Assembly (NCBI GenBank): GCA_021373015.1
Contig: JAJFTJ010000005.1
Location: 62,001-126,000, forward strand
Source of the DNA: Nitrospiraceae bacterium
Lineage (GTDB): Bacteria > Nitrospirota > Thermodesulfovibrionia > Thermodesulfovibrionales > UBA1546
Direction: 5' to 3'
DNA length: 64,000 bases
The notes beneath the pieces are model-generated. The model worked only from the letters and a program-made list of their open reading frames with translations, had not been told where the DNA came from and did no database searches. Positions 1 through 64,000 of this stretch are shown here, one piece after another; position 1 is the first letter of the stretch, and every line of letters begins with the position of its first letter. The position numbers and the translations under genes are program-made.

Positions 1-1
1 G

Positions 2-619
2 TGCGGAGTGACTGTCTCTATAGAAAAAGGAGAATTCGTAGCGATCATGGGACCTTCTGGCTCAGGCAAATCAACATTCATGAATATTATCGGATGCCTC
101 GACAAGCAGACCAGCGGTGAATATCTGATAGACGGTATTGATACTGCAAGCCTTTCAAGAGATGAGCTTGCAGGAATAAGAAATAAAAAAATAGGTTTTG
201 TGTTCCAGGGTTTTAATCTTTTGTCCAGAACATCGGCAATAGAAAATGTTGAACTCCCTATGTTGTATAACGGATTTACGCCTGAGGAACGAAGAGAAAG
301 GGCTATGAATGCGTTAAAGCTTGTAGGGCTCGATGGTAGAGAACATCATCATCCCAACCAGTTATCAGGCGGACAACAGCAGAGGGTTGCCATAGCCAGA
401 TCACTTGTTAATGATGCTCCTATGATTCTTGCTGATGAACCAACAGGAAACCTCGACACAAAAACAAGCAATGAGATAATGGATCTTTTTGTAAATCTTA
501 ATAAAAAATCGGAGATAACAATTATTCTTGTGACTCACGAACCTGATATAGCGGCATATGCGCGGAGAAATATAAAATTCGTAGACGGCAGAATAATAAA
601 AGACGAGAAGAGAAAATAA
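2..619 (+). CDS. MacB/LolD-type ABC transporter ATP-binding protein (5' end outside window)
   Basis: This is the cytoplasmic ATPase of a MacB/LolCDE-type ABC system. The reading frame is open to the left edge, and in this family about 25 residues normally precede the first residues seen, so the gene is truncated by the window. Walker [10 protein letters not shown] lies at bases 50-76, followed by a Q-loop (FVFQ), the signature LSGGQQQR, Walker B (ILADEP with the catalytic Glu) and an H-loop His (VTHEP). One base separates its stop from the permease gene, so the two are a transport pair. MacB proteins of enterics fuse ATPase and permease in one chain; here they are separate. The substrate (peptide, antibiotic or lipoprotein) cannot be told from the sequence. 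Confidence 0.93.
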
Positions 620-620
620 T

Positions 621-1850
621 ATGATTTATATACCCTCGGCATTAAAGATTTCTCTTAGAGCGCTCAAGGTGAATAAGACTCGTTCTGCGCTGACTATGCT
701 TGGAATAATTATAGGTGTTGGAGCTGTAATAACAATGCTTGCAGTAGGAACAGGAGCAAGCAGAAAAATTGCTGAGCAGATCGCAAGCACTGGAAGCAAT
801 CTTATTATGGTACTTTCCGGAGCAACTACTTCAGGCGGAGTTAGAATGGGAGCAGGTTCCCAGCCAACTCTTACAACAGGAGACGCTGAGGCAATACAAA
901 AAGAATTGTCTGCAGTTGCGTATGCTGCGCCTATTCTGAGTGGAACAGCGCAAATAGTCTATGGAAATCAGAACTGGTCCACAGGTGTCACAGGCACGAC
1001 ACCTGAGATGCTTGATGTAAAAGAATGGGCATTGTCTTCAGGAAGACCGTTCACTTCAGAAGATGTAAAAAGCGCAACAAAAGTCTGTCTGCTGGGCCAG
1101 ACTGTGGTTGACAGCCTTTTCGGAAGTCTTGACCCTGTTGGTCAGATTGTAAGAATAAAAAAAGTTCCTTTTAAGGTCATCGGTGTTCTTGATAAAAAAG
1201 GCCAGTCTGCGACTGGACAGGACCAGGACGATGTTATCTATGTTCCTGTAACTACCGCACAAAAAAAACTTTTCGGAACTACTCTGCCTGGTATGGTCAG
1301 GTTTATCATGGTCAAGGCAAAAGGATCTGAAGAATTGCCAGCTGCTGAAAAACAGATTACAGAACTGCTCAAACAGAGGCATAAAATAGGTTTTAAAAAA
1401 GATTTAGATTTTACTGTTAGAAATCTCACTCAGATGATGCAGGCGGCTGAAGAATCAACAAGAGTTATGACGCTGCTTCTTGGCGCGATTGCTTCTGTGT
1501 CTTTGCTTGTTGGAGGGATAGGCATTATGAACATAATGCTTGTTTCTGTTATAGAGAGGACAAGAGAGATAGGGATACGTATGGCAGTCGGAGCTAAAAC
1601 ATGGGATATAAGGCTGCAGTTTATTATCGAGGCGCTTATTCTTTCTATGACAGGAGGAATAATAGGAATAATTCTCGGCATAACAAGCTCGGAAATCCTG
1701 TCTTTTACAGCTGGATGGACAACAGTAGTCTCAGTTTTTTCTATAGTGCTTTCGTTCAGTTTTTCTGCGATTGTCGGGATATTTTTCGGTTTTTATCCGG
1801 CATATAAGGCGTCTCTGCTTAATCCAATAGATGCCTTGAGATATGAATAA
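621..1850 (+). CDS. MacB-like ABC transporter permease (FtsX family)
   Basis: This 409-residue inner-membrane permease is the partner of the upstream ATPase. A first membrane segment lies near residues 24-45, then a large periplasmic MacB_PCD domain (about 48-275), then three C-terminal membrane segments forming an FtsX domain. The family's hallmark stretch around GIMNIMLVSVIERTREIG and the C-terminal ALRYE are present. MacB-type permeases do not move substrates across the inner membrane. They use ATP hydrolysis mechanically to drive periplasmic substrates outward with an adaptor and an outer-membrane channel. The next gene encodes an adaptor, though of EmrA rather than MacA type. No TolC-like gene is visible. 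Confidence 0.92.
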   Translation: MIYIPSALKISLRALKVNKTRSALTMLGIIIGVGAVITMLAVGTGASRKIAEQIASTGSNLIMVLSGATTSGGVRMGAGSQPTLTTGDAEAIQKELSAVAYAAPILSGTAQIVYGNQNWSTGVTGTTPEMLDVKEWALSSGRPFTSEDVKSATKVCLLGQTVVDSLFGSLDPVGQIVRIKKVPFKVIGVLDKKGQSATGQDQDDVIYVPVTTAQKKLFGTTLPGMVRFIMVKAKGSEELPAAEKQITELLKQRHKIGFKKDLDFTVRNLTQMMQAAEESTRVMTLLLGAIASVSLLVGGIGIMNIMLVSVIERTREIGIRMAVGAKTWDIRLQFIIEALILSMTGGIIGIILGITSSEILSFTAGWTTVVSVFSIVLSFSFSAIVGIFFGFYPAYKASLLNPIDALRYE

Positions 1851-1874
1851 ATTATATTTTGAAGGAAAAAATAG

Positions 1875-2972
1875 ATGGATGAAATGAATGTTGTCAGCAA
1901 TAATGATAAAAGAAAAAAGACAGCTCTTGTTGTATTTGGCGTTCTTGTCATAGTAAGCTCAATCTCACTTGCAATCTATCTTCCGTATAAAGAAAGTCAT
2001 ATAAGCACAGACGATGCATTTATAACAGGACGCATTCATACGATCAGCGCAAAAGTTTCCGGGACAGTAAAAATTGTGTATGTAAATGATAATCAGTTTG
2101 TGAAAAAAGGAGATATGCTTCTTGAGATAGACACACAGGATTATGACGTGAAGGTTAAAGAGGCATCATCAGCTTTTGATGCAGAAAAAACAAGGCTCTC
2201 AGAGCTTAAGTATAAGCTCGAGACAGCAAAACAGCAGTATGAAGAGTTAAAGGCAGTGCTTGGCTCGGCAAAAGCGAATCTTGAACTTCAGGAAGCGAAT
2301 ATGAAACAGTCTGAATCAGACATGAAGAGAGCAGAAGAACTTTTTAAAGAGGAACTTATTTCAAAAGAAAGGTATGAAAAAACAAAGACAAGCTATGATA
2401 TTGCAAATGCACAGCTTAAGGCTTCAAGAGAAGAACTAAAACAGATTGAGTCACGGCTTCTAACTCAGAAGGCTGTGATAAAACAGACTGCTGCAGCACT
2501 GGAACCTCAGAAATCAACCATTAAACAAAAAGAAGCGCAGTTTGATGCATCGAAACTTAATCAGGGTTATACAAAGATCTATGCGCCTGCAGATGGGAAT
2601 GTAACAAAAAAATCACTTGAGGCTGGGAATCAGGTACAGGCAGGACAGCCTTTAATGGCGGTTGTGCCGCTTGATGATATCTGGGTTATTGCTAATTACA
2701 AAGAGACACAGCTCAAAAAGGTTAAATCTGGACAGAGAGTGAAGATAAAAGTTGATACTTATTCTGGAAAGACATTTGAAGGCACGGTTGACAGCATTAT
2801 GGCAGGCACAGGCGCAGTATTTTCGTTATTTCCCCCTGAAAATGCAACCGGAAATTATGTAAAGGTTGTTCAGAGAATCCCTGTGAAGATTGCCTTTGAC
2901 AAGGGAACTGATCCTGGACATGTGCTCAGAGTAGGCATGTCTGTTGTAACCACGATTATTATTGATAAATAA
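1875..2972 (+). CDS. emrA: EmrA/HlyD-type membrane fusion protein
   Basis: This 365-residue periplasmic adaptor has a short cytoplasmic N-terminus and one membrane anchor (about residues 16-36). A split biotinyl-lipoyl domain follows (VSGTV near 57-61 and the YAPADGNV region near 237-245), interrupted by a long coiled-coil hairpin rich in Glu, Lys, Ala and Gln (about 85-225). A C-terminal beta-barrel completes it. The start is preceded by GAAGGA. The STDDAFITG motif after the membrane segment is typical of EmrA adaptors that work with 14-helix MFS pumps, and such a pump follows 39 bases later. It could also serve the upstream ABC pair, as all four genes run together. Confidence 0.92.
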   Translation: MDEMNVVSNNDKRKKTALVVFGVLVIVSSISLAIYLPYKESHISTDDAFITGRIHTISAKVSGTVKIVYVNDNQFVKKGDMLLEIDTQDYDVKVKEASSAFDAEKTRLSELKYKLETAKQQYEELKAVLGSAKANLELQEANMKQSESDMKRAEELFKEELISKERYEKTKTSYDIANAQLKASREELKQIESRLLTQKAVIKQTAAALEPQKSTIKQKEAQFDASKLNQGYTKIYAPADGNVTKKSLEAGNQVQAGQPLMAVVPLDDIWVIANYKETQLKKVKSGQRVKIKVDTYSGKTFEGTVDSIMAGTGAVFSLFPPENATGNYVKVVQRIPVKIAFDKGTDPGHVLRVGMSVVTTIIIDK

Positions 2973-3011
2973 ATCTTCTCTTGTGGTTTTGTCATTGCAA
3001 AATTAAAATGA

Positions 3012-4523
3012 ATGAATAAGTGGATTGTTGCTTTAACAGTAATGCTTCCAACACTTATCGAAATCATCGATACGTCTGTTGTAAATGTCTCGCTTGACCA
3101 TATACGCGGAAGTCTCTCGGCAGGCATAGATGAATCTACATGGACAATAACATCCTATCTTGTATCTAACGCAATAATCATCCCGATGACCGGGTGGCTG
3201 AGCAGACTATTCGGCAGAAAAAAATATCTTATATTTTCACTTATGCTTTTTACAGTAAGTTCTTTTTTATGCGGCACGGCATGGAATCTTCAGAGTCTGG
3301 TCTTATTTAGAATTTTGCAGGGTATTGGCGGAGGAGCTTTGCAGCCGATATCACAGTCAATACTTCTTGAAACTTTTCCACAGAAACAGCATGGAATGGC
3401 AATGGCGATATTTGGTGTCGGAATAATGTTCGGCCCAATAATAGGACCATTGCTCGGCGGATGGATTACTGATAATTGGTCATGGCACTGGATATTCTTT
3501 ATTAATATACCTATTGGGGTTGTATCGATACTTATGGTCATGTTTTTCATAGAAGACCCTCATTACATGAGACAGATGAAGATGAAGATAGACTATTGGG
3601 GTCTTGCATTGCTTGCAGTTGGTCTTGGCTGTCTTCAGATAGTGCTTGATAAGGGTCAGCAGGAGGACTGGTTTTCGTCAAACTTTATTACATGGCTGGC
3701 TACAATCTCAGCATTGTCTTTAGTTCTTTTTATAATCGTGGAATTTTTTGCAGAACATCCTATTGTTAATCTGAAGACATTTAAAAATATCTCGTTCAGC
3801 ACAGGCAGTACAATAATGTTTCTGGCTTTTTTTAATCTTTTCGGCAGTATCGTTCTTCTTCCAATTTATCTTCAAACTTTAATGGGCTACAATGCAACAC
3901 TTGCAGGTCTAGTACTGGGGCCCGGAGGAATAGCAACTCTGGTTGCAATGCCAGTAGCAGGAAAGCTTGTAACAAAAATGAATCCAAAACTTCTTCTTGC
4001 TTCAGGGATAGGCATAGCTGCATATTCAACATATCTGATGTCTAATTTCAATCTCATGGCTGATTTCGATACTATAATTTGGCCGCGTGTTGTGCTTGGC
4101 GTTGGAATGGGTTTTTTATTTATTCCTCTTACGACTCTTACAATGTCAGAAATTAAAAAAGAGGAGATGGCAAATGCTACAGGAATATTTAATCTGCTCA
4201 GGAATCTCGGCGGGAGTTTTGGAGTTGCATTTGTAACTACTATGGTTGCAAGACGCTCCCAGTTCCATCAGGTAAGACTTGTTGAGCATCTGACTCCATT
4301 TGATGCGAATTATCAGATTCTCTCGTCACAAACATCTCAAATGCTCCAGAGTAAAGGATTAGATGCAGCATCCTCACAGCAGGGGGGACTGGCAGTAATA
4401 TATAATCAGATGTTAAAGCAGGCTTCCATGCTTTCTTTTAATGATGCATTTCATCTGTTGAGTGTACTTTTGCTATTTACTGTGCCGCTTGTTTTTATAA
4501 TAAGACGCAATAAGAAAAATTAA
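3012..4523 (+). CDS. emrB: EmrB/QacA-type drug efflux MFS transporter (DHA2 family)
   Basis: This 503-residue, very hydrophobic protein has about 14 predicted membrane segments, the DHA2 pattern. The antiporter motif C is visible around residues 133-150 (GVGIMFGPIIGPLLGGW), and the first helix carries the conserved Asp in EIIDTSVVNV. Proteins of this family expel drugs or other hydrophobic compounds in exchange for protons. With the EmrA-type adaptor just upstream, an outer-membrane channel would complete a tripartite pump; none is in the window. An ATG at 3008 is out of frame; 3012 is the in-frame start. No substrate can be assigned. Confidence 0.93.
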   Translation: MNKWIVALTVMLPTLIEIIDTSVVNVSLDHIRGSLSAGIDESTWTITSYLVSNAIIIPMTGWLSRLFGRKKYLIFSLMLFTVSSFLCGTAWNLQSLVLFRILQGIGGGALQPISQSILLETFPQKQHGMAMAIFGVGIMFGPIIGPLLGGWITDNWSWHWIFFINIPIGVVSILMVMFFIEDPHYMRQMKMKIDYWGLALLAVGLGCLQIVLDKGQQEDWFSSNFITWLATISALSLVLFIIVEFFAEHPIVNLKTFKNISFSTGSTIMFLAFFNLFGSIVLLPIYLQTLMGYNATLAGLVLGPGGIATLVAMPVAGKLVTKMNPKLLLASGIGIAAYSTYLMSNFNLMADFDTIIWPRVVLGVGMGFLFIPLTTLTMSEIKKEEMANATGIFNLLRNLGGSFGVAFVTTMVARRSQFHQVRLVEHLTPFDANYQILSSQTSQMLQSKGLDAASSQQGGLAVIYNQMLKQASMLSFNDAFHLLSVLLLFTVPLVFIIRRNKKN

Positions 4524-4554
4524 TAAGCTGGCTTATTATATGCATGTTAAAATA

Positions 4555-4577
4555 CCTTACTTAAGAGTAAGGGATAT
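4555..4577 (+). promoter_or_regulatory. Hairpin overlapping the ribosome binding site of the NuoE-like gene
   Basis: CCTTAC (4555-4560) can pair with GTAAGG (4567-4572) around a six-base loop. The likely Shine-Dalgarno, AAGGGA, lies mostly in the 3' arm and its end is six bases from the ATG at 4581. The hairpin could therefore limit translation initiation. The pairing is seen directly; any regulatory role is inferred, and a short AT-rich hairpin may be chance. Confidence 0.3.
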
Positions 4578-4580
4578 TAT

Positions 4581-5042
4581 ATGAAGCGATCAAACGAAGA
4601 TATTTTGCACAGACATTTAGAAAACAACGGTAATATTATATCTCTTCTGCAGGACATACAGGCAGTATTTGGTTACATACCCAGAGAGTCAATCTATTAT
4701 TTTTCTGAAAAACTTAATATCCCTTCGGCTTATATTTATGGAGTGGCAACCTTCTACTCTCAGTTCAGGTTAAATCCGGCAGGCAAACATAAGATTACAG
4801 CATGCTGCGGCACAGCGTGTCATGTAAAAGGAGCAGAAAAAATAATAGACAGCCTTAAACTTGAATTAGGGCTGGACGACAAAGAAGACACGACAAAAGA
4901 CGGAGAATTCACTCTCGAAAAAGTTGCTTGTCTTGGCACCTGCAGTTTTGCTCCTATTGTTTTGATAGACGGCAAGGTAAGGGGCAAGGTCAAGCATGAA
5001 ATTTTAGTAAGAGAGATAAAATCAATGAAAAAGAAGAAATAG
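4581..5042 (+). CDS. nuoE: NuoE-like [2Fe-2S] subunit of an NADH-dependent electron-transfer complex
   Basis: This 153-residue thioredoxin-fold [2Fe-2S] protein is homologous to the 24-kDa subunit of complex I and to HndA/HydC of NAD(P)-linked hydrogenases. The four cluster ligands are in place: Cys75-x4-Cys80 and Cys117-x3-Cys121. It would pass electrons to or from the flavin subunit encoded two bases downstream. No other complex I genes and no hydrogenase or formate dehydrogenase catalytic gene lie nearby, so this is an isolated diaphorase module rather than part of a nuo operon. Confidence 0.93.
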   Translation: MKRSNEDILHRHLENNGNIISLLQDIQAVFGYIPRESIYYFSEKLNIPSAYIYGVATFYSQFRLNPAGKHKITACCGTACHVKGAEKIIDSLKLELGLDDKEDTTKDGEFTLEKVACLGTCSFAPIVLIDGKVRGKVKHEILVREIKSMKKKK

Positions 5043-5044
5043 AT

Positions 5045-6823
5045 ATGAAAAAGGATATATTGATAAGGGTATGCATGGGGCCTGCAGGTATTGCTGCAGG
5101 AGGGAAAGATATTCTTGACGAATTCAAAAGAATTTTTCATGAAAAAAAGATAAAGGCATCAGTCGGCAAAAAATGCTCATCTCATCAGGTTGGCTGTATG
5201 GGTTTGTGCGCAAGTGATGTTTTGGTCGACATTGTCATTGACGGAATTAAGACAGTATATCAGCATGTGAAGCCTGACATGGTCGAAAAAATAGTAGAAG
5301 ATCATATTATTGGCGGGAAACCTGTGCATAGATGGATGGCTGACGAGATTCTGGTGGATTTTAATAAAAAACAGATGAAAATAGTTCTTTCTGATTGTGG
5401 AAAAGTTGATCCTGAAGATATCGAATCTTACATATGCGCAGATGGATATGCATCTGCGCGCAAAGTTTTTTCCTCAATGAAACCTGAAGATGTTATCAAT
5501 GAAATAAAATTATCTGGTTTGCGTGGAAGAGGAGGAGCAGGTTTCCCCACGGGTTTGAAATGGGAGTTGGCAAGAAAGGCTCAAGCAGATACAAAATATA
5601 TTATCTGCAATGCTGATGAAGGAGACCCCGGAGCATTTATGGACAGGGCAGTCATAGAGGGGAACCCGCATTCTGTTGTGGAAGGAATGATAATAACAGC
5701 GTATGCTGTTGGTTCTGAGAAAGGTTATGTGTATATAAGAGCAGAATATCCTCTTGCTGTTGAGAGACTGAGGCTTGCTGTTAAACAGGCGGAGGACAAA
5801 GGTTTTTTAGGAAAGAGGATATTCAATTCAGACAAAAATTTTAATATTGTTATAAAACTCGGAGCAGGCGCGTTCGTCTGCGGGGAAGAAACAGCGCTGA
5901 TAGCTTCCATCGAAGGGCAGAGAGGAATGCCCAGATCCAAACCGCCTTTTCCTGTGAATAAGGGTTTATGGGAGAAGCCGACAGTCATCAATAATGTCGA
6001 GACACTGGCGAATATCCCTTACATAATCAAAAAAGGCCATGCGTGGTATTCATCATACGGGACTGAGAAATCAAAAGGCACAAAGGTATTTGCTTTAACA
6101 GGCAAGATAAAAAATACCGGACTGATAGAAGTGCCGATGGGCATAACCCTCAGAGAGATAATCTATGACATTGGCGGCGGACTTGATGAGGGAAAAAATT
6201 TAAAAGCTGTTCAGACAGGCGGTCCGTCAGGAGGGTGCATTCCAGCCAGTATGCTCGACATAAAATTCGATTACGAGTCTCTTGCACAAGCAGGCTCTAT
6301 AGTTGGTTCCGGAGGGATGATAGTTCTGGACAATGATGACTGTATGGTGAATATAGCTGAATATTTCACACGGTTTACTCAGTCAGAATCTTGCGGAAAG
6401 TGCGTTCCATGCAGAATAGGGACTAAGAGACTTCTTGAGATACTGGAAAAAATAACAACCGGTAATGGAGAAGAAGGAGACATAGAAAAACTTGAAGAAC
6501 TGAGCGAATATATAAAAAAAACATCTCTCTGCGGTCTTGGACAGACAGCACCTAATCCTGTGCTCAGCACTATAAAATATTTCAGGAACGAATATGAAGC
6601 GCACATAAGAGAAAAAAAGTGTCCCGCAAAAGTATGCAAGCACCTTCTTATATATGCGATTCACAAAGATATATGTACAGGATGCGGTGCCTGCAAGAGA
6701 GTATGTCCTCAAGAAGCTATAGTAGGCGACCATAAGTTTCCGCACAGGATAGAACACATTAAATGCATAAAATGCGGTGCGTGTTATGACATCTGCCGGT
6801 TGAATGCAGTGGGCAGGAGTTAA
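5045..6823 (+). CDS. nuoF: NuoF-like flavoprotein with N-terminal thioredoxin-like and C-terminal 2[4Fe-4S] domains
   Basis: This 592-residue diaphorase subunit resembles HndC/HydB. Residues 1-100 form a thioredoxin-like [2Fe-2S] domain. The NADH/FMN-binding core follows, with the glycine-rich GRGGAGFPTG near residue 160 and CNADEGDPGAF near 188, then an SLBB domain. The NuoF-type [4Fe-4S] ligands are Cys450, Cys453, Cys456 and Cys496. Two ferredoxin clusters follow (Cys544/547/550/554 and Cys574/577/580/584). Such proteins move electrons between NAD(P)H and ferredoxin or a partner enzyme. The N-terminal domain keeps Cys10, Cys44, Cys51 and Cys55, but Gly15 replaces the usual second Cys of the Cx4C pair. 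The physiological partner is not encoded here. Confidence 0.93.
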   Translation: MKKDILIRVCMGPAGIAAGGKDILDEFKRIFHEKKIKASVGKKCSSHQVGCMGLCASDVLVDIVIDGIKTVYQHVKPDMVEKIVEDHIIGGKPVHRWMADEILVDFNKKQMKIVLSDCGKVDPEDIESYICADGYASARKVFSSMKPEDVINEIKLSGLRGRGGAGFPTGLKWELARKAQADTKYIICNADEGDPGAFMDRAVIEGNPHSVVEGMIITAYAVGSEKGYVYIRAEYPLAVERLRLAVKQAEDKGFLGKRIFNSDKNFNIVIKLGAGAFVCGEETALIASIEGQRGMPRSKPPFPVNKGLWEKPTVINNVETLANIPYIIKKGHAWYSSYGTEKSKGTKVFALTGKIKNTGLIEVPMGITLREIIYDIGGGLDEGKNLKAVQTGGPSGGCIPASMLDIKFDYESLAQAGSIVGSGGMIVLDNDDCMVNIAEYFTRFTQSESCGKCVPCRIGTKRLLEILEKITTGNGEEGDIEKLEELSEYIKKTSLCGLGQTAPNPVLSTIKYFRNEYEAHIREKKCPAKVCKHLLIYAIHKDICTGCGACKRVCPQEAIVGDHKFPHRIEHIKCIKCGACYDICRLNAVGRS

Positions 6824-6844
6824 TTCTATAAAAAATAGTTTTAA

Positions 6845-6874
6845 GTGACAAAAAGCTTTTAGATGATTTATACT
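6845..6874 (+). promoter_or_regulatory. Candidate sigma-70-type promoter for the small Cys protein
   Basis: GTGACA at 6845-6850 matches five of six bases of the -35 consensus and is followed after 18 bases by TATACT (6869-6874), a good -10. Transcription would begin near 6881, about 37 bases before the 68-residue reading frame. Support is by consensus only. Confidence 0.45.
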
Positions 6875-6917
6875 ACTTCTCGAATAAGACCTCGATTATG
6901 ATCCTGATTGAAAATCA

Positions 6918-7124
6918 ATGAAGAAAAGAATCCTAGAAAAACAATTTTCAGAGACAACAGGCAAACTGCATCTGCCCTGTCCATACAGAGAGTCTACTGG
7001 AATTTACACACATGTAGTTCTAAGAGGCGGATATTGCTATCGTTCAGAACGGTGTTCGATTGTAAAATGTAAATATAACCGCATTCAGGCTGATATAAAT
7101 TCCTTGATCTCGATTGTCTGGTAA
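6918..7124 (+). CDS. Small Cys-containing hypothetical protein
   Basis: This is a possible 68-residue gene in the gap between the NuoF-like gene and mazG. The product is basic, with no membrane segment or signal peptide. Four cysteines (21, 40, 46, 51) and His18/His32 could bind a metal, and a CPYRESTG...VLRGGYCYR stretch looks non-random. I do not recognise the family. A good promoter lies just upstream (6845-6874), but there is no clear Shine-Dalgarno before the ATG. It does not overlap its neighbours. It may be a real small protein or a chance frame; homologs in related genomes would settle it. Confidence 0.45.
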   Translation: MKKRILEKQFSETTGKLHLPCPYRESTGIYTHVVLRGGYCYRSERCSIVKCKYNRIQADINSLISIVW

Positions 7125-7168
7125 TTTTAGCTCTCCATTAATTTTGTTTTCTGCTATTATTCTTGATT

Positions 7169-7948
7169 ATGGACTTTAAAAAACTTGTAGAAATAATGTC
7201 AGCGCTCAGAGCAGAAAACGGCTGTCCATGGGATAAAGAACAGACAAGAGCGTCTCTAAGACCTTTTCTTTTAGAGGAAACATATGAACTGCTTGAGGCT
7301 CTGGACGAAGATAATCCGGAAAAGATAAAAGAAGAACTCGGAGATATTCTTTTACAGATAGTGTTCCATTCTCAGATAGCAAAAGAAAAAAAAGAGTTTG
7401 ATATTTATGATGTGGTTAAGACGATCAGCGATAAAATGATCAAAAGACATCCGCATGTTTTTGCCGGAATACAATTTAAGAGCAAGGCAGAGCATCAAAG
7501 ACACTGGGAAGAAGAAAAAAAGAGAGAAGGCAAAAAAAGAGAGTCAGTCCTTGAAGGAGTTCCCAAGGCATTACCGTCTCTCTTGAGAGCGCATAAGCTT
7601 CAGAAAAAAGCTGCAAGGGCTGGTTTTGACTGGGAGAAGACGGATGATGTAATTAAAAAGCTTGATGAAGAACTTAATGAGTTCAAGACTGCGCTTAACA
7701 ACAATAGACAGTCTGAGATCGAGGATGAACTGGGAGATATTTTTTTCGTGCTTGTTAACATATCAAGATTTGTAGGAGTAAATCCTGAGGATGCGCTCCG
7801 AAAAACAATCAGCAAATTTATATCAAGATTCCGCTATATAGAGATGAAGGCATCAGAGAGTGAAAGGAACCTTTCAGACATGGCGCTTGAAGAAATGGAT
7901 GCTTTGTGGGATGAGGCAAAAACAAAGAGCAGAAATAAGACAGATTAG
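7169..7948 (+). CDS. mazG: Nucleoside triphosphate pyrophosphohydrolase MazG
   Basis: MazG removes pyrophosphate from (d)NTPs and is thought to clear damaged nucleotides or limit ppGpp. This full-length protein (259 residues from this ATG) has two all-alpha MazG domains. The N-terminal one carries the NGCPWDKEQT opening and the metal-binding LLEETYEL and EELGDI acidic motifs. The C-terminal one repeats LDEELNEF and EDELGDI. A TTG two codons upstream (7163) is the alternative start; neither has a Shine-Dalgarno. The sequence TGCTATTAT (7152-7160) is an extended -10 ending eight bases before the ATG, suggesting a leaderless transcript. It converges with the HIT gene. Confidence 0.92.
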   Translation: MDFKKLVEIMSALRAENGCPWDKEQTRASLRPFLLEETYELLEALDEDNPEKIKEELGDILLQIVFHSQIAKEKKEFDIYDVVKTISDKMIKRHPHVFAGIQFKSKAEHQRHWEEEKKREGKKRESVLEGVPKALPSLLRAHKLQKKAARAGFDWEKTDDVIKKLDEELNEFKTALNNNRQSEIEDELGDIFFVLVNISRFVGVNPEDALRKTISKFISRFRYIEMKASESERNLSDMALEEMDALWDEAKTKSRNKTD

Positions 7949-7975
7949 ATGATATTGTGATAAATCGGAACTCTA

Positions 7976-8455
7976 TTATTTGGTGAAGATTTTTAAAAGG
8001 TTGTCATAAGTGTTCAGTATATGTTCGGGGATCACTTTTGTTTCACTGACTGTAGTCATGAAATTCGTATCACCTGCCCATCTTGGAACAACATGAAGAT
8101 GGACATGTTCCTTTATCCCTGCTCCTGCAGCAGCCCCCATATTAATGCCGAGATTAAAACCTTCGGGTTTCATAAGATCATTAAGACATTTTATTGAATA
8201 TTGAGTAACCTTTGAAAAATCCAGAAGCATATCATCATGCAGATTTTCTATAGAAGGCGTATGAATATTTGGCACAACCATAAGATGACCGTTGTTGTAA
8301 GGATATAAATTCATAATAACAAAACAGTGTCTGCTTCTGTAGAGGATCAGATTTTCTCGGTCTTTTTTCTCCTTGAGTTTATTACAGAACAGACATCCGG
8401 GCTCTTTTTTCGAGGCAATAAAATCCATTCTCCATGGCGCCCATATTGTCCTCAT
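7976..8455 (-). CDS. HIT family hydrolase (AP4A-hydrolase/phosphorylase-like)
   Basis: This 159-residue histidine-triad protein has the catalytic motif His117-Val-His119-Leu-His121-Val-Val near the C-terminus, and Cys21/Cys24 near the N-terminus that fit the zinc site of many bacterial HIT proteins. The N-terminal WAPWRM and the NLYPYNNGHLMV segment match the branch related to diadenosine polyphosphate phosphorylases. The physiological substrate is uncertain; family members act on nucleotidyl phosphoanhydrides or phosphoramidates. Its ATG directly abuts the stop codon of the DUF3047 gene, so the two are co-transcribed. Confidence 0.93.
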   Translation of the reverse strand: MRTIWAPWRMDFIASKKEPGCLFCNKLKEKKDRENLILYRSRHCFVIMNLYPYNNGHLMVVPNIHTPSIENLHDDMLLDFSKVTQYSIKCLNDLMKPEGFNLGINMGAAAGAGIKEHVHLHVVPRWAGDTNFMTTVSETKVIPEHILNTYDNLLKIFTK

Positions 8456-9124
8456 CTAATTTGCAGTATCCTTCTTAAATATCATGCTGCCGAAATAGCT
8501 TTCAGCAGCTGTGCCAGTATTTTGTGAATTTATCTGAATTCTGATGCCTTTAATCTGCGGCGGTTCTTTGCCAAAGAATTTTTTATAGTCATCATATACA
8601 TTCCTTGTTATTGTCAACCACTGGCCGATCTGTGAAGCTCCGGATTTAACGACAAGTATTTTGATCTTTAGATTAAGAGGAAAGCCAATAGAATCATCTT
8701 TCAAAAAACCTTCAGGCGCGTTTGTGTCCCATACATAACTCAATATATTCCCGCCTTTAAATGCTATGAGTGTTTGAAGAGCCTGATCATCTGTTTTCCC
8801 TTTTCTGACATCGCCTCCTGTCGGTAATTTTACTGCCTTCCATTTCATTACGAGACAGGGATAATCTTTTAAGTTTAAAGATATATCACGTTGAAAGGAG
8901 AAAGATGAATCAATAGACGTAAAATGAACAATTTTTTCATCATCTTCATTCAGTATTTTGAATAAAGCATCGCCGTTTTTTGTCTTTAGTTCCCATCCTT
9001 CAGGAACTCCTTTTGAATCAAGTTTTCCTTTAAAATCGATAGGAATAAAGGATGGATTTGCCTCGAGAAAGGATACAAGACATAACCCAAGGATAAAAGC
9101 AATTGAAATTACCCTGTAAAACAT
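8456..9124 (-). CDS. Exported DUF3047 family protein
   Basis: This 222-residue protein has an N-terminal hydrophobic signal segment (about residues 4-21), so it is probably periplasmic. The body is a predicted beta-rich domain with the features I associate with DUF3047: a W-x-W-like KWKAVKLP segment, a KTDDQALQTLIAFKGG core, a YVWDTN motif and a C-terminal strand ending in FGSMIF. The family is uncharacterised, so no function is assigned. It is the first gene of a two-gene minus-strand unit with the HIT hydrolase. A strong terminator at 9181-9215 separates it from the membrane-protein gene upstream. Confidence 0.82.
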   Translation of the reverse strand: MFYRVISIAFILGLCLVSFLEANPSFIPIDFKGKLDSKGVPEGWELKTKNGDALFKILNEDDEKIVHFTSIDSSFSFQRDISLNLKDYPCLVMKWKAVKLPTGGDVRKGKTDDQALQTLIAFKGGNILSYVWDTNAPEGFLKDDSIGFPLNLKIKILVVKSGASQIGQWLTITRNVYDDYKKFFGKEPPQIKGIRIQINSQNTGTAAESYFGSMIFKKDTAN

Positions 9125-9180
9125 TTTGCTAGTATATCAGAACAGAATGAGAATTTAGAAGATGCAATAAAATAATAAAT

Positions 9181-9215
9181 AAGGCTGTTTTGTCCATAAT
9201 GGATAAAACAGCCTT
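9181..9215 (-). terminator. Intrinsic terminator downstream of the DUF2892 gene
   Basis: AAGGCTGTTTTGTCC and GGATAAAACAGCCTT form a 15-bp stem (one G-T wobble) around a five-base loop. On the minus strand it is followed by a T-rich tract (ATTTATTATTTTATT). It sits just past the stop of the DUF2892 gene and before the DUF3047 gene, so it probably ends the first of these transcripts. Confidence 0.75.
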
Positions 9216-9232
9216 AAATTGACAGCAGATTC

Positions 9233-9433
9233 TTATTTTTTCTTGGTAGATATCCCAAATGGCACATATAGCGGACACCATCCAACAAAGCTTGTGAGCA
9301 GGAATATAACTGCTAATATTCCTAGCACAACAGCAAGTATGCCGCTTATATTGCCTGTTAAATAGAGTATGCCTATAACAACTGCGATTATTATCCTTAT
9401 TATCTTGTCAGTTGTTCCCATATTTTTTGTCAT
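9233..9433 (-). CDS. Small DUF2892 inner-membrane protein
   Basis: This 66-residue protein has two predicted membrane segments separated by a glycine turn (about residues 10-28 and 32-50), the pattern of the DUF2892/YgaP membrane domain. The start is set by GGAGGTG seven bases upstream (bases 9441-9447 on the plus strand read ACCTCCC). An ATG further upstream would put this site inside the gene. The WCPLYVPFGIST tail is typical of the family, in which a Cys-Pro pair follows the second helix. In other bacteria such domains are fused to or located near rhodanese sulfurtransferases. No rhodanese is adjacent here and the function is unknown. Confidence 0.85.
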   Translation of the reverse strand: MTKNMGTTDKIIRIIIAVVIGILYLTGNISGILAVVLGILAVIFLLTSFVGWCPLYVPFGISTKKK

Positions 9434-9598
9434 TGAATTCACCTCCCTTTTCTTGCATGTTATCAATATATCTACTCTTGATTATAGTCTCAATTTAAAC
9501 AACATTCTATTTGTTTTTTATTAAAAAGGTAAAAATGCGTGTTTTATAAAATATGTTAAAATGTGCAGGTAAAGAACATTTTTCAAAGGAGCGTTACC

Positions 9599-10306
9599 TT
9601 GCCTGTAGCAGTAGTCACAGGAGCCTCACGCGGTCTTGGGAAAACCATTGCAATAAAACTTGGAATGGCAGGCTATAGTATTGCAGTTAATTATCTTGAG
9701 TCAGAGTCAGATGCAATGAAAACAGTTGCTGAAATAAAAAATGATTCTTTTTGTTTCAGGGCTGATGCAGGAGATATGAAACAAGTGAATAATATGGCTG
9801 ATGCAGTTTATAAAAAATGGGGCAGGGTTGACCTATTAGTAAACAATGCAGGCATAACAAAAGACGAACTAATGATCAATATGAAGGAAGAAGACTGGGA
9901 CAGAATTTTAAGGACTAATCTCAAAAGTTGTTTTAACACAATCACAGTATTTTCAGAAAAAATGAAAAAAACAGGCGGTAATATTATAAATATCTCTTCG
10001 TATTCAGGATTAAAGGGAAAGTCTGGACAGTCTGCTTACAGCGCTTCTAAGGCAGGAATACTTGGTCTCACGTATACTTCTGCAAGAGAACTTGCTGAAT
10101 TCAATATCAGAGTAAACGCTTTGTTGCCGGGTTATATGCAGACTGAGATGGGAGTTTCTTCTCCAAAGGCAATGGAAAACGCAAAGAAGGAAAGCCTGTT
10201 AAACCGATTATCGGATCCTGATGAAGTTGCTGAATTCATATTGAATATCGTAAAAACAAGAAATATCACAGGACAGGTATTCTGTCTTGACAGCAGGATC
10301 ATATGA
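9599..10306 (+). CDS. SDR-family oxidoreductase (FabG-like)
   Basis: This 235-residue short-chain dehydrogenase/reductase has a Rossmann nucleotide-binding motif TGASRGLG at the N-terminus, NNAG at the end of strand 4, and the catalytic Ser-Tyr-Lys set (ISSYSG and YSASK). It resembles 3-oxoacyl-ACP reductase. The start is a TTG at 9599, chosen because AAAGGAG (9585-9591) lies seven bases upstream. An upstream GTG at 9563 would place that ribosome site inside the gene. The stop overlaps bioD by ATGA. The context suggests a role in making or modifying the pimeloyl precursor of biotin, or a general acyl reductase; this is inference. Confidence 0.88.
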   Translation: MPVAVVTGASRGLGKTIAIKLGMAGYSIAVNYLESESDAMKTVAEIKNDSFCFRADAGDMKQVNNMADAVYKKWGRVDLLVNNAGITKDELMINMKEEDWDRILRTNLKSCFNTITVFSEKMKKTGGNIINISSYSGLKGKSGQSAYSASKAGILGLTYTSARELAEFNIRVNALLPGYMQTEMGVSSPKAMENAKKESLLNRLSDPDEVAEFILNIVKTRNITGQVFCLDSRII

Positions 10307-11019
10307 AAACAAAAGGTTTTTTTGTTACAGGAACAGACACAAACGTAGGGAAAACCATAATTACAGCAGCGATCGTAAAAACATTGAATTCAATAAACAT
10401 CAAGACTTGCGGCATGAAACCGATTGAGACTGGCTGTAAAAGAAAAGACAATAAGATTGTCCCTTGTGATGGGTTTTTTTTAAAAGAGATGAATATTGCA
10501 GATGAAGATATTGATCTGATAACGCCATACTGCTTCGAACATCCGCTTGCGCCAATGGTTGCATCATCGCTGGAAAATAAAACTATTGATATAAATATAA
10601 TAAAAGGATCATTTGAAAAACTTTCAGATAAATACGATGCAGTAATTGTTGAAGGGGTGGGAGGGCTGCTCGTGCCGATAAAAACAGACTACTTCATTGC
10701 AGATATTGCAAAAGAACTAAATCTTCCTCTAGTTATAGTTGCAAGACCGTATCTGGGCACGATAAATCACACTATGCTGACAATAAATTTTGCTTTGAAC
10801 AAAGGACTTGAGATAGCAGGTTTGATAATGAATAATATGTATCCCTATCAGGAATTAATTGCTGAAAAAACAAACCCTGATGTTGTGAGAAAGATGATAG
10901 GGAATATTCCCTTTATGGGTGTTTTGCCGTTTCTTGACAATATTTCAGGAGATGAGATATTGAAGGCATTCGCCGAAAACATAAATATTGACGGCCTTAA
11001 AAAATATTTAAATAAATGA
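10303..11019 (+). CDS. bioD: Dethiobiotin synthetase
   Basis: BioD catalyses the ATP- and CO2-dependent ring closure of 7,8-diaminopelargonate to dethiobiotin, the penultimate step of biotin synthesis. This 238-residue protein has the expected P-loop GTDTNVGKT (residues 10-18), the substrate-binding KPIETGC segment, and VEGVGGLLVP with the catalytic Glu/Gly loop. It overlaps the SDR gene upstream and mqnA downstream, each by four bases (ATGA), which makes translational coupling likely. The other biotin genes (bioA, bioB, bioF) are not in the window. Confidence 0.94.
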   Translation: MKTKGFFVTGTDTNVGKTIITAAIVKTLNSINIKTCGMKPIETGCKRKDNKIVPCDGFFLKEMNIADEDIDLITPYCFEHPLAPMVASSLENKTIDINIIKGSFEKLSDKYDAVIVEGVGGLLVPIKTDYFIADIAKELNLPLVIVARPYLGTINHTMLTINFALNKGLEIAGLIMNNMYPYQELIAEKTNPDVVRKMIGNIPFMGVLPFLDNISGDEILKAFAENINIDGLKKYLNK

Positions 11020-11879
11020 CCGATATTGTTGAACCAGCAGAAAACAGACTTAGGATAGGCGAGATATTTTACTCGAACTTATTCCCTATATTTTATATGC
11101 TTAAAAAAAACTGCGACTGTGCGCTTTATGAATTTATACATGGAGTGCCTTCGGATTTGAATAAAATGGTGAGAAATGGAGAGATTGATATAAGCCCTTC
11201 GTCGTCAATTGAGTATCTTCGTATGAGAGATGAATATGAATTTATAGAAAACCATTCAATAAGTTCGATAGGAGCGATTGGCAGTATATTTCTTTACAGC
11301 AGAAGACCGATAGAAAAGCTTAACGGCATGAAGATATTAACATCTTCACAGTCAGAGACATCAACTGCGCTTCTAGAAATAATATTCAGAAAATTTCTGA
11401 AGATAAACTGCAATTCTGAACCAGGAAACATAAGCATCGAAAGTTTAATTTACGGATATAATAAGGCCGAGGCCTATATGCTGATAGGCGACGATGCCAT
11501 GAAAGCAGTGAGAAAATACGAATCATCCTGCAGAGGTCCGGAGCTTTATATATATGACCTTGGAGAATTGTGGCATAAATATACAGAACTCCCGTTTACA
11601 TTCGCATTATGGATTTACAAAAAAAATCTCAGTCCTGAAAAACAAAGTCTTATCAAAAAACTTAGGAAAGATCTTGATGCCGCAAAATTACTTGCTCTCA
11701 AGAATTTTGGATTGGTAGCAGATAATTTTCCACTGAAAGAAGTTCTGGGCGGAAAAGAGATTGTTGATTACTGGGAAAATATATCTTATGATTTTAATGA
11801 TGAACACAAAAAGGGACTTGAACTATTTTGTCAGTTGTCAGGAGAGCTTGGTTTGATAAAGCATCGAATTGATTCATAA
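11016..11879 (+). CDS. mqnA: Chorismate dehydratase MqnA (futalosine menaquinone pathway)
   Basis: MqnA converts chorismate to 3-enolpyruvylbenzoate, the first step of menaquinone synthesis through futalosine. The 287-residue protein has the periplasmic-binding-protein-like fold of the family. Key stretches are DISPSSSIEY (about residues 49-58), the SISSIGAIGSIFLYS loop, SQSETSTAL near 108-116, and a C-terminal LPFTFALWIYKK strand. It overlaps bioD by ATGA. A UbiD-family decarboxylase, a class needed later in this pathway, lies at 61950-63413. Its co-expression with biotin genes is unusual but both need small cofactor-pathway enzymes. Confidence 0.9.
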   Translation: MTDIVEPAENRLRIGEIFYSNLFPIFYMLKKNCDCALYEFIHGVPSDLNKMVRNGEIDISPSSSIEYLRMRDEYEFIENHSISSIGAIGSIFLYSRRPIEKLNGMKILTSSQSETSTALLEIIFRKFLKINCNSEPGNISIESLIYGYNKAEAYMLIGDDAMKAVRKYESSCRGPELYIYDLGELWHKYTELPFTFALWIYKKNLSPEKQSLIKKLRKDLDAAKLLALKNFGLVADNFPLKEVLGGKEIVDYWENISYDFNDEHKKGLELFCQLSGELGLIKHRIDS

Positions 11880-11967
11880 GAAATAGTTATAGCCTTATTC
11901 TGGTATTGTAAAATGAAAATGTAATTATATAAAATTATAATCTTAAAATTTGTTCTGGAGGAAAATT

Positions 11968-12543
11968 ATGTCTGAGATGGTTGAAATTAGATGGCATGGC
12001 AGAGGAGGACAGGGAACCGTAACTGCCGCAAAAGTTTTGGCAGATACCTGCCTTAGCAGCGGCAGATACGTACAGGCATTTCCTGAGTACGGGCCTGAAC
12101 GCGCAGGCGCTCCGCTTAGAGCTTATAACAGGATAAGCAGCAATGAACTTAGAATGCATTGTCCTGTGCTCAAACCTCAGGTTGTGAGTGTTGTTGATGC
12201 CACATTGCTTGACAGCATTAATGTTGCAGACGGCTCAACGGAGAACGCAATTTTTGTTGTGAACACCATGAGAGATCCGAAAGAAATAAGAGCAAAATTA
12301 AAAGCTAAATCAACTCAGAAAGTTTATACGATCGACGCGACAAAGATTGCGGTTGATTGCATTGGAAGGGCAATGCCGAATTCTCCTATGCTTGGAGCAG
12401 TATGCAAGGTAACAGGTCTTGTTACTCTTGAGCATGTTCTGGGAGATGTGAAGAAAAGCTTTGGTAAAAAATTCTCTCAAAAAATAATTGACGGAAACCT
12501 TGAGGCAACAAGACGCGGATATCAGGAGGTAAACGAGGGATGA
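11968..12543 (+). CDS. porG: Pyruvate/2-oxoacid:ferredoxin oxidoreductase, gamma subunit
   Basis: This is the gamma chain of a four-subunit 2-oxoacid:ferredoxin oxidoreductase (191 residues). The opening RWHGRGGQGTVTAAK is the family signature and FPEYGPERAGAP follows. The ATG at 11968 is preceded by GGAGG with proper spacing. A frame extending upstream to 11950 overlaps that site and is not used. Four genes in the order gamma-delta-alpha-beta overlap or nearly touch and form the porGDAB operon. The complex oxidatively decarboxylates a 2-oxoacid to acyl-CoA and reduces ferredoxin, or runs in reverse. Pyruvate is the likeliest substrate; 2-oxoisovalerate is not excluded. Confidence 0.93.
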   Translation: MSEMVEIRWHGRGGQGTVTAAKVLADTCLSSGRYVQAFPEYGPERAGAPLRAYNRISSNELRMHCPVLKPQVVSVVDATLLDSINVADGSTENAIFVVNTMRDPKEIRAKLKAKSTQKVYTIDATKIAVDCIGRAMPNSPMLGAVCKVTGLVTLEHVLGDVKKSFGKKFSQKIIDGNLEATRRGYQEVNEG

Positions 12544-12833
12544 AACTGAGAAACTGCAAAGAATTAGTTCCGGGCGCTGTTGTCACTGAGGCTGGAAGCG
12601 CTCTGAAATTCAAGACCGGATCATGGAGGGCATTGAAACCAAAGTGGATAGAGGAGAACTGCATTCACTGCCTCTTCTGCTGGGCATACTGTCCTGACAT
12701 GTCAATTAATGTAAAAGAAGGAAAAATGACAGGATTCAACTATGATTACTGTAAAGGATGCGGTATCTGCGCTCTCGAATGTCCCGGTAAAAAAGGGAAT
12801 AAGGCGATTATCATGGAAGAGGAGGGGAAATAA
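12540..12833 (+). CDS. porD: Pyruvate/2-oxoacid:ferredoxin oxidoreductase, delta subunit
   Basis: This 97-residue ferredoxin-like chain carries two [4Fe-4S] clusters that relay electrons from the thiamine site to external ferredoxin. The ligand sets are Cys41-x2-Cys44-x2-Cys47-x3-Cys51 and Cys71-x2-Cys74-x2-Cys77-x3-Cys81. The second set is followed by PGKKGNKAI rather than a third motif, which is normal for PorD. It overlaps the gamma gene by ATGA and the alpha gene by one base (TAATG), so the subunits are translationally coupled. Confidence 0.94.
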   Translation: MKLRNCKELVPGAVVTEAGSALKFKTGSWRALKPKWIEENCIHCLFCWAYCPDMSINVKEGKMTGFNYDYCKGCGICALECPGKKGNKAIIMEEEGK

Positions 12834-14014
12834 TGCCAAATATTGTAGCAGTTACAGGCAATGAAGCAGTGGCTAATGCGCTCAGACAGGTTAATCCTGA
12901 TGTGTGCGCAGCATATCCAATAACTCCTCAGACAGATATAATGCAGCGGTTTGCGTCGTTTGTTTCAGACGGGAAGGTCAATACAGAAACTATCCTTGTT
13001 GAGAGCGAGCACAGCGCAATGAGCGCATGTGTAGGCTCTTCAGCAGCAGGAGGAAGAGTAATAACAGCTACATCGTCACAAGGGCTTGCTCTAATGTGGG
13101 AGATACTTTACATAGCATCAGGCTATAGGCTTCCTATAGTAATGCCTGTTGTAAACAGGGCGCTTGCTGCGCCTTTAAATATTCATGGCGACCATTCAGA
13201 TGCCATGGGCGCAAGAGATACAGGCTGGATCCAGCTATGGTCGGAGAACGCTCAAGATTCATATGACAATACAATACAAGCTTTCAGGATTGCCGAGCAT
13301 ATGGATATAAGACTTCCTGCAATGGTATGCCTTGACGGATTTATAATAAGCCATTCAATAGAGAGGATAGAGTATATTGACGATGATGCTGTTAAAAGTT
13401 TTGCAGGCGAATACAAACAGCTTAATCCGCTGCTTGATATGGAACATCCTGTAAGTTATGGTCCGCTTATACTGCCTGACTACTATATGGAATACAGAAA
13501 GGCGCAGGCAGATGTAATGTCTAAAGTTCCACAGATTGTTTTAGATGTTGCTAAAGACTTTGAAAAAATTTCAGGAAGAAAATACGGTTTGTTTGAGTCA
13601 TACAGACTTGATGATGCTGAGATTGGGATTGTGATACTTAACTCTGCTGCGGGGACAACAAAGGATGTAATCGATGAATTCAGAAAAAAGGGAATAAGGG
13701 CAGGTCTTTTAAAACCGAGATTGTACAGGCCATTTCCATATAAAGAAGTGTGCGATGCCTTAAAACACCTGAAAGCAATATGCGTTCTTGACAGGTCTGA
13801 TTCATTCGGAGTTTCTTTCGGACCGCTGTATCTTGACATCGCAGCAAGTCTTTATACATCAGATAAAAAGCCTTTGCTTATCAATAAGATTTTCGGTCTA
13901 GGCGGAAGAGACTATCTGCCTGAACATGCAGAGCTTGTGCTTAACGAGCTTGTCGAGATTGCAAAAACCGGCAAAGTAAGGACATTTAAAGAATACATTG
14001 GAGTGAGGGAATAA
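12833..14014 (+). CDS. porA: Pyruvate/2-oxoacid:ferredoxin oxidoreductase, alpha subunit
   Basis: This 393-residue alpha chain has the pyrimidine-binding domain of the thiamine diphosphate site. Landmarks are AAYPITPQTDI near residue 27, the catalytic-site Glu in VESEHSAMSACVGSSAAGGR, and TSSQGLALMWE. The second half contains the transketolase C-terminal-like domain II. Length and order of motifs fit PorA of heterotetrameric enzymes rather than the single-chain PFOR found in many fermenters. Its ATG uses the last base of the porD stop codon. Confidence 0.94.
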   Translation: MPNIVAVTGNEAVANALRQVNPDVCAAYPITPQTDIMQRFASFVSDGKVNTETILVESEHSAMSACVGSSAAGGRVITATSSQGLALMWEILYIASGYRLPIVMPVVNRALAAPLNIHGDHSDAMGARDTGWIQLWSENAQDSYDNTIQAFRIAEHMDIRLPAMVCLDGFIISHSIERIEYIDDDAVKSFAGEYKQLNPLLDMEHPVSYGPLILPDYYMEYRKAQADVMSKVPQIVLDVAKDFEKISGRKYGLFESYRLDDAEIGIVILNSAAGTTKDVIDEFRKKGIRAGLLKPRLYRPFPYKEVCDALKHLKAICVLDRSDSFGVSFGPLYLDIAASLYTSDKKPLLINKIFGLGGRDYLPEHAELVLNELVEIAKTGKVRTFKEYIGVRE

Positions 14015-14016
14015 AA

Positions 14017-14949
14017 ATGGCAACTGCAATTACATTAAAAGAGCTTTCAAAAAAAGAAATGCTTTTGACTTCAGGACACAGAATGTGCGCTGGCTGCGGT
14101 GCACCTATAGTTGTTAAGATGACGCTCCTTGCATGCGATTATCCCGTTATTGCGGCAAATGCAACAGGTTGTCTCGAAGTATCAACATGTATATCTGAAT
14201 ACACTGCATGGAAGATTCCTTGGATACACAATGCCTTTGAGAATGCAGCAGCAACACTCTCTGGCGTTGAGACAATGTACAGGTCTCTGAAAAAACAGGG
14301 AAAGATTGATAAGGACGTCAAGTTCATAGCATTTGGCGGAGACGGTGGAACATATGATATAGGCTTCCAGAGTCTCTCAGGCGCAATGGAACGCGGTCAT
14401 GACATGCTCTATATATGCTATGACAACGGCGCATACATGAACACAGGTATTCAGCGCTCGAGCGCCACTCCGTTTGGTGCAGACACAACAACATGCCCTG
14501 TCGGCAGTATTGTTAAGGGAAAATCTCAGAACAGGAAGAACCTTACAAAGATAATGGCTGCACACGATATTCCTTATGCTGCACAGGCATCTCCCAGCCA
14601 CTGGATGGATTTTATTAAAAAAGTACAGAAGGCATTAGAGATAAAAGGGCCAAAATTCATTAATGTAATTTCTCCATGCAACAGAGGGTGGAGATCCAAA
14701 ACTGATGATGCGATTATGCTCAGCAGACTTGCAGTTGAGACATGCTACTGGCCTTTGTATGAAATAGAAAACGGGGTTACAAAAGTTACATACAAGCCTA
14801 AAGAGAAAAAGCCTCTTGCGGATTTTTTGAAGCCGCAGGGAAGATTTAAGCACCTTTTTAGCGCTGAGAATGAAGGCATGCTGAGAACATTTCAGGAATA
14901 TGTCGATGCTGAATGGGAGAAGCTTCTGAAAAATTCACCAACTGAATAA
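14017..14949 (+). CDS. porB: Pyruvate/2-oxoacid:ferredoxin oxidoreductase, beta subunit
   Basis: This 310-residue beta chain binds the diphosphate end of thiamine diphosphate and one [4Fe-4S] cluster. The N-terminal CAGCGAP pair, a Cys in ATGCLEV and a later Cys in TTTCPVGS supply cluster ligands. GGDGGTYDIGFQ is the Mg-diphosphate motif. It ends the por operon; no clear terminator follows before the polarity genes, which appear to have their own promoter at 14982-15010. The C-terminal extension after residue 250 is typical of PorB. Confidence 0.94.
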   Translation: MATAITLKELSKKEMLLTSGHRMCAGCGAPIVVKMTLLACDYPVIAANATGCLEVSTCISEYTAWKIPWIHNAFENAAATLSGVETMYRSLKKQGKIDKDVKFIAFGGDGGTYDIGFQSLSGAMERGHDMLYICYDNGAYMNTGIQRSSATPFGADTTTCPVGSIVKGKSQNRKNLTKIMAAHDIPYAAQASPSHWMDFIKKVQKALEIKGPKFINVISPCNRGWRSKTDDAIMLSRLAVETCYWPLYEIENGVTKVTYKPKEKKPLADFLKPQGRFKHLFSAENEGMLRTFQEYVDAEWEKLLKNSPTE

Positions 14950-14981
14950 TCCTGAATAATTTCAAAGATGCATTCTTAGTG

Positions 14982-15010
14982 TTGATTATTACTGCTGTTT
15001 CTGATAATTT
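14982..15010 (+). promoter_or_regulatory. Candidate promoter for the roadblock-MglA pair
   Basis: TTGATT (14982-14987), a 17-base spacer and TAATTT (15005-15010) form a moderate sigma-70-type promoter. Transcription would begin near 15017, just upstream of the first start codon (15033). Consensus match only. Confidence 0.35.
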
Positions 15011-15032
15011 AGTTGAGGGAGCTTAGATAAAA

Positions 15033-15527
15033 ATGGCTACATCTGATCTTGTGATGTATGAGAACGAGTTTCAGAAGATTGACGAGGAACTCAAAAAACT
15101 GCAGCAGCAGGCGAATGCGAACATCGTCTTTCTTGTTGACAAGAACGGCCAGTTAATAGCGTGTGCCGGCGACATCAGCAATGTCGATACCACTTCGCTT
15201 GCGTCCCTGACAGCAGGCAACATAGCGGCAACAGGCGGAATGGCAAGGCTTCTTGGAGAGAAAGAATTTTCAATTCTCTTTCATGAGGGTGAAAAAGACA
15301 ATATACATATCTCTTTAATTGGACACAGAGTAATTCTTGTCGTGATATTTGACAAAAGATCTTCACTGGGACTTGTAAGGCTGAGGGTTAAAAAATCATC
15401 AGAAGCTCTTTCTAACTTATTCAATGAAATGACAAACAAGGCTGAGACAGAAAAATCAGGTGAAAAGGCGGAAAGATCGCCTTTTGCGGAGATAAGCGAT
15501 GAAGATATTGATAATCTTTTCAAGTAG
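15033..15527 (+). CDS. Roadblock/LC7 domain protein (MglB-like)
   Basis: This 164-residue protein has one Roadblock/LC7 domain (about residues 12-120), recognisable from NIVFLVDKNGQLIACAG followed by the TSLASLTAGNIAATGGMARLLGEKEFSILFHEG helix-strand pattern. The last 40 residues are charged and probably disordered. Proteins of this type (MglB in Myxococcus) dimerise and act as GTPase-activating proteins for the Ras-like GTPase MglA. The MglA homolog starts 13 bases downstream, which supports this role. GAGGGAG lies 11 bases before the ATG. Confidence 0.88.
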   Translation: MATSDLVMYENEFQKIDEELKKLQQQANANIVFLVDKNGQLIACAGDISNVDTTSLASLTAGNIAATGGMARLLGEKEFSILFHEGEKDNIHISLIGHRVILVVIFDKRSSLGLVRLRVKKSSEALSNLFNEMTNKAETEKSGEKAERSPFAEISDEDIDNLFK

Positions 15528-15540
15528 GTGTGACAGCTAA

Positions 15541-16128
15541 GTGTCCTTTATAAATTATTCTTCGCGGGAAATTAACTGCAAGATTGTCTATTATGGTCCT
15601 GGTTTGTGCGGAAAGACCACAAATCTTCAGCTCATTTATAGAAAAACAAATCCGGATCAAAAAGGCAAACTTATTTCTCTGGCAACAGAGACAGAGAGAA
15701 CTCTGTTCTTTGATTTCTTGCCGCTTGCTCTGGGTGATATCAAAGGTTTTAAAATAAGATTTCATTTATATACAGTTCCAGGTCAGGTTTTCTATGCTGC
15801 AAGCAGAAAGCTGATACTCAAGGGTGTTGACGGAATTGTCTTTGTCGCTGATTCACAATTAGAGAGAATGGAGGCAAACATAGAGAGTCTCGAAGATTTA
15901 AAGATAAATCTTGCCGAGCAGGGATATGTTCTTGAAAAACTTCCTTTTGTCATACAGTACAATAAAAGGGACCTTCCAAATGTTGCGCCATTGGAAGAGA
16001 TGAATAAACTGCTCAATGTTGACGGCGTTCCATGGTTCGAGGCAATTGCACCCAATGGACTGGGCGTATTCGAAACATTGAAAGGCGTTGCAAAACAAGT
16101 TCTGCTTGAAATAAAAAAGCATTACTAA
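15541..16128 (+). CDS. mglA: MglA-like small Ras-family GTPase
   Basis: This 195-residue small GTPase is related to Myxococcus MglA, which sets cell polarity and motility direction. The P-loop GPGLCGKTT is at residues 19-27 and NKRD at 141-144 reads guanine. The switch II region reads TVPGQ (78-82), where typical Ras proteins have DTAG; loss of that Asp is characteristic of MglA proteins. The start is a GTG with AGGTG upstream. It pairs with the roadblock protein immediately upstream, the usual regulator. Which motility or polarity machinery it controls is not shown in the window. Confidence 0.92.
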
Positions 16129-16159
16129 TATCTAAGTAAAAAACGAGGAGGATCCTTAA

Positions 16160-16783
16160 ATGAAAAAAGTATTAGTTTTGATTCTTGGGATTTTTATTCT
16201 GGTTGGGTGCTCAAAAGACGGAAGCAAGAAAAACCCTGTTTTAGCAAAGGTCGATGGATCCGCTATAACAAAGGAGGACTTGAGCAGAGAGCTTGAAGCG
16301 CTTCCTGTTTTTGCACAGAAGATGTTTGACGGCGAAGAAGGCAAATCGAGACTTATAGATGAGATTGTAAAGAAAGAACTGCTTTATAAGGAAGCAAAGA
16401 AAAAAGGTCTTGATAAAGACCCAGCATATGCAAAGAAAATTGCAGATACACAGAAGCTCATTCTTATCAGTACTCTCTTAGAGAAAGAGATTGACAGCAA
16501 GGTGAATGTATCTGAGCAGGAAATAAAAGATTTTTACGACAAGAACAAGGCAAACATTAAGGATAAGAGCGGCAGACAATACAAATTTGAAGAAGTTAAG
16601 GGCTATCTGACTCAGCAGATAAGCTCACAGAAACAAAAAGAGGCTTTCGACGCGTATATCGAAAATCTGAAAAAGACATACAAGGTTGAAATAAACAAAC
16701 AGGCGATTGCAGATATCTCAAAACCGGCAGAGTCAAAGAAAGACAACAAAAAGGAACCCATAAAAGAACAGCCAAAAAAATAA
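16160..16783 (+). CDS. SurA-N-like periplasmic lipoprotein (putative chaperone, no PPIase domain)
   Basis: This 207-residue protein starts with a lipoprotein signal peptide ending in LVGC, so Cys16 would be lipidated. It then has a helical SurA/PrsA-type N-terminal chaperone module (VAKVDG-type opening LAKVDGSAITKEDL, near residues 28-42) with helices to about 175. The parvulin PPIase domain present in SurA and PrsA is absent, and the tail is a Lys/Glu-rich low-complexity stretch. It may help fold or escort outer-membrane or secreted proteins. A good Shine-Dalgarno (GAGGAGGATCC) precedes the ATG. A strong hairpin terminator follows at 16808-16838. Confidence 0.8.
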   Translation: MKKVLVLILGIFILVGCSKDGSKKNPVLAKVDGSAITKEDLSRELEALPVFAQKMFDGEEGKSRLIDEIVKKELLYKEAKKKGLDKDPAYAKKIADTQKLILISTLLEKEIDSKVNVSEQEIKDFYDKNKANIKDKSGRQYKFEEVKGYLTQQISSQKQKEAFDAYIENLKKTYKVEINKQAIADISKPAESKKDNKKEPIKEQPKK

Positions 16784-16807
16784 GATTATAAAGACTATTT
16801 CTTTTCT

Positions 16808-16838
16808 AGTGGGTTGTTGACTGTGTCAACAACCCACT
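16808..16838 (+). terminator. Intrinsic terminator after the SurA-N-like gene
   Basis: AGTGGGTTGTTGAC (16808-16821) pairs perfectly over 14 bases with GTCAACAACCCACT (16825-16838) around a three-base loop. The plus-strand tail is only moderately T-rich (TATGTTTT). It separates the lipoprotein gene from the fumarase operon and could work in both directions. Confidence 0.65.
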
Positions 16839-16866
16839 TATGTTTTACTCCAAGAAAATCCAAAAA

Positions 16867-16896
16867 TTTACAGAAGTTTTTTGAAAATGATATACT
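16867..16896 (+). promoter_or_regulatory. Candidate promoter for the fumarase operon
   Basis: TTTACA (16867-16872), an 18-base spacer and TATACT (16891-16896) precede the fumarase genes. The start point would fall near 16903, giving a very short leader that begins at the GGAGG ribosome site. Consensus match only. Confidence 0.4.
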
Positions 16897-16915
16897 CCAC
16901 GAGGAGGGACAAGTA

Positions 16916-17761
16916 ATGCTAAAACTTCGTGATGGAATTATAGAATTATACAGAAAAACTGCAACGTCTCTGCCGCCTGATGTTGAGAATGCATTAATAA
17001 AAGCGCGTAAAAGCGAAGAGAAAGGCTCTAATGCCGAGCAGGCGCTAAAAGTAATACTCGATAACATTACCATAGCCCGCAATACATCCCGTCCAATATG
17101 CCAGGACACAGGAGTTCCTGTTTTTTATGTATCATTGCCAAGAAGCTTCAGCCAGCTTGAGATTGAAAATACAATTATTGAAGCTACACGCATTGCAACT
17201 GAAAAAATTCCATTAAGACCGAATGCTGTAGACATAATCACAGAAAAAAACAGCGGTGATAATACTGGTGTTGGTTATCCTGTAATATATTTCAAAGAAT
17301 CACAGGATAATGTTTTTACAATAGATCTTATGTTGAAAGGCGGAGGCAGTGAAAATGTCGGGCAGACATATAAACTTCCAATGTCAGAGCTAAATGCAGG
17401 CAGAGATTTTGACGGAGTAAGAAAATGCGTTCTTGATGCGGTTCAGAAATCTCAGGGTAAGGGATGTCCTCCATACACTATAGGAGTTGCAATAGGCGCT
17501 GCAAAAGATCAGGTAACCAAGCTTTCCAAGAGCCAGCTGTTAAGAAAGATTGATGACATAAACCCAATCTCTGTTCTTGCAGGACTTGAGATAAAACTGC
17601 TAAAAGAGATTAATAAATTGGGAATAGGGACTATGGGCTTTGGCGGAAGGACTACTGCAATAGCTGTAAAGGTTGCAGTGAATCATCGTCATCCCGCATC
17701 ATACTTTGTTGATATATCAATTGCATGCTGGGCTAACAGAAGAGGGATTCTCACATGGTAA
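16916..17761 (+). CDS. Class I fumarate hydratase, alpha (N-terminal) subunit
   Basis: This 281-residue alpha chain of a two-subunit, oxygen-sensitive [4Fe-4S] fumarase (or the related L-tartrate dehydratase) hydrates fumarate to malate. The three cluster cysteines are expected in RPICQDTGVP, GKGCPPYTIG and SIACWANRR, and all three motifs are present. The start at 16916 is fixed by GAGGAGGG just upstream. A frame extending to 16814 would begin inside the terminator hairpin and is rejected. The gene overlaps the beta-subunit gene by seven bases. Fumarase is favoured over tartrate dehydratase by general abundance in anaerobes, not by a diagnostic residue. Confidence 0.92.
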   Translation: MLKLRDGIIELYRKTATSLPPDVENALIKARKSEEKGSNAEQALKVILDNITIARNTSRPICQDTGVPVFYVSLPRSFSQLEIENTIIEATRIATEKIPLRPNAVDIITEKNSGDNTGVGYPVIYFKESQDNVFTIDLMLKGGGSENVGQTYKLPMSELNAGRDFDGVRKCVLDAVQKSQGKGCPPYTIGVAIGAAKDQVTKLSKSQLLRKIDDINPISVLAGLEIKLLKEINKLGIGTMGFGGRTTAIAVKVAVNHRHPASYFVDISIACWANRRGILTW

Positions 17762-18366
17762 GGAAAAAAGTGAAGATCAAAAAAGAAAAAATAATTAATC
17801 TGCCCATGACAAAGAAAGACGCTTTGAATCTCAAAGTCGGAGATAATGTTCTTATCAATGGGATTATGGTTACAGGAAGAGACAAGGTTCATAAATTTCT
17901 TTGTAATAAGAAAATTCAGAAAAAAGATATGCCGATTGACCTTGAAGGAGCGGTTTTATACCACTGCGGCCCGATAGTTAAAAAAATAGAAGGTAAATAT
18001 AGAATAATAGCAGCCGGCCCTACAACAAGCATACGAGTAGAGATGTATGAACATGAAGTTATATCAAAATACAAAATACGCGGAGTAATGGGCAAGGGCG
18101 GTATGGGGGGAAAAACTCTTGATGCAATGCGCAAAAACGGATGTGTATATTTTCATACAATAGGCGGAGCAGCAGCATATCTTGCAGACAGGATAATAAG
18201 AGTTGCCGATGTGTGGAAACTTGATGAATTTGGTACCACTGAAGCTATGTGGGTGCTTGAGGTTGAAAATTTTCCTGCAATAGTTACGATGGATGCACAC
18301 GGAAAGAGTCTGCATGATAAAATTGAGAAAAAATCTAATTCAGAGTTTAGTAAGCTCATAAGGTAA
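17755..18366 (+). CDS. Class I fumarate hydratase, beta (C-terminal) subunit
   Basis: This 203-residue beta chain completes the split class I fumarase. It has the swivelling-domain motifs of the family: LKVGDNVLINGIMVTGRDKVHKF, LYHCGPIVKK, the AAGPTTSIRVEMYE loop and GKGGMGGKTLDAM, which helps bind the dicarboxylate. A basic N-terminal extension (about 15 residues, many Lys) precedes the domain. It overlaps the alpha gene, and the next gene starts nine bases later, so the polysaccharide exporter genes could receive read-through transcription. Confidence 0.92.
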   Translation: MVRKKVKIKKEKIINLPMTKKDALNLKVGDNVLINGIMVTGRDKVHKFLCNKKIQKKDMPIDLEGAVLYHCGPIVKKIEGKYRIIAAGPTTSIRVEMYEHEVISKYKIRGVMGKGGMGGKTLDAMRKNGCVYFHTIGGAAAYLADRIIRVADVWKLDEFGTTEAMWVLEVENFPAIVTMDAHGKSLHDKIEKKSNSEFSKLIR

Positions 18367-18375
18367 TTAAAATTA

Positions 18376-19209
18376 ATGGATAATAAACATGAATATACCC
18401 TGATCATTGAAGCCGGGAGACTAAAATCTAATTACTGGAAAGATCTGTGGCGTTATAGGGAATTGTTTTACTTCCTCTCATGGCGCGACATTCTTGTTCG
18501 TTATAAACAGACTGTTTTAGGCATTGCATGGAATGTAGTAAGACCGCTTCTGACGATGGCTATCTTTACTTTTATTTTCGGGAAGCTTGCTAAACTGCCT
18601 TCCATGGACATGCCGTATTCCCTGATAGTTTTTTCAGGCTTAATTCCATGGCAGTTTTTTGCTTCGTCATTAACCGGCGTAAGCAACAGTCTAGTTGTAA
18701 ATTCTAATCTTATTTCTAAAGTTTACTTTCCAAGACTTATAGTTCCGATGAGCGCTTTTGTAGTGAATCTTGTGGATTTTTTGATATCCCTCTGCCTTTT
18801 TGTCGGTTTAATGATATGGTATCAGGTATTACCGGGATGGAAAATTGTTTTTTTGCCCATGTTTCTTGCGCTTGAAATTTTTTCATTATTAGGGCTGGGA
18901 CTCTGGATGGCATCACTCAATGTGAAATACAGGGATTTTAATTTTATCTCGGGATTTTTAATACAAATAGGTTTATACATTTCACCTGTTGGTTTTATCA
19001 GTTCTCTTGTGCCTGAACAATGGCGTCTTATATATTATCTCAATCCAATGGTTGGAATTATTGACGGATTCCGCTGGTCGCTTTTGCCTGGGATAACAGA
19101 GTTGAATCTTATTAGTATTTATATGTCATTGGGAGTTTCGATATTGAGTTTTATGCTTGGCATGTCATATTTTAGAAAAGCTGAACAAACTTTTGCAGAT
19201 ATTATCTAA
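18376..19209 (+). CDS. wzm: Polysaccharide ABC exporter permease (Wzm/ABC-2 type)
   Basis: This 277-residue inner-membrane protein has about six membrane segments and matches the ABC-2 permeases that export O-antigen or teichoic-acid-type chains. The early YRELFYFLSWRDILVRYKQTVLG amphipathic stretch is characteristic, as is the final LNPMVGIIDGFRWSLLPG region. It partners the ATPase encoded next and would flip undecaprenyl-linked glycans to the periplasm. It opens a plus-strand run of glycan genes extending to about 26.2 kb. Confidence 0.92.
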   Translation: MDNKHEYTLIIEAGRLKSNYWKDLWRYRELFYFLSWRDILVRYKQTVLGIAWNVVRPLLTMAIFTFIFGKLAKLPSMDMPYSLIVFSGLIPWQFFASSLTGVSNSLVVNSNLISKVYFPRLIVPMSAFVVNLVDFLISLCLFVGLMIWYQVLPGWKIVFLPMFLALEIFSLLGLGLWMASLNVKYRDFNFISGFLIQIGLYISPVGFISSLVPEQWRLIYYLNPMVGIIDGFRWSLLPGITELNLISIYMSLGVSILSFMLGMSYFRKAEQTFADII

Positions 19210-19225
19210 TGAGAATATATTAAAC

Positions 19226-19990
19226 ATGAATAAAACAGTGATCACAGCAAAAGGCATTGGCAAGCGTTATACTATCCGCCACTTATCAGGGCAAAAGCCC
19301 CAGACGATCCGCGAATTGTTTGATTATACATGGAAAAACTTCATTGACAAAAAAAATAGAAAACCTAAAATTGAAGAATTCTGGGCGATAAAAAATATTG
19401 ACTTTGAAATTAAACAGGGAGAAAGAGTCGGTATTATCGGGAGAAATGGCGCAGGTAAATCAACTTTGCTTAAAATCTTAAGCAGAATTACTGAACCTAC
19501 AACCGGCACAATTCATCTGCATGGCAGAACAGCAAGTCTCCTTGAAGTCGGAACAGGTTTTCATCCTGAACTTACAGGCCGTGAGAACATATATTTGAAC
19601 GGAGCTATCTTAGGCATGTCAAGACCTGAGATACGGAGAAAATTTGATAGTATTGTTTCGTTCTCAGGCATAGAACGTTTTTTGGATACGCCTGTGAAAC
19701 GCTATTCTTCCGGTATGTATGTTCGGCTTGCTTTTTCTGTTGCAGTGCACCTTGACCCTGATATCTTGATTCTTGATGAAGTGCTTGCAGTCGGCGATGC
19801 TGAGTTTCAAAAACAATGTATGAAAAAAATTGAAGAATCACAAAATCAGGGGCGTACGATCATTCTGGTAAGCCACACCATGTCTACCATCGAATCCTTG
19901 TGCACTAAAGCCATTTTGATGGAATCGGGAAGGATTGCATTCAGCGGCGCTGCTTCTGAAACAATAGCGCTTTACTCAGAAAAGAAATGA
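19226..19990 (+). CDS. wzt: Polysaccharide ABC exporter ATP-binding protein (Wzt-like, short form)
   Basis: This 254-residue ATPase is the partner of the Wzm-like permease. Walker A is GRNGAGKST (residues 72-80). The signature reads YSSGM, typical of O-antigen exporters, followed by LILDEVLAVGD (Walker B and D-loop) and VSHTM. An N-terminal region with TIRELFD lies before the core, as in the family. The C-terminal carbohydrate-binding domain found in Wzt proteins that read chain-terminal caps is missing. The ATG at 19226 is used; an upstream frame would overlap wzm. It overlaps the next gene by four bases. Confidence 0.92.
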   Translation: MNKTVITAKGIGKRYTIRHLSGQKPQTIRELFDYTWKNFIDKKNRKPKIEEFWAIKNIDFEIKQGERVGIIGRNGAGKSTLLKILSRITEPTTGTIHLHGRTASLLEVGTGFHPELTGRENIYLNGAILGMSRPEIRRKFDSIVSFSGIERFLDTPVKRYSSGMYVRLAFSVAVHLDPDILILDEVLAVGDAEFQKQCMKKIEESQNQGRTIILVSHTMSTIESLCTKAILMESGRIAFSGAASETIALYSEKK

Positions 19991-20916
19991 GAATTTTAAA
20001 AAATCTCATACCTGATAGATATAAAAAACAAATCGCTGAGTTCAGAAAAAAGATTAAGCCATATCTTCCTGAGAGTTTAATTATAAAGAAAATACATATT
20101 AAAAAGCTTTTTTTGAAGAATGTCGGATACTTCCCTGATATTGACAGCCCAAAAAGCCTAAATGAAAAGATACAATGGCTAAAACTTTATTATCAAGACG
20201 ATCTTATAACTAAATGCTCTGACAAATACATTGTCCGGGAATATGTCAAACAGACAATTGGAGAAGAGTTTCTGGTAAGGCTTTTGGGAGTTTACGATGA
20301 TTCAGATGATGTCGATTTTGATAAGCTTCCTGATAAATTTGTGCTGAAAGCAAATAATAGTTCGGGGTCAAATATATTCTGCGAAAATAAGAGTATTTTT
20401 GACATTTATGATGCGAAGGAAAAAATGAAAAGCTGGCTGAATCCGAGAGCTAGTCATTATTATTATTTATACGAATGGTGCTATAAAAATATAAAACCGA
20501 GAATTATATGCGAAGAATTCATTGAAGACAAAGAAGACGGAGATCTTAAGGATTATAAAATTATGTGCTTCAATGGGCAAGTGAAAATAATTTCTGTCTG
20601 CTATGAAAGGGCTGTAAGTTTAGGGGTGGATTATTTTGACCTTGAATGGAATCAATTGCCGTTCAAAAGATTTAATAAAAATATCCCTAAAAAAATAAAA
20701 AAACCAGAGAACCTTGATTTAATGATTGAGATTGCTGAAAAATTATCAAAACCGTTCCCGTTTGTAAGAGTCGATCTTTATCATGTCAATAATAAAATTT
20801 TTTTTGGAGAGCTAACATTTCATCCAGGAAGCGGCGTTGTCCCTTTTGACCCGGTTGACTGGGACTATAAACTAGGCAGCATGCTGGTATTGCCTGACAA
20901 GAAAATACTCGAATAG
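19987..20916 (+). CDS. TupA-like ATP-grasp protein, polysaccharide biosynthesis
   Basis: This 309-residue protein matches the TupA-like ATP-grasp family. Landmarks are SLNEKIQWLKLYYQDD (about residues 53-68), the CSDKYIVREYV segment, LPDKFVLKANNSSGSN (ATP-binding), and the metal-binding end GELTFHPGSGVVPFDP. Members are found in capsule, teichuronopeptide and O-antigen loci and are thought to form amide bonds, for example attaching an amino acid to a sugar acid. The actual substrate is unknown. It overlaps wzt by ATGA, so it is made with the exporter. Confidence 0.87.
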   Translation: MRILKNLIPDRYKKQIAEFRKKIKPYLPESLIIKKIHIKKLFLKNVGYFPDIDSPKSLNEKIQWLKLYYQDDLITKCSDKYIVREYVKQTIGEEFLVRLLGVYDDSDDVDFDKLPDKFVLKANNSSGSNIFCENKSIFDIYDAKEKMKSWLNPRASHYYYLYEWCYKNIKPRIICEEFIEDKEDGDLKDYKIMCFNGQVKIISVCYERAVSLGVDYFDLEWNQLPFKRFNKNIPKKIKKPENLDLMIEIAEKLSKPFPFVRVDLYHVNNKIFFGELTFHPGSGVVPFDPVDWDYKLGSMLVLPDKKILE

Positions 20917-20923
20917 GTTTTAT

Positions 20924-21727
20924 ATGAATAAAAAAATGAAAAGCAAAAAACTCGGAGTGGTCTATACTTGTATAACAAACAAATATGATGATCTTGTTGA
21001 TCATTCATATAAAGATCCCAAGTGGGATTATGTTTGTTTTACTGATGATTTATCTATTAAGAATAATGGAAATTTGTCATGGCAGGTAAGGCCAATAATA
21101 TTTACAGCCCTTGATCCTGTGCGAAATCAACGCTGGCACAAACTGCATCCTCACATTCTATTCCCTGAATATGAGAGAAGTTTATGGGTTGACGGGAACG
21201 TAAACGTATTAAAAAAAGATTTATTCGAAGATTTAGGGAAAGCAATAAAAGAATTCATGAAAATTTCGAGTGCTCCACATCGCGATAGAAACTGTGTTTA
21301 TGAAGAGCTGGAAGCTTGCATAGCATTAAACAAAGATGATTTTAAAATAATGAAAAAACAGATTGAGATGATAAAAAAGGATGGATTTCCCGCAAAACAA
21401 GGTCTTTTTGAGACCAATATATTATTCAGAGAGAATAACGACAAAAAGAATATCGAGCTTATGAATGATTGGTGGTCTTGGGTTGAAAACTTTTCTAGAC
21501 GCGATCAGCTCAGTTTCACATACGCTCTATGGAAACACGGTGTAAAGTGCTCACCCCTTACAGATATCTCTTATAGAAGAAATGACGGAAGAATAGCTTT
21601 TAGCTCACATAATCCAGATATCTCTCAAGTAACGAGATTGAAGACTCCCTTTCTTTTAAAAAATATTTTTAAAGAAGGATTCTCTGAATTGATTCGGACA
21701 ATTTTTCAAAGCGGTAAAAATATATGA
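20924..21727 (+). CDS. DUF616-type putative glycosyltransferase
   Basis: This 267-residue protein has the features of the DUF616/TOD1-like glycosyltransferase family. They include an opening GVVYTCITNKYD, DYVCFTDD, the RWHKLHPHILFPEYERSLWVDGNV block with a metal-binding-like D-G-N in place of DxD, and a C-terminal EWW-type stretch (NDWWSWVENFSRRDQLSFTYALWKH). No membrane segment is evident, so it would act at the cytoplasmic face. It overlaps the following gene by four bases. Donor and acceptor sugars cannot be inferred. Confidence 0.8.
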   Translation: MNKKMKSKKLGVVYTCITNKYDDLVDHSYKDPKWDYVCFTDDLSIKNNGNLSWQVRPIIFTALDPVRNQRWHKLHPHILFPEYERSLWVDGNVNVLKKDLFEDLGKAIKEFMKISSAPHRDRNCVYEELEACIALNKDDFKIMKKQIEMIKKDGFPAKQGLFETNILFRENNDKKNIELMNDWWSWVENFSRRDQLSFTYALWKHGVKCSPLTDISYRRNDGRIAFSSHNPDISQVTRLKTPFLLKNIFKEGFSELIRTIFQSGKNI

Positions 21728-23544
21728 GATTTTATAAAGAAATGATGTCATGCCTAAAATTTAAGTATCCTGACGTTGATGATTTCACTGCTGATCTTCA
21801 AGGCTTTAAGCTGACTACAAGTCAAAAAAAACTTGTCATGACTCTGCTTGTCAGGAATGAAAAAGATATAATCCGCCATAATATTGATTTTCATTTAAGT
21901 AAAGGTGTTGATTTTATTATTGCTACTGACAATGATTCAACAGATGGAACCAGAGAAATTTTAGCCGAGTATGAGAAAAGAGGAATTTTGCATGTGATTG
22001 ATGAAAAAGGTAAAGACCATGATCAAGCAGGCTGGAACAACCACATGACAACAATCGCCCGGGATAAATACAATGCTGATATTGTCTTTCATTGCGACGC
22101 TGATGAATTTTGGCACCCTAGAGCAGGCAATCTTAAATATGAAATTTTGAAAAGACCTGAAGATATATTAATAGTTGACGTGGTAAACATATTATTATCA
22201 GATAAAAGTGGCAAAGAAACATTTCCTGAAGATGCAAAATATGCAGTTGTTGATCCTCTTGTCGCTGAAGACTATATAAATGATACTAAGGACACCAACT
22301 TTTTTTATTTTAAATACCCTCCTAAAGTTATTTTCAAACTGAAGAATAAACTTTTTTTTGTTTCTCAGGGAAATCATTTTGTGACCAACAAGGATTCTTC
22401 CGTGGCAGAAGGCATCTCAAAAGATATACTTATTTATCATTATCCTATAAGAAATAAAGCTCAGTTTTTTCAGAAAACAATACAGAGTGGAAGTTCTCAT
22501 GAAAGAAACAAAAAACTCGATAAAAAAATGGGATTTCATGTAAGGCGCTGGTACAAAAGCTATAAAAAAGGTCTGCTGGATAAAGAATATAAAAAGCTTA
22601 TTCTTAAAGACACTGAAGTTAACGAGTTTTTGAAGCAAGGATTTGTCGAGGAGATAGATTTCAGGGATTTGATGTCAGGATTCGAAGCAACTAGCGGTGT
22701 CTGGAAATATTTTAACAGAAAATTCGAGTATGAGGAGATGCTTCATGATTTTGAATCAGCATGGTCAGGGCATAAGTATTTCGCATATGATCTAGTGCGC
22801 AATCTGAAACCAAAGACAATTGTTGAGTTGGGAACATACAAGGGCATATCGTTTTGTTCGTTTTGTCAAGGCGTGAAAGATGCTCGTTACAATGCAAATC
22901 TCTACTCTGTGGACACATGGCTGGGAGATAAGCATTCGGGATTTTATGACAGTAATATTTTTGAAACCTTAACTAAAATAGTGAAAAGGTATTACTGTGA
23001 CTTGAAAATTAATTTTTTAGAAAAAACATTTGATCAGGCATGCAATGAATTTGAGGATTATTCGATAGATTTACTGCATATTGATGGACTGCACACATAT
23101 GAGGCTGTAAAACATGATTTTGAAACATGGCTGCCTAAAGTCAAAAAAGAAGGGATTATTTTTCTTCATGATATTTTCGTAAATAAGGACGATTTCGGTG
23201 TTTATAAGCTATGGGAAGAGCTGAAAAATAAATACAAAACAATAGAATTTTATCAGTCTTATGGACTTGGGGTTATATTTAAAAATGAATGCGGCTATGA
23301 TGATTTTTTTGCTAAAGAAAAAGAATGGCAGATGAGATATTCATGCATCGCGGAAGACAAGAGAAACAAGCTTATACATGAAATGATTAACGGCGGAGAT
23401 GATGTTTTTTCACCGCATTCTAAGAAAAAAATTTATTTTTGTAATGCGGTTATTCGCTTATTTAAATACCTTTTCAGGGGTGAATTTCATAATATAGGGC
23501 AGGCAGTTTTTCGATTTATAAAAAAGCTGAATAAGAAATTCTAG
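21724..23544 (+). CDS. Glycosyltransferase family 2 / SAM methyltransferase fusion
   Basis: This 606-residue two-domain protein overlaps the previous gene by ATGA. Residues about 36-300 resemble the Glyco_tranf_2_4 group: LVMTLLVRNEKDIIRHNIDFHL, the ATDNDSTDGT nucleotide-sugar loop and the FHCDADEFW metal motif. Residues about 355-540 form a class I methyltransferase of the Methyltransf_24 type, with IVELGTYKGIS (SAM motif I), LYSVDTWLG and a DLLHIDGLHTYEAVKHDFETWLPKVKKEGIIFLHD core. One chain may thus add and methylate a sugar, perhaps capping the glycan. The last 60 residues are basic. Substrates are unknown. Confidence 0.85.
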   Translation: MRFYKEMMSCLKFKYPDVDDFTADLQGFKLTTSQKKLVMTLLVRNEKDIIRHNIDFHLSKGVDFIIATDNDSTDGTREILAEYEKRGILHVIDEKGKDHDQAGWNNHMTTIARDKYNADIVFHCDADEFWHPRAGNLKYEILKRPEDILIVDVVNILLSDKSGKETFPEDAKYAVVDPLVAEDYINDTKDTNFFYFKYPPKVIFKLKNKLFFVSQGNHFVTNKDSSVAEGISKDILIYHYPIRNKAQFFQKTIQSGSSHERNKKLDKKMGFHVRRWYKSYKKGLLDKEYKKLILKDTEVNEFLKQGFVEEIDFRDLMSGFEATSGVWKYFNRKFEYEEMLHDFESAWSGHKYFAYDLVRNLKPKTIVELGTYKGISFCSFCQGVKDARYNANLYSVDTWLGDKHSGFYDSNIFETLTKIVKRYYCDLKINFLEKTFDQACNEFEDYSIDLLHIDGLHTYEAVKHDFETWLPKVKKEGIIFLHDIFVNKDDFGVYKLWEELKNKYKTIEFYQSYGLGVIFKNECGYDDFFAKEKEWQMRYSCIAEDKRNKLIHEMINGGDDVFSPHSKKKIYFCNAVIRLFKYLFRGEFHNIGQAVFRFIKKLNKKF

Positions 23545-23646
23545 TTTTTTATATTTGATGAGCGTTAACTGCGTATGGATTATTTAGGCTTTGAACAAAT
23601 CACTTAATATTTTAAAATTTTATTTTTAAATATTTGGGAAGGAATA

Positions 23647-24570
23647 ATGTTTAACGAACATCTTAAATCAAATTGCATATGCGCAATAATTGTGACTTAC
23701 AATCCTGACTTTTTAACAATCGGTCAGATTTTAAATAAGTTAGCAGATCAGGTCAATCGGATTATTATCATTGATAATTTTTCTCAAAACGGTTTTTGTG
23801 ATTGGATTAAAGCGGAAAAAAATTATAAAAACATGACTTTTTTTTTAAATGAGAATATGGGGTTGGGATATGCCTATAATTTAGGCGTAAAGAAAGCTAG
23901 AGAGTCAGGCTGTTCACACATTATTTTATTCGATCAGGATAGTGTGCCAGAATCAAACATGGTTATTATACTGATGAATGCATTTAATAATCTTAAGCAG
24001 CAAGGTTATAAAATATCTGCTGTGGGGCCTGTTTATCATGATTTGAGAACAGATTTATTTTCTCCTTTTATGCGGTTAGGATGGTTTAGATTCAATCAGA
24101 TAAAATCTATGGATTCAATTTATGTTCCTGCTGACTTTCTTATTTCATCAGGTTCTCTGATCTCTCTTGAGACGATAAATGATATAGGGACTATGGACGA
24201 ATCTTTGTTTATCGATAAGATTGATATAGAGTGGTTTTTGCGCGCTCGTTCTCTTGGATATTGTGCATGGGGAGTGTCTAACGCTTTTATGGAACATTCT
24301 ATCGGAGAATCAGCGAGGCAAATCTGGGGTTTCAGACGGAAAATTTTTTTTCAACACAAGCCTTTTCGCTACTATTATATTTTCCGCAACAGTTTTCTCC
24401 TCTATCGCAGAGAATATATGTCTGTTAAATGGATGTCTGCAGATATAATAAGCTTGCTGCAGATTTTTGTTTTTTTACTTTTAACTGGGCGGTCAAGAGA
24501 GAAGATTTTTCAGATGATTTTTAAAGGTATTTTTGATGGTGTAAAGGGGATTAGCGGAAAGCTTGAATAA
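23647..24570 (+). CDS. Family 2 glycosyltransferase, rhamnosyltransferase-like
   Basis: This 307-residue GT-A enzyme resembles RfbF-type rhamnosyltransferases: an opening CAIIVTYNPD, IIIIDNFSQNG, NENMGLGYAYNLGVKKA and ILFDQDSVPE (the DxD-like metal site, here DQD). SSGSLISL and a DESLFIDKIDIEWFLRA catalytic-base segment follow. A C-terminal hydrophobic segment (about residues 265-283) may anchor it. GGAAGGA precedes the ATG. A 102-base AT-rich gap with no clear element separates it from the gene before. Confidence 0.87.
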   Translation: MFNEHLKSNCICAIIVTYNPDFLTIGQILNKLADQVNRIIIIDNFSQNGFCDWIKAEKNYKNMTFFLNENMGLGYAYNLGVKKARESGCSHIILFDQDSVPESNMVIILMNAFNNLKQQGYKISAVGPVYHDLRTDLFSPFMRLGWFRFNQIKSMDSIYVPADFLISSGSLISLETINDIGTMDESLFIDKIDIEWFLRARSLGYCAWGVSNAFMEHSIGESARQIWGFRRKIFFQHKPFRYYYIFRNSFLLYRREYMSVKWMSADIISLLQIFVFLLLTGRSREKIFQMIFKGIFDGVKGISGKLE

Positions 24571-24609
24571 TTGCACATCAGTTTCTAAAGCTGGAGGAAC
24601 ATTCATATT

Positions 24610-25371
24610 TTGAGCACCATAAAGCAGTCTGAACACAGAAAGAAAGTTTCTGTCTGTATGGCTACATGCAACGGCAGTAAATTTATTGAAAGTCAGCTGA
24701 AGAGTATCCTGCCTCAATTGGAAGAAGAGGATGAGGTAATCATATCAGACGACTGCTCTACGGATGGGACTGTAGATATAATAAAATCTCTCAATGATAA
24801 AAGAATTTTTGTTTTAAAGGCTAATTTCCAAAATTATGTAAAAAATTTTGAAAATGCTCTTTCAAGCGCTTCAGGAGAAATTATTTTTTTGTCTGATCAG
24901 GATGATGTATGGCGCCATGATAGAGTATCCCGCATAATGGAATTGTTGATGAAATATGATCTTGTTGTTTCTGATGCCGAGATAATTGATGGTGAATCTA
25001 AAATTTTAAATAAATCAATTTTTGAACTGATTGGTTCGGGGAAAGGCATTTTAAAAAATTTTATGCACAACAGTTATATCGGCTGCTGTATGGCCTTCAA
25101 TAAATCAATTCTTTCTAAGGCTCTGCCGTTTTCAGCAAAAATTCCTGCACATGATTGGTGGATCGGTATGATAAGTGAGTTTGTTGGGAAAATATATTTT
25201 TGTAATGAAAAACTGGTTTTTTATCGTAGACATTCTTCTAATAAAACCTTTACGGGCAATAAAAGCAGAAATACGATTTATGACAAAATTAAGTATAGAT
25301 ATATTTTAGGGTCAGCTCTTATTTCGAGACTTTTAAAAGAAAAATTTATAAAATTTTTGAGTATGAGGTAA
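24610..25371 (+). CDS. Family 2 glycosyltransferase
   Basis: This 253-residue GT2 enzyme has VCMATCNGSKFIESQLKSIL, the IISDDCSTDGT donor loop and FLSDQDDVW, which holds the metal-binding acidic pair. A PAHDWWIGM motif fits the acceptor side of dTDP-rhamnose- or galactose-using enzymes, without settling which. The start is a TTG at 24610; GGAGG lies 12 bases upstream, rather far, but no better in-frame start exists before the conserved core. The stop overlaps the next start by one base. Confidence 0.86.
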   Translation: MSTIKQSEHRKKVSVCMATCNGSKFIESQLKSILPQLEEEDEVIISDDCSTDGTVDIIKSLNDKRIFVLKANFQNYVKNFENALSSASGEIIFLSDQDDVWRHDRVSRIMELLMKYDLVVSDAEIIDGESKILNKSIFELIGSGKGILKNFMHNSYIGCCMAFNKSILSKALPFSAKIPAHDWWIGMISEFVGKIYFCNEKLVFYRRHSSNKTFTGNKSRNTIYDKIKYRYILGSALISRLLKEKFIKFLSMR

Positions 25372-26162
25372 TGCAGATAAATATTAGTTTTTCTATTGTT
25401 TTATACAAACCTGACAGGGATCTTTTATTTAAAACATTAAGAAGCCTTGAGACTGCTCTTTTGAACTTGCCGCTTTCAACCTCAGTTCTTTATATTATTG
25501 ATAATAGCCCTGAAAATCATATTACGTTCGAAGCCACTGAATCATTTCAAGTCGTATATATAAAAGGCCATGGCAATATTGGTTTTGGTCAGGGGCACAA
25601 TCTGGCAATATCAAAGACAAACAGTGATTTTCATTTAATCCTGAATCCTGATGTTGAAATTGCCTTTGACGGACTTAATAATGCACTTGAGTTTTTTTCT
25701 GCCCACCCTGAATGTGGACTGATTGTCCCTGCAGTTTTCGATAGAACTGGGCAAAGGCAGTATCTTTGCAAAAGATATCCATCTATTTTAATCCTGGCAT
25801 TGCGAGGACTCGCTCCTCAGTGGTTAAGAAAAATTTTTCATAAACAGCTTGATTATTTTGAGATGCGAGATGTGATCAGCAATAATGTTGTATGGGATCT
25901 TTTGCTTGTCAGCGGCTGTTTCATGTTTTTCCGCACAGATGTAATAAAAAAACTTGGAGGTTTTGATAAGAGATTTTTTATGTATTTTGAAGATTCTGAC
26001 CTTAGTATTAGAGCTAAAAAAATAGTGAAAATCGCTTATATCCCATCTGTGAAAATTAAGCATTATGGCGGTTACGCAGCTAAAAAGGGATTTAAACACA
26101 TTATAATGTTTGCAAGATCAGCTGTAACTTTTTTTAGAATCCATGGCTGGAAATTCTTTTAA
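25371..26162 (+). CDS. Family 2 glycosyltransferase, WbbL-like rhamnosyltransferase
   Basis: This 263-residue GT2 enzyme resembles WbbL-type rhamnosyltransferases. Evidence is the N-terminal ISFSIVLYKPD, YIIDNSPEN, the GNIGFGQGHNLAI loop, LNPDVEI (DxE-type metal motif), the LLVSGCFMFFRTDVIKKLGGFDKRFFMYFEDSDLSIRA block with catalytic acidic residues, and IKHYGGYA. Its start overlaps the previous stop codon by one base (TAATG), and it is the last gene of the plus-strand glycan operon. Together with two other GT2 genes it suggests a rhamnose-rich repeat, which is inference. Confidence 0.88.
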   Translation: MQINISFSIVLYKPDRDLLFKTLRSLETALLNLPLSTSVLYIIDNSPENHITFEATESFQVVYIKGHGNIGFGQGHNLAISKTNSDFHLILNPDVEIAFDGLNNALEFFSAHPECGLIVPAVFDRTGQRQYLCKRYPSILILALRGLAPQWLRKIFHKQLDYFEMRDVISNNVVWDLLLVSGCFMFFRTDVIKKLGGFDKRFFMYFEDSDLSIRAKKIVKIAYIPSVKIKHYGGYAAKKGFKHIIMFARSAVTFFRIHGWKFF

Positions 26163-26226
26163 CCTGTTATTTTTTACAATGATAAAACTCATTATATATT
26201 TTAATGTTAAATAACAAATACAATCT

Positions 26227-27120
26227 ATGAATATATTTATTGCAGGAGGAACAGGATTTGTCGGAGGACATCTAATCGATGCGCTCATTGAGCTTAATCA
26301 TAAGCTCAGATGCCTTGTGCGTTCAGAAAAAGCACAGAATAGTTTTAAACAGAAGGGCATTGAGGTTGTTGTTGGAGATATAACAATGCCTGAAACAATT
26401 AGAAATGCCTTAAACGGCATTGATCTCGTAATACATCTTGTGGGAATTATTCATGAAACAGATTCATCCACATTCAGAAAGATACATGTTTACGGCACAG
26501 AAAATCTAATCTCTGAATCAAAGAACTCAGGAGTGAAACATTTTTTTTATCAGAGTGCTATTGGGGCTGACATAGATTCGTGGTCAGGATATTTGAGAAC
26601 AAAAGCTGAGACTGAAGAGATTGTTAAGGCGTCAGGGATCCGATTTACAATTCTTAGGCCTTCAATTTTAATCGGGCCATGGGATGGATTTACAAGGAAG
26701 ATAATAAACATAATTAAAAAATCTCCGATAATTCCTATACCAGGTTCTGGAAAATCAAAATTTCAGCCTTTATATATTAATGATTGGGTGAAGTGCGCTC
26801 TCAAGATAATTGATTCACCAGAAGCTTACTCAGGAACTTTTGAGATAGGTGGTCCTCAGCACCTCACCTATGATGAAATTTTAAATAACCTGTTGATTGC
26901 GTTAAACGTAAAAAAACCCGTTTTTCATGTTCCTATGGGTTTAATGAAATTAGGAGCTTTTTTTGCAGAAAAGATATTAAGTGTTCCGCCCGTGACCATT
27001 GAACAGCTTGGATTGCTAGAGAAAGATAATCTATGCCCTATTGATTCAGTTGAAAAGAGTTTCGGATTTAAACCGCTTAAATACGAAGATGCTCTTAAAA
27101 CCTTTATTAACCAGAAATGA
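26227..27120 (+). CDS. NAD(P)-binding epimerase-like protein (complex I NDUFA9 type)
   Basis: This 297-residue atypical SDR has a Rossmann opening GGTGFVGGHLIDAL, VGDITMPETI and a VIHLVGIIHE segment. The usual catalytic YxxxK is represented by YLRTKAETE, where Tyr and Lys are four apart. It matches the NDUFA9-like/ATP-dependent NmrA-like group annotated as NAD-dependent epimerase/dehydratase. The conserved RPSILIGPWDGF and GGPQHLTYDEI segments are typical. Members often act on or bind nucleotide, quinone or sugar-linked substrates; the reaction is unknown. It follows the glycan genes by 64 bases and may or may not belong with them. Confidence 0.82.
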   Translation: MNIFIAGGTGFVGGHLIDALIELNHKLRCLVRSEKAQNSFKQKGIEVVVGDITMPETIRNALNGIDLVIHLVGIIHETDSSTFRKIHVYGTENLISESKNSGVKHFFYQSAIGADIDSWSGYLRTKAETEEIVKASGIRFTILRPSILIGPWDGFTRKIINIIKKSPIIPIPGSGKSKFQPLYINDWVKCALKIIDSPEAYSGTFEIGGPQHLTYDEILNNLLIALNVKKPVFHVPMGLMKLGAFFAEKILSVPPVTIEQLGLLEKDNLCPIDSVEKSFGFKPLKYEDALKTFINQK

Positions 27121-27127
27121 TTTAAAC

Positions 27128-27157
27128 TTGCAACATACCGCAGTTTTTAAGTAAGAT
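27128..27157 (+). promoter_or_regulatory. Candidate promoter for apgM
   Basis: TTGCAA (27128-27133), an 18-base spacer and TAAGAT (27152-27157) precede the apgM ATG by only five bases. Initiation would fall about at the start codon, implying a leaderless message. Consensus match only. Confidence 0.35.
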
Positions 27158-27162
27158 TAAGA

Positions 27163-28371
27163 ATGCAAAACACAATAAAACACCTGATCCAAAAAAACAA
27201 TTCAAAGATAATCCTTGTTGTGCTTGACGGGCTTGGAGGTCTTCCAATGCACGGTAAGACAGAACTTGAAACAGCTGATATCCCTAACTTAGATATGATT
27301 GCTCAGAACTCTGCATGCGGTATGCATCTTCCTGTTGGATACGGCATAACACCTGGGAGCGGACCCGGACATCTTGCGCTTTTTGGATATGATCCTGTTG
27401 AATGGCAGATTGGAAGGGGAGTTCTTGAGGCGCTTGGTCTTGGCGTGGAATTGAAAAAAACAGATATTGCGATCAGAGGAAATTATTCAACGATAAAAAA
27501 CGGTATCATCAAAGACAGACGAGCTGGCAGAATCCCTACGGAAAAGAATAAAGATATTACCGGACTGCTTCAAAATAAGATAAAGAAGATAGGAGATGTT
27601 GAGGTAATCTTTACTTCCGGCATGGAACACAGATTTTCCATAGTCCTTAGATTTCCTGACTCTCTGGAAAAAGGCTCTGGAGTGATTCTTGATACTGATC
27701 CTCAGAAGGAAGAAAAAGCGCCGCTTGATCCTGTGCCAGAAACAAAACAGGCTGAAAAGATCATTCCTGTTGTAAAAAACTTGATAAGCCAGATTGAGGA
27801 TATTCTGAAAAAGCAGGATAAGGCCAATTTTGCATTGCTGAGAGGATTTTCACAAGCGCCTGATATCCCTCATTTCAATGAGGTGTATGGGCTTAAGTCT
27901 CTTGCAATTGCATCGTATCCGATGTACAGGGGGCTTGCAAAACTTATCGGTATGGATGCGCCTGAGATAAAAGGAGATGTTGAAACAGAAATAGAGATTG
28001 TGAAGCAAAAATATAAAGATTACGATTTTTTCTTTGTTCATGTGAAAAAAATTGATTCATATGGCGAGGACGGAAATTTTGTAGAAAAGGCTAATCAGCT
28101 TGCGAATTTTGACAGCATGCTCCCTCAGATTCTTGCTCTGAATCCTGATGTACTTATAATCACAGGTGATCATTCGACTCCGTCACTGCTCAAGGGACAC
28201 AGCTGGCATCCTGTGCCTGTGCTTTTGAAATCCCCTTATGTTTTTGGAAATACCTGCCGTTCTTTTACAGAGAGGGAATGTCTAAAAGGAGAATTTGGTA
28301 TTTTTAATACAGTTAATCTTATGCCGCTTGCACTTGCCAATGCACTTCGTTTAAAGAAGTTTGGAGCATGA
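27163..28371 (+). CDS. apgM: 2,3-bisphosphoglycerate-independent phosphoglycerate mutase (archaeal type)
   Basis: This 402-residue metalloenzyme of the alkaline phosphatase superfamily interconverts 2- and 3-phosphoglycerate in glycolysis or gluconeogenesis. ILVVLDGLGG (metal-binding Asp), GITPGSGPGHLALFGYDP with the catalytic Ser, GRGVLEALG and FVHVKKIDSYGEDGN match the ApgM branch, which differs from the GpmI of E. coli. The C-terminal ITGDHSTPSLLKGHSWHPVPVLL contains the expected DH and H metal ligands. The stop overlaps the next ATG by four bases (ATGA). Confidence 0.92.
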   Translation: MQNTIKHLIQKNNSKIILVVLDGLGGLPMHGKTELETADIPNLDMIAQNSACGMHLPVGYGITPGSGPGHLALFGYDPVEWQIGRGVLEALGLGVELKKTDIAIRGNYSTIKNGIIKDRRAGRIPTEKNKDITGLLQNKIKKIGDVEVIFTSGMEHRFSIVLRFPDSLEKGSGVILDTDPQKEEKAPLDPVPETKQAEKIIPVVKNLISQIEDILKKQDKANFALLRGFSQAPDIPHFNEVYGLKSLAIASYPMYRGLAKLIGMDAPEIKGDVETEIEIVKQKYKDYDFFFVHVKKIDSYGEDGNFVEKANQLANFDSMLPQILALNPDVLIITGDHSTPSLLKGHSWHPVPVLLKSPYVFGNTCRSFTERECLKGEFGIFNTVNLMPLALANALRLKKFGA

Positions 28372-29759
28372 TTGATACACATTGTCATCTTGATATGGAC
28401 GCCTTTTCTTCTGACAGAGAAGATGTCATAGCCCGCGCAAAAGAATCAGGAATAGAAGCGCTCATTTCTGTAGGTTCTGATAATAAAGGAAATCTTGGCA
28501 GCCTTGCACTTTCCAAAAAATACGATTTTATCTATTCTTCTGTTGGCATTCACCCGCATGATGCAAAAGATTTTTCTGGCGAGACATATAATCAAATCAA
28601 AAAATGGGGAGAAGAATATAAATTTTCAAAAGAAATAAAATCTGATAATCCCAAAATTGTTGCTATCGGGGAAACAGGGCTTGATTATCATTATGACAAT
28701 TCACCTCGTGATATACAAAAAAAAGTATTCAGGAAACATATGGAATTAGCTCAGGAACTAGACCTGCCTGTTATTATTCACAGCAGAGAGGCAAAAGAAG
28801 ATACACTTAAAGTACTGCGCGAATCAAAATTGAACAAAGGCGTATTGCATTGTTTTTCCGGAGACAGAGATATGGCAGAAAAGGTAATGCAGATGGGTTT
28901 TTATATTTCTATCGCAGGCCCTGTAACATTCGGCAAGTCCAAAGAATTGATGGAAATTGTAAAGATAATCCCCGACAAGTATCTACTTATTGAGACAGAC
29001 TCCCCATATCTGACTCCGGAGCCTTTCAGAGGAAAGAGAAACGAACCCGCATATATTGTTCATACAGCTAAGAAAATAGCAGAGCTGAGGAATATTGGAT
29101 TTGAGGATATTGAGAGAATTACAACATTAAATTCAAAAAAGTTATTCGGGATCGGAGAGCTACCAGAAAAAGGAGAATTTACTTATAAGATTAGAGATAG
29201 TCTTTATATAAATGTAACGAACAGATGTACGAATAAATGCTCTTTCTGCGTAAGATTTCATACTGATTATGTTAAGGGACACAATCTCAGACTCTCTGAA
29301 GAGCCTACAGAAGATGATATAAAAGCAGAAGTAGGTGACCCGTCTAAGTATAAGGAGATAGTATTCTGCGGATACGGAGAACCGCTGTTGAGACTTGATC
29401 TGGTTAAGAATCTTGCCTGCTGGGTTAAAGAAAAAAACGGTTCAGTAAGAATCAACACAAACGGGCATGGCAACATTATCAATAAAAGAAATATTCTTCC
29501 AGAACTTAAAGGGATTGTTGATGCGGTTTCAGTTAGTCTTGATGCACATGATGCATCTACTTATAACAGTATATGTTCTCCGATATTTAAAAACGCATTT
29601 CCCGAAGTAATAGAATTCATAAAAGAGGCTAAAAAATATATACCTATTGTTCAGGCAACAGTTGTAGAAATTAAAGGCGTTGATATAGAAAAGTGCAAAA
29701 AGATAACGGAAGATCTAGGCATTATACTGAGGATCAGGAAGCTTGATGCTGTTGGCTGA
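28368..29759 (+). CDS. TatD-family metal hydrolase fused to a radical SAM domain
   Basis: This 463-residue two-domain protein overlaps apgM by ATGA. Residues 1-255 are a TatD/YcfH-type metal-dependent hydrolase with every ligand motif: DTHCHLD, GETGLDYH, HSREA, HCFSGD and ETDSPYLTPEPFRGKRNEP. Residues about 275-463 form a radical SAM domain with Cys287-x3-Cys291-x2-Cys294 and a GYGEPLLR motif binding SAM. Separate or fused TatD-linked radical SAM proteins are known as a family of unknown function. TatD proteins are metal-dependent nucleases or deacylases. What joint reaction the fusion performs is unknown. Its last 26 bases overlap the convergent gene. Confidence 0.92.
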   Translation: MIDTHCHLDMDAFSSDREDVIARAKESGIEALISVGSDNKGNLGSLALSKKYDFIYSSVGIHPHDAKDFSGETYNQIKKWGEEYKFSKEIKSDNPKIVAIGETGLDYHYDNSPRDIQKKVFRKHMELAQELDLPVIIHSREAKEDTLKVLRESKLNKGVLHCFSGDRDMAEKVMQMGFYISIAGPVTFGKSKELMEIVKIIPDKYLLIETDSPYLTPEPFRGKRNEPAYIVHTAKKIAELRNIGFEDIERITTLNSKKLFGIGELPEKGEFTYKIRDSLYINVTNRCTNKCSFCVRFHTDYVKGHNLRLSEEPTEDDIKAEVGDPSKYKEIVFCGYGEPLLRLDLVKNLACWVKEKNGSVRINTNGHGNIINKRNILPELKGIVDAVSVSLDAHDASTYNSICSPIFKNAFPEVIEFIKEAKKYIPIVQATVVEIKGVDIEKCKKITEDLGIILRIRKLDAVG

Positions 29760-30837
29760 TCCAAACTAATAATGCCTCGACCACCTGAGGGTCGAACTGT
29801 TTTTTTGACAGGTTTTTTATCTCAGCGAGAGTTTCTTTTTCGCTAATCTTATCTCTGTAAGGCCTGTCAGATGTCATTGCATCAAATGCATCAGAGACAG
29901 TAAGTATTCTTGATATTAAAGGTATGTCATTGCGTTCGAGTTTAAATATCCCATTTTCTCCGTTCCAATGCTCATGATGGTACTTTATTCCGTCAAGAAT
30001 ATCATCAAATGTTTTAAGTCCAGAAAGAATTTTTACTCCAACAGTAGGATGTGTTTTTATTATTCCCCATTCTTCTTTATCTAGGGGTCCTTTTTTATTC
30101 AGTATGTGAGGAGGGATTGCAATCTTTCCGATGTCATGCAAAAGAGAACATATCCGCAGACGATCAGTCTGTTGTTTGCCTATGCCCATCTCATTCGCAA
30201 TGCCGTGACTGTAGAGCATCACACGCTCTGCATGTCCGCTTGTCCATTCTGCTGTTGATTCAAGAGCGTTTACGAATGATTTTATTGTGCCAAGCATCAT
30301 ATCTTCGATTTCCTGATAGAGGATTTTATTTTCAATTGCAAGGGCGGCCTGATTAACTATAAATCTGAAAAGTTTTATATCGCTGGGATAGAATGCCTCT
30401 GCTGTTATTTTGTCAGCAAGTATCATTAACCCGACTGTCCTGCCTTTTATTGTCAAAGGACAGAATAGTGCAGAATTTAATCCGTAGAAATTATTACTGG
30501 TATCTATCTCGTTTATTTTATTGAATACTACGGGCATGCCGCTTTTCATTATGTTCAAGAGCGGCTCCCTTTTACCGTTTAATATCTTGTTCTTTTCCCA
30601 TATGCCGTAACACGCCTTTGTATGAAGCATTGTATTGTTTTCATCAAGAAATAAAACAGCGGTTGTTGCCACCCCTAAAGTTGCAGCAGCTTCGATGACT
30701 AGATTTTCGTAGATTTCATTAACATTGCGGCATGCGAATATATCTGAAAGCTTGCATAGAAGAGAATTTTCTTCATATGAATTGCTCAGCTCTCTGACGG
30801 TATTATCAAAGTCTTTATTAAAATTGGATATTAACAA
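29734..30837 (-). CDS. GAF-HD-GYP-type phosphodiesterase-like protein with degenerate GYP motif
   Basis: This 367-residue cytoplasmic sensor protein has a coiled start, a GAF domain at about residues 40-170 (ligand unknown) and an HD-GYP-type domain from about 180. The HD pair is His234-Asp235 and the second His cluster is at 287-290 (HHEH). The c-di-GMP-specific GYP triplet is not conserved: the region reads WNGENGIFKLERNDIPL, with Asn-Gly-Ile at the GYP position. Metal ligands are largely kept, so some phosphodiesterase or degraded sensory role is possible. It is transcribed on the minus strand after the transporter gene upstream. Confidence 0.88.
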   Translation of the reverse strand: MLISNFNKDFDNTVRELSNSYEENSLLCKLSDIFACRNVNEIYENLVIEAAATLGVATTAVLFLDENNTMLHTKACYGIWEKNKILNGKREPLLNIMKSGMPVVFNKINEIDTSNNFYGLNSALFCPLTIKGRTVGLMILADKITAEAFYPSDIKLFRFIVNQAALAIENKILYQEIEDMMLGTIKSFVNALESTAEWTSGHAERVMLYSHGIANEMGIGKQQTDRLRICSLLHDIGKIAIPPHILNKKGPLDKEEWGIIKTHPTVGVKILSGLKTFDDILDGIKYHHEHWNGENGIFKLERNDIPLISRILTVSDAFDAMTSDRPYRDKISEKETLAEIKNLSKKQFDPQVVEALLVWISQQHQAS

Positions 30838-30899
30838 TATGATTCCATAATGAATGATGTGAATTGATTATAGAATATCTAGAAGGAAATTGTCACGAA

Positions 30900-31850
30900 T
30901 TAATTGGAGAATATCAGTGTGAGACATATGGCAAGTACGATTAAACTCCATGGTATGAATGTAGCAATAAAAGCTTTTTTAATTTCATCAAATAAAGAGT
31001 TAAAATTCACAGAAAATCCTATTGCAGCAAGTGCGCCGCTAAGAAAAAACTTACTGAGAGATTCAGCTATCTGAAAGATATAGTGCTGATTATTTACGAT
31101 GTTTGCGATTATCGCAAGCATGATAAAAACAATAATAAACCAGGGGAAATAAAACTTCTTTTCTTTTCCTTTGAGCCATAGAACAATCAGCGGAAGGAAT
31201 ATCAAGAATGAAACCCTTATAAGTTTTAATTTGAGCGCATAAGAAAGCACGTCTTGTCCCGCTGTAAGAGCAGTTGTCTTAACTTGCCCTATTGTTGGAA
31301 GGGTAGTGCCAGTTAAAAAAGCGAATTCATTTTTGTCGAACATTATTATTCCGTTGAGAATTGGATAAAATATCATTCCTGCTAACCCGACTATTAGTAT
31401 GACAAAGACTGACAGTGATGTTTCTTCTTTTTTTGCATCTATAAGAGGTGATATTACTGTAATTGCAGATGAGCCGCATACTGATATGCCGGTTGAGAGC
31501 AGTATGCTTATGTTCTTAGAAAAACCAAGTTTCTTGGAGAAAAAATACACAAATGAAAAAAGCATAAAGAAAATCAAAACTACATAAGGAAACTGTTTTG
31601 TCTCCACTCCTGTAAAAGTCAGTTGTGTGCCGTATAAGGCAATGCCTATCGGAAGAAAGATTTTCAGCGAAAATGAAATACCGTCTGAAAGAATCAAAAT
31701 ATTTTTTGTGAAGTTTCCCAAAACCATTCCAAGTATGATCGATATAATCAGCATATCAAATGATTGATGCAGTGAAGATAAAAAGAAAGAAACGATCATA
31801 ATAAGTATGATGACTGCGATTCCCGGTAATATTCCCCTAAAGTTTTTCAT
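30900..31850 (-). CDS. YeiH-type putative sulfate exporter family protein (UPF0324)
   Basis: This 316-residue membrane protein has about nine to ten predicted membrane segments. The family hallmarks are LGNFTKN, a LLPIGIALYGTQLTF-like stretch (here LKIFLPIGIALYGTQL), STGISVCGSSAITVISPLI and the GTTLPTIGQVKTTAL motif. The family is annotated as putative sulfate exporters, largely by a taurine-metabolism link; the true substrate is not established. On the minus strand TGCTAAATT (plus-strand 31863-31871) could serve as an extended -10, only about 12 bases from the start codon. Confidence 0.9.
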   Translation of the reverse strand: MKNFRGILPGIAVIILIMIVSFFLSSLHQSFDMLIISIILGMVLGNFTKNILILSDGISFSLKIFLPIGIALYGTQLTFTGVETKQFPYVVLIFFMLFSFVYFFSKKLGFSKNISILLSTGISVCGSSAITVISPLIDAKKEETSLSVFVILIVGLAGMIFYPILNGIIMFDKNEFAFLTGTTLPTIGQVKTTALTAGQDVLSYALKLKLIRVSFLIFLPLIVLWLKGKEKKFYFPWFIIVFIMLAIIANIVNNQHYIFQIAESLSKFFLSGALAAIGFSVNFNSLFDEIKKAFIATFIPWSLIVLAICLTLIFSN

Positions 31851-31863
31851 GGTATTTTATGAA

Positions 31864-31931
31864 ATTTAGCATAAAACAACATTTTTTTCGACTGATAAAA
31901 TTTAGGATCAAAAAATAGCCTATGCTAATAT
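31864..31931. promoter_or_regulatory. Divergent promoter pair with mirrored TATGCTAA elements
   Basis: The 86-base gap between two divergent genes holds TATGCTAAAT on the minus strand (31873-31864) and TATGCTAATA on the plus strand (31921-31930). Each contains an extended -10 (TG-C-TAAATT and TG-C-TAATAT) facing outward. The plus-strand element ends five bases before the ATG at 31937. No clear -35 accompanies either. Interpretation is by pattern only. Confidence 0.4.
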
Positions 31932-31936
31932 AGTTC

Positions 31937-32782
31937 ATGGCCAAAGATATCAAGCAAATTCTGGACAGATTTTACAGAGGATACAATTTTAAGGAAAGGA
32001 TGTTTTCTGACCCGATAGAGTTTCCGCACAAATATCAGAGCAAAAATGATATTGAAATCTCAGGTTTTGTATCCTCGTGTTTTGCTTATGGAAAAGTTGA
32101 TTTATTCAAATCTGTAATAGAGAAAATACTCGGTTTTATGGGCAGGAGCCCATATGATTTTGTGAAGGAGTTTAATGCTGACAGGGATTCTGAAAAATTT
32201 AAAAATATACGATACAGGTTTAATAAAGAAAAGGATATTGTCTGCCTGATTCACATTATAAGCAAACTGCTCAAGAAACACTGCTCAATAGAAAATGCAT
32301 TCAAGAAATTTTTCAATGAAGATGATCCTGACATTGAAACTGCGCTTAAAGGATTTATTAAAGAAATTACAGAGATAAACACAACAGAAATTTATGGCAG
32401 GAACATAAAGCCGCAAGGTTTAATGCAGTTTTTCCCTTCCCCTAAGGATGGCAGTGCGTGCAAAAGGATGAATCTTTTTCTTAGATGGATGGTAAGAGAC
32501 AGGGATATTGATTTTGGCATTTGGGATGGAATTCCAAAAAACAAGCTTGTGATTCCTCTGGATACGCATATAGCAAAAATATCAAGATGTTTAGGCCTTG
32601 CAACTCGAAAATCTCCTGACTGGAAAATGGCTGTTGAGATAACGAATTCACTCAAAAAACTTGATTCTGAAGACCCGCTTAAATATGATTTTGCACTCTG
32701 CCATCACGGGATATCGGGTGTCTGCAAATCAAATATGCAAAAATCCGAGGAATGCAGAGGGTGTATTTTTAAAACTGATTGA
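31937..32782 (+). CDS. TIGR02757 (DUF2400) family protein
   Basis: This 281-residue protein belongs to a widely conserved family of unknown function. Recognisable parts are the SDPIEFPHKYQSKNDIEISGFVSSCFAYGKVD N-terminal region, the NGRNIKPQGLMQFFPSPKDGSACKRMNLFLRWMVR block (with GRNI and FFPSPKDG), and DTHIAKISRCLGLATRK. A C-terminal HGISGVCK and a CRGCIF cysteine pair follow. The helical core with a conserved DTHIAKI resembles HhH-GPD DNA glycosylase folds, but no catalytic role is proven. No Shine-Dalgarno precedes the ATG. Its stop lies within the -35 of the pyr promoter. Confidence 0.86.
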   Translation: MAKDIKQILDRFYRGYNFKERMFSDPIEFPHKYQSKNDIEISGFVSSCFAYGKVDLFKSVIEKILGFMGRSPYDFVKEFNADRDSEKFKNIRYRFNKEKDIVCLIHIISKLLKKHCSIENAFKKFFNEDDPDIETALKGFIKEITEINTTEIYGRNIKPQGLMQFFPSPKDGSACKRMNLFLRWMVRDRDIDFGIWDGIPKNKLVIPLDTHIAKISRCLGLATRKSPDWKMAVEITNSLKKLDSEDPLKYDFALCHHGISGVCKSNMQKSEECRGCIFKTD

Positions 32783-32807
32783 CAAAGAATTCTTTTTGTG
32801 TTTTAAT
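32779..32807 (+). promoter_or_regulatory. Promoter of the pyr operon
   Basis: TTGACA (32779-32784) matches the -35 consensus exactly. A 17-base spacer leads to TTTAAT (32102 equivalent, 32802-32807), which is five of six to consensus and preceded by TG for an extended -10. The start point would be near 32814, exactly where the PyrR hairpin begins. The -35 overlaps the stop codon of the upstream gene. Confidence 0.8.
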
Positions 32808-32813
32808 ACTTTT

Positions 32814-32847
32814 GCCTTTAAACATAGTTCGGCGAGACTGTGAAGGC
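32814..32847 (+). promoter_or_regulatory. PyrR-binding stem-loop (anti-antiterminator)
   Basis: GCCUU (32814-32818) pairs with AAGGC (32843-32847). CAUAGU (32823-32828) pairs with ACUGUG (32837-32842), leaving a one-sided purine-rich bulge and the loop UCGGCGAG. The apical sequence AGUUCGGCGAGACU fits the published PyrR-site pattern ARUCCAGAGAGGYU at 10 of 14 positions. The C-G to U-A change inside it keeps the pair, and UCNGNGAGR is fully met. UMP/UTP-bound PyrR would stabilise this form and so allow termination downstream. Pairing is seen; function follows from the family and the downstream pyrR. Confidence 0.78.
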
Positions 32848-32899
32848 GGAGGAGACAGCGTGAGCTGCAAAAAATACATAACCAATACAACCTTCCCAG
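32838..32899 (+). promoter_or_regulatory. Antiterminator helix of the pyr attenuator
   Basis: CUGUGAAGG (32838-32846) can pair with CCUUCCCAG (32891-32899) over nine positions with a single U-C mismatch. The left strand is the 3' side of the PyrR hairpin and the right strand is the 5' arm of the terminator, so the three structures exclude each other, as in Bacillus pyr attenuators. Confidence 0.7.
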
Positions 32900-32937
32900 G
32901 AAACCGGGAAGGTTTTTTTATGCCTGCATATGTCTAA
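32860..32937 (+). CDS. 25-codon leader peptide reading frame spanning the pyr attenuator
   Basis: A GTG at 32860 opens a 25-codon frame ending with TAA at 32935-32937. GGAGGAG (32848-32854) lies five bases upstream, a near-perfect ribosome site. The GTG sits in the GUGA loop of a small CAGC/GCUG hairpin. The frame crosses both arms of the terminator and its T-tract, then overlaps the pyrR start (32930) by eight bases in another frame. A translating ribosome would block the terminator and could re-initiate at pyrR, which has no ribosome site of its own. Translation is inferred; E. coli pyrL is a known leader peptide crossing a pyr attenuator. Confidence 0.5.
   Translation: MSCKKYITNTTFPGNREGFFMPAYV
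32889..32919 (+). terminator. Intrinsic terminator of the pyr attenuator
   Basis: AACCTTCCC (32889-32897) pairs perfectly with GGGAAGGTT (32906-32914). An additional inner GG/CC pair closes an AAA loop, with one bulged A. A run of seven T follows directly (32913-32919). It lies just before pyrR and would stop transcription of the operon when pyrimidines are plentiful. Confidence 0.88.
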
Positions 32938-33454
32938 AGAACTAATGAATAAAAAAGATATTGACAGGACCCTTGCGCGCATTGCGCATGAGATTCTTGA
33001 AAAAAACAAGGGGACAAAAGAGCTCTGCCTGTTTGGTGTGCAAAGAGGAGGGGTATATCTTGCAAAGAGACTGGCAAACAAAATTAAAGAGATAGAAGGC
33101 AAGGACATACCTGTTGGAGCAATCGATATATCTTTTTACAGAGATGATCTTAATATCAGAAAAGAACAGCCTGCTGTAAGAAATACGGAAGTGCCGTGTG
33201 AAATTGCAGACATGAAAGTCGTGCTTGTAGATGATGTTCTTTTTACCGGCAGGTCAACAAGGGCTGCTCTGGATGCATTAATGGATATTGGAAGGCCTGC
33301 GAACATACAGCTTGCTGTGCTTATAGACAGGGGACACAGAGAGCTTCCTATAAAAGCCGACTTTGTCGGGAAAAACATCCCAACAGCCCTGAATGAAAAG
33401 ATAGATGTGAGCCTTGAAGAAGAGGGAACAGAAGACAAGGTGACAATAGAATGA
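32930..33454 (+). CDS. pyrR: Bifunctional pyr operon regulator / uracil phosphoribosyltransferase PyrR
   Basis: This 174-residue protein is of the PyrR family, which senses UMP/UTP and binds pyr leader RNA; many members also make UMP from uracil and PRPP. The PRPP-binding motif [21 protein letters not shown] is at about residues 93-113. [15 protein letters not shown] and the basic [19 protein letters not shown] segment, which contributes to RNA binding, are present. The start has no Shine-Dalgarno and overlaps the end of the leader peptide frame, so translational coupling is plausible. It is the first gene of pyrR-pyrB-pyrC-carA-carB and overlaps pyrB by ATGA. Confidence 0.94.
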
Positions 33455-34374
33455 AACTATCGTCAAAAGATCTTTTGGGAATAAAGGATATTACAAAAGA
33501 TGAGATAATGCTTGTCATTAACACAGCGTCTGGCTTTAAGGATGTGCTTAAACGTGATATCAAAAAAGTCCCTGCCTTAAGAGGAAAGACCTCGGTTAAT
33601 TTATTCTTTGAGCCCTCAACTAGGACAAGAACATCTTTTGAACTTGCTGAAAAAAGGCTCAGCCTTGATGTGCTCAGCCTTTCAGTGCCAACAAGCAGTG
33701 TTGTTAAGGGTGAAAGTCTGATTGACACAGCTTTGAATATACAGGCTCTTGGAGCAGACTTTGTAATCATAAGACATTCGTCTTCAGGCGCGCCTCATAT
33801 ACTTGCAAAGCATCTTAAGGCATCTGTTATAAATGCAGGTGATGGGACAAATGAACATCCGACTCAGGCTCTGCTTGATGCATTCACAATAAAAGAAAAA
33901 AAAGGGAGCTTTGAAGGTCTGAAGATTGCGATTGTAGGTGATGTGCTGCACAGCCGTGTGGCAAAATCAAATATTTATCTTCTTACAAAATTCGGAGTTG
34001 AACTCAGACTTATTGGTCCTCCTACGCTTGTTCCTCTCGAACTGGAATCTCTTGGAGTAAAAGTATTTCATGATATTGAATCAGGACTCAGAAATGCTGA
34101 TGTGATTATTACTCTGAGAATACAGATGGAGAGGCAGGGTAAAGGATTTTTTCCTTCAACACTTGAATATTTCAAATACTGGGGACTTACAGAAGAACGA
34201 CTCAGATTTGCTGATAAAGATGCAATCGTAATGCATCCTGGACCGATGAACAGAGGAGTAGAAATAGAATCACATATAGCAGACGGCCCGAAATCAGTAA
34301 TACTTGAGCAAGTCACGAATGGTCTTGCTGTAAGAATGGCTGTTATGTATCTTCTGGCAGGTATGAGAGCATAG
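33451..34374 (+). CDS. pyrB: Aspartate carbamoyltransferase catalytic subunit
   Basis: PyrB condenses carbamoyl phosphate with aspartate, the first committed step of pyrimidine synthesis. This 307-residue chain has the carbamoyl-phosphate motif [18 protein letters not shown] (about residues 51-68). It also has the HPTQALLD loop and the C-terminal [12 protein letters not shown] aspartate-side motif. No regulatory pyrI gene follows; the next gene is pyrC. The start overlaps the pyrR stop by four bases, and the pyrB stop directly abuts the pyrC ATG. Confidence 0.96.
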
Positions 34375-35655
34375 ATGAATAGTATATTAATAAAAAACGG
34401 CCATATAGTAGACCCGTCACAGAAGATTGACGAGATAGGCGATGTATTAATTGAAGACGGAAAAATAAAAACTGTTGGAAATTCAGTTGAACAGTCTCTT
34501 GTCTCCGGCATGCAAATTATTGACGCAGGCGGGATGTATATCTTCCCTGGCTTAATAGATATGCATACACATTTGCGAGAACCTGGATTTGAATATAAGG
34601 AAACAATAAAAACCGGAACAACAGCAGCTGTTAAGGGCGGGTTTACATCAGTGTGTGCAATGCCCAATACCAATCCTGTTAATGACAACTCAAGCGTTAC
34701 TGATTTTATTATAAGAAAAGCAATCCAAGAAGGCGCATGCAATGTATATCCAATAGGAGCAATAACAAAGAAACAAAAAGGCGAGGAATTGGCAGAGATG
34801 GGCATTATGCATGAAGAAGGATGCATTGCCTTTTCTGATGATGGAAGCCCTGTGATGAACAGTATGATAATGAGAAGGGCTCTTGAATATTCAAAAGTTT
34901 TTAACGTCCCTATAATATCTCATTGCGAGGATTTGATTTTGTCAGAAAGCGGTGTGATGAACGAAGGGCTGCTATCGCTCACACTTGGATTAAAAGGAAT
35001 ACCTTCTGAAGCTGAAATAATAATGGTTGCAAGGGATATAGCTTTGTCAACACTTACAGGCGGAAGACTTCATGTGGCGCATGTTTCTACTGAAGGTTCT
35101 GTAAGGCTAATCAGAAATGCAAAGGAAATGGGAATAGATGTTACTGCTGAGACATGTCCGCATTACTTCAGCCTGACAGAGGATGCAGTGAAAGGTTATA
35201 ACACAAATGCAAAGGTTAATCCTCCTCTGAGAACAGAGAAGGATATTAAGGCGATTAAAAAAGCATTGAAAGACGGAACAATCGATGTGATTGCAACGGA
35301 TCATGCTCCGCATCATAGAGATGAAAAACTGAAAGAGTTTGATACTGCGCCTTCAGGAATATCAGGGCTTGAGACAGCATTCAGTTTAAGTCTTAAACTT
35401 GTTGAAGAAGAGATTATTACTATAAATCAGCTGGTGGAGAAAATGGCCTTGAATCCGGCAAAGATATTAGGATTAAACAAAGGCAATCTAAAAGTCGGAG
35501 CTGGTGCTGAACTTATAATAGTTGATACGAAAAAAGAATATATTGTTGACTCTGAAAAATTTGTTTCTAAAGGGAAGAATACTCCCTTTGAAGGATTTAA
35601 TCTTAAGGGCATGGTTAAGACTACTATATGCAAGGGAAAGATTTATGAGTGGTAA
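34375..35655 (+). CDS. pyrC: Dihydroorotase (class I)
   Basis: PyrC cyclises N-carbamoyl-aspartate to dihydroorotate at a binuclear zinc site. The 426-residue length, the DMHTHLREPGFEYKETIKTGT opening of the barrel, HVAHVSTEGSVRLI, the AETCPHYFSLTEDAV block and the final-strand ATDHAPHH motif place it in class I. The two HxH histidines, His in SHCED, and the catalytic Asp in ATDHAPH are all present, so it should be an active enzyme rather than the inactive PyrX form. Its last 11 bases overlap carA. Confidence 0.96.
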   Translation: MNSILIKNGHIVDPSQKIDEIGDVLIEDGKIKTVGNSVEQSLVSGMQIIDAGGMYIFPGLIDMHTHLREPGFEYKETIKTGTTAAVKGGFTSVCAMPNTNPVNDNSSVTDFIIRKAIQEGACNVYPIGAITKKQKGEELAEMGIMHEEGCIAFSDDGSPVMNSMIMRRALEYSKVFNVPIISHCEDLILSESGVMNEGLLSLTLGLKGIPSEAEIIMVARDIALSTLTGGRLHVAHVSTEGSVRLIRNAKEMGIDVTAETCPHYFSLTEDAVKGYNTNAKVNPPLRTEKDIKAIKKALKDGTIDVIATDHAPHHRDEKLKEFDTAPSGISGLETAFSLSLKLVEEEIITINQLVEKMALNPAKILGLNKGNLKVGAGAELIIVDTKKEYIVDSEKFVSKGKNTPFEGFNLKGMVKTTICKGKIYEW

Positions 35656-36775
35656 GGCGTTACTGGTTCTCTCTGACGGTCTGGTTTTTGAGGGCATAAG
35701 TTTCGGCTCTGAAGGCGAGACTATAGGCGAAGTTGTTTTCAATACATCAATGACTGGGTATCAGGAGATAATTACTGACTCTTCATATAAAGGGCAGATA
35801 GTCACAATGACATATCCCCAGATTGGAAATTACGGTGTCAACACTGAAGATATAGAGTCATCAGGAGGCCCAAAGATTGAAGGGTTTGTTGTTAAGGAAT
35901 ATCTTGATCTGCCAAGCAACTGGCGTTCTTCAATGTCTTTAAAACAGTATCTTACAGAAAATAAAATTGTAGGAATAGAGGGAATTGACACAAGGGCTTT
36001 GACCAGACATTTAAGAAACAAGGGCGCACAGATGGGGATTATCTCGACTGCTGATATGGAGCCTGAAAGGCTGCTATTAAAGGTGAAAAAGCATCCCGGC
36101 ATATCTTCGCTTGATCTTGTTAAGGATGTTACAACAAAAAAACAATATGAATGGGATGAAGGCTGTTGGAACTTATGTGCAAAGAAAAATCTTCAAAATT
36201 CAAAATTAAATACATATAAAGTTATTGTCTATGATTTTGGCATCAAGTTAAATATATTAAGAAATCTTGTGAATGCTGGATTTGATGTGACGGTTGTGCC
36301 TGCGCAGACGCCTGCTGAAAAAGTTCTTGAGATGAATCCTGATGGAGTGTTGCTAAGCAATGGTCCTGGAGACCCTGAGACAGTAAAATACGGAATTGAA
36401 AGCGCAAAGAAACTTTTAGGTAAGAAACCTATTTTTGGAATATGCCTTGGCCATCAGATTCTTGGACTTGCACTTGGAGGAAGAACATATAAACTTAAAT
36501 TCGGCCACCATGGCGGCAATCATCCTGTCAAGAATTTATCAACCGAAAAAGTAGAGATAACATCACAGAATCATAATTATTGCGTAGATATAAAAAGCAT
36601 AAAAGACAAGGTGAAACTAACGCATCTTAATTTATACGACAATACTGAAGAAGGCATGCAGCATGCAGAGTTGCCTGTTTTCTCAGTTCAATATCATCCA
36701 GAAGCCGGACCAGGACCAAATGATTCAGTTCATTTGTTTAAAAGATTTAGGGAGATAATTGAAGGGAAACGCTGA
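35645..36775 (+). CDS. carA: Carbamoyl-phosphate synthase small (glutaminase) subunit
   Basis: CarA hydrolyses glutamine and channels ammonia to CarB. The 376-residue protein has the CarA N-terminal domain (SGKALLVLSDG, GEVVFNTSMTGYQEI) and a class I glutamine amidotransferase domain. Cys267 is the nucleophile in FGICLGHQILGLA, with the catalytic His-Glu in YHPEAGPGP. The start at 35645 lies inside the last codons of pyrC and has AGGGAAAG upstream. A longer frame extending left into pyrC is rejected because homologs begin at this point. Confidence 0.95.
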   Translation: MSGKALLVLSDGLVFEGISFGSEGETIGEVVFNTSMTGYQEIITDSSYKGQIVTMTYPQIGNYGVNTEDIESSGGPKIEGFVVKEYLDLPSNWRSSMSLKQYLTENKIVGIEGIDTRALTRHLRNKGAQMGIISTADMEPERLLLKVKKHPGISSLDLVKDVTTKKQYEWDEGCWNLCAKKNLQNSKLNTYKVIVYDFGIKLNILRNLVNAGFDVTVVPAQTPAEKVLEMNPDGVLLSNGPGDPETVKYGIESAKKLLGKKPIFGICLGHQILGLALGGRTYKLKFGHHGGNHPVKNLSTEKVEITSQNHNYCVDIKSIKDKVKLTHLNLYDNTEEGMQHAELPVFSVQYHPEAGPGPNDSVHLFKRFREIIEGKR

Positions 36776-36911
36776 GGCATATAAATTTGAAATCTAAGGT
36801 TTTCTCCATTTGCAAGTTGCTTTAGTTTATGCAGAGAATAAATATCTTAAAAATAGACTTTAAGCTGAAAATCACTAGTAATACTGCAGCTGAACGGGAG
36901 CAAGATAGTTT

Positions 36912-39900
36912 ATGCCAAAAAGAAGTGATATAAAGACAATACTTTTAATCGGATCAGGGCCAATAGTTATAGGTCAGGCATGCGAATTTGATTATTCAGG
37001 GACTCAGGCATGCAAGGCCTTGCGTGAAGAAGGATACAGGGTTGTTCTTGTGAATTCTAACCCTGCAACTATAATGACTGACCCTGAGATCGCAGATGCT
37101 ACTTATATCGAACCGCTGACAGCAGACATACTAGAGCTGATTATAAAAAAGGAAAAACCTGATGCTATTTTGCCCACAATGGGAGGACAGACAGCGCTTA
37201 ATCTTGCAGTTGAACTAGCAGAGAGCGGAGTACTGGACAAAAACAAAGTCGAGCTGATCGGCGCAAAACTTCATGCTATCAAAAAGGCTGAAGACAGAGA
37301 ACTTTTCAAGGAAGCTATGAAGAAAATTGATCTTGATGTCCCTAAGAGCGCTCACATTGGGAACATGAAACAAGGACTTGAGATTATTGAGACTATTGGA
37401 TTCCCTGCGATTCTAAGGCCGTCATTCACGCTTGGCGGAACAGGTGGAGGCATCGCATACAATATGGAAGAGTACACAGAACTTCTTGATAAAGGATTAA
37501 AACTCAGTCCTGTTCATCAGGTGCTTGTTGAGGAGTCTGTTATAGGTTGGAAAGAATATGAGCTTGAGGTAATGCGTGATACAAAGGACAATGTTGTGAT
37601 AATTTGCTCGATCGAAAACCTTGATCCCATGGGAGTTCATACCGGAGATTCCATTACAGTTGCGCCTGCACAGACACTCACTGACAAAGAATATCAGACG
37701 ATGCGTGATGCTTCTATAGCAATTATCAGGGAAATAGGAGTTGATACAGGCGGTTCTAATATTCAATTCGCATTGAATCCTGAGAACGGCAGGATGATAG
37801 TTATAGAGATGAATCCAAGGGTTTCCAGATCATCTGCTCTTGCAAGTAAAGCAACAGGATTTCCAATAGCAAAAATTGCTGCGAAGCTTGCGGTCGGTAT
37901 GACATTGGACGAAATCCCAAATGACATAACAAAAGAGACGCCAGCATCATTTGAACCAACGATAGATTATGTTGTTACAAAGATACCAAGATTTGCATTT
38001 GAGAAATTCAGGGGCTCCAATCCTACCCTAACAACACAGATGAAATCTGTAGGCGAGGTAATGTCAATAGGAAGAACATTCAAGGAATCTCTTCAAAAGG
38101 CGCTCAGAAGCCTTGAGATCAGCAGTTATGGATTTGAGAATATTAATCTTGATATCGAAGAACTGAAGCCAAAGCTCAAAGTTCCGAATGCTGAAAGGCT
38201 ATGGTACATTGCTGAGGCGGTAAGAAAAGGAATGTCTCTCAGTGAAATTTATGAGCTTACATGGATAGATCCATGGTTTCTGAATAATATAAAACAGATT
38301 ATTGATATGGAAGAAGAGATAAAGAAAATGAAACCCGGCAAGGATGCAGGAGAAACACTCAGAAAATTTAAGGAATACGGCTTTTCAGACAGAAGAATAG
38401 CACAGCTTACAAAAAAGAAAGAGGATGAGATACGAAAACTCAGAAATGAACTTAGAATAAAACCTGTGTATAAAATGGTTGATACGTGTGCTGCTGAGTT
38501 TGCAGCATATACTCCTTATATGTATTCGACTTATGAAAGGCCTTTTTTTAAATTGGGATTATCAAGTCCTGTTACAGATTGTGAAGCAAATCCAACTGAC
38601 AAGAAAAAAGTTGTAATTTTAGGCTCAGGCCCAAACAGGATAGGGCAGGGCATAGAATTCGATTACTGCTGTGTTCATGCTGTTTTTGCTCTCAAGGAAC
38701 TTGGATTCGAGACAATAATGGTGAACTGCAATCCTGAGACTGTAAGCACTGATTATGACACTGCCGACAGGCTGTATTTTGAGCCTCTTACAATAGAAGA
38801 TGTTATGAATATAATCCAGACAGAAAAACCTATAGGAATTATCGTGCAGTTCGGGGGACAGACTCCATTAAAACTTGCAGTTCCTCTTGAAAAAGAAGGG
38901 GTTAAGATTCTTGGAACAACGCCTGATTCAATAGACAGGGCTGAGAACAGAAAGAGATTTAAGGAGCTGCTGCACAAACTTAACCTCAAACAGGCGGAAA
39001 GCGATACTGCCATGTCTCCAGAAGAAGCATTTGCCATTGCAAAGAAGATAGGATATCCGGTAATGGTCAGACCTTCTTATGTGCTTGGCGGAAGGGCAAT
39101 GGAGATTGTATATGATGAAATCTCGCTTATGGATTATATGGAGAGGGCTGTAAAGGCATCTTCAAAGCATCCTGTTCTTGTGGACAAATATCTTGAGGGC
39201 GCTGTTGAGGTTGATGTTGATGCAATATCTGACGGTTCTGATGTAATAATTGGTGGTGTTATGGAGCATATTGAAGAGGCTGGCATACATTCTGGAGATT
39301 CAGCATGCTCATTGCCGGCTTATTCTCTAAGCAAAGATATTGTTGATGAGATCAAGAAACAGACAAAGGCTCTTGCAAAAGAGCTTAATGTTATTGGACT
39401 CATGAATATCCAATTTGCTGTGAAGGACAAAGAAATATATGTTCTGGAGGTAAATCCCAGAGCATCAAGAACAATTCCATATGTAAGTAAAGCAACAGGA
39501 GTTCCTCTGGCAAAGCTTGCTGCAAAAGCAATGCTTGGAAAAACCCTGAAAGAACTGGGGATTGAAAAGGAAAAGGAGATGACCCATGTTGCAGTTAAAG
39601 AGGCAGTATTGCCTTTTGACAGGTTTACAGGAGTTGATGTAATACTTGGGCCTGAAATGAAGTCAACAGGCGAGGTAATGGGAATCGATGCAGATTTTGG
39701 CATGGCTTATGCTAAAGCCCAGCTTTCGAGCAGTAACAAGATACCTACCTCAGGCAGAATTTTTATAAGTGTGAGAGATGAGGACAAGGAAGGCATCTGT
39801 AAATTAGTAAGACAGCTTAATGATATGGGTTTCGATGTTGTTGCAACACGAGGCACTGCCCAGCATCTGAAAGATAAATGCATTCCTGTTGAAGTAGTGA

Positions 39901-40151
39901 ATAAGGTTACTGAAGGAAGACCGGATATTATTGATATGATTAAGAACAAAGAGGTTCATTTCATAATCAATACAGTCAGTGATGCAAAGGCCCAGAAAGA
40001 TTCTTACTCAATAAGGAGAAGCGCTTTACAATACAGGATTCCTTACACAACGACCGTATCGGGCGCCAAGGCAGTTGTCAATGCAATAGAGAAACTTTTA
40101 AAGAAAAATATGACCATAAAATCTATACAGGAATACCATAATCTTTTATAA
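36912..40151 (+). CDS. carB: Carbamoyl-phosphate synthase large subunit
   Basis: CarB makes carbamoyl phosphate from ammonia, bicarbonate and two ATP for pyrimidine and arginine synthesis. This full-length 1079-residue protein has two homologous ATP-grasp halves, each opening with an IGSGPxxIGQ-type motif ([19 protein letters not shown] and [18 protein letters not shown]), an oligomerisation region between them and a C-terminal MGS-like allosteric domain (about residues 940-1079). It stands 136 bases from carA, the only sizeable gap in the pyr operon. That gap shows no terminator. GGGAG lies before the ATG. Confidence 0.96.
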
Positions 40152-40162
40152 CCTTGCTTTAT

Positions 40163-41296
40163 TTATTCCTTGAATCTATTATTAGCCATTCCTATAATTA
40201 CAGAAAAAAGAAACCCGTGTTGAGAGTGTAGAGTTGTGTTAACAAAACTTATCAAAAAATAAGAGATACAGACACTTACGATAAGCGGTTTTATATCTTC
40301 ATTTGTCTTTCGCAACAGTTTATAGATCAAATAAAGCAAAAACATCAGCGAAAGAAATCCAACGGTTCCTTGATGGCAAAGAACATTCAAAAATAAATTA
40401 TGTGCATGGTTAAAATGGCTTTCATGCGTTAGATTATACATTTCAGCAGTATTGAACCGTAGGTGTTTAGCTCCGATACCCAATATTGGATGGGCTTTAT
40501 AGACCTCCCAACTCAGTTCCCATGCAATCGCTCTCCCTCCATAACTTGCAAACTGCATATTTGGAGGAAATGCCATTGCAAATAGTGCACATATTATCAA
40601 TACTAATGCTGCAATCTTTAATATTTTTTTTCTATCGAAATAAAAAAGGACAAATGGAATAAATAACATTCTGCCGTAGCTCAACCAGCTTCTTGAAGAG
40701 GAAAACATTAAAAGGATTAAAATTGCTATGCCCCCGCAGGCAGCCATAGTTTTTTCAAATAACTTGGCTTCTTTAGCTACATTGAAAAAATAATAAAATG
40801 CTATTAAAAGAGCAAGGCCTAGATATATCGCTGTATGATTTGTCATTCCCCCTGACGGAAACTCAACGAAATCATTCAATCCCATCTCATATCTCATTAA
40901 TCCATATGCTCCTGCTATTACTGAAGCTGCAATTACAACACGCAAAATAATTTTTATAGAATTTCTGTCTGAAAAATCAGAAGCAATAATAATAAATATT
41001 GTATACATCTTTAGGTAGCCCATGCTTCCAAGCAATGCAAGGCCTGGTTTCAGAGCAAACAAGGCAGAGAGACAGGCAGATGCAAAAATAGCAAGAAAAC
41101 CTAATCGTACATCTTTAGCAAACAAAACCATACCAATGTCCTTCTCGTAAATATGACGAACAACGAAAAACAAAGCGCTGCTATATAAAAAAATTTCAGT
41201 TGGAGATCTGAACAGCGGCAATGAAAAAACAGACAAAAGCAGCAAGAGCCATTCTGCGAGTTTTATTTTTTCGAGCAAATTTTTTTTAAAAGACAT
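40163..41296 (-). CDS. O-antigen ligase/polymerase family membrane protein (Wzy_C)
   Basis: This 377-residue inner-membrane protein has about ten to eleven membrane segments and a periplasmic loop. The loop carries features of the Wzy_C/WaaL family: SSSRSWLSYGRM and a later GIGAKHLRF...HESHFNHAHNLFLNVL segment, in which the His of HAHNLFL is characteristic. Such enzymes either ligate O-antigen to lipid A-core or polymerise repeat units; the two cannot be told apart by sequence. It ends 11 bases from the convergent carB and is the last of three minus-strand glycan genes. Confidence 0.88.
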   Translation of the reverse strand: MSFKKNLLEKIKLAEWLLLLLSVFSLPLFRSPTEIFLYSSALFFVVRHIYEKDIGMVLFAKDVRLGFLAIFASACLSALFALKPGLALLGSMGYLKMYTIFIIIASDFSDRNSIKIILRVVIAASVIAGAYGLMRYEMGLNDFVEFPSGGMTNHTAIYLGLALLIAFYYFFNVAKEAKLFEKTMAACGGIAILILLMFSSSRSWLSYGRMLFIPFVLFYFDRKKILKIAALVLIICALFAMAFPPNMQFASYGGRAIAWELSWEVYKAHPILGIGAKHLRFNTAEMYNLTHESHFNHAHNLFLNVLCHQGTVGFLSLMFLLYLIYKLLRKTNEDIKPLIVSVCISYFLISFVNTTLHSQHGFLFSVIIGMANNRFKE

Positions 41297-41461
41297 TTAT
41301 TCCTACCCTTTTTGTAATATCTTATTAATATAATTTTTTAAAAAATCGGTAAAGTGTTTAATCATATCAGCAGTTCTTGATATATGTCAATCAATGCTGT
41401 TTTACCAGTAATTAAAATCAATTCAGGAATATAAGCAGTAAAATGCGTGAAAGTTTATTCT

Positions 41462-42391
41462 TCAAGAAAGATTTTTCTTTGATTTAATAACAAATTGAGG
41501 TTTCTTATTTATATTTATGTAAATTCTACCAAGATATTCTCCAATAGCTCCTAGAGCAATCAGCTGAATCCCTCCCATTATAAGAACTGTTACTATTAAT
41601 GATGCCCAACCGCGAACCGGAACATTCATAGTCAATTTTTCAATTATTAGTATCAAGGCAAGTATAAAACCAACAATGGCACTAATGAACCCTAAAAAAG
41701 TTGCTATCCTTAAAGGCACGATGGAGAAAATTGTGGCCATTTTCATCCACAGCATGATTCCTTTTGCAAAAGTATAATTACCCTTGCCTTCATGACGTTC
41801 ATAATGCTCAACTTCAATGCTTGTCAGATTATTTGTTGCCATTAGAATTAATCCATCTACATATGCAAAAGGACCTGTATAGGTTATTATTATATTTTTA
41901 ACATCACTGCTGATCGCCTTGAATGACGACAGATAAATTTTCTTTGGTTTCCCCAACATAATTGTTGCTGCCTTGTCATTAAATGCGCTTCCTAATACTT
42001 TCCACAGTGAGTGTTTCCTTTCTTTAAATTTTGTGTAACAAACGTCAAAGCCTTCATTAATTTTTAAGAATAATTGAATTATATATTTAGGAGAATGTTG
42101 AAGGTCATCGTCCATCATTACAATCGTTCTGCCATTGGTATGATTTAATCCTGCCATAATAGCATTATGCTGACCGGTATTCTTCATTAAATTGATTCCT
42201 TTAAAAGACGGATAACAATCGCACAGTTTTTCAATTATCTGCCAGCTTTCATCAGGACTGCAATCATTTACTAAAATAACCTCGTAATCTCTGCTCAAGC
42301 CGGCTTCTTCCATAGCTTCATCTATCTGTTTTGCAATCACAGGTAGTATTTTTTCGCTTTTATATACAGGGATCACTATAGAAATTTTCAC
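41462..42391 (-). CDS. Polyprenyl-phosphate glycosyltransferase (ArnC/GtrB/DPM1-like)
   Basis: This 309-residue family 2 glycosyltransferase has an opening ISIVIPVYKSE, the ILVNDCSPDESW donor loop, a MMDDDLQHSPKYI metal motif (DDD) and two C-terminal membrane helices (about residues 230-255 and 265-290). That layout matches enzymes that load a sugar onto undecaprenyl phosphate, such as ArnC and GtrB. The sugar is unknown. It sits between an epimerase and an O-antigen ligase on the minus strand, consistent with LPS modification. The gap to the ligase gene (165 bases) shows no obvious element. Confidence 0.9.
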   Translation of the reverse strand: MKISIVIPVYKSEKILPVIAKQIDEAMEEAGLSRDYEVILVNDCSPDESWQIIEKLCDCYPSFKGINLMKNTGQHNAIMAGLNHTNGRTIVMMDDDLQHSPKYIIQLFLKINEGFDVCYTKFKERKHSLWKVLGSAFNDKAATIMLGKPKKIYLSSFKAISSDVKNIIITYTGPFAYVDGLILMATNNLTSIEVEHYERHEGKGNYTFAKGIMLWMKMATIFSIVPLRIATFLGFISAIVGFILALILIIEKLTMNVPVRGWASLIVTVLIMGGIQLIALGAIGEYLGRIYININKKPQFVIKSKKNLS

Positions 42392-42489
42392 GAACCCATT
42401 CCTCTAATCTTTATTTAAAATCCAACATTTAATATCTATGAACAACAAACACAATTTAATATGCTGCGCTATTATATACAATAAGCATG

Positions 42490-43410
42490 CTATTTATAAA
42501 TTTGCTTGATAAAATCAAGGGTTTTTTTAATTCCTGATTCTAATGGGACAACCGGATTCCAGCCAAGTTCTTCTTTTGCCAGTGTTATATCAAGAAATAT
42601 TCTTGGCAAGTCAAATGAGCGTTTTTCCTTATATTCAATTTTTATTTCACTATGAGTAACATTGCGAATAGCAGTTAAAATATCGTTAATTGAAATGCCT
42701 GTCCCGCTGCCTATATTAAATATATGAGATTTAGTTCTGGTTATAGCTGCTCTATGAATTCCATCTATAAGGTCATCAATGAAAATAAAATCACGCACTA
42801 TTTCTCCATCGCCCCATATCTCTATTACTTCATTTCTAACCGCTTTTCCAAGAAAGACAGATATCGCACCTTGGATTCCAGCTGGATTCTGCCTGCTTCC
42901 ATATGGATTTGACGGACGAATAATCGTATAACTCAGTCCGTACAGATAGCTGAAAAGTTCCAGATACTTTTCGATTGCCAGTTTCGTTATTCCATATGAG
43001 CATAAAGGATTGGTAGGACAGTCTTCTTTTATTGGCAAGGTGTTAGGCAGTCCATAAATTGTGCCGCCTGAAGAAATAAAGACAATATGTTTAATTTTTT
43101 GTGCAATACATTGCTCCAACAAATATATGGTGTCAATTAAGTTGGATTGAATGTCAAAAGCTGGATCATCATTTGAAGTCTTTGGCAGAGTAGTGCTTAT
43201 TAGATGAAAAACAATCTCAATATTATGTAAAGCTTCAGTCAATAATCCTCTGTTGCCAAAATCACCATATAGGTAATCAACAGAGCAAATAGGAGAACGG
43301 TAATGTTCTTCATATTTGTCGAAAACTCGGACATGATGCCCCTCTGAGATAAGTTTATCAACCAGATGAGAGCCTATAAAACCATTTCCCCCAAGTACAA
43401 GGCAATTCAA
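42490..43410 (-). CDS. NAD-dependent sugar epimerase/dehydratase (GalE/WcaG-like)
   Basis: This 306-residue extended SDR has the N-terminal VLGGNGFIGSHLVDKL dinucleotide motif, the catalytic Tyr-x3-Lys in YGITKLAIE, a Ser in ISSGGTIYG, and RPSNPYGSRQNP. The C-terminal RDFIFIDDLIDGI segment is typical of UDP-sugar epimerases. It probably makes a nucleotide sugar for the glycosyltransferase encoded downstream on the same strand. Whether it is a 4-epimerase or a dehydratase is not settled by these motifs. Confidence 0.9.
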   Translation of the reverse strand: MNCLVLGGNGFIGSHLVDKLISEGHHVRVFDKYEEHYRSPICSVDYLYGDFGNRGLLTEALHNIEIVFHLISTTLPKTSNDDPAFDIQSNLIDTIYLLEQCIAQKIKHIVFISSGGTIYGLPNTLPIKEDCPTNPLCSYGITKLAIEKYLELFSYLYGLSYTIIRPSNPYGSRQNPAGIQGAISVFLGKAVRNEVIEIWGDGEIVRDFIFIDDLIDGIHRAAITRTKSHIFNIGSGTGISINDILTAIRNVTHSEIKIEYKEKRSFDLPRIFLDITLAKEELGWNPVVPLESGIKKTLDFIKQIYK

Positions 43411-43572
43411 GATATAATCTCTTCCCTATTGTCTTCTCTATTGATATAAAAGTACAAATTTGTTCCATTATACCATAACTATGCTTGCGAAATATGGCAT
43501 GAACAACTGTCAATATTTATTGATCCTGTTAATTTTAAAGAGAAATTTTATATTCAGGCTGAGTTGAATTTA

Positions 43573-43581
43573 TGTTAGAAT
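43573..43581 (+). promoter_or_regulatory. Candidate extended -10 promoter for gyrA
   Basis: TGTTAGAAT at 43573-43581 is an extended -10 (TG-T-TAGAAT) about 40 bases before the gyrA ATG. The -35 region (TTCAGG, 43553-43558, 17-base spacer) is weak. The rest of the 217-base divergent gap shows nothing clear for the minus-strand epimerase gene. Confidence 0.35.
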
Positions 43582-43627
43582 ATAACGCTTTTCCAAAGGC
43601 TATTCTATGAACTCAGAGAGGAGATAA

Positions 43628-46033
43628 ATGGCAAAGGTTCCAATAAGTATTGAAGAAGAAATGAAGGCTTCCTACCTTGATTATGCTATGAGCGTAATTA
43701 TCGGGAGGGCATTGCCAGATATAAGGGACGGGTTAAAGCCTGTCCAGAGAAGAATTCTATATGCAATGTTTAGAGAGGGACTCCTTTCTAACAAGAAATA
43801 CTCCAAGTGTGCTGGTGTTGTCGGTGAAGTGCTTAAAAAGTACCACCCGCACGGTGACTCTGCTGTTTATGATGCACTTGTAAGGCTTGCTCAGGACTTT
43901 AATATGCGCAATCCACTGATAGACGGACAGGGCAACTTCGGCTCTATTGATGGAGACCCTGCAGCAGCTTATCGTTATACAGAGGCAAGACTTGCAAAGC
44001 TCGCAGAAGAGCTTCTTGAGGACATAGACAAAGATACAGTTGATTTCACTGCTAACTTTGACGAGACAACAGAAGAGCCTGTTGTGCTCCCATCAAGGGT
44101 TCCTAACCTTATCATTAACGGATCATCAGGGATTGCTGTTGGAATGGCAACAAATGTCCCGCCTCATAATCTTGGCGAGATAATTGATGGACTAGTAATG
44201 CTGCTTAAGAATCCTGAGATCAGTATTAAGCAGCTTGCAAATATAATAAAAGGCCCTGATTTTCCAACTGGGGGGATTATACACGGCACAGGCGGGATTA
44301 CTGATGCCTATAACACTGGCAGAGGATTAATAAAGATAAGGGCCAAAGCAAAGATCGAAGAACAAAAAAGAGGGAACAATATTATCATCACTGAGCTTCC
44401 TTATCAGGTCAATAAGGCAAGACTAATAGAAAAAATAGCCGAGCTTGTAAGGGATAAAAAGATAGAAGGCATATCAGAGATAAGAGATGAGTCTGACAGA
44501 GACGGCATCAGGGTTGTTCTTGAGTTAAAAAGAGGCGAGATGGCAGAAGTAATGCTGAACAATCTATACAAGCACACCCAGATGGAATCAACATTCGGGA
44601 TTATAATGCTTGCGCTTGTAGGCAATCAGCCAAGGGTCTTGAATCTAAAAGATATGCTTAAGTATTTCTTGCAACACAGGCGTGATGTTGTTATCAGAAG
44701 GACAAAATTCGAGCTGAGGAAAACAGAAGAAAGAGCACATATATTAGAAGGCTTAAAGACTGCGCTTGATAATCTTGATGCGATTATTTCCCTCATCAGA
44801 AAATCAAAGACCCCTGAGGAAGCAAGGAATGGGTTGATGAGTAACTATCCGCTTTCAGAAATTCAGGCTCAGGCAATACTGGATATGAAACTGCAGCGCC
44901 TTACCGGGCTTGAAAGAGATAAGATAATGAGCGAATACAAAGAAGTGTTAAAGGAAATTGAAAGACTGAAGGCCATACTTGCAAGTGAAACTCTGATAGC
45001 AAAGGTAATAAACGATGAACTGATTGAAATTAGAGAGAAATATACTGAAGAAAGAAGAACCGAGATAAGCGCAGAGACAAAAGAAATAACAATAGAAGAC
45101 CTGATAACAGAAGAAGATATGGTTATAACTTTTTCGCATCAGGGCTATATAAAGAGAAATCCTCTGTCTGAATATAGAAGCCAGCGAAGAGGCGGTAAAG
45201 GACTTATTGGCATGGAGACAAAAGAAGAGGATTTCGTTGAACAGCTTTTTATCGGCTCTACGCATGATTACATGCTTTTTTTCTCGAACATTGGGAAACT
45301 TTACTGGTTGAAGGTATATCAGATTCCGGAGGCAGGTCGTGCTTCAAAAGGAAAGGCGCTTGTAAATCTGCTCCAGCTTTCTCAGGGAGAAAGAATATCA
45401 ACAGCAATCTCTGTCCGAGATTTTAAAGAGGGATATCTTGTGATGTTTACAAAAAATGGTACAGTGAAGAAGACCGCACTTGAGGAATACAATAACCCTA
45501 GAGGAAAGGGAATCATCGCTATCACGCTCGATAAAGGCGATGAGTTGATTGCTGTCAAGAAAACAGACGGTAAAAGCGATTTGATTATAGGTACGATTAA
45601 TGGTCTTGCAATACGCTTTAATGAAGATGATGTCCGCGACATGGGGCGTACTGCAAAGGGAGTAAGAGGAATCCGCATTGGAAAAGATGATGCGGTTGTT
45701 TCAGCGGAGGTTGCCGAGGACAAGACAGCGCTTCTTACAATCACTGAAAGAGGAATGGGTAAGAGGACAATGATCGAGGAATATCCAATGCAGGGAAGAG
45801 GCGGCAAAGGTGTAATATCAATAAAGACCACTGAGAAAGGCGGGAAGTCAGTGGGTCTCATTCTCGTAAGGGAAGAAGATGAGATAATAATGATCACAAA
45901 TTCAGGAAAACTGATAAGAACAAAGGCGGATAATATTTCCATGCAAGGCAGAAACACGCAGGGCGTAAGGGTCATGGATGTTGAAAAGGGAGACAAGATT
46001 GTAAGTTTTGGCAAGGTTGCAGAGAAGGATTAA
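43628..46033 (+). CDS. gyrA: DNA gyrase subunit A
   Basis: GyrA breaks and rejoins DNA during ATP-dependent negative supercoiling. The 801-residue protein has the catalytic Tyr117 in [10 protein letters not shown]. The quinolone-determining region reads GDSAVYD (residues 76-82), with Ser and Asp at the usual sensitive positions. The C-terminal pinwheel carries the GyrA box QRRGGKG (519-525), which marks it as gyrase rather than topoisomerase IV. GAGAGGAG lies before the ATG. gyrB is not in the window. The PASTA-protein gene follows at 39 bases on the same strand. Confidence 0.97.
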
Positions 46034-46071
46034 TAATCATGACATATGAAAAACTTTGACAAATATAACTT

Positions 46072-46803
46072 ATGAACAATACAATTAAAATTCCGCTGTA
46101 TTTTATTGGTTTTGTGCTTCTGGGTTTTTTATTCGCTTACATTACGTTCCAGATAATCAGCTTCAGCAAGACAGTTGATGTGCCTGATCTTTCAGGTAAA
46201 AGTCTTGTTGAAGCAAATGAGATGTTGAAAAAAATAAAGCTTAGCCTCAAGATTGGAGGCGAAGATTTCGATGCATCAGCGCCGCCAGGAAAAATTATAA
46301 AGCAGGATGCTCCTCCAGGGAGCAAATTAAAAGAACAAAGAGCAGTAAAGGTGATAATAAGCAGAGGAACAAGAATTCAGGAAATACCGTTTGTTGTCGG
46401 TGAGCCTTCCGACAAGGCAGAATCAATACTTCTTCAAAAAGGATTTAAGCTAAACAGGATAATCCGCGTACATTCAAACAGCATTGAAAAAGACAGAGTT
46501 ATTGCACAGAGGCCTGGACCTGATGATAAATCAGAAGGAAAGGTTGTGCTTATTGTCAGCGCAGGAAATTATGATACAGTATATTATTGTCCTGATTTTC
46601 AGGGGAAATCACAGGAAGAGGCAATACAGATTGCTGAAAAGCTCGGACTGAAACTCAGAATTATAGGTTCAGGGGATTTAATAAGATCTCAGAAGCCGAG
46701 ACCTGGCGCTCAGATTAAAAAAGGTGAGACAGTGCTGGCTCAGATTGAGAGTTCACAGCCGATGAGGGATGCAGAAAAACTTAGAGGAGGAACAGGATGG
46801 TAA
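46072..46803 (+). CDS. Membrane-anchored PASTA-domain protein
   Basis: This 243-residue protein has one N-terminal membrane segment (about residues 8-29), then three PASTA repeats in the periplasm. Each carries a VP-type or P-D-F/L start, a (S/K)xEA helix and a G-x-I/V pattern (about 35-100, 103-165, 168-230). PASTA domains bind peptidoglycan fragments or beta-lactams and usually occur in Ser/Thr kinases or penicillin-binding proteins. Here the kinase or transpeptidase part is missing, so it may be a peptidoglycan-binding accessory or sensor. It overlaps rpe by seven bases. Confidence 0.87.
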   Translation: MNNTIKIPLYFIGFVLLGFLFAYITFQIISFSKTVDVPDLSGKSLVEANEMLKKIKLSLKIGGEDFDASAPPGKIIKQDAPPGSKLKEQRAVKVIISRGTRIQEIPFVVGEPSDKAESILLQKGFKLNRIIRVHSNSIEKDRVIAQRPGPDDKSEGKVVLIVSAGNYDTVYYCPDFQGKSQEEAIQIAEKLGLKLRIIGSGDLIRSQKPRPGAQIKKGETVLAQIESSQPMRDAEKLRGGTGW

Positions 46804-47471
46804 AAATTGCTCCATCGATACTTTCAGCTGATTTTACTCGTTTGGGCGAAGAAATAAAAAATTCAGACTCAGCAGGCATTGACCTTTTCCATATCGATAT
46901 AATGGATGGTCATTTTGTACCGAATATTACTATTGGGCCTTCAGTTGTTAAGGCAATAAAAAAGATAACAAAAACTCCTCTTGATATTCACCTTATGATA
47001 GAAAATCCCGATAAATATCTAGATGAATTCATTGATGCCGGAGCTGATTATCTCGCAGTGCATGTTGAAGCATGTATCCACTTGCACAGGACTGTCCAAC
47101 ATATAAAAGAAAGGAAAATAAAGGCAGGGGTGTCTCTTAATCCGGCAACGCCGCTGTCAACTCTTGAGAATATAATAAGCGATCTTGATTTTGTGCTTGT
47201 TATGTCTGTTAACCCTGGATTTGGCGGACAGGATTTTATTCCTCAGGCATTAGATAAAATAAAAGCCTTGAAAAAAATGATTGTAGACAAGAAACTCTCA
47301 ACCTTGATCGAGATAGACGGCGGAGTAAAACTTGACAATGCAAAAGAGGTCGCAAAGGCCGGCGCAGACATGCTTGTAATAGGTTCTGGATTTTTTAACC
47401 ACAAACAGGGCGAAATAACAAAGGAAGATTATATCTCTTTCACAAAGAAACTGCGGAACATACTGGTTTAA
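46797..47471 (+). CDS. rpe: Ribulose-phosphate 3-epimerase
   Basis: Rpe interconverts ribulose 5-phosphate and xylulose 5-phosphate in the pentose phosphate pathway. The 224-residue TIM barrel has the opening KIAPSILSADF, the HIDIMDGHFVPNITIGP metal and substrate loop, LDIHLMIENP, a VMSVNPGFGGQ loop and the C-terminal EIDGGV and VIGSGFF phosphate-binding strands. Length and motifs are standard. The start lies within the end of the PASTA gene, seven bases before its stop, so the two are translated together. Confidence 0.96.
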   Translation: MVKIAPSILSADFTRLGEEIKNSDSAGIDLFHIDIMDGHFVPNITIGPSVVKAIKKITKTPLDIHLMIENPDKYLDEFIDAGADYLAVHVEACIHLHRTVQHIKERKIKAGVSLNPATPLSTLENIISDLDFVLVMSVNPGFGGQDFIPQALDKIKALKKMIVDKKLSTLIEIDGGVKLDNAKEVAKAGADMLVIGSGFFNHKQGEITKEDYISFTKKLRNILV

Positions 47472-47487
47472 TAATTATAAAAATCCC

Positions 47488-48582
47488 ATGATTAACATCC
47501 CAGAAAAACAATACCTTCACGCGGAGAACCTGAAAAACAGCGCTAAATATTTAAAGGCGCTTGCCTTATTCAACAAAACAATCAGTCTTTATAAAAAAGA
47601 AAAGAATAAACAAATGTCTTTAGAGGGAATTCGTAACTGTTTTCTGTCGCTTGCTGACATCTACCGCATGACTGGTGATTTCAGATCTGCAATCAAAAAC
47701 TATAAAAAAGCAGACAGTCTATGCATTAAATTAAAAGACAGACAGACATCTGCAGATGCATCGGTCGGAATAGGACTCTCGCTGAGAGCAATGGGCAGAT
47801 GGAAAGATGCATTAAAATTATTTTCAGAGGCAAAAAAACTATATATTTTTAACAAGGATAGGGAAGGCATTGCTTTTGTGTGTTGGGCTGAAGCAGGTGC
47901 ATTGAGAATAGAAGGCAATATCCCTGAAGCTATAAAGACATTTAATAATGCACTAGAATTATTCAAGAAACTCAAAAACAGGACAGGCTTGGGATACTGT
48001 TTGTGCGGCCTTGGGGGAACAAACAGGATTGCAGGACTCTTCGATAAATCTCTTAAATACTACAGAGAAGCAAATAAAACATTCAGAGGATTAGATGACA
48101 TATTCGGCATCGCATATTCTTATTGCGGTGTTGGAAATGCACTGAGAATGATGAATGATTATGACGGAGCTCATAAAAATTTCAAGAATGCAGAGAAACT
48201 TTACAGAAAAATAGGCGACATTGTTAGTTACTCATATACTTTGTGGAGTCTTGGAAAAACTTTAACCATGACCGGAAAGTTCAAAACAGCTTTAAAATAT
48301 TTTGATAAGGCAGATAAACTTTTTAGAAAAACAGGTGATTCAAGGGGAAGAATATATTGCAGTCTTGGGAAAGGCGAAATAGAATTCCTCAAGGGTAAAA
48401 AAGCATCAGCATGCAGACTCTTTCGAGCCGCTTTTGAAAAAGCAGTTGAGGATATGTTTCTTGTGGAAAAATGCCATGCAAAGGCATTTCTTAGTTTTTT
48501 AGATGGAAAATCAGACAACAATTGCTATAATAAGCTCGGCTTAAAACTTAAATTCAGGTCTATTCCGTTTAATATTCCCTGA
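47488..48582 (+). CDS. Tetratricopeptide repeat protein
   Basis: This 364-residue cytoplasmic protein has no signal peptide. It is built of about seven to eight tandem TPR-like helix pairs spaced about 40 residues apart. Recurring elements are GxGxxLRxMGxxxxALKxF-type strings, with LGKTLTMTGKFKTALKYFDKADKLF, YRKIGD and similar. The longer-than-34-residue spacing resembles the Tpr-12/Rapsyn type repeats. TPR arrays bind partner proteins. No catalytic domain is present and no partner is evident from the neighbours (rpe and pgsA). A TATAAA element six bases before the ATG suggests it might also start its own transcript. Confidence 0.85.
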   Translation: MINIPEKQYLHAENLKNSAKYLKALALFNKTISLYKKEKNKQMSLEGIRNCFLSLADIYRMTGDFRSAIKNYKKADSLCIKLKDRQTSADASVGIGLSLRAMGRWKDALKLFSEAKKLYIFNKDREGIAFVCWAEAGALRIEGNIPEAIKTFNNALELFKKLKNRTGLGYCLCGLGGTNRIAGLFDKSLKYYREANKTFRGLDDIFGIAYSYCGVGNALRMMNDYDGAHKNFKNAEKLYRKIGDIVSYSYTLWSLGKTLTMTGKFKTALKYFDKADKLFRKTGDSRGRIYCSLGKGEIEFLKGKKASACRLFRAAFEKAVEDMFLVEKCHAKAFLSFLDGKSDNNCYNKLGLKLKFRSIPFNIP

Positions 48583-48603
48583 TAGTATTCGATATCAGGC
48601 ATC

Positions 48604-49155
48604 ATGAAGGAGAACATGAAGGTATTAAATCTTCCAAATACTTTAACAATAATGCGTATAGTTACTATACCTGTTTTTACAACAGCTGTGATATACAAAA
48701 GGTATGACTATGCGCTTTATCTTTTTATATTTGCAGCGCTTACAGATACTCTTGACGGGCTTTTTGCAAGACTGACAGACCAGAAAACAGCATTCGGAAC
48801 ATTTCTTGATCCTCTGGCAGACAAGTTTCTGCTCGTTACCGCATTCATTGTTTTTGCGGTTAGCGGTTTGATTCCGCTATGGCTTACTATAACAATAGTG
48901 AGCAGAGACGTTATTGTTGTTATGGGATGGATAGTAATATATCTTGTTGCAGGGAAATCAACTATTAATACAACCAAGACAGGAAAACTTGCGATAGCAA
49001 TGCAGCTACTATTGCTTTGTTATGTGCTTCTTGATATTAATGTGCCTTCAGTGCCAGACATACACGGAATGTTAATATGGATAACAGCAATAACAACTAT
49101 TGCATCAGGGCTGCATTATATTTATAGGGGTTTTAAAACTACATATGCAGAATAA
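48604..49155 (+). CDS. pgsA: CDP-diacylglycerol-glycerol-3-phosphate 3-phosphatidyltransferase
   Basis: PgsA makes phosphatidylglycerophosphate, the precursor of phosphatidylglycerol and cardiolipin. The 183-residue membrane protein has about four to five membrane segments. The CDP-alcohol phosphatidyltransferase motif D-x2-D-G-x2-A-R-x8-G-x3-D-x3-D is met by DTLDGLFARLTDQKTAFGTFLDPLADK (split in the source region near residues 46-72). A second ATG four codons downstream (48616) has AAGGAG just ahead of it but very close, so either start is possible. Its end overlaps the next gene by 11 bases. Confidence 0.93.
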   Translation: MKENMKVLNLPNTLTIMRIVTIPVFTTAVIYKRYDYALYLFIFAALTDTLDGLFARLTDQKTAFGTFLDPLADKFLLVTAFIVFAVSGLIPLWLTITIVSRDVIVVMGWIVIYLVAGKSTINTTKTGKLAIAMQLLLLCYVLLDINVPSVPDIHGMLIWITAITTIASGLHYIYRGFKTTYAE

Positions 49156-50455
49156 ATGCGGTGTGGAAATTGAAAAAATAAGAACTGAAAGCATTGCTGA
49201 AACTGCTGGGTTTCTTCCAGGAGACTTCCTGATTTCAGTAAACAATCACAAGCTCTGCGACAGCATTGATTTTATGTATTACAGGAATGAGCCTGAATTA
49301 CATATTGCCCTTATGAGAAACTGGAAAAAGATATCTCTAAAGCTTGCTCCAAAAGAATCTGAAGACATTGGGATTATACTGAAGCCTTTCAGGACAAGAA
49401 GATGCAACAATAATTGTGTATTCTGCTTTGTATCACAATTACCAAAGGGGTTAAGAAAAACACTTTATTTAAAAGATGAAGATTATAGAATGTCCTTTCT
49501 CTATGGTAATTATTTAACGCTTACAAACCTAAGTGCGAAGGACAAGACAAGGATTGCAGCACAGCGCTTGAGCCCGCTTTACATCTCTGTTCATTCAACA
49601 AATAAAAATCTCAGAAATAATCTTCTTGGGAATGCAAGAGCCGGAGATATCTTAAAGGAACTGAAATTTTTTAAAGAAAATAAGATCAGGATGCATACCC
49701 AGATAGTAATGTGCCCCGGTTACAATGACGGAAAAGAACTTGAAAAGACAATAAGAGATCTGTATGGATTTTATCCATATGTGTCATCAATAGCGGTTGT
49801 GCCTGTCGGGCTTACAATGCACAGGAAAAAAGAGCTTAAACCTGTTGAAAAAGAAGATGCTGGAAAGGCAATAGGGATTATTAATGCGTTTCAGAAAAGA
49901 TTTATAAAGAAACATGGAGAAACAATTGTTTATGGAGCTGATGAGCTTTATATAAAGGCAGGTTTGGCATTTCCTGCCCTAAAAGAATACGATGAATTGC
50001 CTCAGATAGAAAACGGCATTGGAATGGTGCCGATGTTTATGTCACAGTCAAGAAGAATTAGAGTTCCAGATGGCATTGTAAAAAAGAAACATTTCCTTAC
50101 ATTTACCGGAGTATCTTTTTATCCTTTTTTAAAAAAGTTTTCTGACAGGCTTCTGGAAAAAGACAATATACATCTCGAAGTCATCCCTGTTGAGAACACA
50201 TTTTTTGGGAAATCAGTTACAGTTACTGGTCTTTTAACTGCTCGTGATGTAATAAAAACACTGACTGATAAAATTGACGGATTTAAATATCTGCTGATTC
50301 CCGATGTTGTGTTAAAAGAGGGAACAAGTGTTTTTTTGGATGATGTCACAAGAAAGGATATCGAACGGGCTCTTAATATTAAAGTAAGGGTTGTTGAGTC
50401 TACTCCTGAAGGTTTGATAAAAGGGATGATGCCTGATTACAAGGAGGCTGCATGA
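49145..50455 (+). CDS. DUF512 radical SAM-type iron-sulfur protein with N-terminal PDZ-like domain
   Basis: This 436-residue protein is of the TIGR03279/DUF512 family. The first 75 residues form a PDZ-like domain (AETAGFLPGDFLISVNN). A radical SAM-like domain follows with the cysteine set RRCNNNCVFCFVSQLPKGLR. The Cx3CxxC spacing would be met by Cys-x3-Cys-x2-Cys, and SPLYISVHSTN and a YNDGKELEKTI region follow. DUF512 occupies the C-terminal half, ending with TPEGLIKGM. The family is conserved in cyanobacteria, Firmicutes and others and has no proven function. It sits between pgsA and aroE; the ATG at 49145 overlaps the pgsA stop. Confidence 0.88.
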   Translation: MQNKCGVEIEKIRTESIAETAGFLPGDFLISVNNHKLCDSIDFMYYRNEPELHIALMRNWKKISLKLAPKESEDIGIILKPFRTRRCNNNCVFCFVSQLPKGLRKTLYLKDEDYRMSFLYGNYLTLTNLSAKDKTRIAAQRLSPLYISVHSTNKNLRNNLLGNARAGDILKELKFFKENKIRMHTQIVMCPGYNDGKELEKTIRDLYGFYPYVSSIAVVPVGLTMHRKKELKPVEKEDAGKAIGIINAFQKRFIKKHGETIVYGADELYIKAGLAFPALKEYDELPQIENGIGMVPMFMSQSRRIRVPDGIVKKKHFLTFTGVSFYPFLKKFSDRLLEKDNIHLEVIPVENTFFGKSVTVTGLLTARDVIKTLTDKIDGFKYLLIPDVVLKEGTSVFLDDVTRKDIERALNIKVRVVESTPEGLIKGMMPDYKEAA

Positions 50456-51264
50456 GAATAAGTGCCAAGACAAAAGTGATTGCTCTTTTTGGTTATCCTG
50501 TTGAACACAGTCTTTCGCCTTCAATGCATAACACAGCATTTAAACATCTGAAATTGGATTTCTGTTATGTATGCTTTTCTGTGAAGCCTGATGAATTAAA
50601 AAATGCTGCAAAGGCAATAAAGGCTCTAAGTCTTACCGGTGTCAATGTTACTGTCCCTCATAAGGAAAAGATTATGCCTTTTCTTGATGAAATTGATGCT
50701 GAAGCTGCATTTATAGGAGCTGTTAATACAGTAGTAAATGAAAATGGAAAGCTCAAAGGATATAACACTGACGGCAGGGGTTTTATGAAGTCAGTGTCAA
50801 AAGCTGGAATAACAGTAAAAAACAAGCGTGTACTGGTTATCGGCGCTGGCGGTGCGTCAAGAGCTGTTTGTTACTATCTCGGACAAAAAGCATTAAAACT
50901 TATCATATTCGATGTAAACAATAAAAAATCAAATAACCTTGCAAATGATTTAAAAGAGATCTCACCAAATATACATTCAATAAAAGAGATAACAAACCTA
51001 GAAGATATAGATTTGATAATAAATGCAACGCCTCTTGGATTAAAAAACAGTGACCCTATGCCATTGGATATTAAACTAATCAAACGAAATCATATTGTCT
51101 GCGATCTGATTTATAAAAAAACGAAATTTCTTGCATCTGCTTCAAAAAAAGGATGTAAAACAATGAGCGGGCTTGGAATGCTTTTATGGCAGGGTGTTTT
51201 TGCTTTTGAATTATGGACAGGCAAAAAACCACCGGTTGATTTAATGAAAAAAGCAATTCTCTGA
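50452..51264 (+). CDS. aroE: Shikimate dehydrogenase
   Basis: AroE reduces 3-dehydroshikimate to shikimate with NADPH, a step toward chorismate, which also feeds the mqnA menaquinone route. The 270-residue protein has FGYPVEHSLSPSMHNTAF at the N-terminus (shikimate site), VNVTVPHKEKIM with the catalytic Lys, and the NADP-binding glycine loop VIGAGGASRAVCYYL. NATPLGLK and the C-terminal GLGMLLWQGVFAFELWTG complete the family pattern. It starts in the ATGA overlap with the previous gene. Downstream is an AT-rich 127-base gap leading to tRNA-Gly. Confidence 0.95.
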   Translation: MRISAKTKVIALFGYPVEHSLSPSMHNTAFKHLKLDFCYVCFSVKPDELKNAAKAIKALSLTGVNVTVPHKEKIMPFLDEIDAEAAFIGAVNTVVNENGKLKGYNTDGRGFMKSVSKAGITVKNKRVLVIGAGGASRAVCYYLGQKALKLIIFDVNNKKSNNLANDLKEISPNIHSIKEITNLEDIDLIINATPLGLKNSDPMPLDIKLIKRNHIVCDLIYKKTKFLASASKKGCKTMSGLGMLLWQGVFAFELWTGKKPPVDLMKKAIL

Positions 51265-51336
51265 AATATTATGAAAAAGTTTTTTTAAAAAATTTAAATG
51301 GTATTTACAATAATTAACAATAATTAAGCGGCTTCC

Positions 51337-51366
51337 TTGACTTTTGTTATGCTTCTGGTTTATAAA
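51337..51366 (+). promoter_or_regulatory. Promoter for tRNA-Gly
   Basis: TTGACT (51337-51342) and TATAAA (51361-51366) with an 18-base spacer (or TTATAA at 17) form a good sigma-70-type promoter. The predicted start is about 20 bases before the mature tRNA. Confidence 0.6.
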
Positions 51367-51391
51367 ACGCTGTTCATGTGACGGTTTTTCT

Positions 51392-51466
51392 GCGGGTGTA
51401 ACTCAGCGGTAGAGTGTCAGCTTCCCAAGCTGGAGGTCGCGGGTTCGAATCCCGTCGCCCGCTCCA
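51392..51466 (+). tRNA. tRNA-Gly (anticodon CCC)
   Basis: A complete cloverleaf: the acceptor stem pairs GCGGGTG with CGCCCGC, the D-stem is ACTC/GAGT, and the anticodon stem is TCAGC/GCTGG around the loop TTCCCAA. This puts CCC at the anticodon, decoding GGG. The T-stem GCGGG/CCCGT encloses TTCGAAT, and the CCA end is encoded at 51464-51466. It stands alone, with its own promoter, between aroE and the PilZ gene. Confidence 0.95.
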
Positions 51467-51514
51467 AAGCAGTCAGTTTGCAGAGTATAATCTGCTAAAT
51501 AAAAAAGGGGATAT

Positions 51515-51790
51515 ATGCTGGAAAAGAGAAAATCTTCAAGACAATATTTGAAAGAATCGGCATTTCTTGCAGCAAGCATACTCGACTTTAAAACAGCGCG
51601 TGTATGTACCTTAGAATGTGTTGTTAATGACGAAAGTGATGCTGGGATAGGTGTAAAGCTGAAGGTTCCTGTTGCCCCTGGGAATTTTGTAAGATTTCTA
51701 AATGCAAAAGAAGAAAAAAAGGGTTTTGTAGTCTGGAACGCAAAAATAATTGATAACAATATCTATAGGGCTGGGATAAAATTAATCTGA
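51515..51790 (+). CDS. Small PilZ-domain protein
   Basis: This 91-residue single-domain protein has the two c-di-GMP-binding signatures of PilZ: Arg5-x3-Arg9 in EKRKSSRQY and Asp39-x-Ser41-x2-Gly44 in NDESDAGIG. These are followed by alternating beta-strands (KLKVPVAPGNFVRF, KGFVVWNAKII, YRAGIKL). It should bind c-di-GMP and act as an adaptor through contact with an unseen target. AGGGG precedes the ATG. Two HD-type c-di-GMP phosphodiesterase candidates are encoded elsewhere in the window. Confidence 0.8.
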   Translation: MLEKRKSSRQYLKESAFLAASILDFKTARVCTLECVVNDESDAGIGVKLKVPVAPGNFVRFLNAKEEKKGFVVWNAKIIDNNIYRAGIKLI

Positions 51791-51884
51791 TATTTTTTTA
51801 AAAATAGATAATTTTTATTGTACAAGCACCCCTTGCTATTGAATGATCAACAAATTTCCTCCCATTTTAAACAGCGCTTTAATC

Positions 51885-51913
51885 TTTACTTGGTTATACC
51901 CATGTGATAAAAT
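51885..51913 (+). promoter_or_regulatory. Candidate promoter for the lpt-rpoN operon
   Basis: TTTACT (51885-51890), a 17-base spacer and TAAAAT (51908-51913) with a TG extension (51905-51906) precede the lptC ATG by six bases. Initiation would fall at or near the start codon, so the lptC message would be leaderless; no Shine-Dalgarno is present. Confidence 0.5.
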
Positions 51914-51919
51914 TTATAC

Positions 51920-52426
51920 ATGAAAAGGAAGTTTTTGTTTCTTCTCTTCCTGATTTTTTCCGTTGCAGTCTTTCTGATTACAAGAGAAAACAGGGAGCTT
52001 GAAAAAGATTTTCGTTTAAAGGGAGATTCTTTTATCGAAGGATTGAAGATTGTGCAGAAAAAAAATGGGAATAATATATGGGTTCTCAATGCCAAGAGAG
52101 CTGATATCGTTGAAAAAGAGAACAAGGCGATGTTGTCTAACATCGAAATTCTAATAACAGAAAAGGAAATGAAGATAAGAGCTGCAGATGGACTTTACGA
52201 CATGTCAGGGAAAAAATTTACTTTGCTTGGAAATATAATTGCAGATACAAAAGATTATACAATCATTGCTAATACAGCTGAGTGGACTTCCAATGGGGAG
52301 ATAAAAACAAAAGGTGATGTTAAAATCGAGGGCAGGAGATTTACTATACAGGGTGTAGGAATCGAAGCAAATTCAGGCCAGAAGGTGAGAATATTAAAAG
52401 ATGTTAAAGCGGTTTTTTATCGTTAG
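51920..52426 (+). CDS. lptC: LPS export system protein LptC
   Basis: LptC is a bitopic inner-membrane protein that passes lipopolysaccharide from the LptBFG transporter to LptA. This 168-residue protein has one N-terminal membrane segment (about residues 3-16) and a periplasmic beta-jellyroll of alternating strands. Typical strings are NIWVLNAKRADIVEKENKAMLSNIEILI and LLGNIIADTKDYTIIANTAEWTSNGEIKTKGDVKI. lptA overlaps its end by 26 bases and lptB follows, confirming the assignment. lptF/lptG are not here. Confidence 0.88.
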   Translation: MKRKFLFLLFLIFSVAVFLITRENRELEKDFRLKGDSFIEGLKIVQKKNGNNIWVLNAKRADIVEKENKAMLSNIEILITEKEMKIRAADGLYDMSGKKFTLLGNIIADTKDYTIIANTAEWTSNGEIKTKGDVKIEGRRFTIQGVGIEANSGQKVRILKDVKAVFYR

Positions 52427-52871
52427 TGCAGTTATTCTTTTTTCCTTTACGACCAATGTTTTTTCTGAAGATAGCACAGGTCAGTTAAAGGGACCGATAA
52501 TAATTACTTCTGACACACTGTCAGCTGATAACAAGGCCAGGACAGCCCTTTTTGAAAAAAATGTAGTAGCAAAGACTGAAACCATGACTCTGATGTCCGA
52601 TAAGATGCTTGTATATTATGCTGAAAAAACAGGCAGCATAACAAGAATTGATGTGGAAGGTAATGTAAAATTAATAAAAAATGATCTTGTTGTTACATCA
52701 GATGTTGCAAAGTATTATGCTGATGAAAATAAAGTTGTTTTTACTGGTGAACCAAAGGCAGTTGAAAAAGGAAATGTTGTTGCAGGCGATATGATGACAT
52801 ATTTTATTAAAACTGAACGATTTATTGTTAATAAAAGCAGGGTATTGCTTGAAAACAAAAAGGGGAAATAA
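52401..52871 (+). CDS. lptA: LPS transport periplasmic protein LptA
   Basis: LptA forms the periplasmic bridge that carries lipopolysaccharide to the outer membrane. The 156-residue protein has a cleavable signal peptide (about residues 1-22) and the OstA-N beta-jellyroll: GPIIITSDTLSADNKARTALFEKNVVAKTETMTLMSDKMLVYY followed by GNVKLIKNDLVVTSDVAKYYADENKVVFTG. The ATG lies inside lptC, 26 bases before its stop, in another frame. The next gene, lptB, starts immediately after the stop codon. Confidence 0.92.
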   Translation: MLKRFFIVSAVILFSFTTNVFSEDSTGQLKGPIIITSDTLSADNKARTALFEKNVVAKTETMTLMSDKMLVYYAEKTGSITRIDVEGNVKLIKNDLVVTSDVAKYYADENKVVFTGEPKAVEKGNVVAGDMMTYFIKTERFIVNKSRVLLENKKGK

Positions 52872-53597
52872 ATGCATTCACTGGAAATAAAGGGAATAAC
52901 TAAGAACTACGGCAATAGATGTGTTGTCAATAATCTTACTCTTAATGTTAAAACAGGAGAAATAGTAGGACTTCTGGGGCCTAATGGCGCTGGAAAGACC
53001 ACTACATTTTATATGATCGTTGGAATGATTAAACCTGAGTCAGGCAGCATATTTCTTGATGGTGAGGACATAGGACAGCTTCCAATGTACCAAAAGGCAC
53101 GCAGGGGAATAAGCTATCTTCCTCAAGAAGCATCAATATTTCGAAAACTGAGCGTAAGAGATAACTTAAGGGCAGTGCTTGAAATTAAGGGCTATCCTGA
53201 TACAGAGACAGATGAGATGATAGAGAGCCTTATTGATGAATTCAATTTGAGTAAATTTGCAGACAGGGACGGTTACAGGCTTTCAGGAGGTGAGAGGAGA
53301 AGAAGCGAGATTGCAAGATCTCTTGCGCTAAAACCTACTTTTATACTCTTTGATGAGCCTTTTACTGGTATTGACCCGTTAGCAATTATAGAGCTTAAAA
53401 AAATGCTTACCTATCTTAAAAACAAGGGGCTGGGCATAATAATAACAGATCACAATGTCCGAGATACACTGTCTATAACAGACAGGGCATATATTATAAG
53501 TAACGGAAATGTATTGGCAGAGGGAGCGCCTCATGTAATCGTTGAAAACCCTCAAGTCCAGACAGCGTATCTTGGAGAAGGATTTAAGTTTAATTAA
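52872..53597 (+). CDS. lptB: LPS export ABC transporter ATPase LptB
   Basis: LptB powers extraction of LPS from the inner membrane. The 241-residue ATPase shows LLGPNGAGKTTTFYMI (Walker A), the LptB-specific LPQEASIFRKLSVRDN stretch around the Q-loop, LSGGERRRSEIARSLA (signature), FILFDEPFTGIDPLA (Walker B) and ITDHNVRDTL with the switch His. The adjacent lptC and lptA confirm the assignment. The TAATG junction with rpoN indicates coupled translation, the same lptB-rpoN-hpf order found in many proteobacteria. Confidence 0.96.
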   Translation: MHSLEIKGITKNYGNRCVVNNLTLNVKTGEIVGLLGPNGAGKTTTFYMIVGMIKPESGSIFLDGEDIGQLPMYQKARRGISYLPQEASIFRKLSVRDNLRAVLEIKGYPDTETDEMIESLIDEFNLSKFADRDGYRLSGGERRRSEIARSLALKPTFILFDEPFTGIDPLAIIELKKMLTYLKNKGLGIIITDHNVRDTLSITDRAYIISNGNVLAEGAPHVIVENPQVQTAYLGEGFKFN

Positions 53598-55048
53598 TGG
53601 TACTAGGACAGAGATTAGAGCTTAAACTTTCTCAAAAACTTGTACTTACTCCACAGCTTCAGCAGGCAATCAAACTGCTTCAGATGCAGCAGCTTGAACT
53701 TTCCCAAACACTTTCTCAGGAACTTACTGAAAATCCTTTTCTTGAAGAAATTATTGAAGATACTGCAAAAGAAGAATTTATAAATGGCGAACCAGATTTA
53801 TCAGAAAATGAAACTGCAAATGATGATGCTGAGTCTCCCCTTGAAAAAATGATATCGAACATGAAGGGATTCAGCAATGATGAATATTTCGAGGAAAGAG
53901 GAAGCGACGGACGAGACCTTGGTTATTTTGTCCCAGGAACAAACACCATGCCTGTATTTGATCAGTTTGCGACAAAAGCTGATGATATATATGATCATCT
54001 TACGTGGCAGCTGCGCCTTTCCAATGCAACTGAAGATATAAGAAAAATAGGGGAAATTGTAATTGGAAACATTGATGAGAACGGCTATCTGACAGCAACT
54101 GACGAAGAAATTTCGCAGTCAGCCGGAGTTAATAGAGAAAATGTCGCTGATACAATTAAGCTTATCCAGGAGTTTGATCCTCCTGGAATATGTGCGAGAG
54201 ATACAAAAGAATGTCTTCTCATACAACTTAGACTTTTAGGGCTCACCGGGACTCTTGCAGAAAAAATAGTAGTTAACAATATCAATGAACTCAGGAAAAA
54301 AAATTACAGCCAGATTGCACGCATATGCAATGTGACTCATGAAGATGTGATGACTGCTGTTAAGGTTATTGAAGGGCTCGAACCCAAACCTGCAAGAAAT
54401 TTTTCTTCTGCAACTGTTGATTACATTACGCCTGATGTATTTCTTGTTAAGAATGAAGACGGCTATCAGATAATTCTTAATGATGACAGGATTCCAAAAC
54501 TGAAAATAAACAGTTTCTATAAGAAACTTCTTACTCAGAAAGATTCTTTTTCTCCGGAGGAAAGGCAGTTTCTTGAAGAAAAATTTCGTTCTGCAACATG
54601 GCTTTTGAAGAGCCTTGACCAGAGAAGCAGAACAATATACAGGGTAACGGAGAGCATACTGAAATTTCAATTAGATTTTTTCGATAAGGGAATCCAGCAT
54701 CTGAAGCCTCTTAATTTAAAGGATGTTGCGCTGGAACTTGGCCTGCATGAGAGCACTATAAGCAGAGTAACGTCTAATAAATATCTTTCATGCGATCATG
54801 GAGTTATATGTTTTAAGTTTTTTTTCTGCAGTGCCCTGCAGCGAAGCACAGGAGACGTATCATCGACTTCTGTGAAAGACCTTATTAAAAAGATAGTTTC
54901 AGAAGAAAATTCAAATAAACCTCTGAATGACCAGCGGATTACAGAGATGCTTCAAAAAAGCGATATCAGAATTGCAAGAAGGACTGTCGCAAAATATAGG
55001 GAAGAACTTAAGATTCCTTCCCAAAACCATAGAAAAAAATTTGCATAG
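53597..55048 (+). CDS. rpoN: RNA polymerase sigma-54 factor
   Basis: RpoN directs RNA polymerase to -24/-12 promoters and needs AAA+ activators. The 483-residue protein has the Gln/Leu-rich activator-interacting region I (SQKLVLTPQLQQAIKLLQMQQLELSQ), an acidic linker (about residues 55-115), the core-binding domain and a DNA-binding HTH (GLHESTISRVTSNKYL). The C-terminal RpoN box ARRTVAKYRE (about 464-473) reads the -24 element. No activator gene is in the window. It overlaps lptB by one base, and hpf follows nine bases later. Confidence 0.97.
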   Translation: MVLGQRLELKLSQKLVLTPQLQQAIKLLQMQQLELSQTLSQELTENPFLEEIIEDTAKEEFINGEPDLSENETANDDAESPLEKMISNMKGFSNDEYFEERGSDGRDLGYFVPGTNTMPVFDQFATKADDIYDHLTWQLRLSNATEDIRKIGEIVIGNIDENGYLTATDEEISQSAGVNRENVADTIKLIQEFDPPGICARDTKECLLIQLRLLGLTGTLAEKIVVNNINELRKKNYSQIARICNVTHEDVMTAVKVIEGLEPKPARNFSSATVDYITPDVFLVKNEDGYQIILNDDRIPKLKINSFYKKLLTQKDSFSPEERQFLEEKFRSATWLLKSLDQRSRTIYRVTESILKFQLDFFDKGIQHLKPLNLKDVALELGLHESTISRVTSNKYLSCDHGVICFKFFFCSALQRSTGDVSSTSVKDLIKKIVSEENSNKPLNDQRITEMLQKSDIRIARRTVAKYREELKIPSQNHRKKFA

Positions 55049-55057
55049 GAGGGGAAA

Positions 55058-55582
55058 TTGAACATCATAATAACCGGCAGACATATGGAAATAACTCCTG
55101 CATTAAAAGAGTATGCTGAGAAAAGGATTAGTAAGTTTGAGAAGTATCTTGCAAATATTCAAGAAGCAGTTGTCACCTTTAGTGTTGAGAAAAAATACAG
55201 GCATAAAGTTGAAGTGCTTATTAAGGTCAACGGGGTGATGATGCAGGCTGAGAGCACTACAGAGGAAATATACTCTGCAATAGACGAAGTTGTTGATAAA
55301 CTTGAAAAACAATTAAAGAAATACAAAGAAAAACTTTCTTCTTACAGAAAGGGTGAAAATAAAGAACAGGACATTCCGTTACAGAAAATCCAAGATGAGA
55401 TAGGGAGCATTATAAAAAGAAAACAGTTTGATATGAAGCCGATGAGCCCTGACGAGGCTGTTATGCAAATGGACTTAATGCATAAAGACTTCTATGTTTT
55501 CACAAATGAACTCAGCGGAGACATTAATGTAGTTTATAGAAGAAAAGACGGAAATTTTGGGTTGATAGAGCCTGCGAAATAA
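55058..55582 (+). CDS. hpf: Ribosome hibernation promoting factor (long form)
   Basis: Hpf binds the decoding centre of idle ribosomes and, in its long form, pairs 70S particles into 100S dimers. The 174-residue protein has the N-terminal S30AE domain (IITGRHMEITPALKEYAEKRISKFEKYL) and, after a linker, the C-terminal dimerisation domain (MKPMSPDEAVMQMDLMHKDFYVFTNELSGDINVVYRRKDGNFGLIEP). The start is a TTG at 55058, fixed by AGGAGGGG just ahead. It is the usual neighbour of rpoN. Confidence 0.94.
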   Translation: MNIIITGRHMEITPALKEYAEKRISKFEKYLANIQEAVVTFSVEKKYRHKVEVLIKVNGVMMQAESTTEEIYSAIDEVVDKLEKQLKKYKEKLSSYRKGENKEQDIPLQKIQDEIGSIIKRKQFDMKPMSPDEAVMQMDLMHKDFYVFTNELSGDINVVYRRKDGNFGLIEPAK

Positions 55583-55622
55583 GAGTGCTTGGTGTTTTAA
55601 TAATGCTTACACATATAAAAAC

Positions 55623-56477
55623 ATGACAAAAGCAACTGTTGTCATAATTTCAGGACTTTCAGGTTCAGGGAAAACTGTTGCGCTAAGAGCTCTTGAAGAC
55701 GTTGGTTTTTTTTGTGTGGATAATCTTCCAATTACTCTTGTTGATATTTTTATCGCTCATCTTGCAGAGGAAAAAGATGTATTAAAGATCGGGATAGGCA
55801 TTGATATCAGGGAACAGACATTCCTTTTAAAATTTAGCCCTACAATTGAAACTCTTAGAGAAAAATACAATGTTGAAATTATATTTCTTGAAGCAGAGAT
55901 TGGAATTTTAGCAAGGAGATATAAAGAAACAAGAAGGCCTCATCCTCTTTACGCCGGGATCTCTGATATTGACAAGGCGATAAATAAGGAAAAACGCATG
56001 CTTCTAATACTGCGGAAAGAGGCTGACAGAATTATCGATACTTCTTCATACACGCCTCATCAGTTAAGGCAATTAATCACATCTCTATATAAGGGCGTGT
56101 CAATCAGCAGGAGAATGTCATTGACTCTATTGTCATTTGGTTATAAATACGGAGTTCCTCTAAATGCTGATCTGCTCTTTGATGTCAGGTTTCTACCAAA
56201 TCCCCATTTTATACCAAAACTAAAAGATTTAACCGGGCTTAATAAAGCTGTAAAAAAATTTGTTTTAGACAAAAAAGATACAAAAAATTTCATTAAAAAA
56301 TTGAAGTCTTTTCTTGATTTTCTTGTGCCGATGTATATAAAAGAAGGGCGGTCTTATTTGACCATCGGCATAGGCTGCACCGGAGGCAAGCATCGAGCTC
56401 CTGCTATAGCTGAAAAAATAAAAAAAATGATAAGCCAACATTCGGTGGATATTAGTGTTATCCACAGGGAAATTTAA
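55623..56477 (+). CDS. rapZ: RNase adapter protein RapZ (YvcJ-like P-loop protein)
   Basis: This 284-residue protein has the P-loop GLSGSGKT (residues 11-18), GFFCVDNLPITLV and the nucleotide-handling TRRPHPL segment. It also has the conserved C-terminal domain TIGIGCTGGKHRAPAIAEKI that binds glucosamine 6-phosphate or RNA in E. coli RapZ. There, RapZ presents small RNAs to RNase E; in Bacillus the homolog acts in other pathways, so the role here is open. It follows hpf at 40 bases in the common rpoN-hpf-rapZ order, though the PTS genes often nearby are absent. Confidence 0.93.
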   Translation: MTKATVVIISGLSGSGKTVALRALEDVGFFCVDNLPITLVDIFIAHLAEEKDVLKIGIGIDIREQTFLLKFSPTIETLREKYNVEIIFLEAEIGILARRYKETRRPHPLYAGISDIDKAINKEKRMLLILRKEADRIIDTSSYTPHQLRQLITSLYKGVSISRRMSLTLLSFGYKYGVPLNADLLFDVRFLPNPHFIPKLKDLTGLNKAVKKFVLDKKDTKNFIKKLKSFLDFLVPMYIKEGRSYLTIGIGCTGGKHRAPAIAEKIKKMISQHSVDISVIHREI

Positions 56478-56525
56478 AAGAACAATCTTTTGAAAATATT
56501 TCATAAAATGATCTGTTAGTTGATT

Positions 56526-56531
56526 TATAAT
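56526..56531 (+). promoter_or_regulatory. Consensus -10 element for def
   Basis: TATAAT at 56526-56531 is a perfect -10 hexamer whose end lies six bases before the def ATG. The predicted start point is the A of the ATG, indicating a leaderless message. No convincing -35 was found. Confidence 0.4.
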
Positions 56532-56537
56532 AAAAAC

Positions 56538-57047
56538 ATGGCACTGCTTGATATTAAGAAATATCCTGAGAATGTATTGAAGGCAAAAACTTTGCCTGTA
56601 ACTGATATTAATGTTGATATACAACATCTTGTTAATGATATGTTGGAGACAATGTATGATGCAGGCGGAATCGGACTCGCGGCTAATCAGGTCGGCATCC
56701 TTAAAAGGCTTTGTGTCATTGATTTAAGGGCTGCAAACGAGCAAACTCCGCTCATCGTCTTGATAAACCCTGAAATTATAGAAAAAACTGGGATAGCTGA
56801 GGCTGAAGAAGGATGCTTGAGTGTCCCTGATTACAGAGCAAAAGTGAGAAGGGCTGAACAGATATTTGTTAAAGGAATGGATATAACAGGCAGGCTTGTT
56901 GAGATAGAAGCAAAAGATCTTCTTGCCCGAGTTCTTCAGCATGAAATTGATCATCTTGACGGTTTCCTTTTTATTGACAGGCTGACGCCTATTAAAAAAG
57001 ATTTTTTCAAAAAGCAGCACAAAAAAAAGAGCGTTAAAAACAGATAA
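56538..57047 (+). CDS. def: Peptide deformylase
   Basis: Def removes the formyl group from nascent N-formylmethionine with a metal-bound water. The 169-residue enzyme has all three motifs: GIGLAANQVG (motif 1), EEGCLSVPDY (motif 2, metal-binding Cys) and QHEIDHLDG (motif 3, two His ligands and the catalytic Glu). The ATG at 56538 is chosen over a TTG at 56520; neither has a Shine-Dalgarno. It overlaps fmt by one base (TAATG); the two enzymes act at opposite ends of the formylation cycle. Confidence 0.96.
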   Translation: MALLDIKKYPENVLKAKTLPVTDINVDIQHLVNDMLETMYDAGGIGLAANQVGILKRLCVIDLRAANEQTPLIVLINPEIIEKTGIAEAEEGCLSVPDYRAKVRRAEQIFVKGMDITGRLVEIEAKDLLARVLQHEIDHLDGFLFIDRLTPIKKDFFKKQHKKKSVKNR

Positions 57048-57973
57048 TGCGCATAGTTTTTTTCGGCACTCCGTTATTTGCAGTTTCATCATTAAATAAA
57101 CTAATTGAAGCAGGAGAAGACGTAATTGCAGTAGTAACACAGGCAGACAAGAAAAAAGGCAGAGGGAAGATTCTCTCTGAATCTCCTATAAAAGAAACTG
57201 CTTTAAAAAAAGGTATTCGTGTTTTACAGCCATTGGGAATGAAAGATGAGAATTTTTTTGACAAACTTCAAATTTTAAAGCCAGAACTTATAGTAGTTGT
57301 TGCCTATGGAAAGATACTGCCAGAAAAAATTCTTAATCTGCCTTGCATGGGATGTGTCAATGTTCATGCCTCGATTCTTCCAAAATACCGCGGAGCAGCT
57401 CCAATTCAATGGACCATTATTAATGGTGAAAAAACAACTGGAGTTACTACAATGCTTATTGATAAAGGTTTGGACACAGGAGACATTCTGCTTCAAAAAG
57501 AACTTGCGATAACCCGTGATGATACAACAGAAAGTTTGAGCATTAAGCTGTCTGAGCTTGGAGCATCGCTTCTACTGGAAACCATAGATAAATTGAAAAA
57601 CGGTTCAATAAGACCATTAAAACAGCCAGATGAGGCAACTTATGCTCCTATTATAAAAAAAGAAGATGGTTTGATTATCTGGTCAAGAAAATCTGAGGAA
57701 TTGTATAATTTTATCCGCGGAATGCATCCTTGGCCTGGAGCATATTGCTATTTAAGAAATGAGAGAATTAAACTTATAAAAGTAGAATCAATTGAAGGCT
57801 CTGGAACTCCTGGAAGAATTGAGAAGATAGGTAAGAATAATTTAATTGTGGGAACAGGCAGCGGACTGATTTCAATAGTCGAACTTCAACCAGAAGGGAA
57901 GGGCATGATGCCAGCAGGGGCTTTTATTCAAGGCAGAGATATTAAAGAAGGAATGTATTTTGATGAAAAATAA
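57047..57973 (+). CDS. fmt: Methionyl-tRNA formyltransferase
   Basis: Fmt formylates initiator Met-tRNA using 10-formyltetrahydrofolate. The 308-residue protein has the N-terminal FFGTPLFAVSSLNKL Rossmann-type opening and the catalytic HASILPKYRGAAPIQWTII segment with Asn, His and later Asp (TMLIDKGLDTGDIL). The C-terminal tRNA-binding domain includes FIRGMHPWPGAY. It is translated with def and overlaps the DUF116 gene by 11 bases. Confidence 0.96.
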   Translation: MRIVFFGTPLFAVSSLNKLIEAGEDVIAVVTQADKKKGRGKILSESPIKETALKKGIRVLQPLGMKDENFFDKLQILKPELIVVVAYGKILPEKILNLPCMGCVNVHASILPKYRGAAPIQWTIINGEKTTGVTTMLIDKGLDTGDILLQKELAITRDDTTESLSIKLSELGASLLLETIDKLKNGSIRPLKQPDEATYAPIIKKEDGLIIWSRKSEELYNFIRGMHPWPGAYCYLRNERIKLIKVESIEGSGTPGRIEKIGKNNLIVGTGSGLISIVELQPEGKGMMPAGAFIQGRDIKEGMYFDEK

Positions 57974-58499
57974 ATTAACAAGAGGATTTGTACTCAGGAT
58001 TATGTATCCTCTTTTTATGATTGCAGGATCTTTTAAAAAAGATAAAAAAGAAGATATTCAGCGATTTATAATAAATCTTAATAACAAGCTTGTTAAATCA
58101 GAAGGCAAAAAAACCAAAAAGCTATTGCTGCTCCTTCCTCATTGCCTCCAGATAAATGATTGTGACATCAGGCTGACGCACAACATACACAACTGCAAAA
58201 AATGCGGGAGATGTGAGATAAAGGAACTTATACAGATAGCAGATAAATATAAGCTTGAACTTTTTATTGCTTCCGGCGGAAGACTCGCAAGAAGAATCGT
58301 AAAAGATATATCGCCTGAGGCAATAGTTGCGGTTGCATGTGAGGCAGACCTCAGCGAAGGAATTGTCGATATGTATCCCATGCCTGTGCTTGGGATCCCT
58401 AATGAACGGCCTTTCGGACCTTGTTTTAATACACAGGTAAACCTCGAAAGAGTCAAAGAGGCAATAAAATTTTTTGCACATAATTCAAATTCAGTTTGA
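57963..58499 (+). CDS. DUF116 family protein
   Basis: This 178-residue protein is of a family found mostly in anaerobes. Seven cysteines are present: 61, 67, 78, 81, 84, 126 and 154. Five cluster in the segment CLQINDCDIRLTHNIHNCKKCGRC, suggesting an iron-sulfur or zinc site. IVAVACEADLSEGI and LGIPNERPFGPCFNTQV are the most conserved stretches of the family. No function has been established. The ATG at 57963 follows a possible TTG at 57960. It overlaps fmt by 11 bases and the TusA-like gene by four. Confidence 0.9.
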   Translation: MKNKLTRGFVLRIMYPLFMIAGSFKKDKKEDIQRFIINLNNKLVKSEGKKTKKLLLLLPHCLQINDCDIRLTHNIHNCKKCGRCEIKELIQIADKYKLELFIASGGRLARRIVKDISPEAIVAVACEADLSEGIVDMYPMPVLGIPNERPFGPCFNTQVNLERVKEAIKFFAHNSNSV

Positions 58500-58753
58500 A
58501 TGGAGAAGATATCATTAAACAATTCAAATTTGATTTAAAACTTGACTGCAGCGGACTTTGGTCACCACTGCCTGTTATAAAGGTTAAGAAGACGCTCGAT
58601 CATATGAGCAAAGGTGAAATACTTAAGATAACAGCAACGGACACCAATGCAGAAAATGATATGCTTGGATATCTGAACAGTTCAGGCCATGAATTTATCG
58701 GCAAGGAAGAGGCTGAGGGAGAATATTTTTATTATATAAAAAAAGCTGTTTAA
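58496..58753 (+). CDS. TusA/SirA-like sulfur-carrier family protein lacking the catalytic Cys
   Basis: This 85-residue protein has the TusA fold: LDCSGLWSPLPVIKVKKTL, GEILKITATD and a C-terminal strand YFYYIKK. The family's CPxP motif reads Ser23-Pro-Leu-Pro, with Ser (TCA) in place of the Cys that carries the persulfide. Cys18 lies five residues earlier and is not at the catalytic position. It may be a structural or regulatory relative rather than a sulfurtransferase. The start is a TTG overlapping the DUF116 stop, so it is coupled to that gene. A short terminator follows. Confidence 0.85.
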   Translation: MNGEDIIKQFKFDLKLDCSGLWSPLPVIKVKKTLDHMSKGEILKITATDTNAENDMLGYLNSSGHEFIGKEEAEGEYFYYIKKAV

Positions 58754-58760
58754 CTTTTAT

Positions 58761-58778
58761 CGGCCTGCCGTTTTTTTT
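58761..58778 (+). terminator. Short hairpin and T-run after the def-fmt-DUF116-TusA-like operon
   Basis: CGGCCTGCCG at 58761-58770 forms a very short GC-rich hairpin followed directly by eight T (58771-58778). The stem is only three to four pairs, so it is a weak candidate, but position right after the operon supports it. Confidence 0.45.
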
Positions 58779-58834
58779 GTTGAAATAGTCTGTTCAAAAA
58801 CATTAGTATCAAGTGTTTTTTAATGGAAGACTAA

Positions 58835-59737
58835 ATGCATTATGTAAAACTCCAATATCCTGTTCATACAATTGAAGGCAAAATGCTGCTTCAATCAGGC
58901 ATTGAGCTTACAGAAAAAGTACTCAATGATCTTATCAGGTCTAATAACAGATCGAGCTGCAGACAATATACATTGTTTGAATATGGAAATCTTAAAAAAG
59001 ATTTAACAGAGTTTCTTGAACAGCCTCCATACAATTTGATTTTTTCTAATAAGGGGAGAATAGAAAGTTTTTTCAAAACAATGTCAGAAGTGAAAATTTT
59101 ATTGCCGCTTCTTCAAGCTTTTGACTATTTCAGGCACTACGACTTTTATACATACAGACATATTCTTATTGTATTCGCAATGACTTCTCTTATTGCGCAG
59201 GATATTATCCCAAAATATAAGTCTTTTGTTTCTAAAATTGTTTCAAGTACAAATCATGACATTGGAAAGATATGTCTGCCTCTTAACGTGCTTCAAAAAA
59301 CAAATCCATTGACAAGAACTGAGCGCGGGTTGTTAGAACACCATTCGGCGGCTGGATACGTATTGCTCAATTACTATTTGAAAGATGCTCATAGTTTTTA
59401 TGGGATGGTTGCAAGGGATCATCATGAGCGCAAAGACGGCTCTGGATATCCGAGAGGCATAAAACTAAGAGATGAAATAGTGGAGATCATAACTGTTTGT
59501 GACATATATGACGCGCTTGTATCTCCCAGACCATACAGACCAATATCTTATGATAATAGAACTGCTATCGAAGAGCTTACAGCTATGGCTGAAAGAAAAG
59601 AAATAGGATTAAAAGCTGTTAGAGTTTTGGTATCACATAATCGCAAGGATAGTCCAAGTTATAGTCAGGTTAACATCTCATTGGAAAAAAGAGGCACGCC
59701 TCCGCCAGGGAATCTATATGGAATAATCAAGGACTGA
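58835..59737 (+). CDS. HD-GYP domain protein (c-di-GMP phosphodiesterase candidate)
   Basis: This 300-residue protein has an N-terminal region of about 90 residues without a recognised domain, then an HD-GYP domain. The HD pair is His141-Asp142 and the second cluster reads DHHERKDGSGYP (195-206), so the GYP residues specific for c-di-GMP are intact. VCDIYDALVSPRPYR follows as expected. Such enzymes hydrolyse c-di-GMP to pGpG or GMP with a bi- or tri-metal site. It contrasts with the degenerate protein at 29734-30837. The stop converges with the zinc-ribbon gene nine bases away. Confidence 0.9.
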   Translation: MHYVKLQYPVHTIEGKMLLQSGIELTEKVLNDLIRSNNRSSCRQYTLFEYGNLKKDLTEFLEQPPYNLIFSNKGRIESFFKTMSEVKILLPLLQAFDYFRHYDFYTYRHILIVFAMTSLIAQDIIPKYKSFVSKIVSSTNHDIGKICLPLNVLQKTNPLTRTERGLLEHHSAAGYVLLNYYLKDAHSFYGMVARDHHERKDGSGYPRGIKLRDEIVEIITVCDIYDALVSPRPYRPISYDNRTAIEELTAMAERKEIGLKAVRVLVSHNRKDSPSYSQVNISLEKRGTPPPGNLYGIIKD

Positions 59738-59745
59738 AAAAGGCA

Positions 59746-59979
59746 TTAATCTTCTTTTTTTAGCTTCCTATAAAGATCTTCTCCAACACATTCCTTGGCA
59801 TGTTTACACCATTGAATGCATGACCCAATGTCATTGTATACGGTAAATCCACAGTTGCTGCATTGAACTTCTATATCAGTAGAAAAAACCTCGACCTCAC
59901 TGTTGCAGTCAGGGCATTTTTTTATTTTGATTGTAGGAGTTCTTAAATTGCCTGCTCCAGGACATTGTTCTTTTTTCAT
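59746..59979 (-). CDS. Small zinc-ribbon-like protein
   Basis: This 77-residue protein has a zinc-ribbon pattern: Cys22-x2-Cys25 and Cys39-x2-Cys42 spaced by 13 residues. A second Cys group follows (Cys53, Cys57, Cys63) in a GSCIQWCKHAKEC stretch that may hold another metal. The AAGGGGAGG site precedes its ATG. I do not recognise a named family; proteins with the IQWCKHA-type tail occur in anaerobes near redox or signalling genes. It converges with the HD-GYP gene. Confidence 0.75.
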   Translation of the reverse strand: MKKEQCPGAGNLRTPTIKIKKCPDCNSEVEVFSTDIEVQCSNCGFTVYNDIGSCIQWCKHAKECVGEDLYRKLKKED

Positions 59980-60057
59980 AGCCTCCCCTTTAAGACTACT
60001 TGCTTTAGTATGCGATTTTTAACTAAACACAAATATGATTTCAATCATAATTATTGA

Positions 60058-61878
60058 CTACATTTCAACTTTTGTAAGAACTCCGTGAAGTTTTTTTGCT
60101 GGAAATTCATAAAACTGTATGAAGGTAGAGGTGTTTCTCTTGATGAAATAAAATATTTTCCATATAATGTTTCTTGTGCTTATGTCTTCAACTCCATAAA
60201 AAACAGTGCGCTCTTCTATCCCTGCTTCCCTGAGAATCTCTTCAATATCTACTAATTCCATATATCCCATTTGTATTTCAAATACGCGCAGCCCCTTGCT
60301 AATATCTTCTTTAAAAAAACCTACTACTCCAAAAGGATCATCTCTTTTAATTATTGAGATGAAGATATTGTCCTCATACAGCACCCCGTGATAAAACATT
60401 GTCTGTGTAATATAAAAGGGGATTTCTTTTGTGTCTTTTATCAAAAAAAGCGCTGTTCCTCTTATTAATGTAGTTGTATCGTAAACTCTGTTAAATTTGT
60501 GCACGAATTCATCAATAGACATAAAATCCATCATCTTGTATAGCATTTTCTGCCCTTGTGTATAGAGGATTATCATTATAAAAGGGATTGCTGCAATTAT
60601 CAGTGACCAATAGCCTCCATGAGGTATCTTGTAAAAATTTGAAATCAAATACGATATATCAATACATGTTACAAAAAGGCTTATGAATGTTAAAAAAGGT
60701 TTTTTCTTAAGATAGAATATCCATGCCATAATGATACCTGTCAGAGTCATTGTTCCTGTAACTGCCAGCCCGTAAGCAGCAGCAAGTCTGCTCGATTCCT
60801 TGAACTCGAGCATTATAAAAAGCACTGAAACAAGAAGAAACCAGTTGATTGATGCAAGGTATATCTGTGATTTTCTCTCAACAGAGGTGTATTGAACCTT
60901 GAACATTGGCATTATTCTTGTCGTAATTCCCTGATAAACTATCGAGAACATTCCGCTTATCATTGCCTGCGATGCTATAACAGTTGCAATTATGCTCAGG
61001 AAAACAAAGGGTATATACAAAAGTTTTGCATGATACATTATCATTCCGAATAAAATTGTTTTTGCATCTGGGTTTGCTATAAGAAATGCCCCCTGCCCAA
61101 GATAGTTAAACACTAGTGCAATAAAAACTCCTCCCCATGCCTGTCTTATGGGTTTGCCGCCCAAGTGTCCCATGTCTGCGTACAATGCTTCTCCGCCTGT
61201 TGCACAGAGAATTATTTCTCCAAGAGCAATAAATCCAATAAAGCCATTATCAACTAAGAATTTTATTCCCCAATATGGATTCAATGCATTTACGATAACA
61301 GGTGTCTGAACAATAGAAAATAAACCGATCCCTGCTATAACTACGAACCATACAAGCATAATTGGTCCGAATGCACCTGCAACTTTTTCAGTGCCTTTTT
61401 TTTGAAAGGCAAAGAGCAAAATCGCTATTATTGCGGCAATCATTACTGTAACATTCTTGGAAATATTTTCTAATCCTGGGATTAGCAAAGAACCTTCAAC
61501 AGCGCTGAGTATGCTTATTGCTGGAGTGATTACTCCGTCGCCAATCAAGAGAGAAACCCCGATTATTGTGAGAAAAAATACAAAAATAGTCTTCCTTTTT
61601 GAGCTGAAAAGCGAGGATAGTATTTCTTTTAAGACTATAGTACCGCCTTCACCTCTTCTGCTAAGGCTCATTGCAAGCCATGCATACTGAACAGTGACAA
61701 GCGTTACAAGAGTCCATATTATTAAAGATGTGACTCCGAGGATGTTATTGACAGTATGCTGAAGCTCAAGGGATAAAAAAACTACTGTCATGGTGTATAT
61801 AGGGCTTGTGCCAATATCGCCAAACACAAGGCCAAGAGCCTTGATTATGCCTGTTGATGTTTTTTGTTTTTCTAGCAT
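60058..61878 (-). CDS. kup: KUP-type potassium transporter
   Basis: This 606-residue potassium-proton symporter has about 12 membrane segments in the first 440 residues and a cytoplasmic C-terminal domain. The Kup signature is clear from the start: ALGLVFGDIGTSPIYT, then GEGG and a GGEALYADMGHLGGKPIRQAW loop. The last 150 residues form the soluble domain of the family (KEIPFYITQTMFYHGVLYEDNIFISI). No Shine-Dalgarno is evident. No regulator gene is adjacent; the next minus-strand gene (UbiD-type) lies upstream at 71 bases. Confidence 0.95.
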   Translation of the reverse strand: MLEKQKTSTGIIKALGLVFGDIGTSPIYTMTVVFLSLELQHTVNNILGVTSLIIWTLVTLVTVQYAWLAMSLSRRGEGGTIVLKEILSSLFSSKRKTIFVFFLTIIGVSLLIGDGVITPAISILSAVEGSLLIPGLENISKNVTVMIAAIIAILLFAFQKKGTEKVAGAFGPIMLVWFVVIAGIGLFSIVQTPVIVNALNPYWGIKFLVDNGFIGFIALGEIILCATGGEALYADMGHLGGKPIRQAWGGVFIALVFNYLGQGAFLIANPDAKTILFGMIMYHAKLLYIPFVFLSIIATVIASQAMISGMFSIVYQGITTRIMPMFKVQYTSVERKSQIYLASINWFLLVSVLFIMLEFKESSRLAAAYGLAVTGTMTLTGIIMAWIFYLKKKPFLTFISLFVTCIDISYLISNFYKIPHGGYWSLIIAAIPFIMIILYTQGQKMLYKMMDFMSIDEFVHKFNRVYDTTTLIRGTALFLIKDTKEIPFYITQTMFYHGVLYEDNIFISIIKRDDPFGVVGFFKEDISKGLRVFEIQMGYMELVDIEEILREAGIEERTVFYGVEDISTRNIIWKIFYFIKRNTSTFIQFYEFPAKKLHGVLTKVEM

Positions 61879-61949
61879 ACAAATTTTATGATATCTTCAA
61901 AACGCTGTATTTTATACATTATGATGGTTAGGGTAAAGAGAAAAACTTG

Positions 61950-63413
61950 TCAGAACCCGTATTCTTTCCATTTTTTGTCAACCAATCTTTTTATGTCATC
62001 ACTCATGGAGATTTCTTCAGGCCAGTCGCGCATCATCCCTTCTTCGCGTGTTTTTCTTGTTGCATCAAGTCCCATCTTTGCCCCATATCTTGGCCAATTT
62101 GAAGCATGGTCAAGGGCGTCAAGCGGTCCGTCAGTTACTATTACATCACGCTTCCAGTCAACATTATTAAGCACTCTCCATGCTGTATAAGAAAGATTCT
62201 GCACATCCACATCATCATCAACAACTATAAGTAATTTTGAGAACATCATCTGTCCTTTTCCCCAGAGGCCGTTGATTATTTTTTTTGCATGTCCCGGATA
62301 GCTCTTTTTTATCGAAATAAGCGCGAAATTATGGAATACGCCTTCCATTGGAAGATTAATGTCTTTTATCTCAGGGAAGTCTAATCTTAAAAGAGGGAGA
62401 AAAATCCTCTCGGTTGCTTTTCCCATGTAGCAGTCTTCCATTGGAGGTTTTCCAACAAGTGTTGCAGGATATATCATGTCTTTTCTGTGAGTTATACATG
62501 TGACATGAAAAACAGGATAGGGCTCTGCAGGAGAATAAAAACCAGTATGGTCGCCGAATGGTCCTTCCATTCTTGTCTCGCCAGGTTCAAGATATCCTTC
62601 GATAACCATCTCAGAGTTTGCAGGCACTTCTATATCGCTTGTTATGCATTTAACCATTTCAACAGGTGCATTTCTCAAAAATCCTGCAAAAAGCATCTCA
62701 TCGATCGATTCAGGCAAAGGAGCGCTTGAAGAATATATAACAGCAGGGTCGCTTCCAACTGCTATTGCTGCAGGCATTCTCATGCCAAGTGTTTTGTATT
62801 TCTCATAATGCCGTGCTCCGTCTTTATGTATATGCCAGTGCATACCTGTTGTTGTTTTATCGTAAATATGTATTCTATACATTCCACAGTTCTGTCTTCC
62901 TGTTTCAGGGTCTTTTGTGAAAACCATAGGAAATGTTATAAATCTTCCTTCATCTTCGGGCCGGCCATCATGAGGCCAACATTTTATTATTGGAAATTTG
63001 GAAAGATTAGGATTGTTTTTTTCTATAATTTCATGGCATGGAGAGTTTTTTACATATTTAGGAAGATATTTGGAAAACTCAACCAGTTTTGGCAATAATG
63101 CAAGTTTTTCTGTCAAAGTTTTTGGCGGCGCCTGATTAAGTATTTTTTCAATACGTTTTCCAATATCATCAAGATTCTTAACTTCTAAAGAAAGACATAT
63201 CCTTTCAAATGAACCAAATAGATTTGTAGTTAAAGGAAAAGCTGAACCTTTTACTTTTTCAAAAAATAAAGCCTTTCCTCCATCTTTACTTTTTGACATT
63301 CTGTCAGTAATCTCAGCTATCTCGAGTATTGGGTCGACTTCAGTTCTTATCCTATGAAGCAGTTGTTTTTGCTCTAATATTTTAATAAATTCTCTTAGGT
63401 CTTTGTATGCCAT
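61950..63413 (-). CDS. ubiD: UbiD-family decarboxylase
   Basis: This 487-residue prenylated-FMN-dependent decarboxylase contains the family's FITFPMVFTKDPETGRQNCGMYRIHIYDKTTTGMHWH region. It also has the GARHYEKYK loop and the catalytic Glu-Arg-Glu zone around IVIEGYLEPGETRMEGPFGDHTGFY (Glu, Arg, Glu visible). The C-terminal VPPVVDDDVDVQN-like strand is seen as VVDDDVDVQNLSY. The ATG at 63413 (MAYKDLREF) has GAGAGG upstream; a longer upstream frame has no such site. It probably decarboxylates a menaquinone precursor, matching mqnA, although UbiD proteins also act on other aromatic acids. Confidence 0.9.
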   Translation of the reverse strand: MAYKDLREFIKILEQKQLLHRIRTEVDPILEIAEITDRMSKSKDGGKALFFEKVKGSAFPLTTNLFGSFERICLSLEVKNLDDIGKRIEKILNQAPPKTLTEKLALLPKLVEFSKYLPKYVKNSPCHEIIEKNNPNLSKFPIIKCWPHDGRPEDEGRFITFPMVFTKDPETGRQNCGMYRIHIYDKTTTGMHWHIHKDGARHYEKYKTLGMRMPAAIAVGSDPAVIYSSSAPLPESIDEMLFAGFLRNAPVEMVKCITSDIEVPANSEMVIEGYLEPGETRMEGPFGDHTGFYSPAEPYPVFHVTCITHRKDMIYPATLVGKPPMEDCYMGKATERIFLPLLRLDFPEIKDINLPMEGVFHNFALISIKKSYPGHAKKIINGLWGKGQMMFSKLLIVVDDDVDVQNLSYTAWRVLNNVDWKRDVIVTDGPLDALDHASNWPRYGAKMGLDATRKTREEGMMRDWPEEISMSDDIKRLVDKKWKEYGF

Positions 63414-63554
63414 AAAACCTCTCAAGTATAATACCACATAGTATAAATCAGTCATGACAAGAAAATTAAACTAATTTCTTCTTGACAATGCCCTATCTGC
63501 TTAATATAATTAAGAAAAACATCATTTCAAGGCGTAGCTTTTTTGGGGGTATGT

Positions 63555-63830
63555 ATGACAAAGGCTGATCTTGCAGATGCAATCTTTCAGAAAGTAGGTC
63601 TCTCCAAAAAAGAAGCACAGGATATAATAGAGATTATTTTTGATTCTCTGAAACAAACATTCAAAGAAGGCGAGTCTGTAAAGATCTCTGGTTTCGGCAC
63701 TTTCATAGTAAGAAAAAAGGCTTCAAGAAGAGGAAGGAATCCCAAGACAGGCGAGGATATAGAAATAACTCCGCGAAAGGTTATTACTTTCAGGATCAGC
63801 AATAAGCTTAAATTAATTATCGAACAGTAA
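63555..63830 (+). CDS. ihfA: Integration host factor alpha subunit
   Basis: This 91-residue HU/IHF-family protein bends DNA and shapes sigma-54 and recombination complexes. The IHF-alpha opening [25 protein letters not shown], the [27 protein letters not shown] arm with the Pro-containing loop that intercalates DNA, and the RKVITFR end are present. The start at 63555 is set by a GGGGG site five bases upstream; a frame from 63543 is rejected. The MerR-type gene follows two bases later, a common pairing. Confidence 0.93.
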
Positions 63831-63832
63831 AA

Positions 63833-64000
63833 ATGTATAAATCTACAGCAAGAATAATCAACGCAGAAAAGCCCTATCCTGACAAACTTTTCTATAAAAT
63901 TGGAGAAGTCAGCAGAATTGCAGAGGTCGAGCCTTATGTACTCAGATACTGGGAAACTGAGTTCTCTTTTTTAAAACCAAGGAAAAATAAATCAGGGCAG
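63833..64000 (+). CDS. MerR-family transcriptional regulator (3' end outside window)
   Basis: Only the first 56 residues lie in the window, and the frame runs off the right edge. After a 19-residue lead, [24 protein letters not shown] is a MerR-type winged helix-turn-helix, with the RYWETEF string typical of the helix after the HTH. Genes of this kind often follow ihfA in related bacteria. No effector-binding domain is visible, so the ligand is unknown. Confidence 0.85.

Follow-up and report, generated by a model that had tools for sequence, protein, structure and literature searches.

Proteins of the TusA family pass sulfur on by way of a persulfide carried on the cysteine of their CPxP motif. 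A sulfur relay made up of TusA, DsrEFH and DsrC has been described in cable bacteria and sulfate reducers, and that work names Nitrospirota among the holders of type II DsrEFH, with tusA in synteny (PMC13293266). The relay illustrates the role of TusA in such organisms; the TusA-like protein described below differs from it in lacking the cysteine expected to bear the persulfide. The siroheme amidase DsrN is a CbiA/CobB-type protein (PMC10504309). DUF116 (PF01976, COG1852, arCOG02078), the product of the gene upstream of our TusA gene, has been linked to sulfite or nitrite reductase in Methanomicrobia; the available part of that source text makes no mention of TusA, whereas the neighbour of DUF116 across the order studied here is fmt. 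Our literature search found no paper treating DUF116 together with TusA and no description of SirA-like proteins without the conserved cysteine.

The window, that is, the whole stretch of DNA analysed, comprises 64,000 nucleotides of a 371-kb contig of a Nitrospiraceae bacterium (Thermodesulfovibrionales), the 1.69-Mb genome of which (G000) is 100% complete with 0 contamination. The features discussed are collected in Table 1. The first-pass annotation of the window had pointed out a TusA-like protein with SPLP, encoded with TCA, in place of the CPxP motif, an otherwise preserved TusA fold and a DUF116 gene behind def and fmt, and all of this was confirmed. The Pfam TusA profile (PF01206) matches the open reading frame from position 2 to 70 of 70 (E 6.7e-18, 64.8 bits, cut-off 28.6), and the closest PDB structure to its AlphaFold2 model (mean pLDDT 84.9) is E. 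coli TusA (3lvj_C, TM 0.80; see also 1dcj). The score against the NCBIfam TusA equivalog NF001423, 52 bits, lies below the cut-off of 78. In the motif, LDCSGLWSPLP, Ser23 occupies the place of the catalytic cysteine of the TusA family, a column that holds Cys in 27/27 other TusA as read by eye from printed alignment A1 (28 of 32 TusA sequences, window included, without the near copies L013, L026, L027 and L031). Judged by its sequence, the window protein cannot bear a persulfide at the CPxP position. The residues around Ser23 likewise differ from those of the relatives. The protein resembles TusA in its full-length profile match and fold and shares 12 of the 13 most conserved sites with the TusA of the order, but departs from them in its serine, its fast evolution and its want of an ATG start and of a promoter-like sequence of its own. 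A different departure from the motif was seen in a TusA of genome G052 (L033, 1501-1725), in which CPLT keeps the cysteine and has Thr for the second Pro.

Table 1. Features of the window around the Ser-type TusA gene, and loci of other genomes in which dsrA lies beside DUF116.
Feature	Position or locus	Strand	Basis
def and fmt, conserved upstream neighbours of DUF116	56520..57973	+	Pfam, neighbour survey
DUF116 gene, intact, with all seven alignment-invariant Cys kept	57960..58499	+	Pfam, alignment A2
ORF of 85 aa with TusA fold and Ser for the catalytic Cys (SPLP)	58496..58753	+	ORF list, Pfam, alignment A1, AlphaFold2 model
GGAG Shine-Dalgarno-like sequence and ATT where relatives have the ATG start	58502..58516	+	sequence; tblastn
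Codon TGC (Cys18), retained, upstream of Ser23	58547..58549	+	sequence; shared with the six same-locus orthologues
Codon TCA for Ser23, where TusA has its catalytic Cys	58562..58564	+	sequence; alignment A1
Site of the missing dsrA-dsrB-dsrD...CbiA/DsrN-like block, now holding an HD_5 gene	58754..59745	.	Pfam, ORFs, tblastn, collinearity
Right flank (Zn-ribbon, kup, ubiD, ihf), collinear with G004	59746..63830	.	tblastn
Loci with dsrA beside DUF116	L005, L007, L012-L014, L067, L069, L071, L072, L075, L158, L168		

Searches for further Ser-type TusA in the phylum were made with nucleotide patterns. The TCN form, D..G(L/F).S(TCN)P.P, listed 70 matches, from 59 of the 395 genomes; none of the 69 outside the window is a TusA (best E 0.27 against a profile built from 32 TusA, window included). 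The AGY form matched eight times in 8 of the 149 genomes of the order, again without a TusA (best E 0.15). With Cys in place of Ser, the pattern matches in at least 135 of the 395 genomes, these matches not being checked one by one, and recovers 22 of 31 known Cys-type TusA; about three in ten would therefore be missed, as would genes with Ala or other replacements. Because of this recovery rate rare Ser-type genes may have escaped, and what the TCN and AGY searches rule out, at a sensitivity of 22/31, is a widespread Ser-type TusA. A search of the genome contigs database with the window TusA returned no relative. The survey of DUF116 neighbourhoods proposed in the first-pass annotation likewise turned up no Ser-type TusA besides that of the window, the six others being Cys-type. 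As far as sequence comparison can tell, the Cys-to-Ser change is specific to the window's lineage.

The same locus is present in six genomes of the family (G002, G003, G004, G005, G007 and G011), where it reads fmt-DUF116-TusA-DsrA and where the TusA motif is (D/N)CKGLNCPMP, its cysteine intact. DsrA scores above the cut-off of TIGR02064 in each of the six. In all of them except G011, dsrA is followed by ORFs for DsrB, named by match, and a DsrD-like protein; the latter has no Pfam match and is presumably DsrD. A CbiA/CobB-type gene lies further downstream in G004. The TusA proteins of these loci are among the best sequence matches of the window protein (identity 43-47%), and the window gene occupies the same place behind fmt and DUF116; the relatives, however, have CPMP, dsrA downstream and, in 5 of 5 examined, a promoter-like sequence, all of which the window gene lacks. 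With or without tusA, DUF116 adjoins dsrA in 12 of the 13 other genomes of the family that possess both, an adjacency reminiscent of the link between DUF116 and sulfite or nitrite reductase reported in Methanomicrobia. The exception is G009, in which def-fmt-DUF116 and tusA-dsrA-dsrB-dsrD stand in two separate places. Since its DUF116 has neither tusA nor dsrA beside it and tusA-dsrA-dsrB is found elsewhere, tusA travels with dsrA and not with DUF116. The four-gene run of G009 (L040, 4158-7220) lies among other genes, away from DUF116, and can thus move as a unit.

The DUF116 gene of the window shows no sign of damage. Its product matches the Pfam family with E 8.4e-53, and seven cysteines are invariant in 21/21 sequences of alignment A2, which consists of the window and 20 of the 29 other DUF116 loci (L052 and L073, with a stop within the chosen coordinates, were left out along with others). 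Its dN/dS against G005 is about 0.06, at a dS (3.03) that is near saturation. The best match among PDB sequences has E 0.55, a fold search with the DUF116 model (mean pLDDT 76.3) gave no match at E 0.001, and the genome contigs database contained one relative only. The neighbours of DUF116 were surveyed at one locus for each of the 56 genomes in which DUF116 matched, leaving aside second matches in G019, G030, G049 and G059, and the profile used to find TusA did not include the window sequence. fmt lies upstream of DUF116 in 55 of the 56, the exception (G049) having only a divergent DUF116, and def was seen nearby in 49, a count that may be too low, as the 2.4 to 3.5 kb read at a locus do not always reach as far as def. 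The order fmt-DUF116, with DUF116 a predicted metal-binding protein, is thus nearly constant in these bacteria (loci L046, L049-L077 and L157-L176). TusA stands beside DUF116 in seven genomes, all from the window's family and spread over five genera, and dsrA follows in six of the seven, the window being the seventh. In the genus-g2 genomes G001, G006, G008, G010, G012 and G013, dsrA follows DUF116 and no TusA was found between them. A DUF116-TusA system recurring independently of other genes is not what these seven occurrences show, being confined to one family and tied to dsrA. The idea that the two genes form an unrecognised unit, put forward in the first-pass annotation, has consequently been abandoned, since dsrA is next to TusA in all six cases outside the window.

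Comparison with G004 locates what the window has lost. There the order is rpoN-hpf-rapZ-def-fmt-DUF116-TusA, then dsrA, dsrB, dsrD, a YkgJ-like gene, a GDSL gene and the CbiA-type gene, and then Zn-ribbon-kup-ubiD-ihf-merR; several names of flank genes, among them kup, ubiD and ihf, were assigned from sequence and are presumably right. Both flanks are collinear with the window in tblastn, and the block from dsrA to the CbiA-type gene is replaced in the window by a single HD_5 gene; none of the proteins of that block has a tblastn match in the window at E 1e-3. The HD_5 gene (58835-59737) has no match in the stretches of the six relatives compared. In G000 as a whole, no match was obtained for the sulfite reductase domain NIR_SIR (11 of 14 controls positive), for ATP sulfurylase (5 of 14 controls positive) or for AprA, a search in which no control genome rose above the cut-off; the AprA and ATP sulfurylase searches covered G000 and the controls. 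With no NIR_SIR match in its genome, the window TusA has no adjacent dsrAB of the kind that marks a TusA of a Dsr operon, and given the three negative searches G000 would be without sulfate reduction by the Dsr route. Of the 16 genomes of the family, 13 have DsrA above the cut-off; the others are G000 and two with completeness of 74% and 66%. When the comparison is confined to genomes with completeness of 90% or more and contamination of 5% or less, a DsrA match is present in 55 of 56, the exception being G000. A simple reading is complicated by weak matches (best 69 and 27 bits) in G031 and G054, which may lack a true DsrA, and by pieces below the cut-off in G035 and G036. Since G031 has a match to the Cys-type TusA pattern, absence of DsrAB need not be accompanied by loss of the cysteine. 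No second genome of the window's genus is present among the 60 relatives.

G000 encodes two other TusA proteins, both Cys-type, one beside DsrH- and DsrE-like genes and the other beside Sulf_transp and a class-V aminotransferase. The former belongs to a retained DsrH-DsrE-DsrE/F-TusA(CPYP) cluster (L045, 3021-4414, contig C12), and a DsrC with two cysteines near its C-terminus is kept as well (L148, 1489-1824, contig C8), so that DsrE/F/H-TusA and DsrC would form a sulfur relay lacking the customary terminal enzyme; DsrAB, AprA and ATP sulfurylase were not found. In the latter, the aminotransferase, a TusA with CPQP and Sulf_transp are adjacent (L044, 9422-11903, contig C5), possibly as a unit for selenium or thiosulfate trafficking.

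In G002, G003, G004, G005 and G007, 61-168 nt separate DUF116 from tusA, and this gap contains TTGACA-(17 or 18 nt)-TATAGT/TATATT, then GGAGG and then the tusA ATG. The tusA of G009, which is not behind DUF116, has the GGAGG, and the promoter-like match is absent. In the window there is no gap: the open reading frame begins with TTG and overlaps the stop codon of DUF116 (TTGA), and promoter-like matches in the region are about as frequent as chance would give (4, against an expected 3.6). Residues 1-79 of the G005 TusA align with 58514-58750 in tblastn, which places an ATT, with GGAG eight bases ahead of it, at the position of the relatives' ATG. From the sequence, translation could start at the TTG at 58496, coupled to DUF116, or weakly at an ATC or ATT after GGAG.

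Rates were compared with five same-locus relatives (four for def) and up to three genomes of genus g2. Identities between the window and the same-locus relatives are 0.42-0.47 for TusA, as opposed to 0.69-0.74 for DUF116, 0.64-0.70 for fmt (n=5) and 0.62-0.67 for def (n=4); among the relatives themselves they are 0.78-0.97, 0.80-0.99, 0.69-0.89 and 0.74-0.94, respectively. The terminal branch of the window measures 1.07 for TusA, 0.35 for DUF116, 0.33 for fmt and 0.40 for def. For all four genes no other branch is longer, while the fmt identities are hardly below those among relatives; resolution of the TusA tree is poor, with the window joined to G001 at support 0.78. For TusA, dN/dS between the window and five relatives is 0.13-0.33 (with G005, a sixth, dS is infinite); three pairs of relatives give 0.03-0.09, and dS is saturated or nearly so in both sets. 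Differences by codon position are 0.38/0.30/0.62 between the window and G005 and 0.09/0.03/0.47 between G002 and G005. Thirteen sites are at least 95% conserved in 25 TusA of the order (the paralogues L001 and L002 of G000 having been left out besides the sequences omitted from A1), and among these the window has changed Cys23 alone. It kept 9 of 22 sites conserved at 80-95%, 7 of 15 at 60-80% and 5 of 25 less conserved ones, that is, 12/13 of the most conserved sites as against 21/62 of the others, 41 of which have changed (Fisher p 1.2e-4). Fast evolution alone is not unusual, since the Cys-type TusA L022 and L025 have kept about as few of the 80-95% sites (10/20 and 7/19).

Our preferred explanation, to which we assign a probability of about 0.8, is that the window tusA is a relic of a Dsr operon that has lost the carrier function of CPxP. 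It would be the leftover first gene of a tusA-dsrABD unit for dissimilatory sulfite reduction, the dsr block having been deleted between the collinear flanks, the promoter-like region of tusA having disappeared and its ATG having become ATT. With the Dsr partners gone, persulfide transfer by this TusA would no longer have been selected and the cysteine could be lost, while the two Cys-type TusA of G000 could supply the carrier role. Any protein made would probably come from low-level readout of the def-fmt-DUF116 transcript, through the TTGA overlap or an ATC or ATT after GGAG. Within the account of a Dsr relic, a retained, folded and non-catalytic protein has about an even chance, and a decaying gene somewhat less than that.

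Decay proper, in which the gene has no selected function and the open frame reflects a short time, is a possibility we would bet against without discarding it. The loss of promoter region, ATG and catalytic cysteine would all fit it, as would the strong acceleration, with just 9/22 of the 80-95% sites kept. It is opposed by the lack of a stop in the 79 aligned codons, a result with probability 0.09-0.12 if all divergence were neutral (0.32-0.33 if it were neutral only to 70% identity, and 0.45-0.49 to 80%), by the uneven change of the codon positions and by the 12/13 most conserved sites kept; that none of the 12 sites other than the cysteine changed has a probability of 0.003 or 0.03 with 39% or 25% of sites neutrally changed, both percentages being our own estimates from the identities. 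This pattern, as read from the alignments, is evidence against a gene decaying over the entire branch, whereas decay of recent date would be compatible with it. Because so structured a pattern argues that the fold was under selection for much of the branch, we consider retention as a non-catalytic binding protein slightly more likely than plain decay. In its fuller form the retention idea is tentative and rather unlikely: after loss of Dsr, TusA would have become a non-catalytic binding protein with its core under selection, brought into the def-fmt-DUF116 transcript by the deletion, and may serve as a decoy or adaptor for DsrE-type proteins or DUF116. A specific complex of DUF116 with the Ser-type TusA as binding module, restricted to this lineage, is improbable. 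The two genes now overlap, both outlasted the dsr block, the fold is conserved, DUF116 has its seven invariant cysteines and the genes adjoin in seven genomes of five genera, but TusA is beside DUF116 in just 7/56 genomes; in each of these save the window dsrA comes next, and in six genus-g2 genomes dsrA adjoins DUF116, no TusA having been detected in the interval.

Nor is Cys18, five residues upstream of Ser23, at all likely to have taken over the persulfide and kept the protein a sulfur carrier. This cysteine is shared with all six same-locus orthologues, and Cys is found at its position in other TusA of the order and in many pattern matches across the phylum; however, the orthologues have it alongside the catalytic cysteine and in many TusA the residue is T, A, V or L, so the position is a variable site. 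That close relatives would have Cys had been named in advance as a mark of sequence error or recent mutation. The CPMP of the six same-locus relatives does argue against an old Ser-type family, but an error in sequencing or assembly is hardly credible. Although Ser23 is seen in a single genome, TCA is two base changes away from any Cys codon (TGT/TGC), the neighbouring residues differ too, the 12/13 most conserved sites are intact, and the contig and genome are of the size and completeness given above.

If the window tusA is indeed a relic of the Dsr operon, it represents a sulfur carrier in which Cys has naturally given way to Ser and for which the cause, loss of the pathway served, can be read from synteny; that DUF116 and TusA are immediate neighbours in this genome would then be the scar of a deletion. 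Annotation as TusA need not mean a persulfide carrier, and if the protein is still made, it may allow the role of the TusA fold to be tested in the absence of its chemistry.
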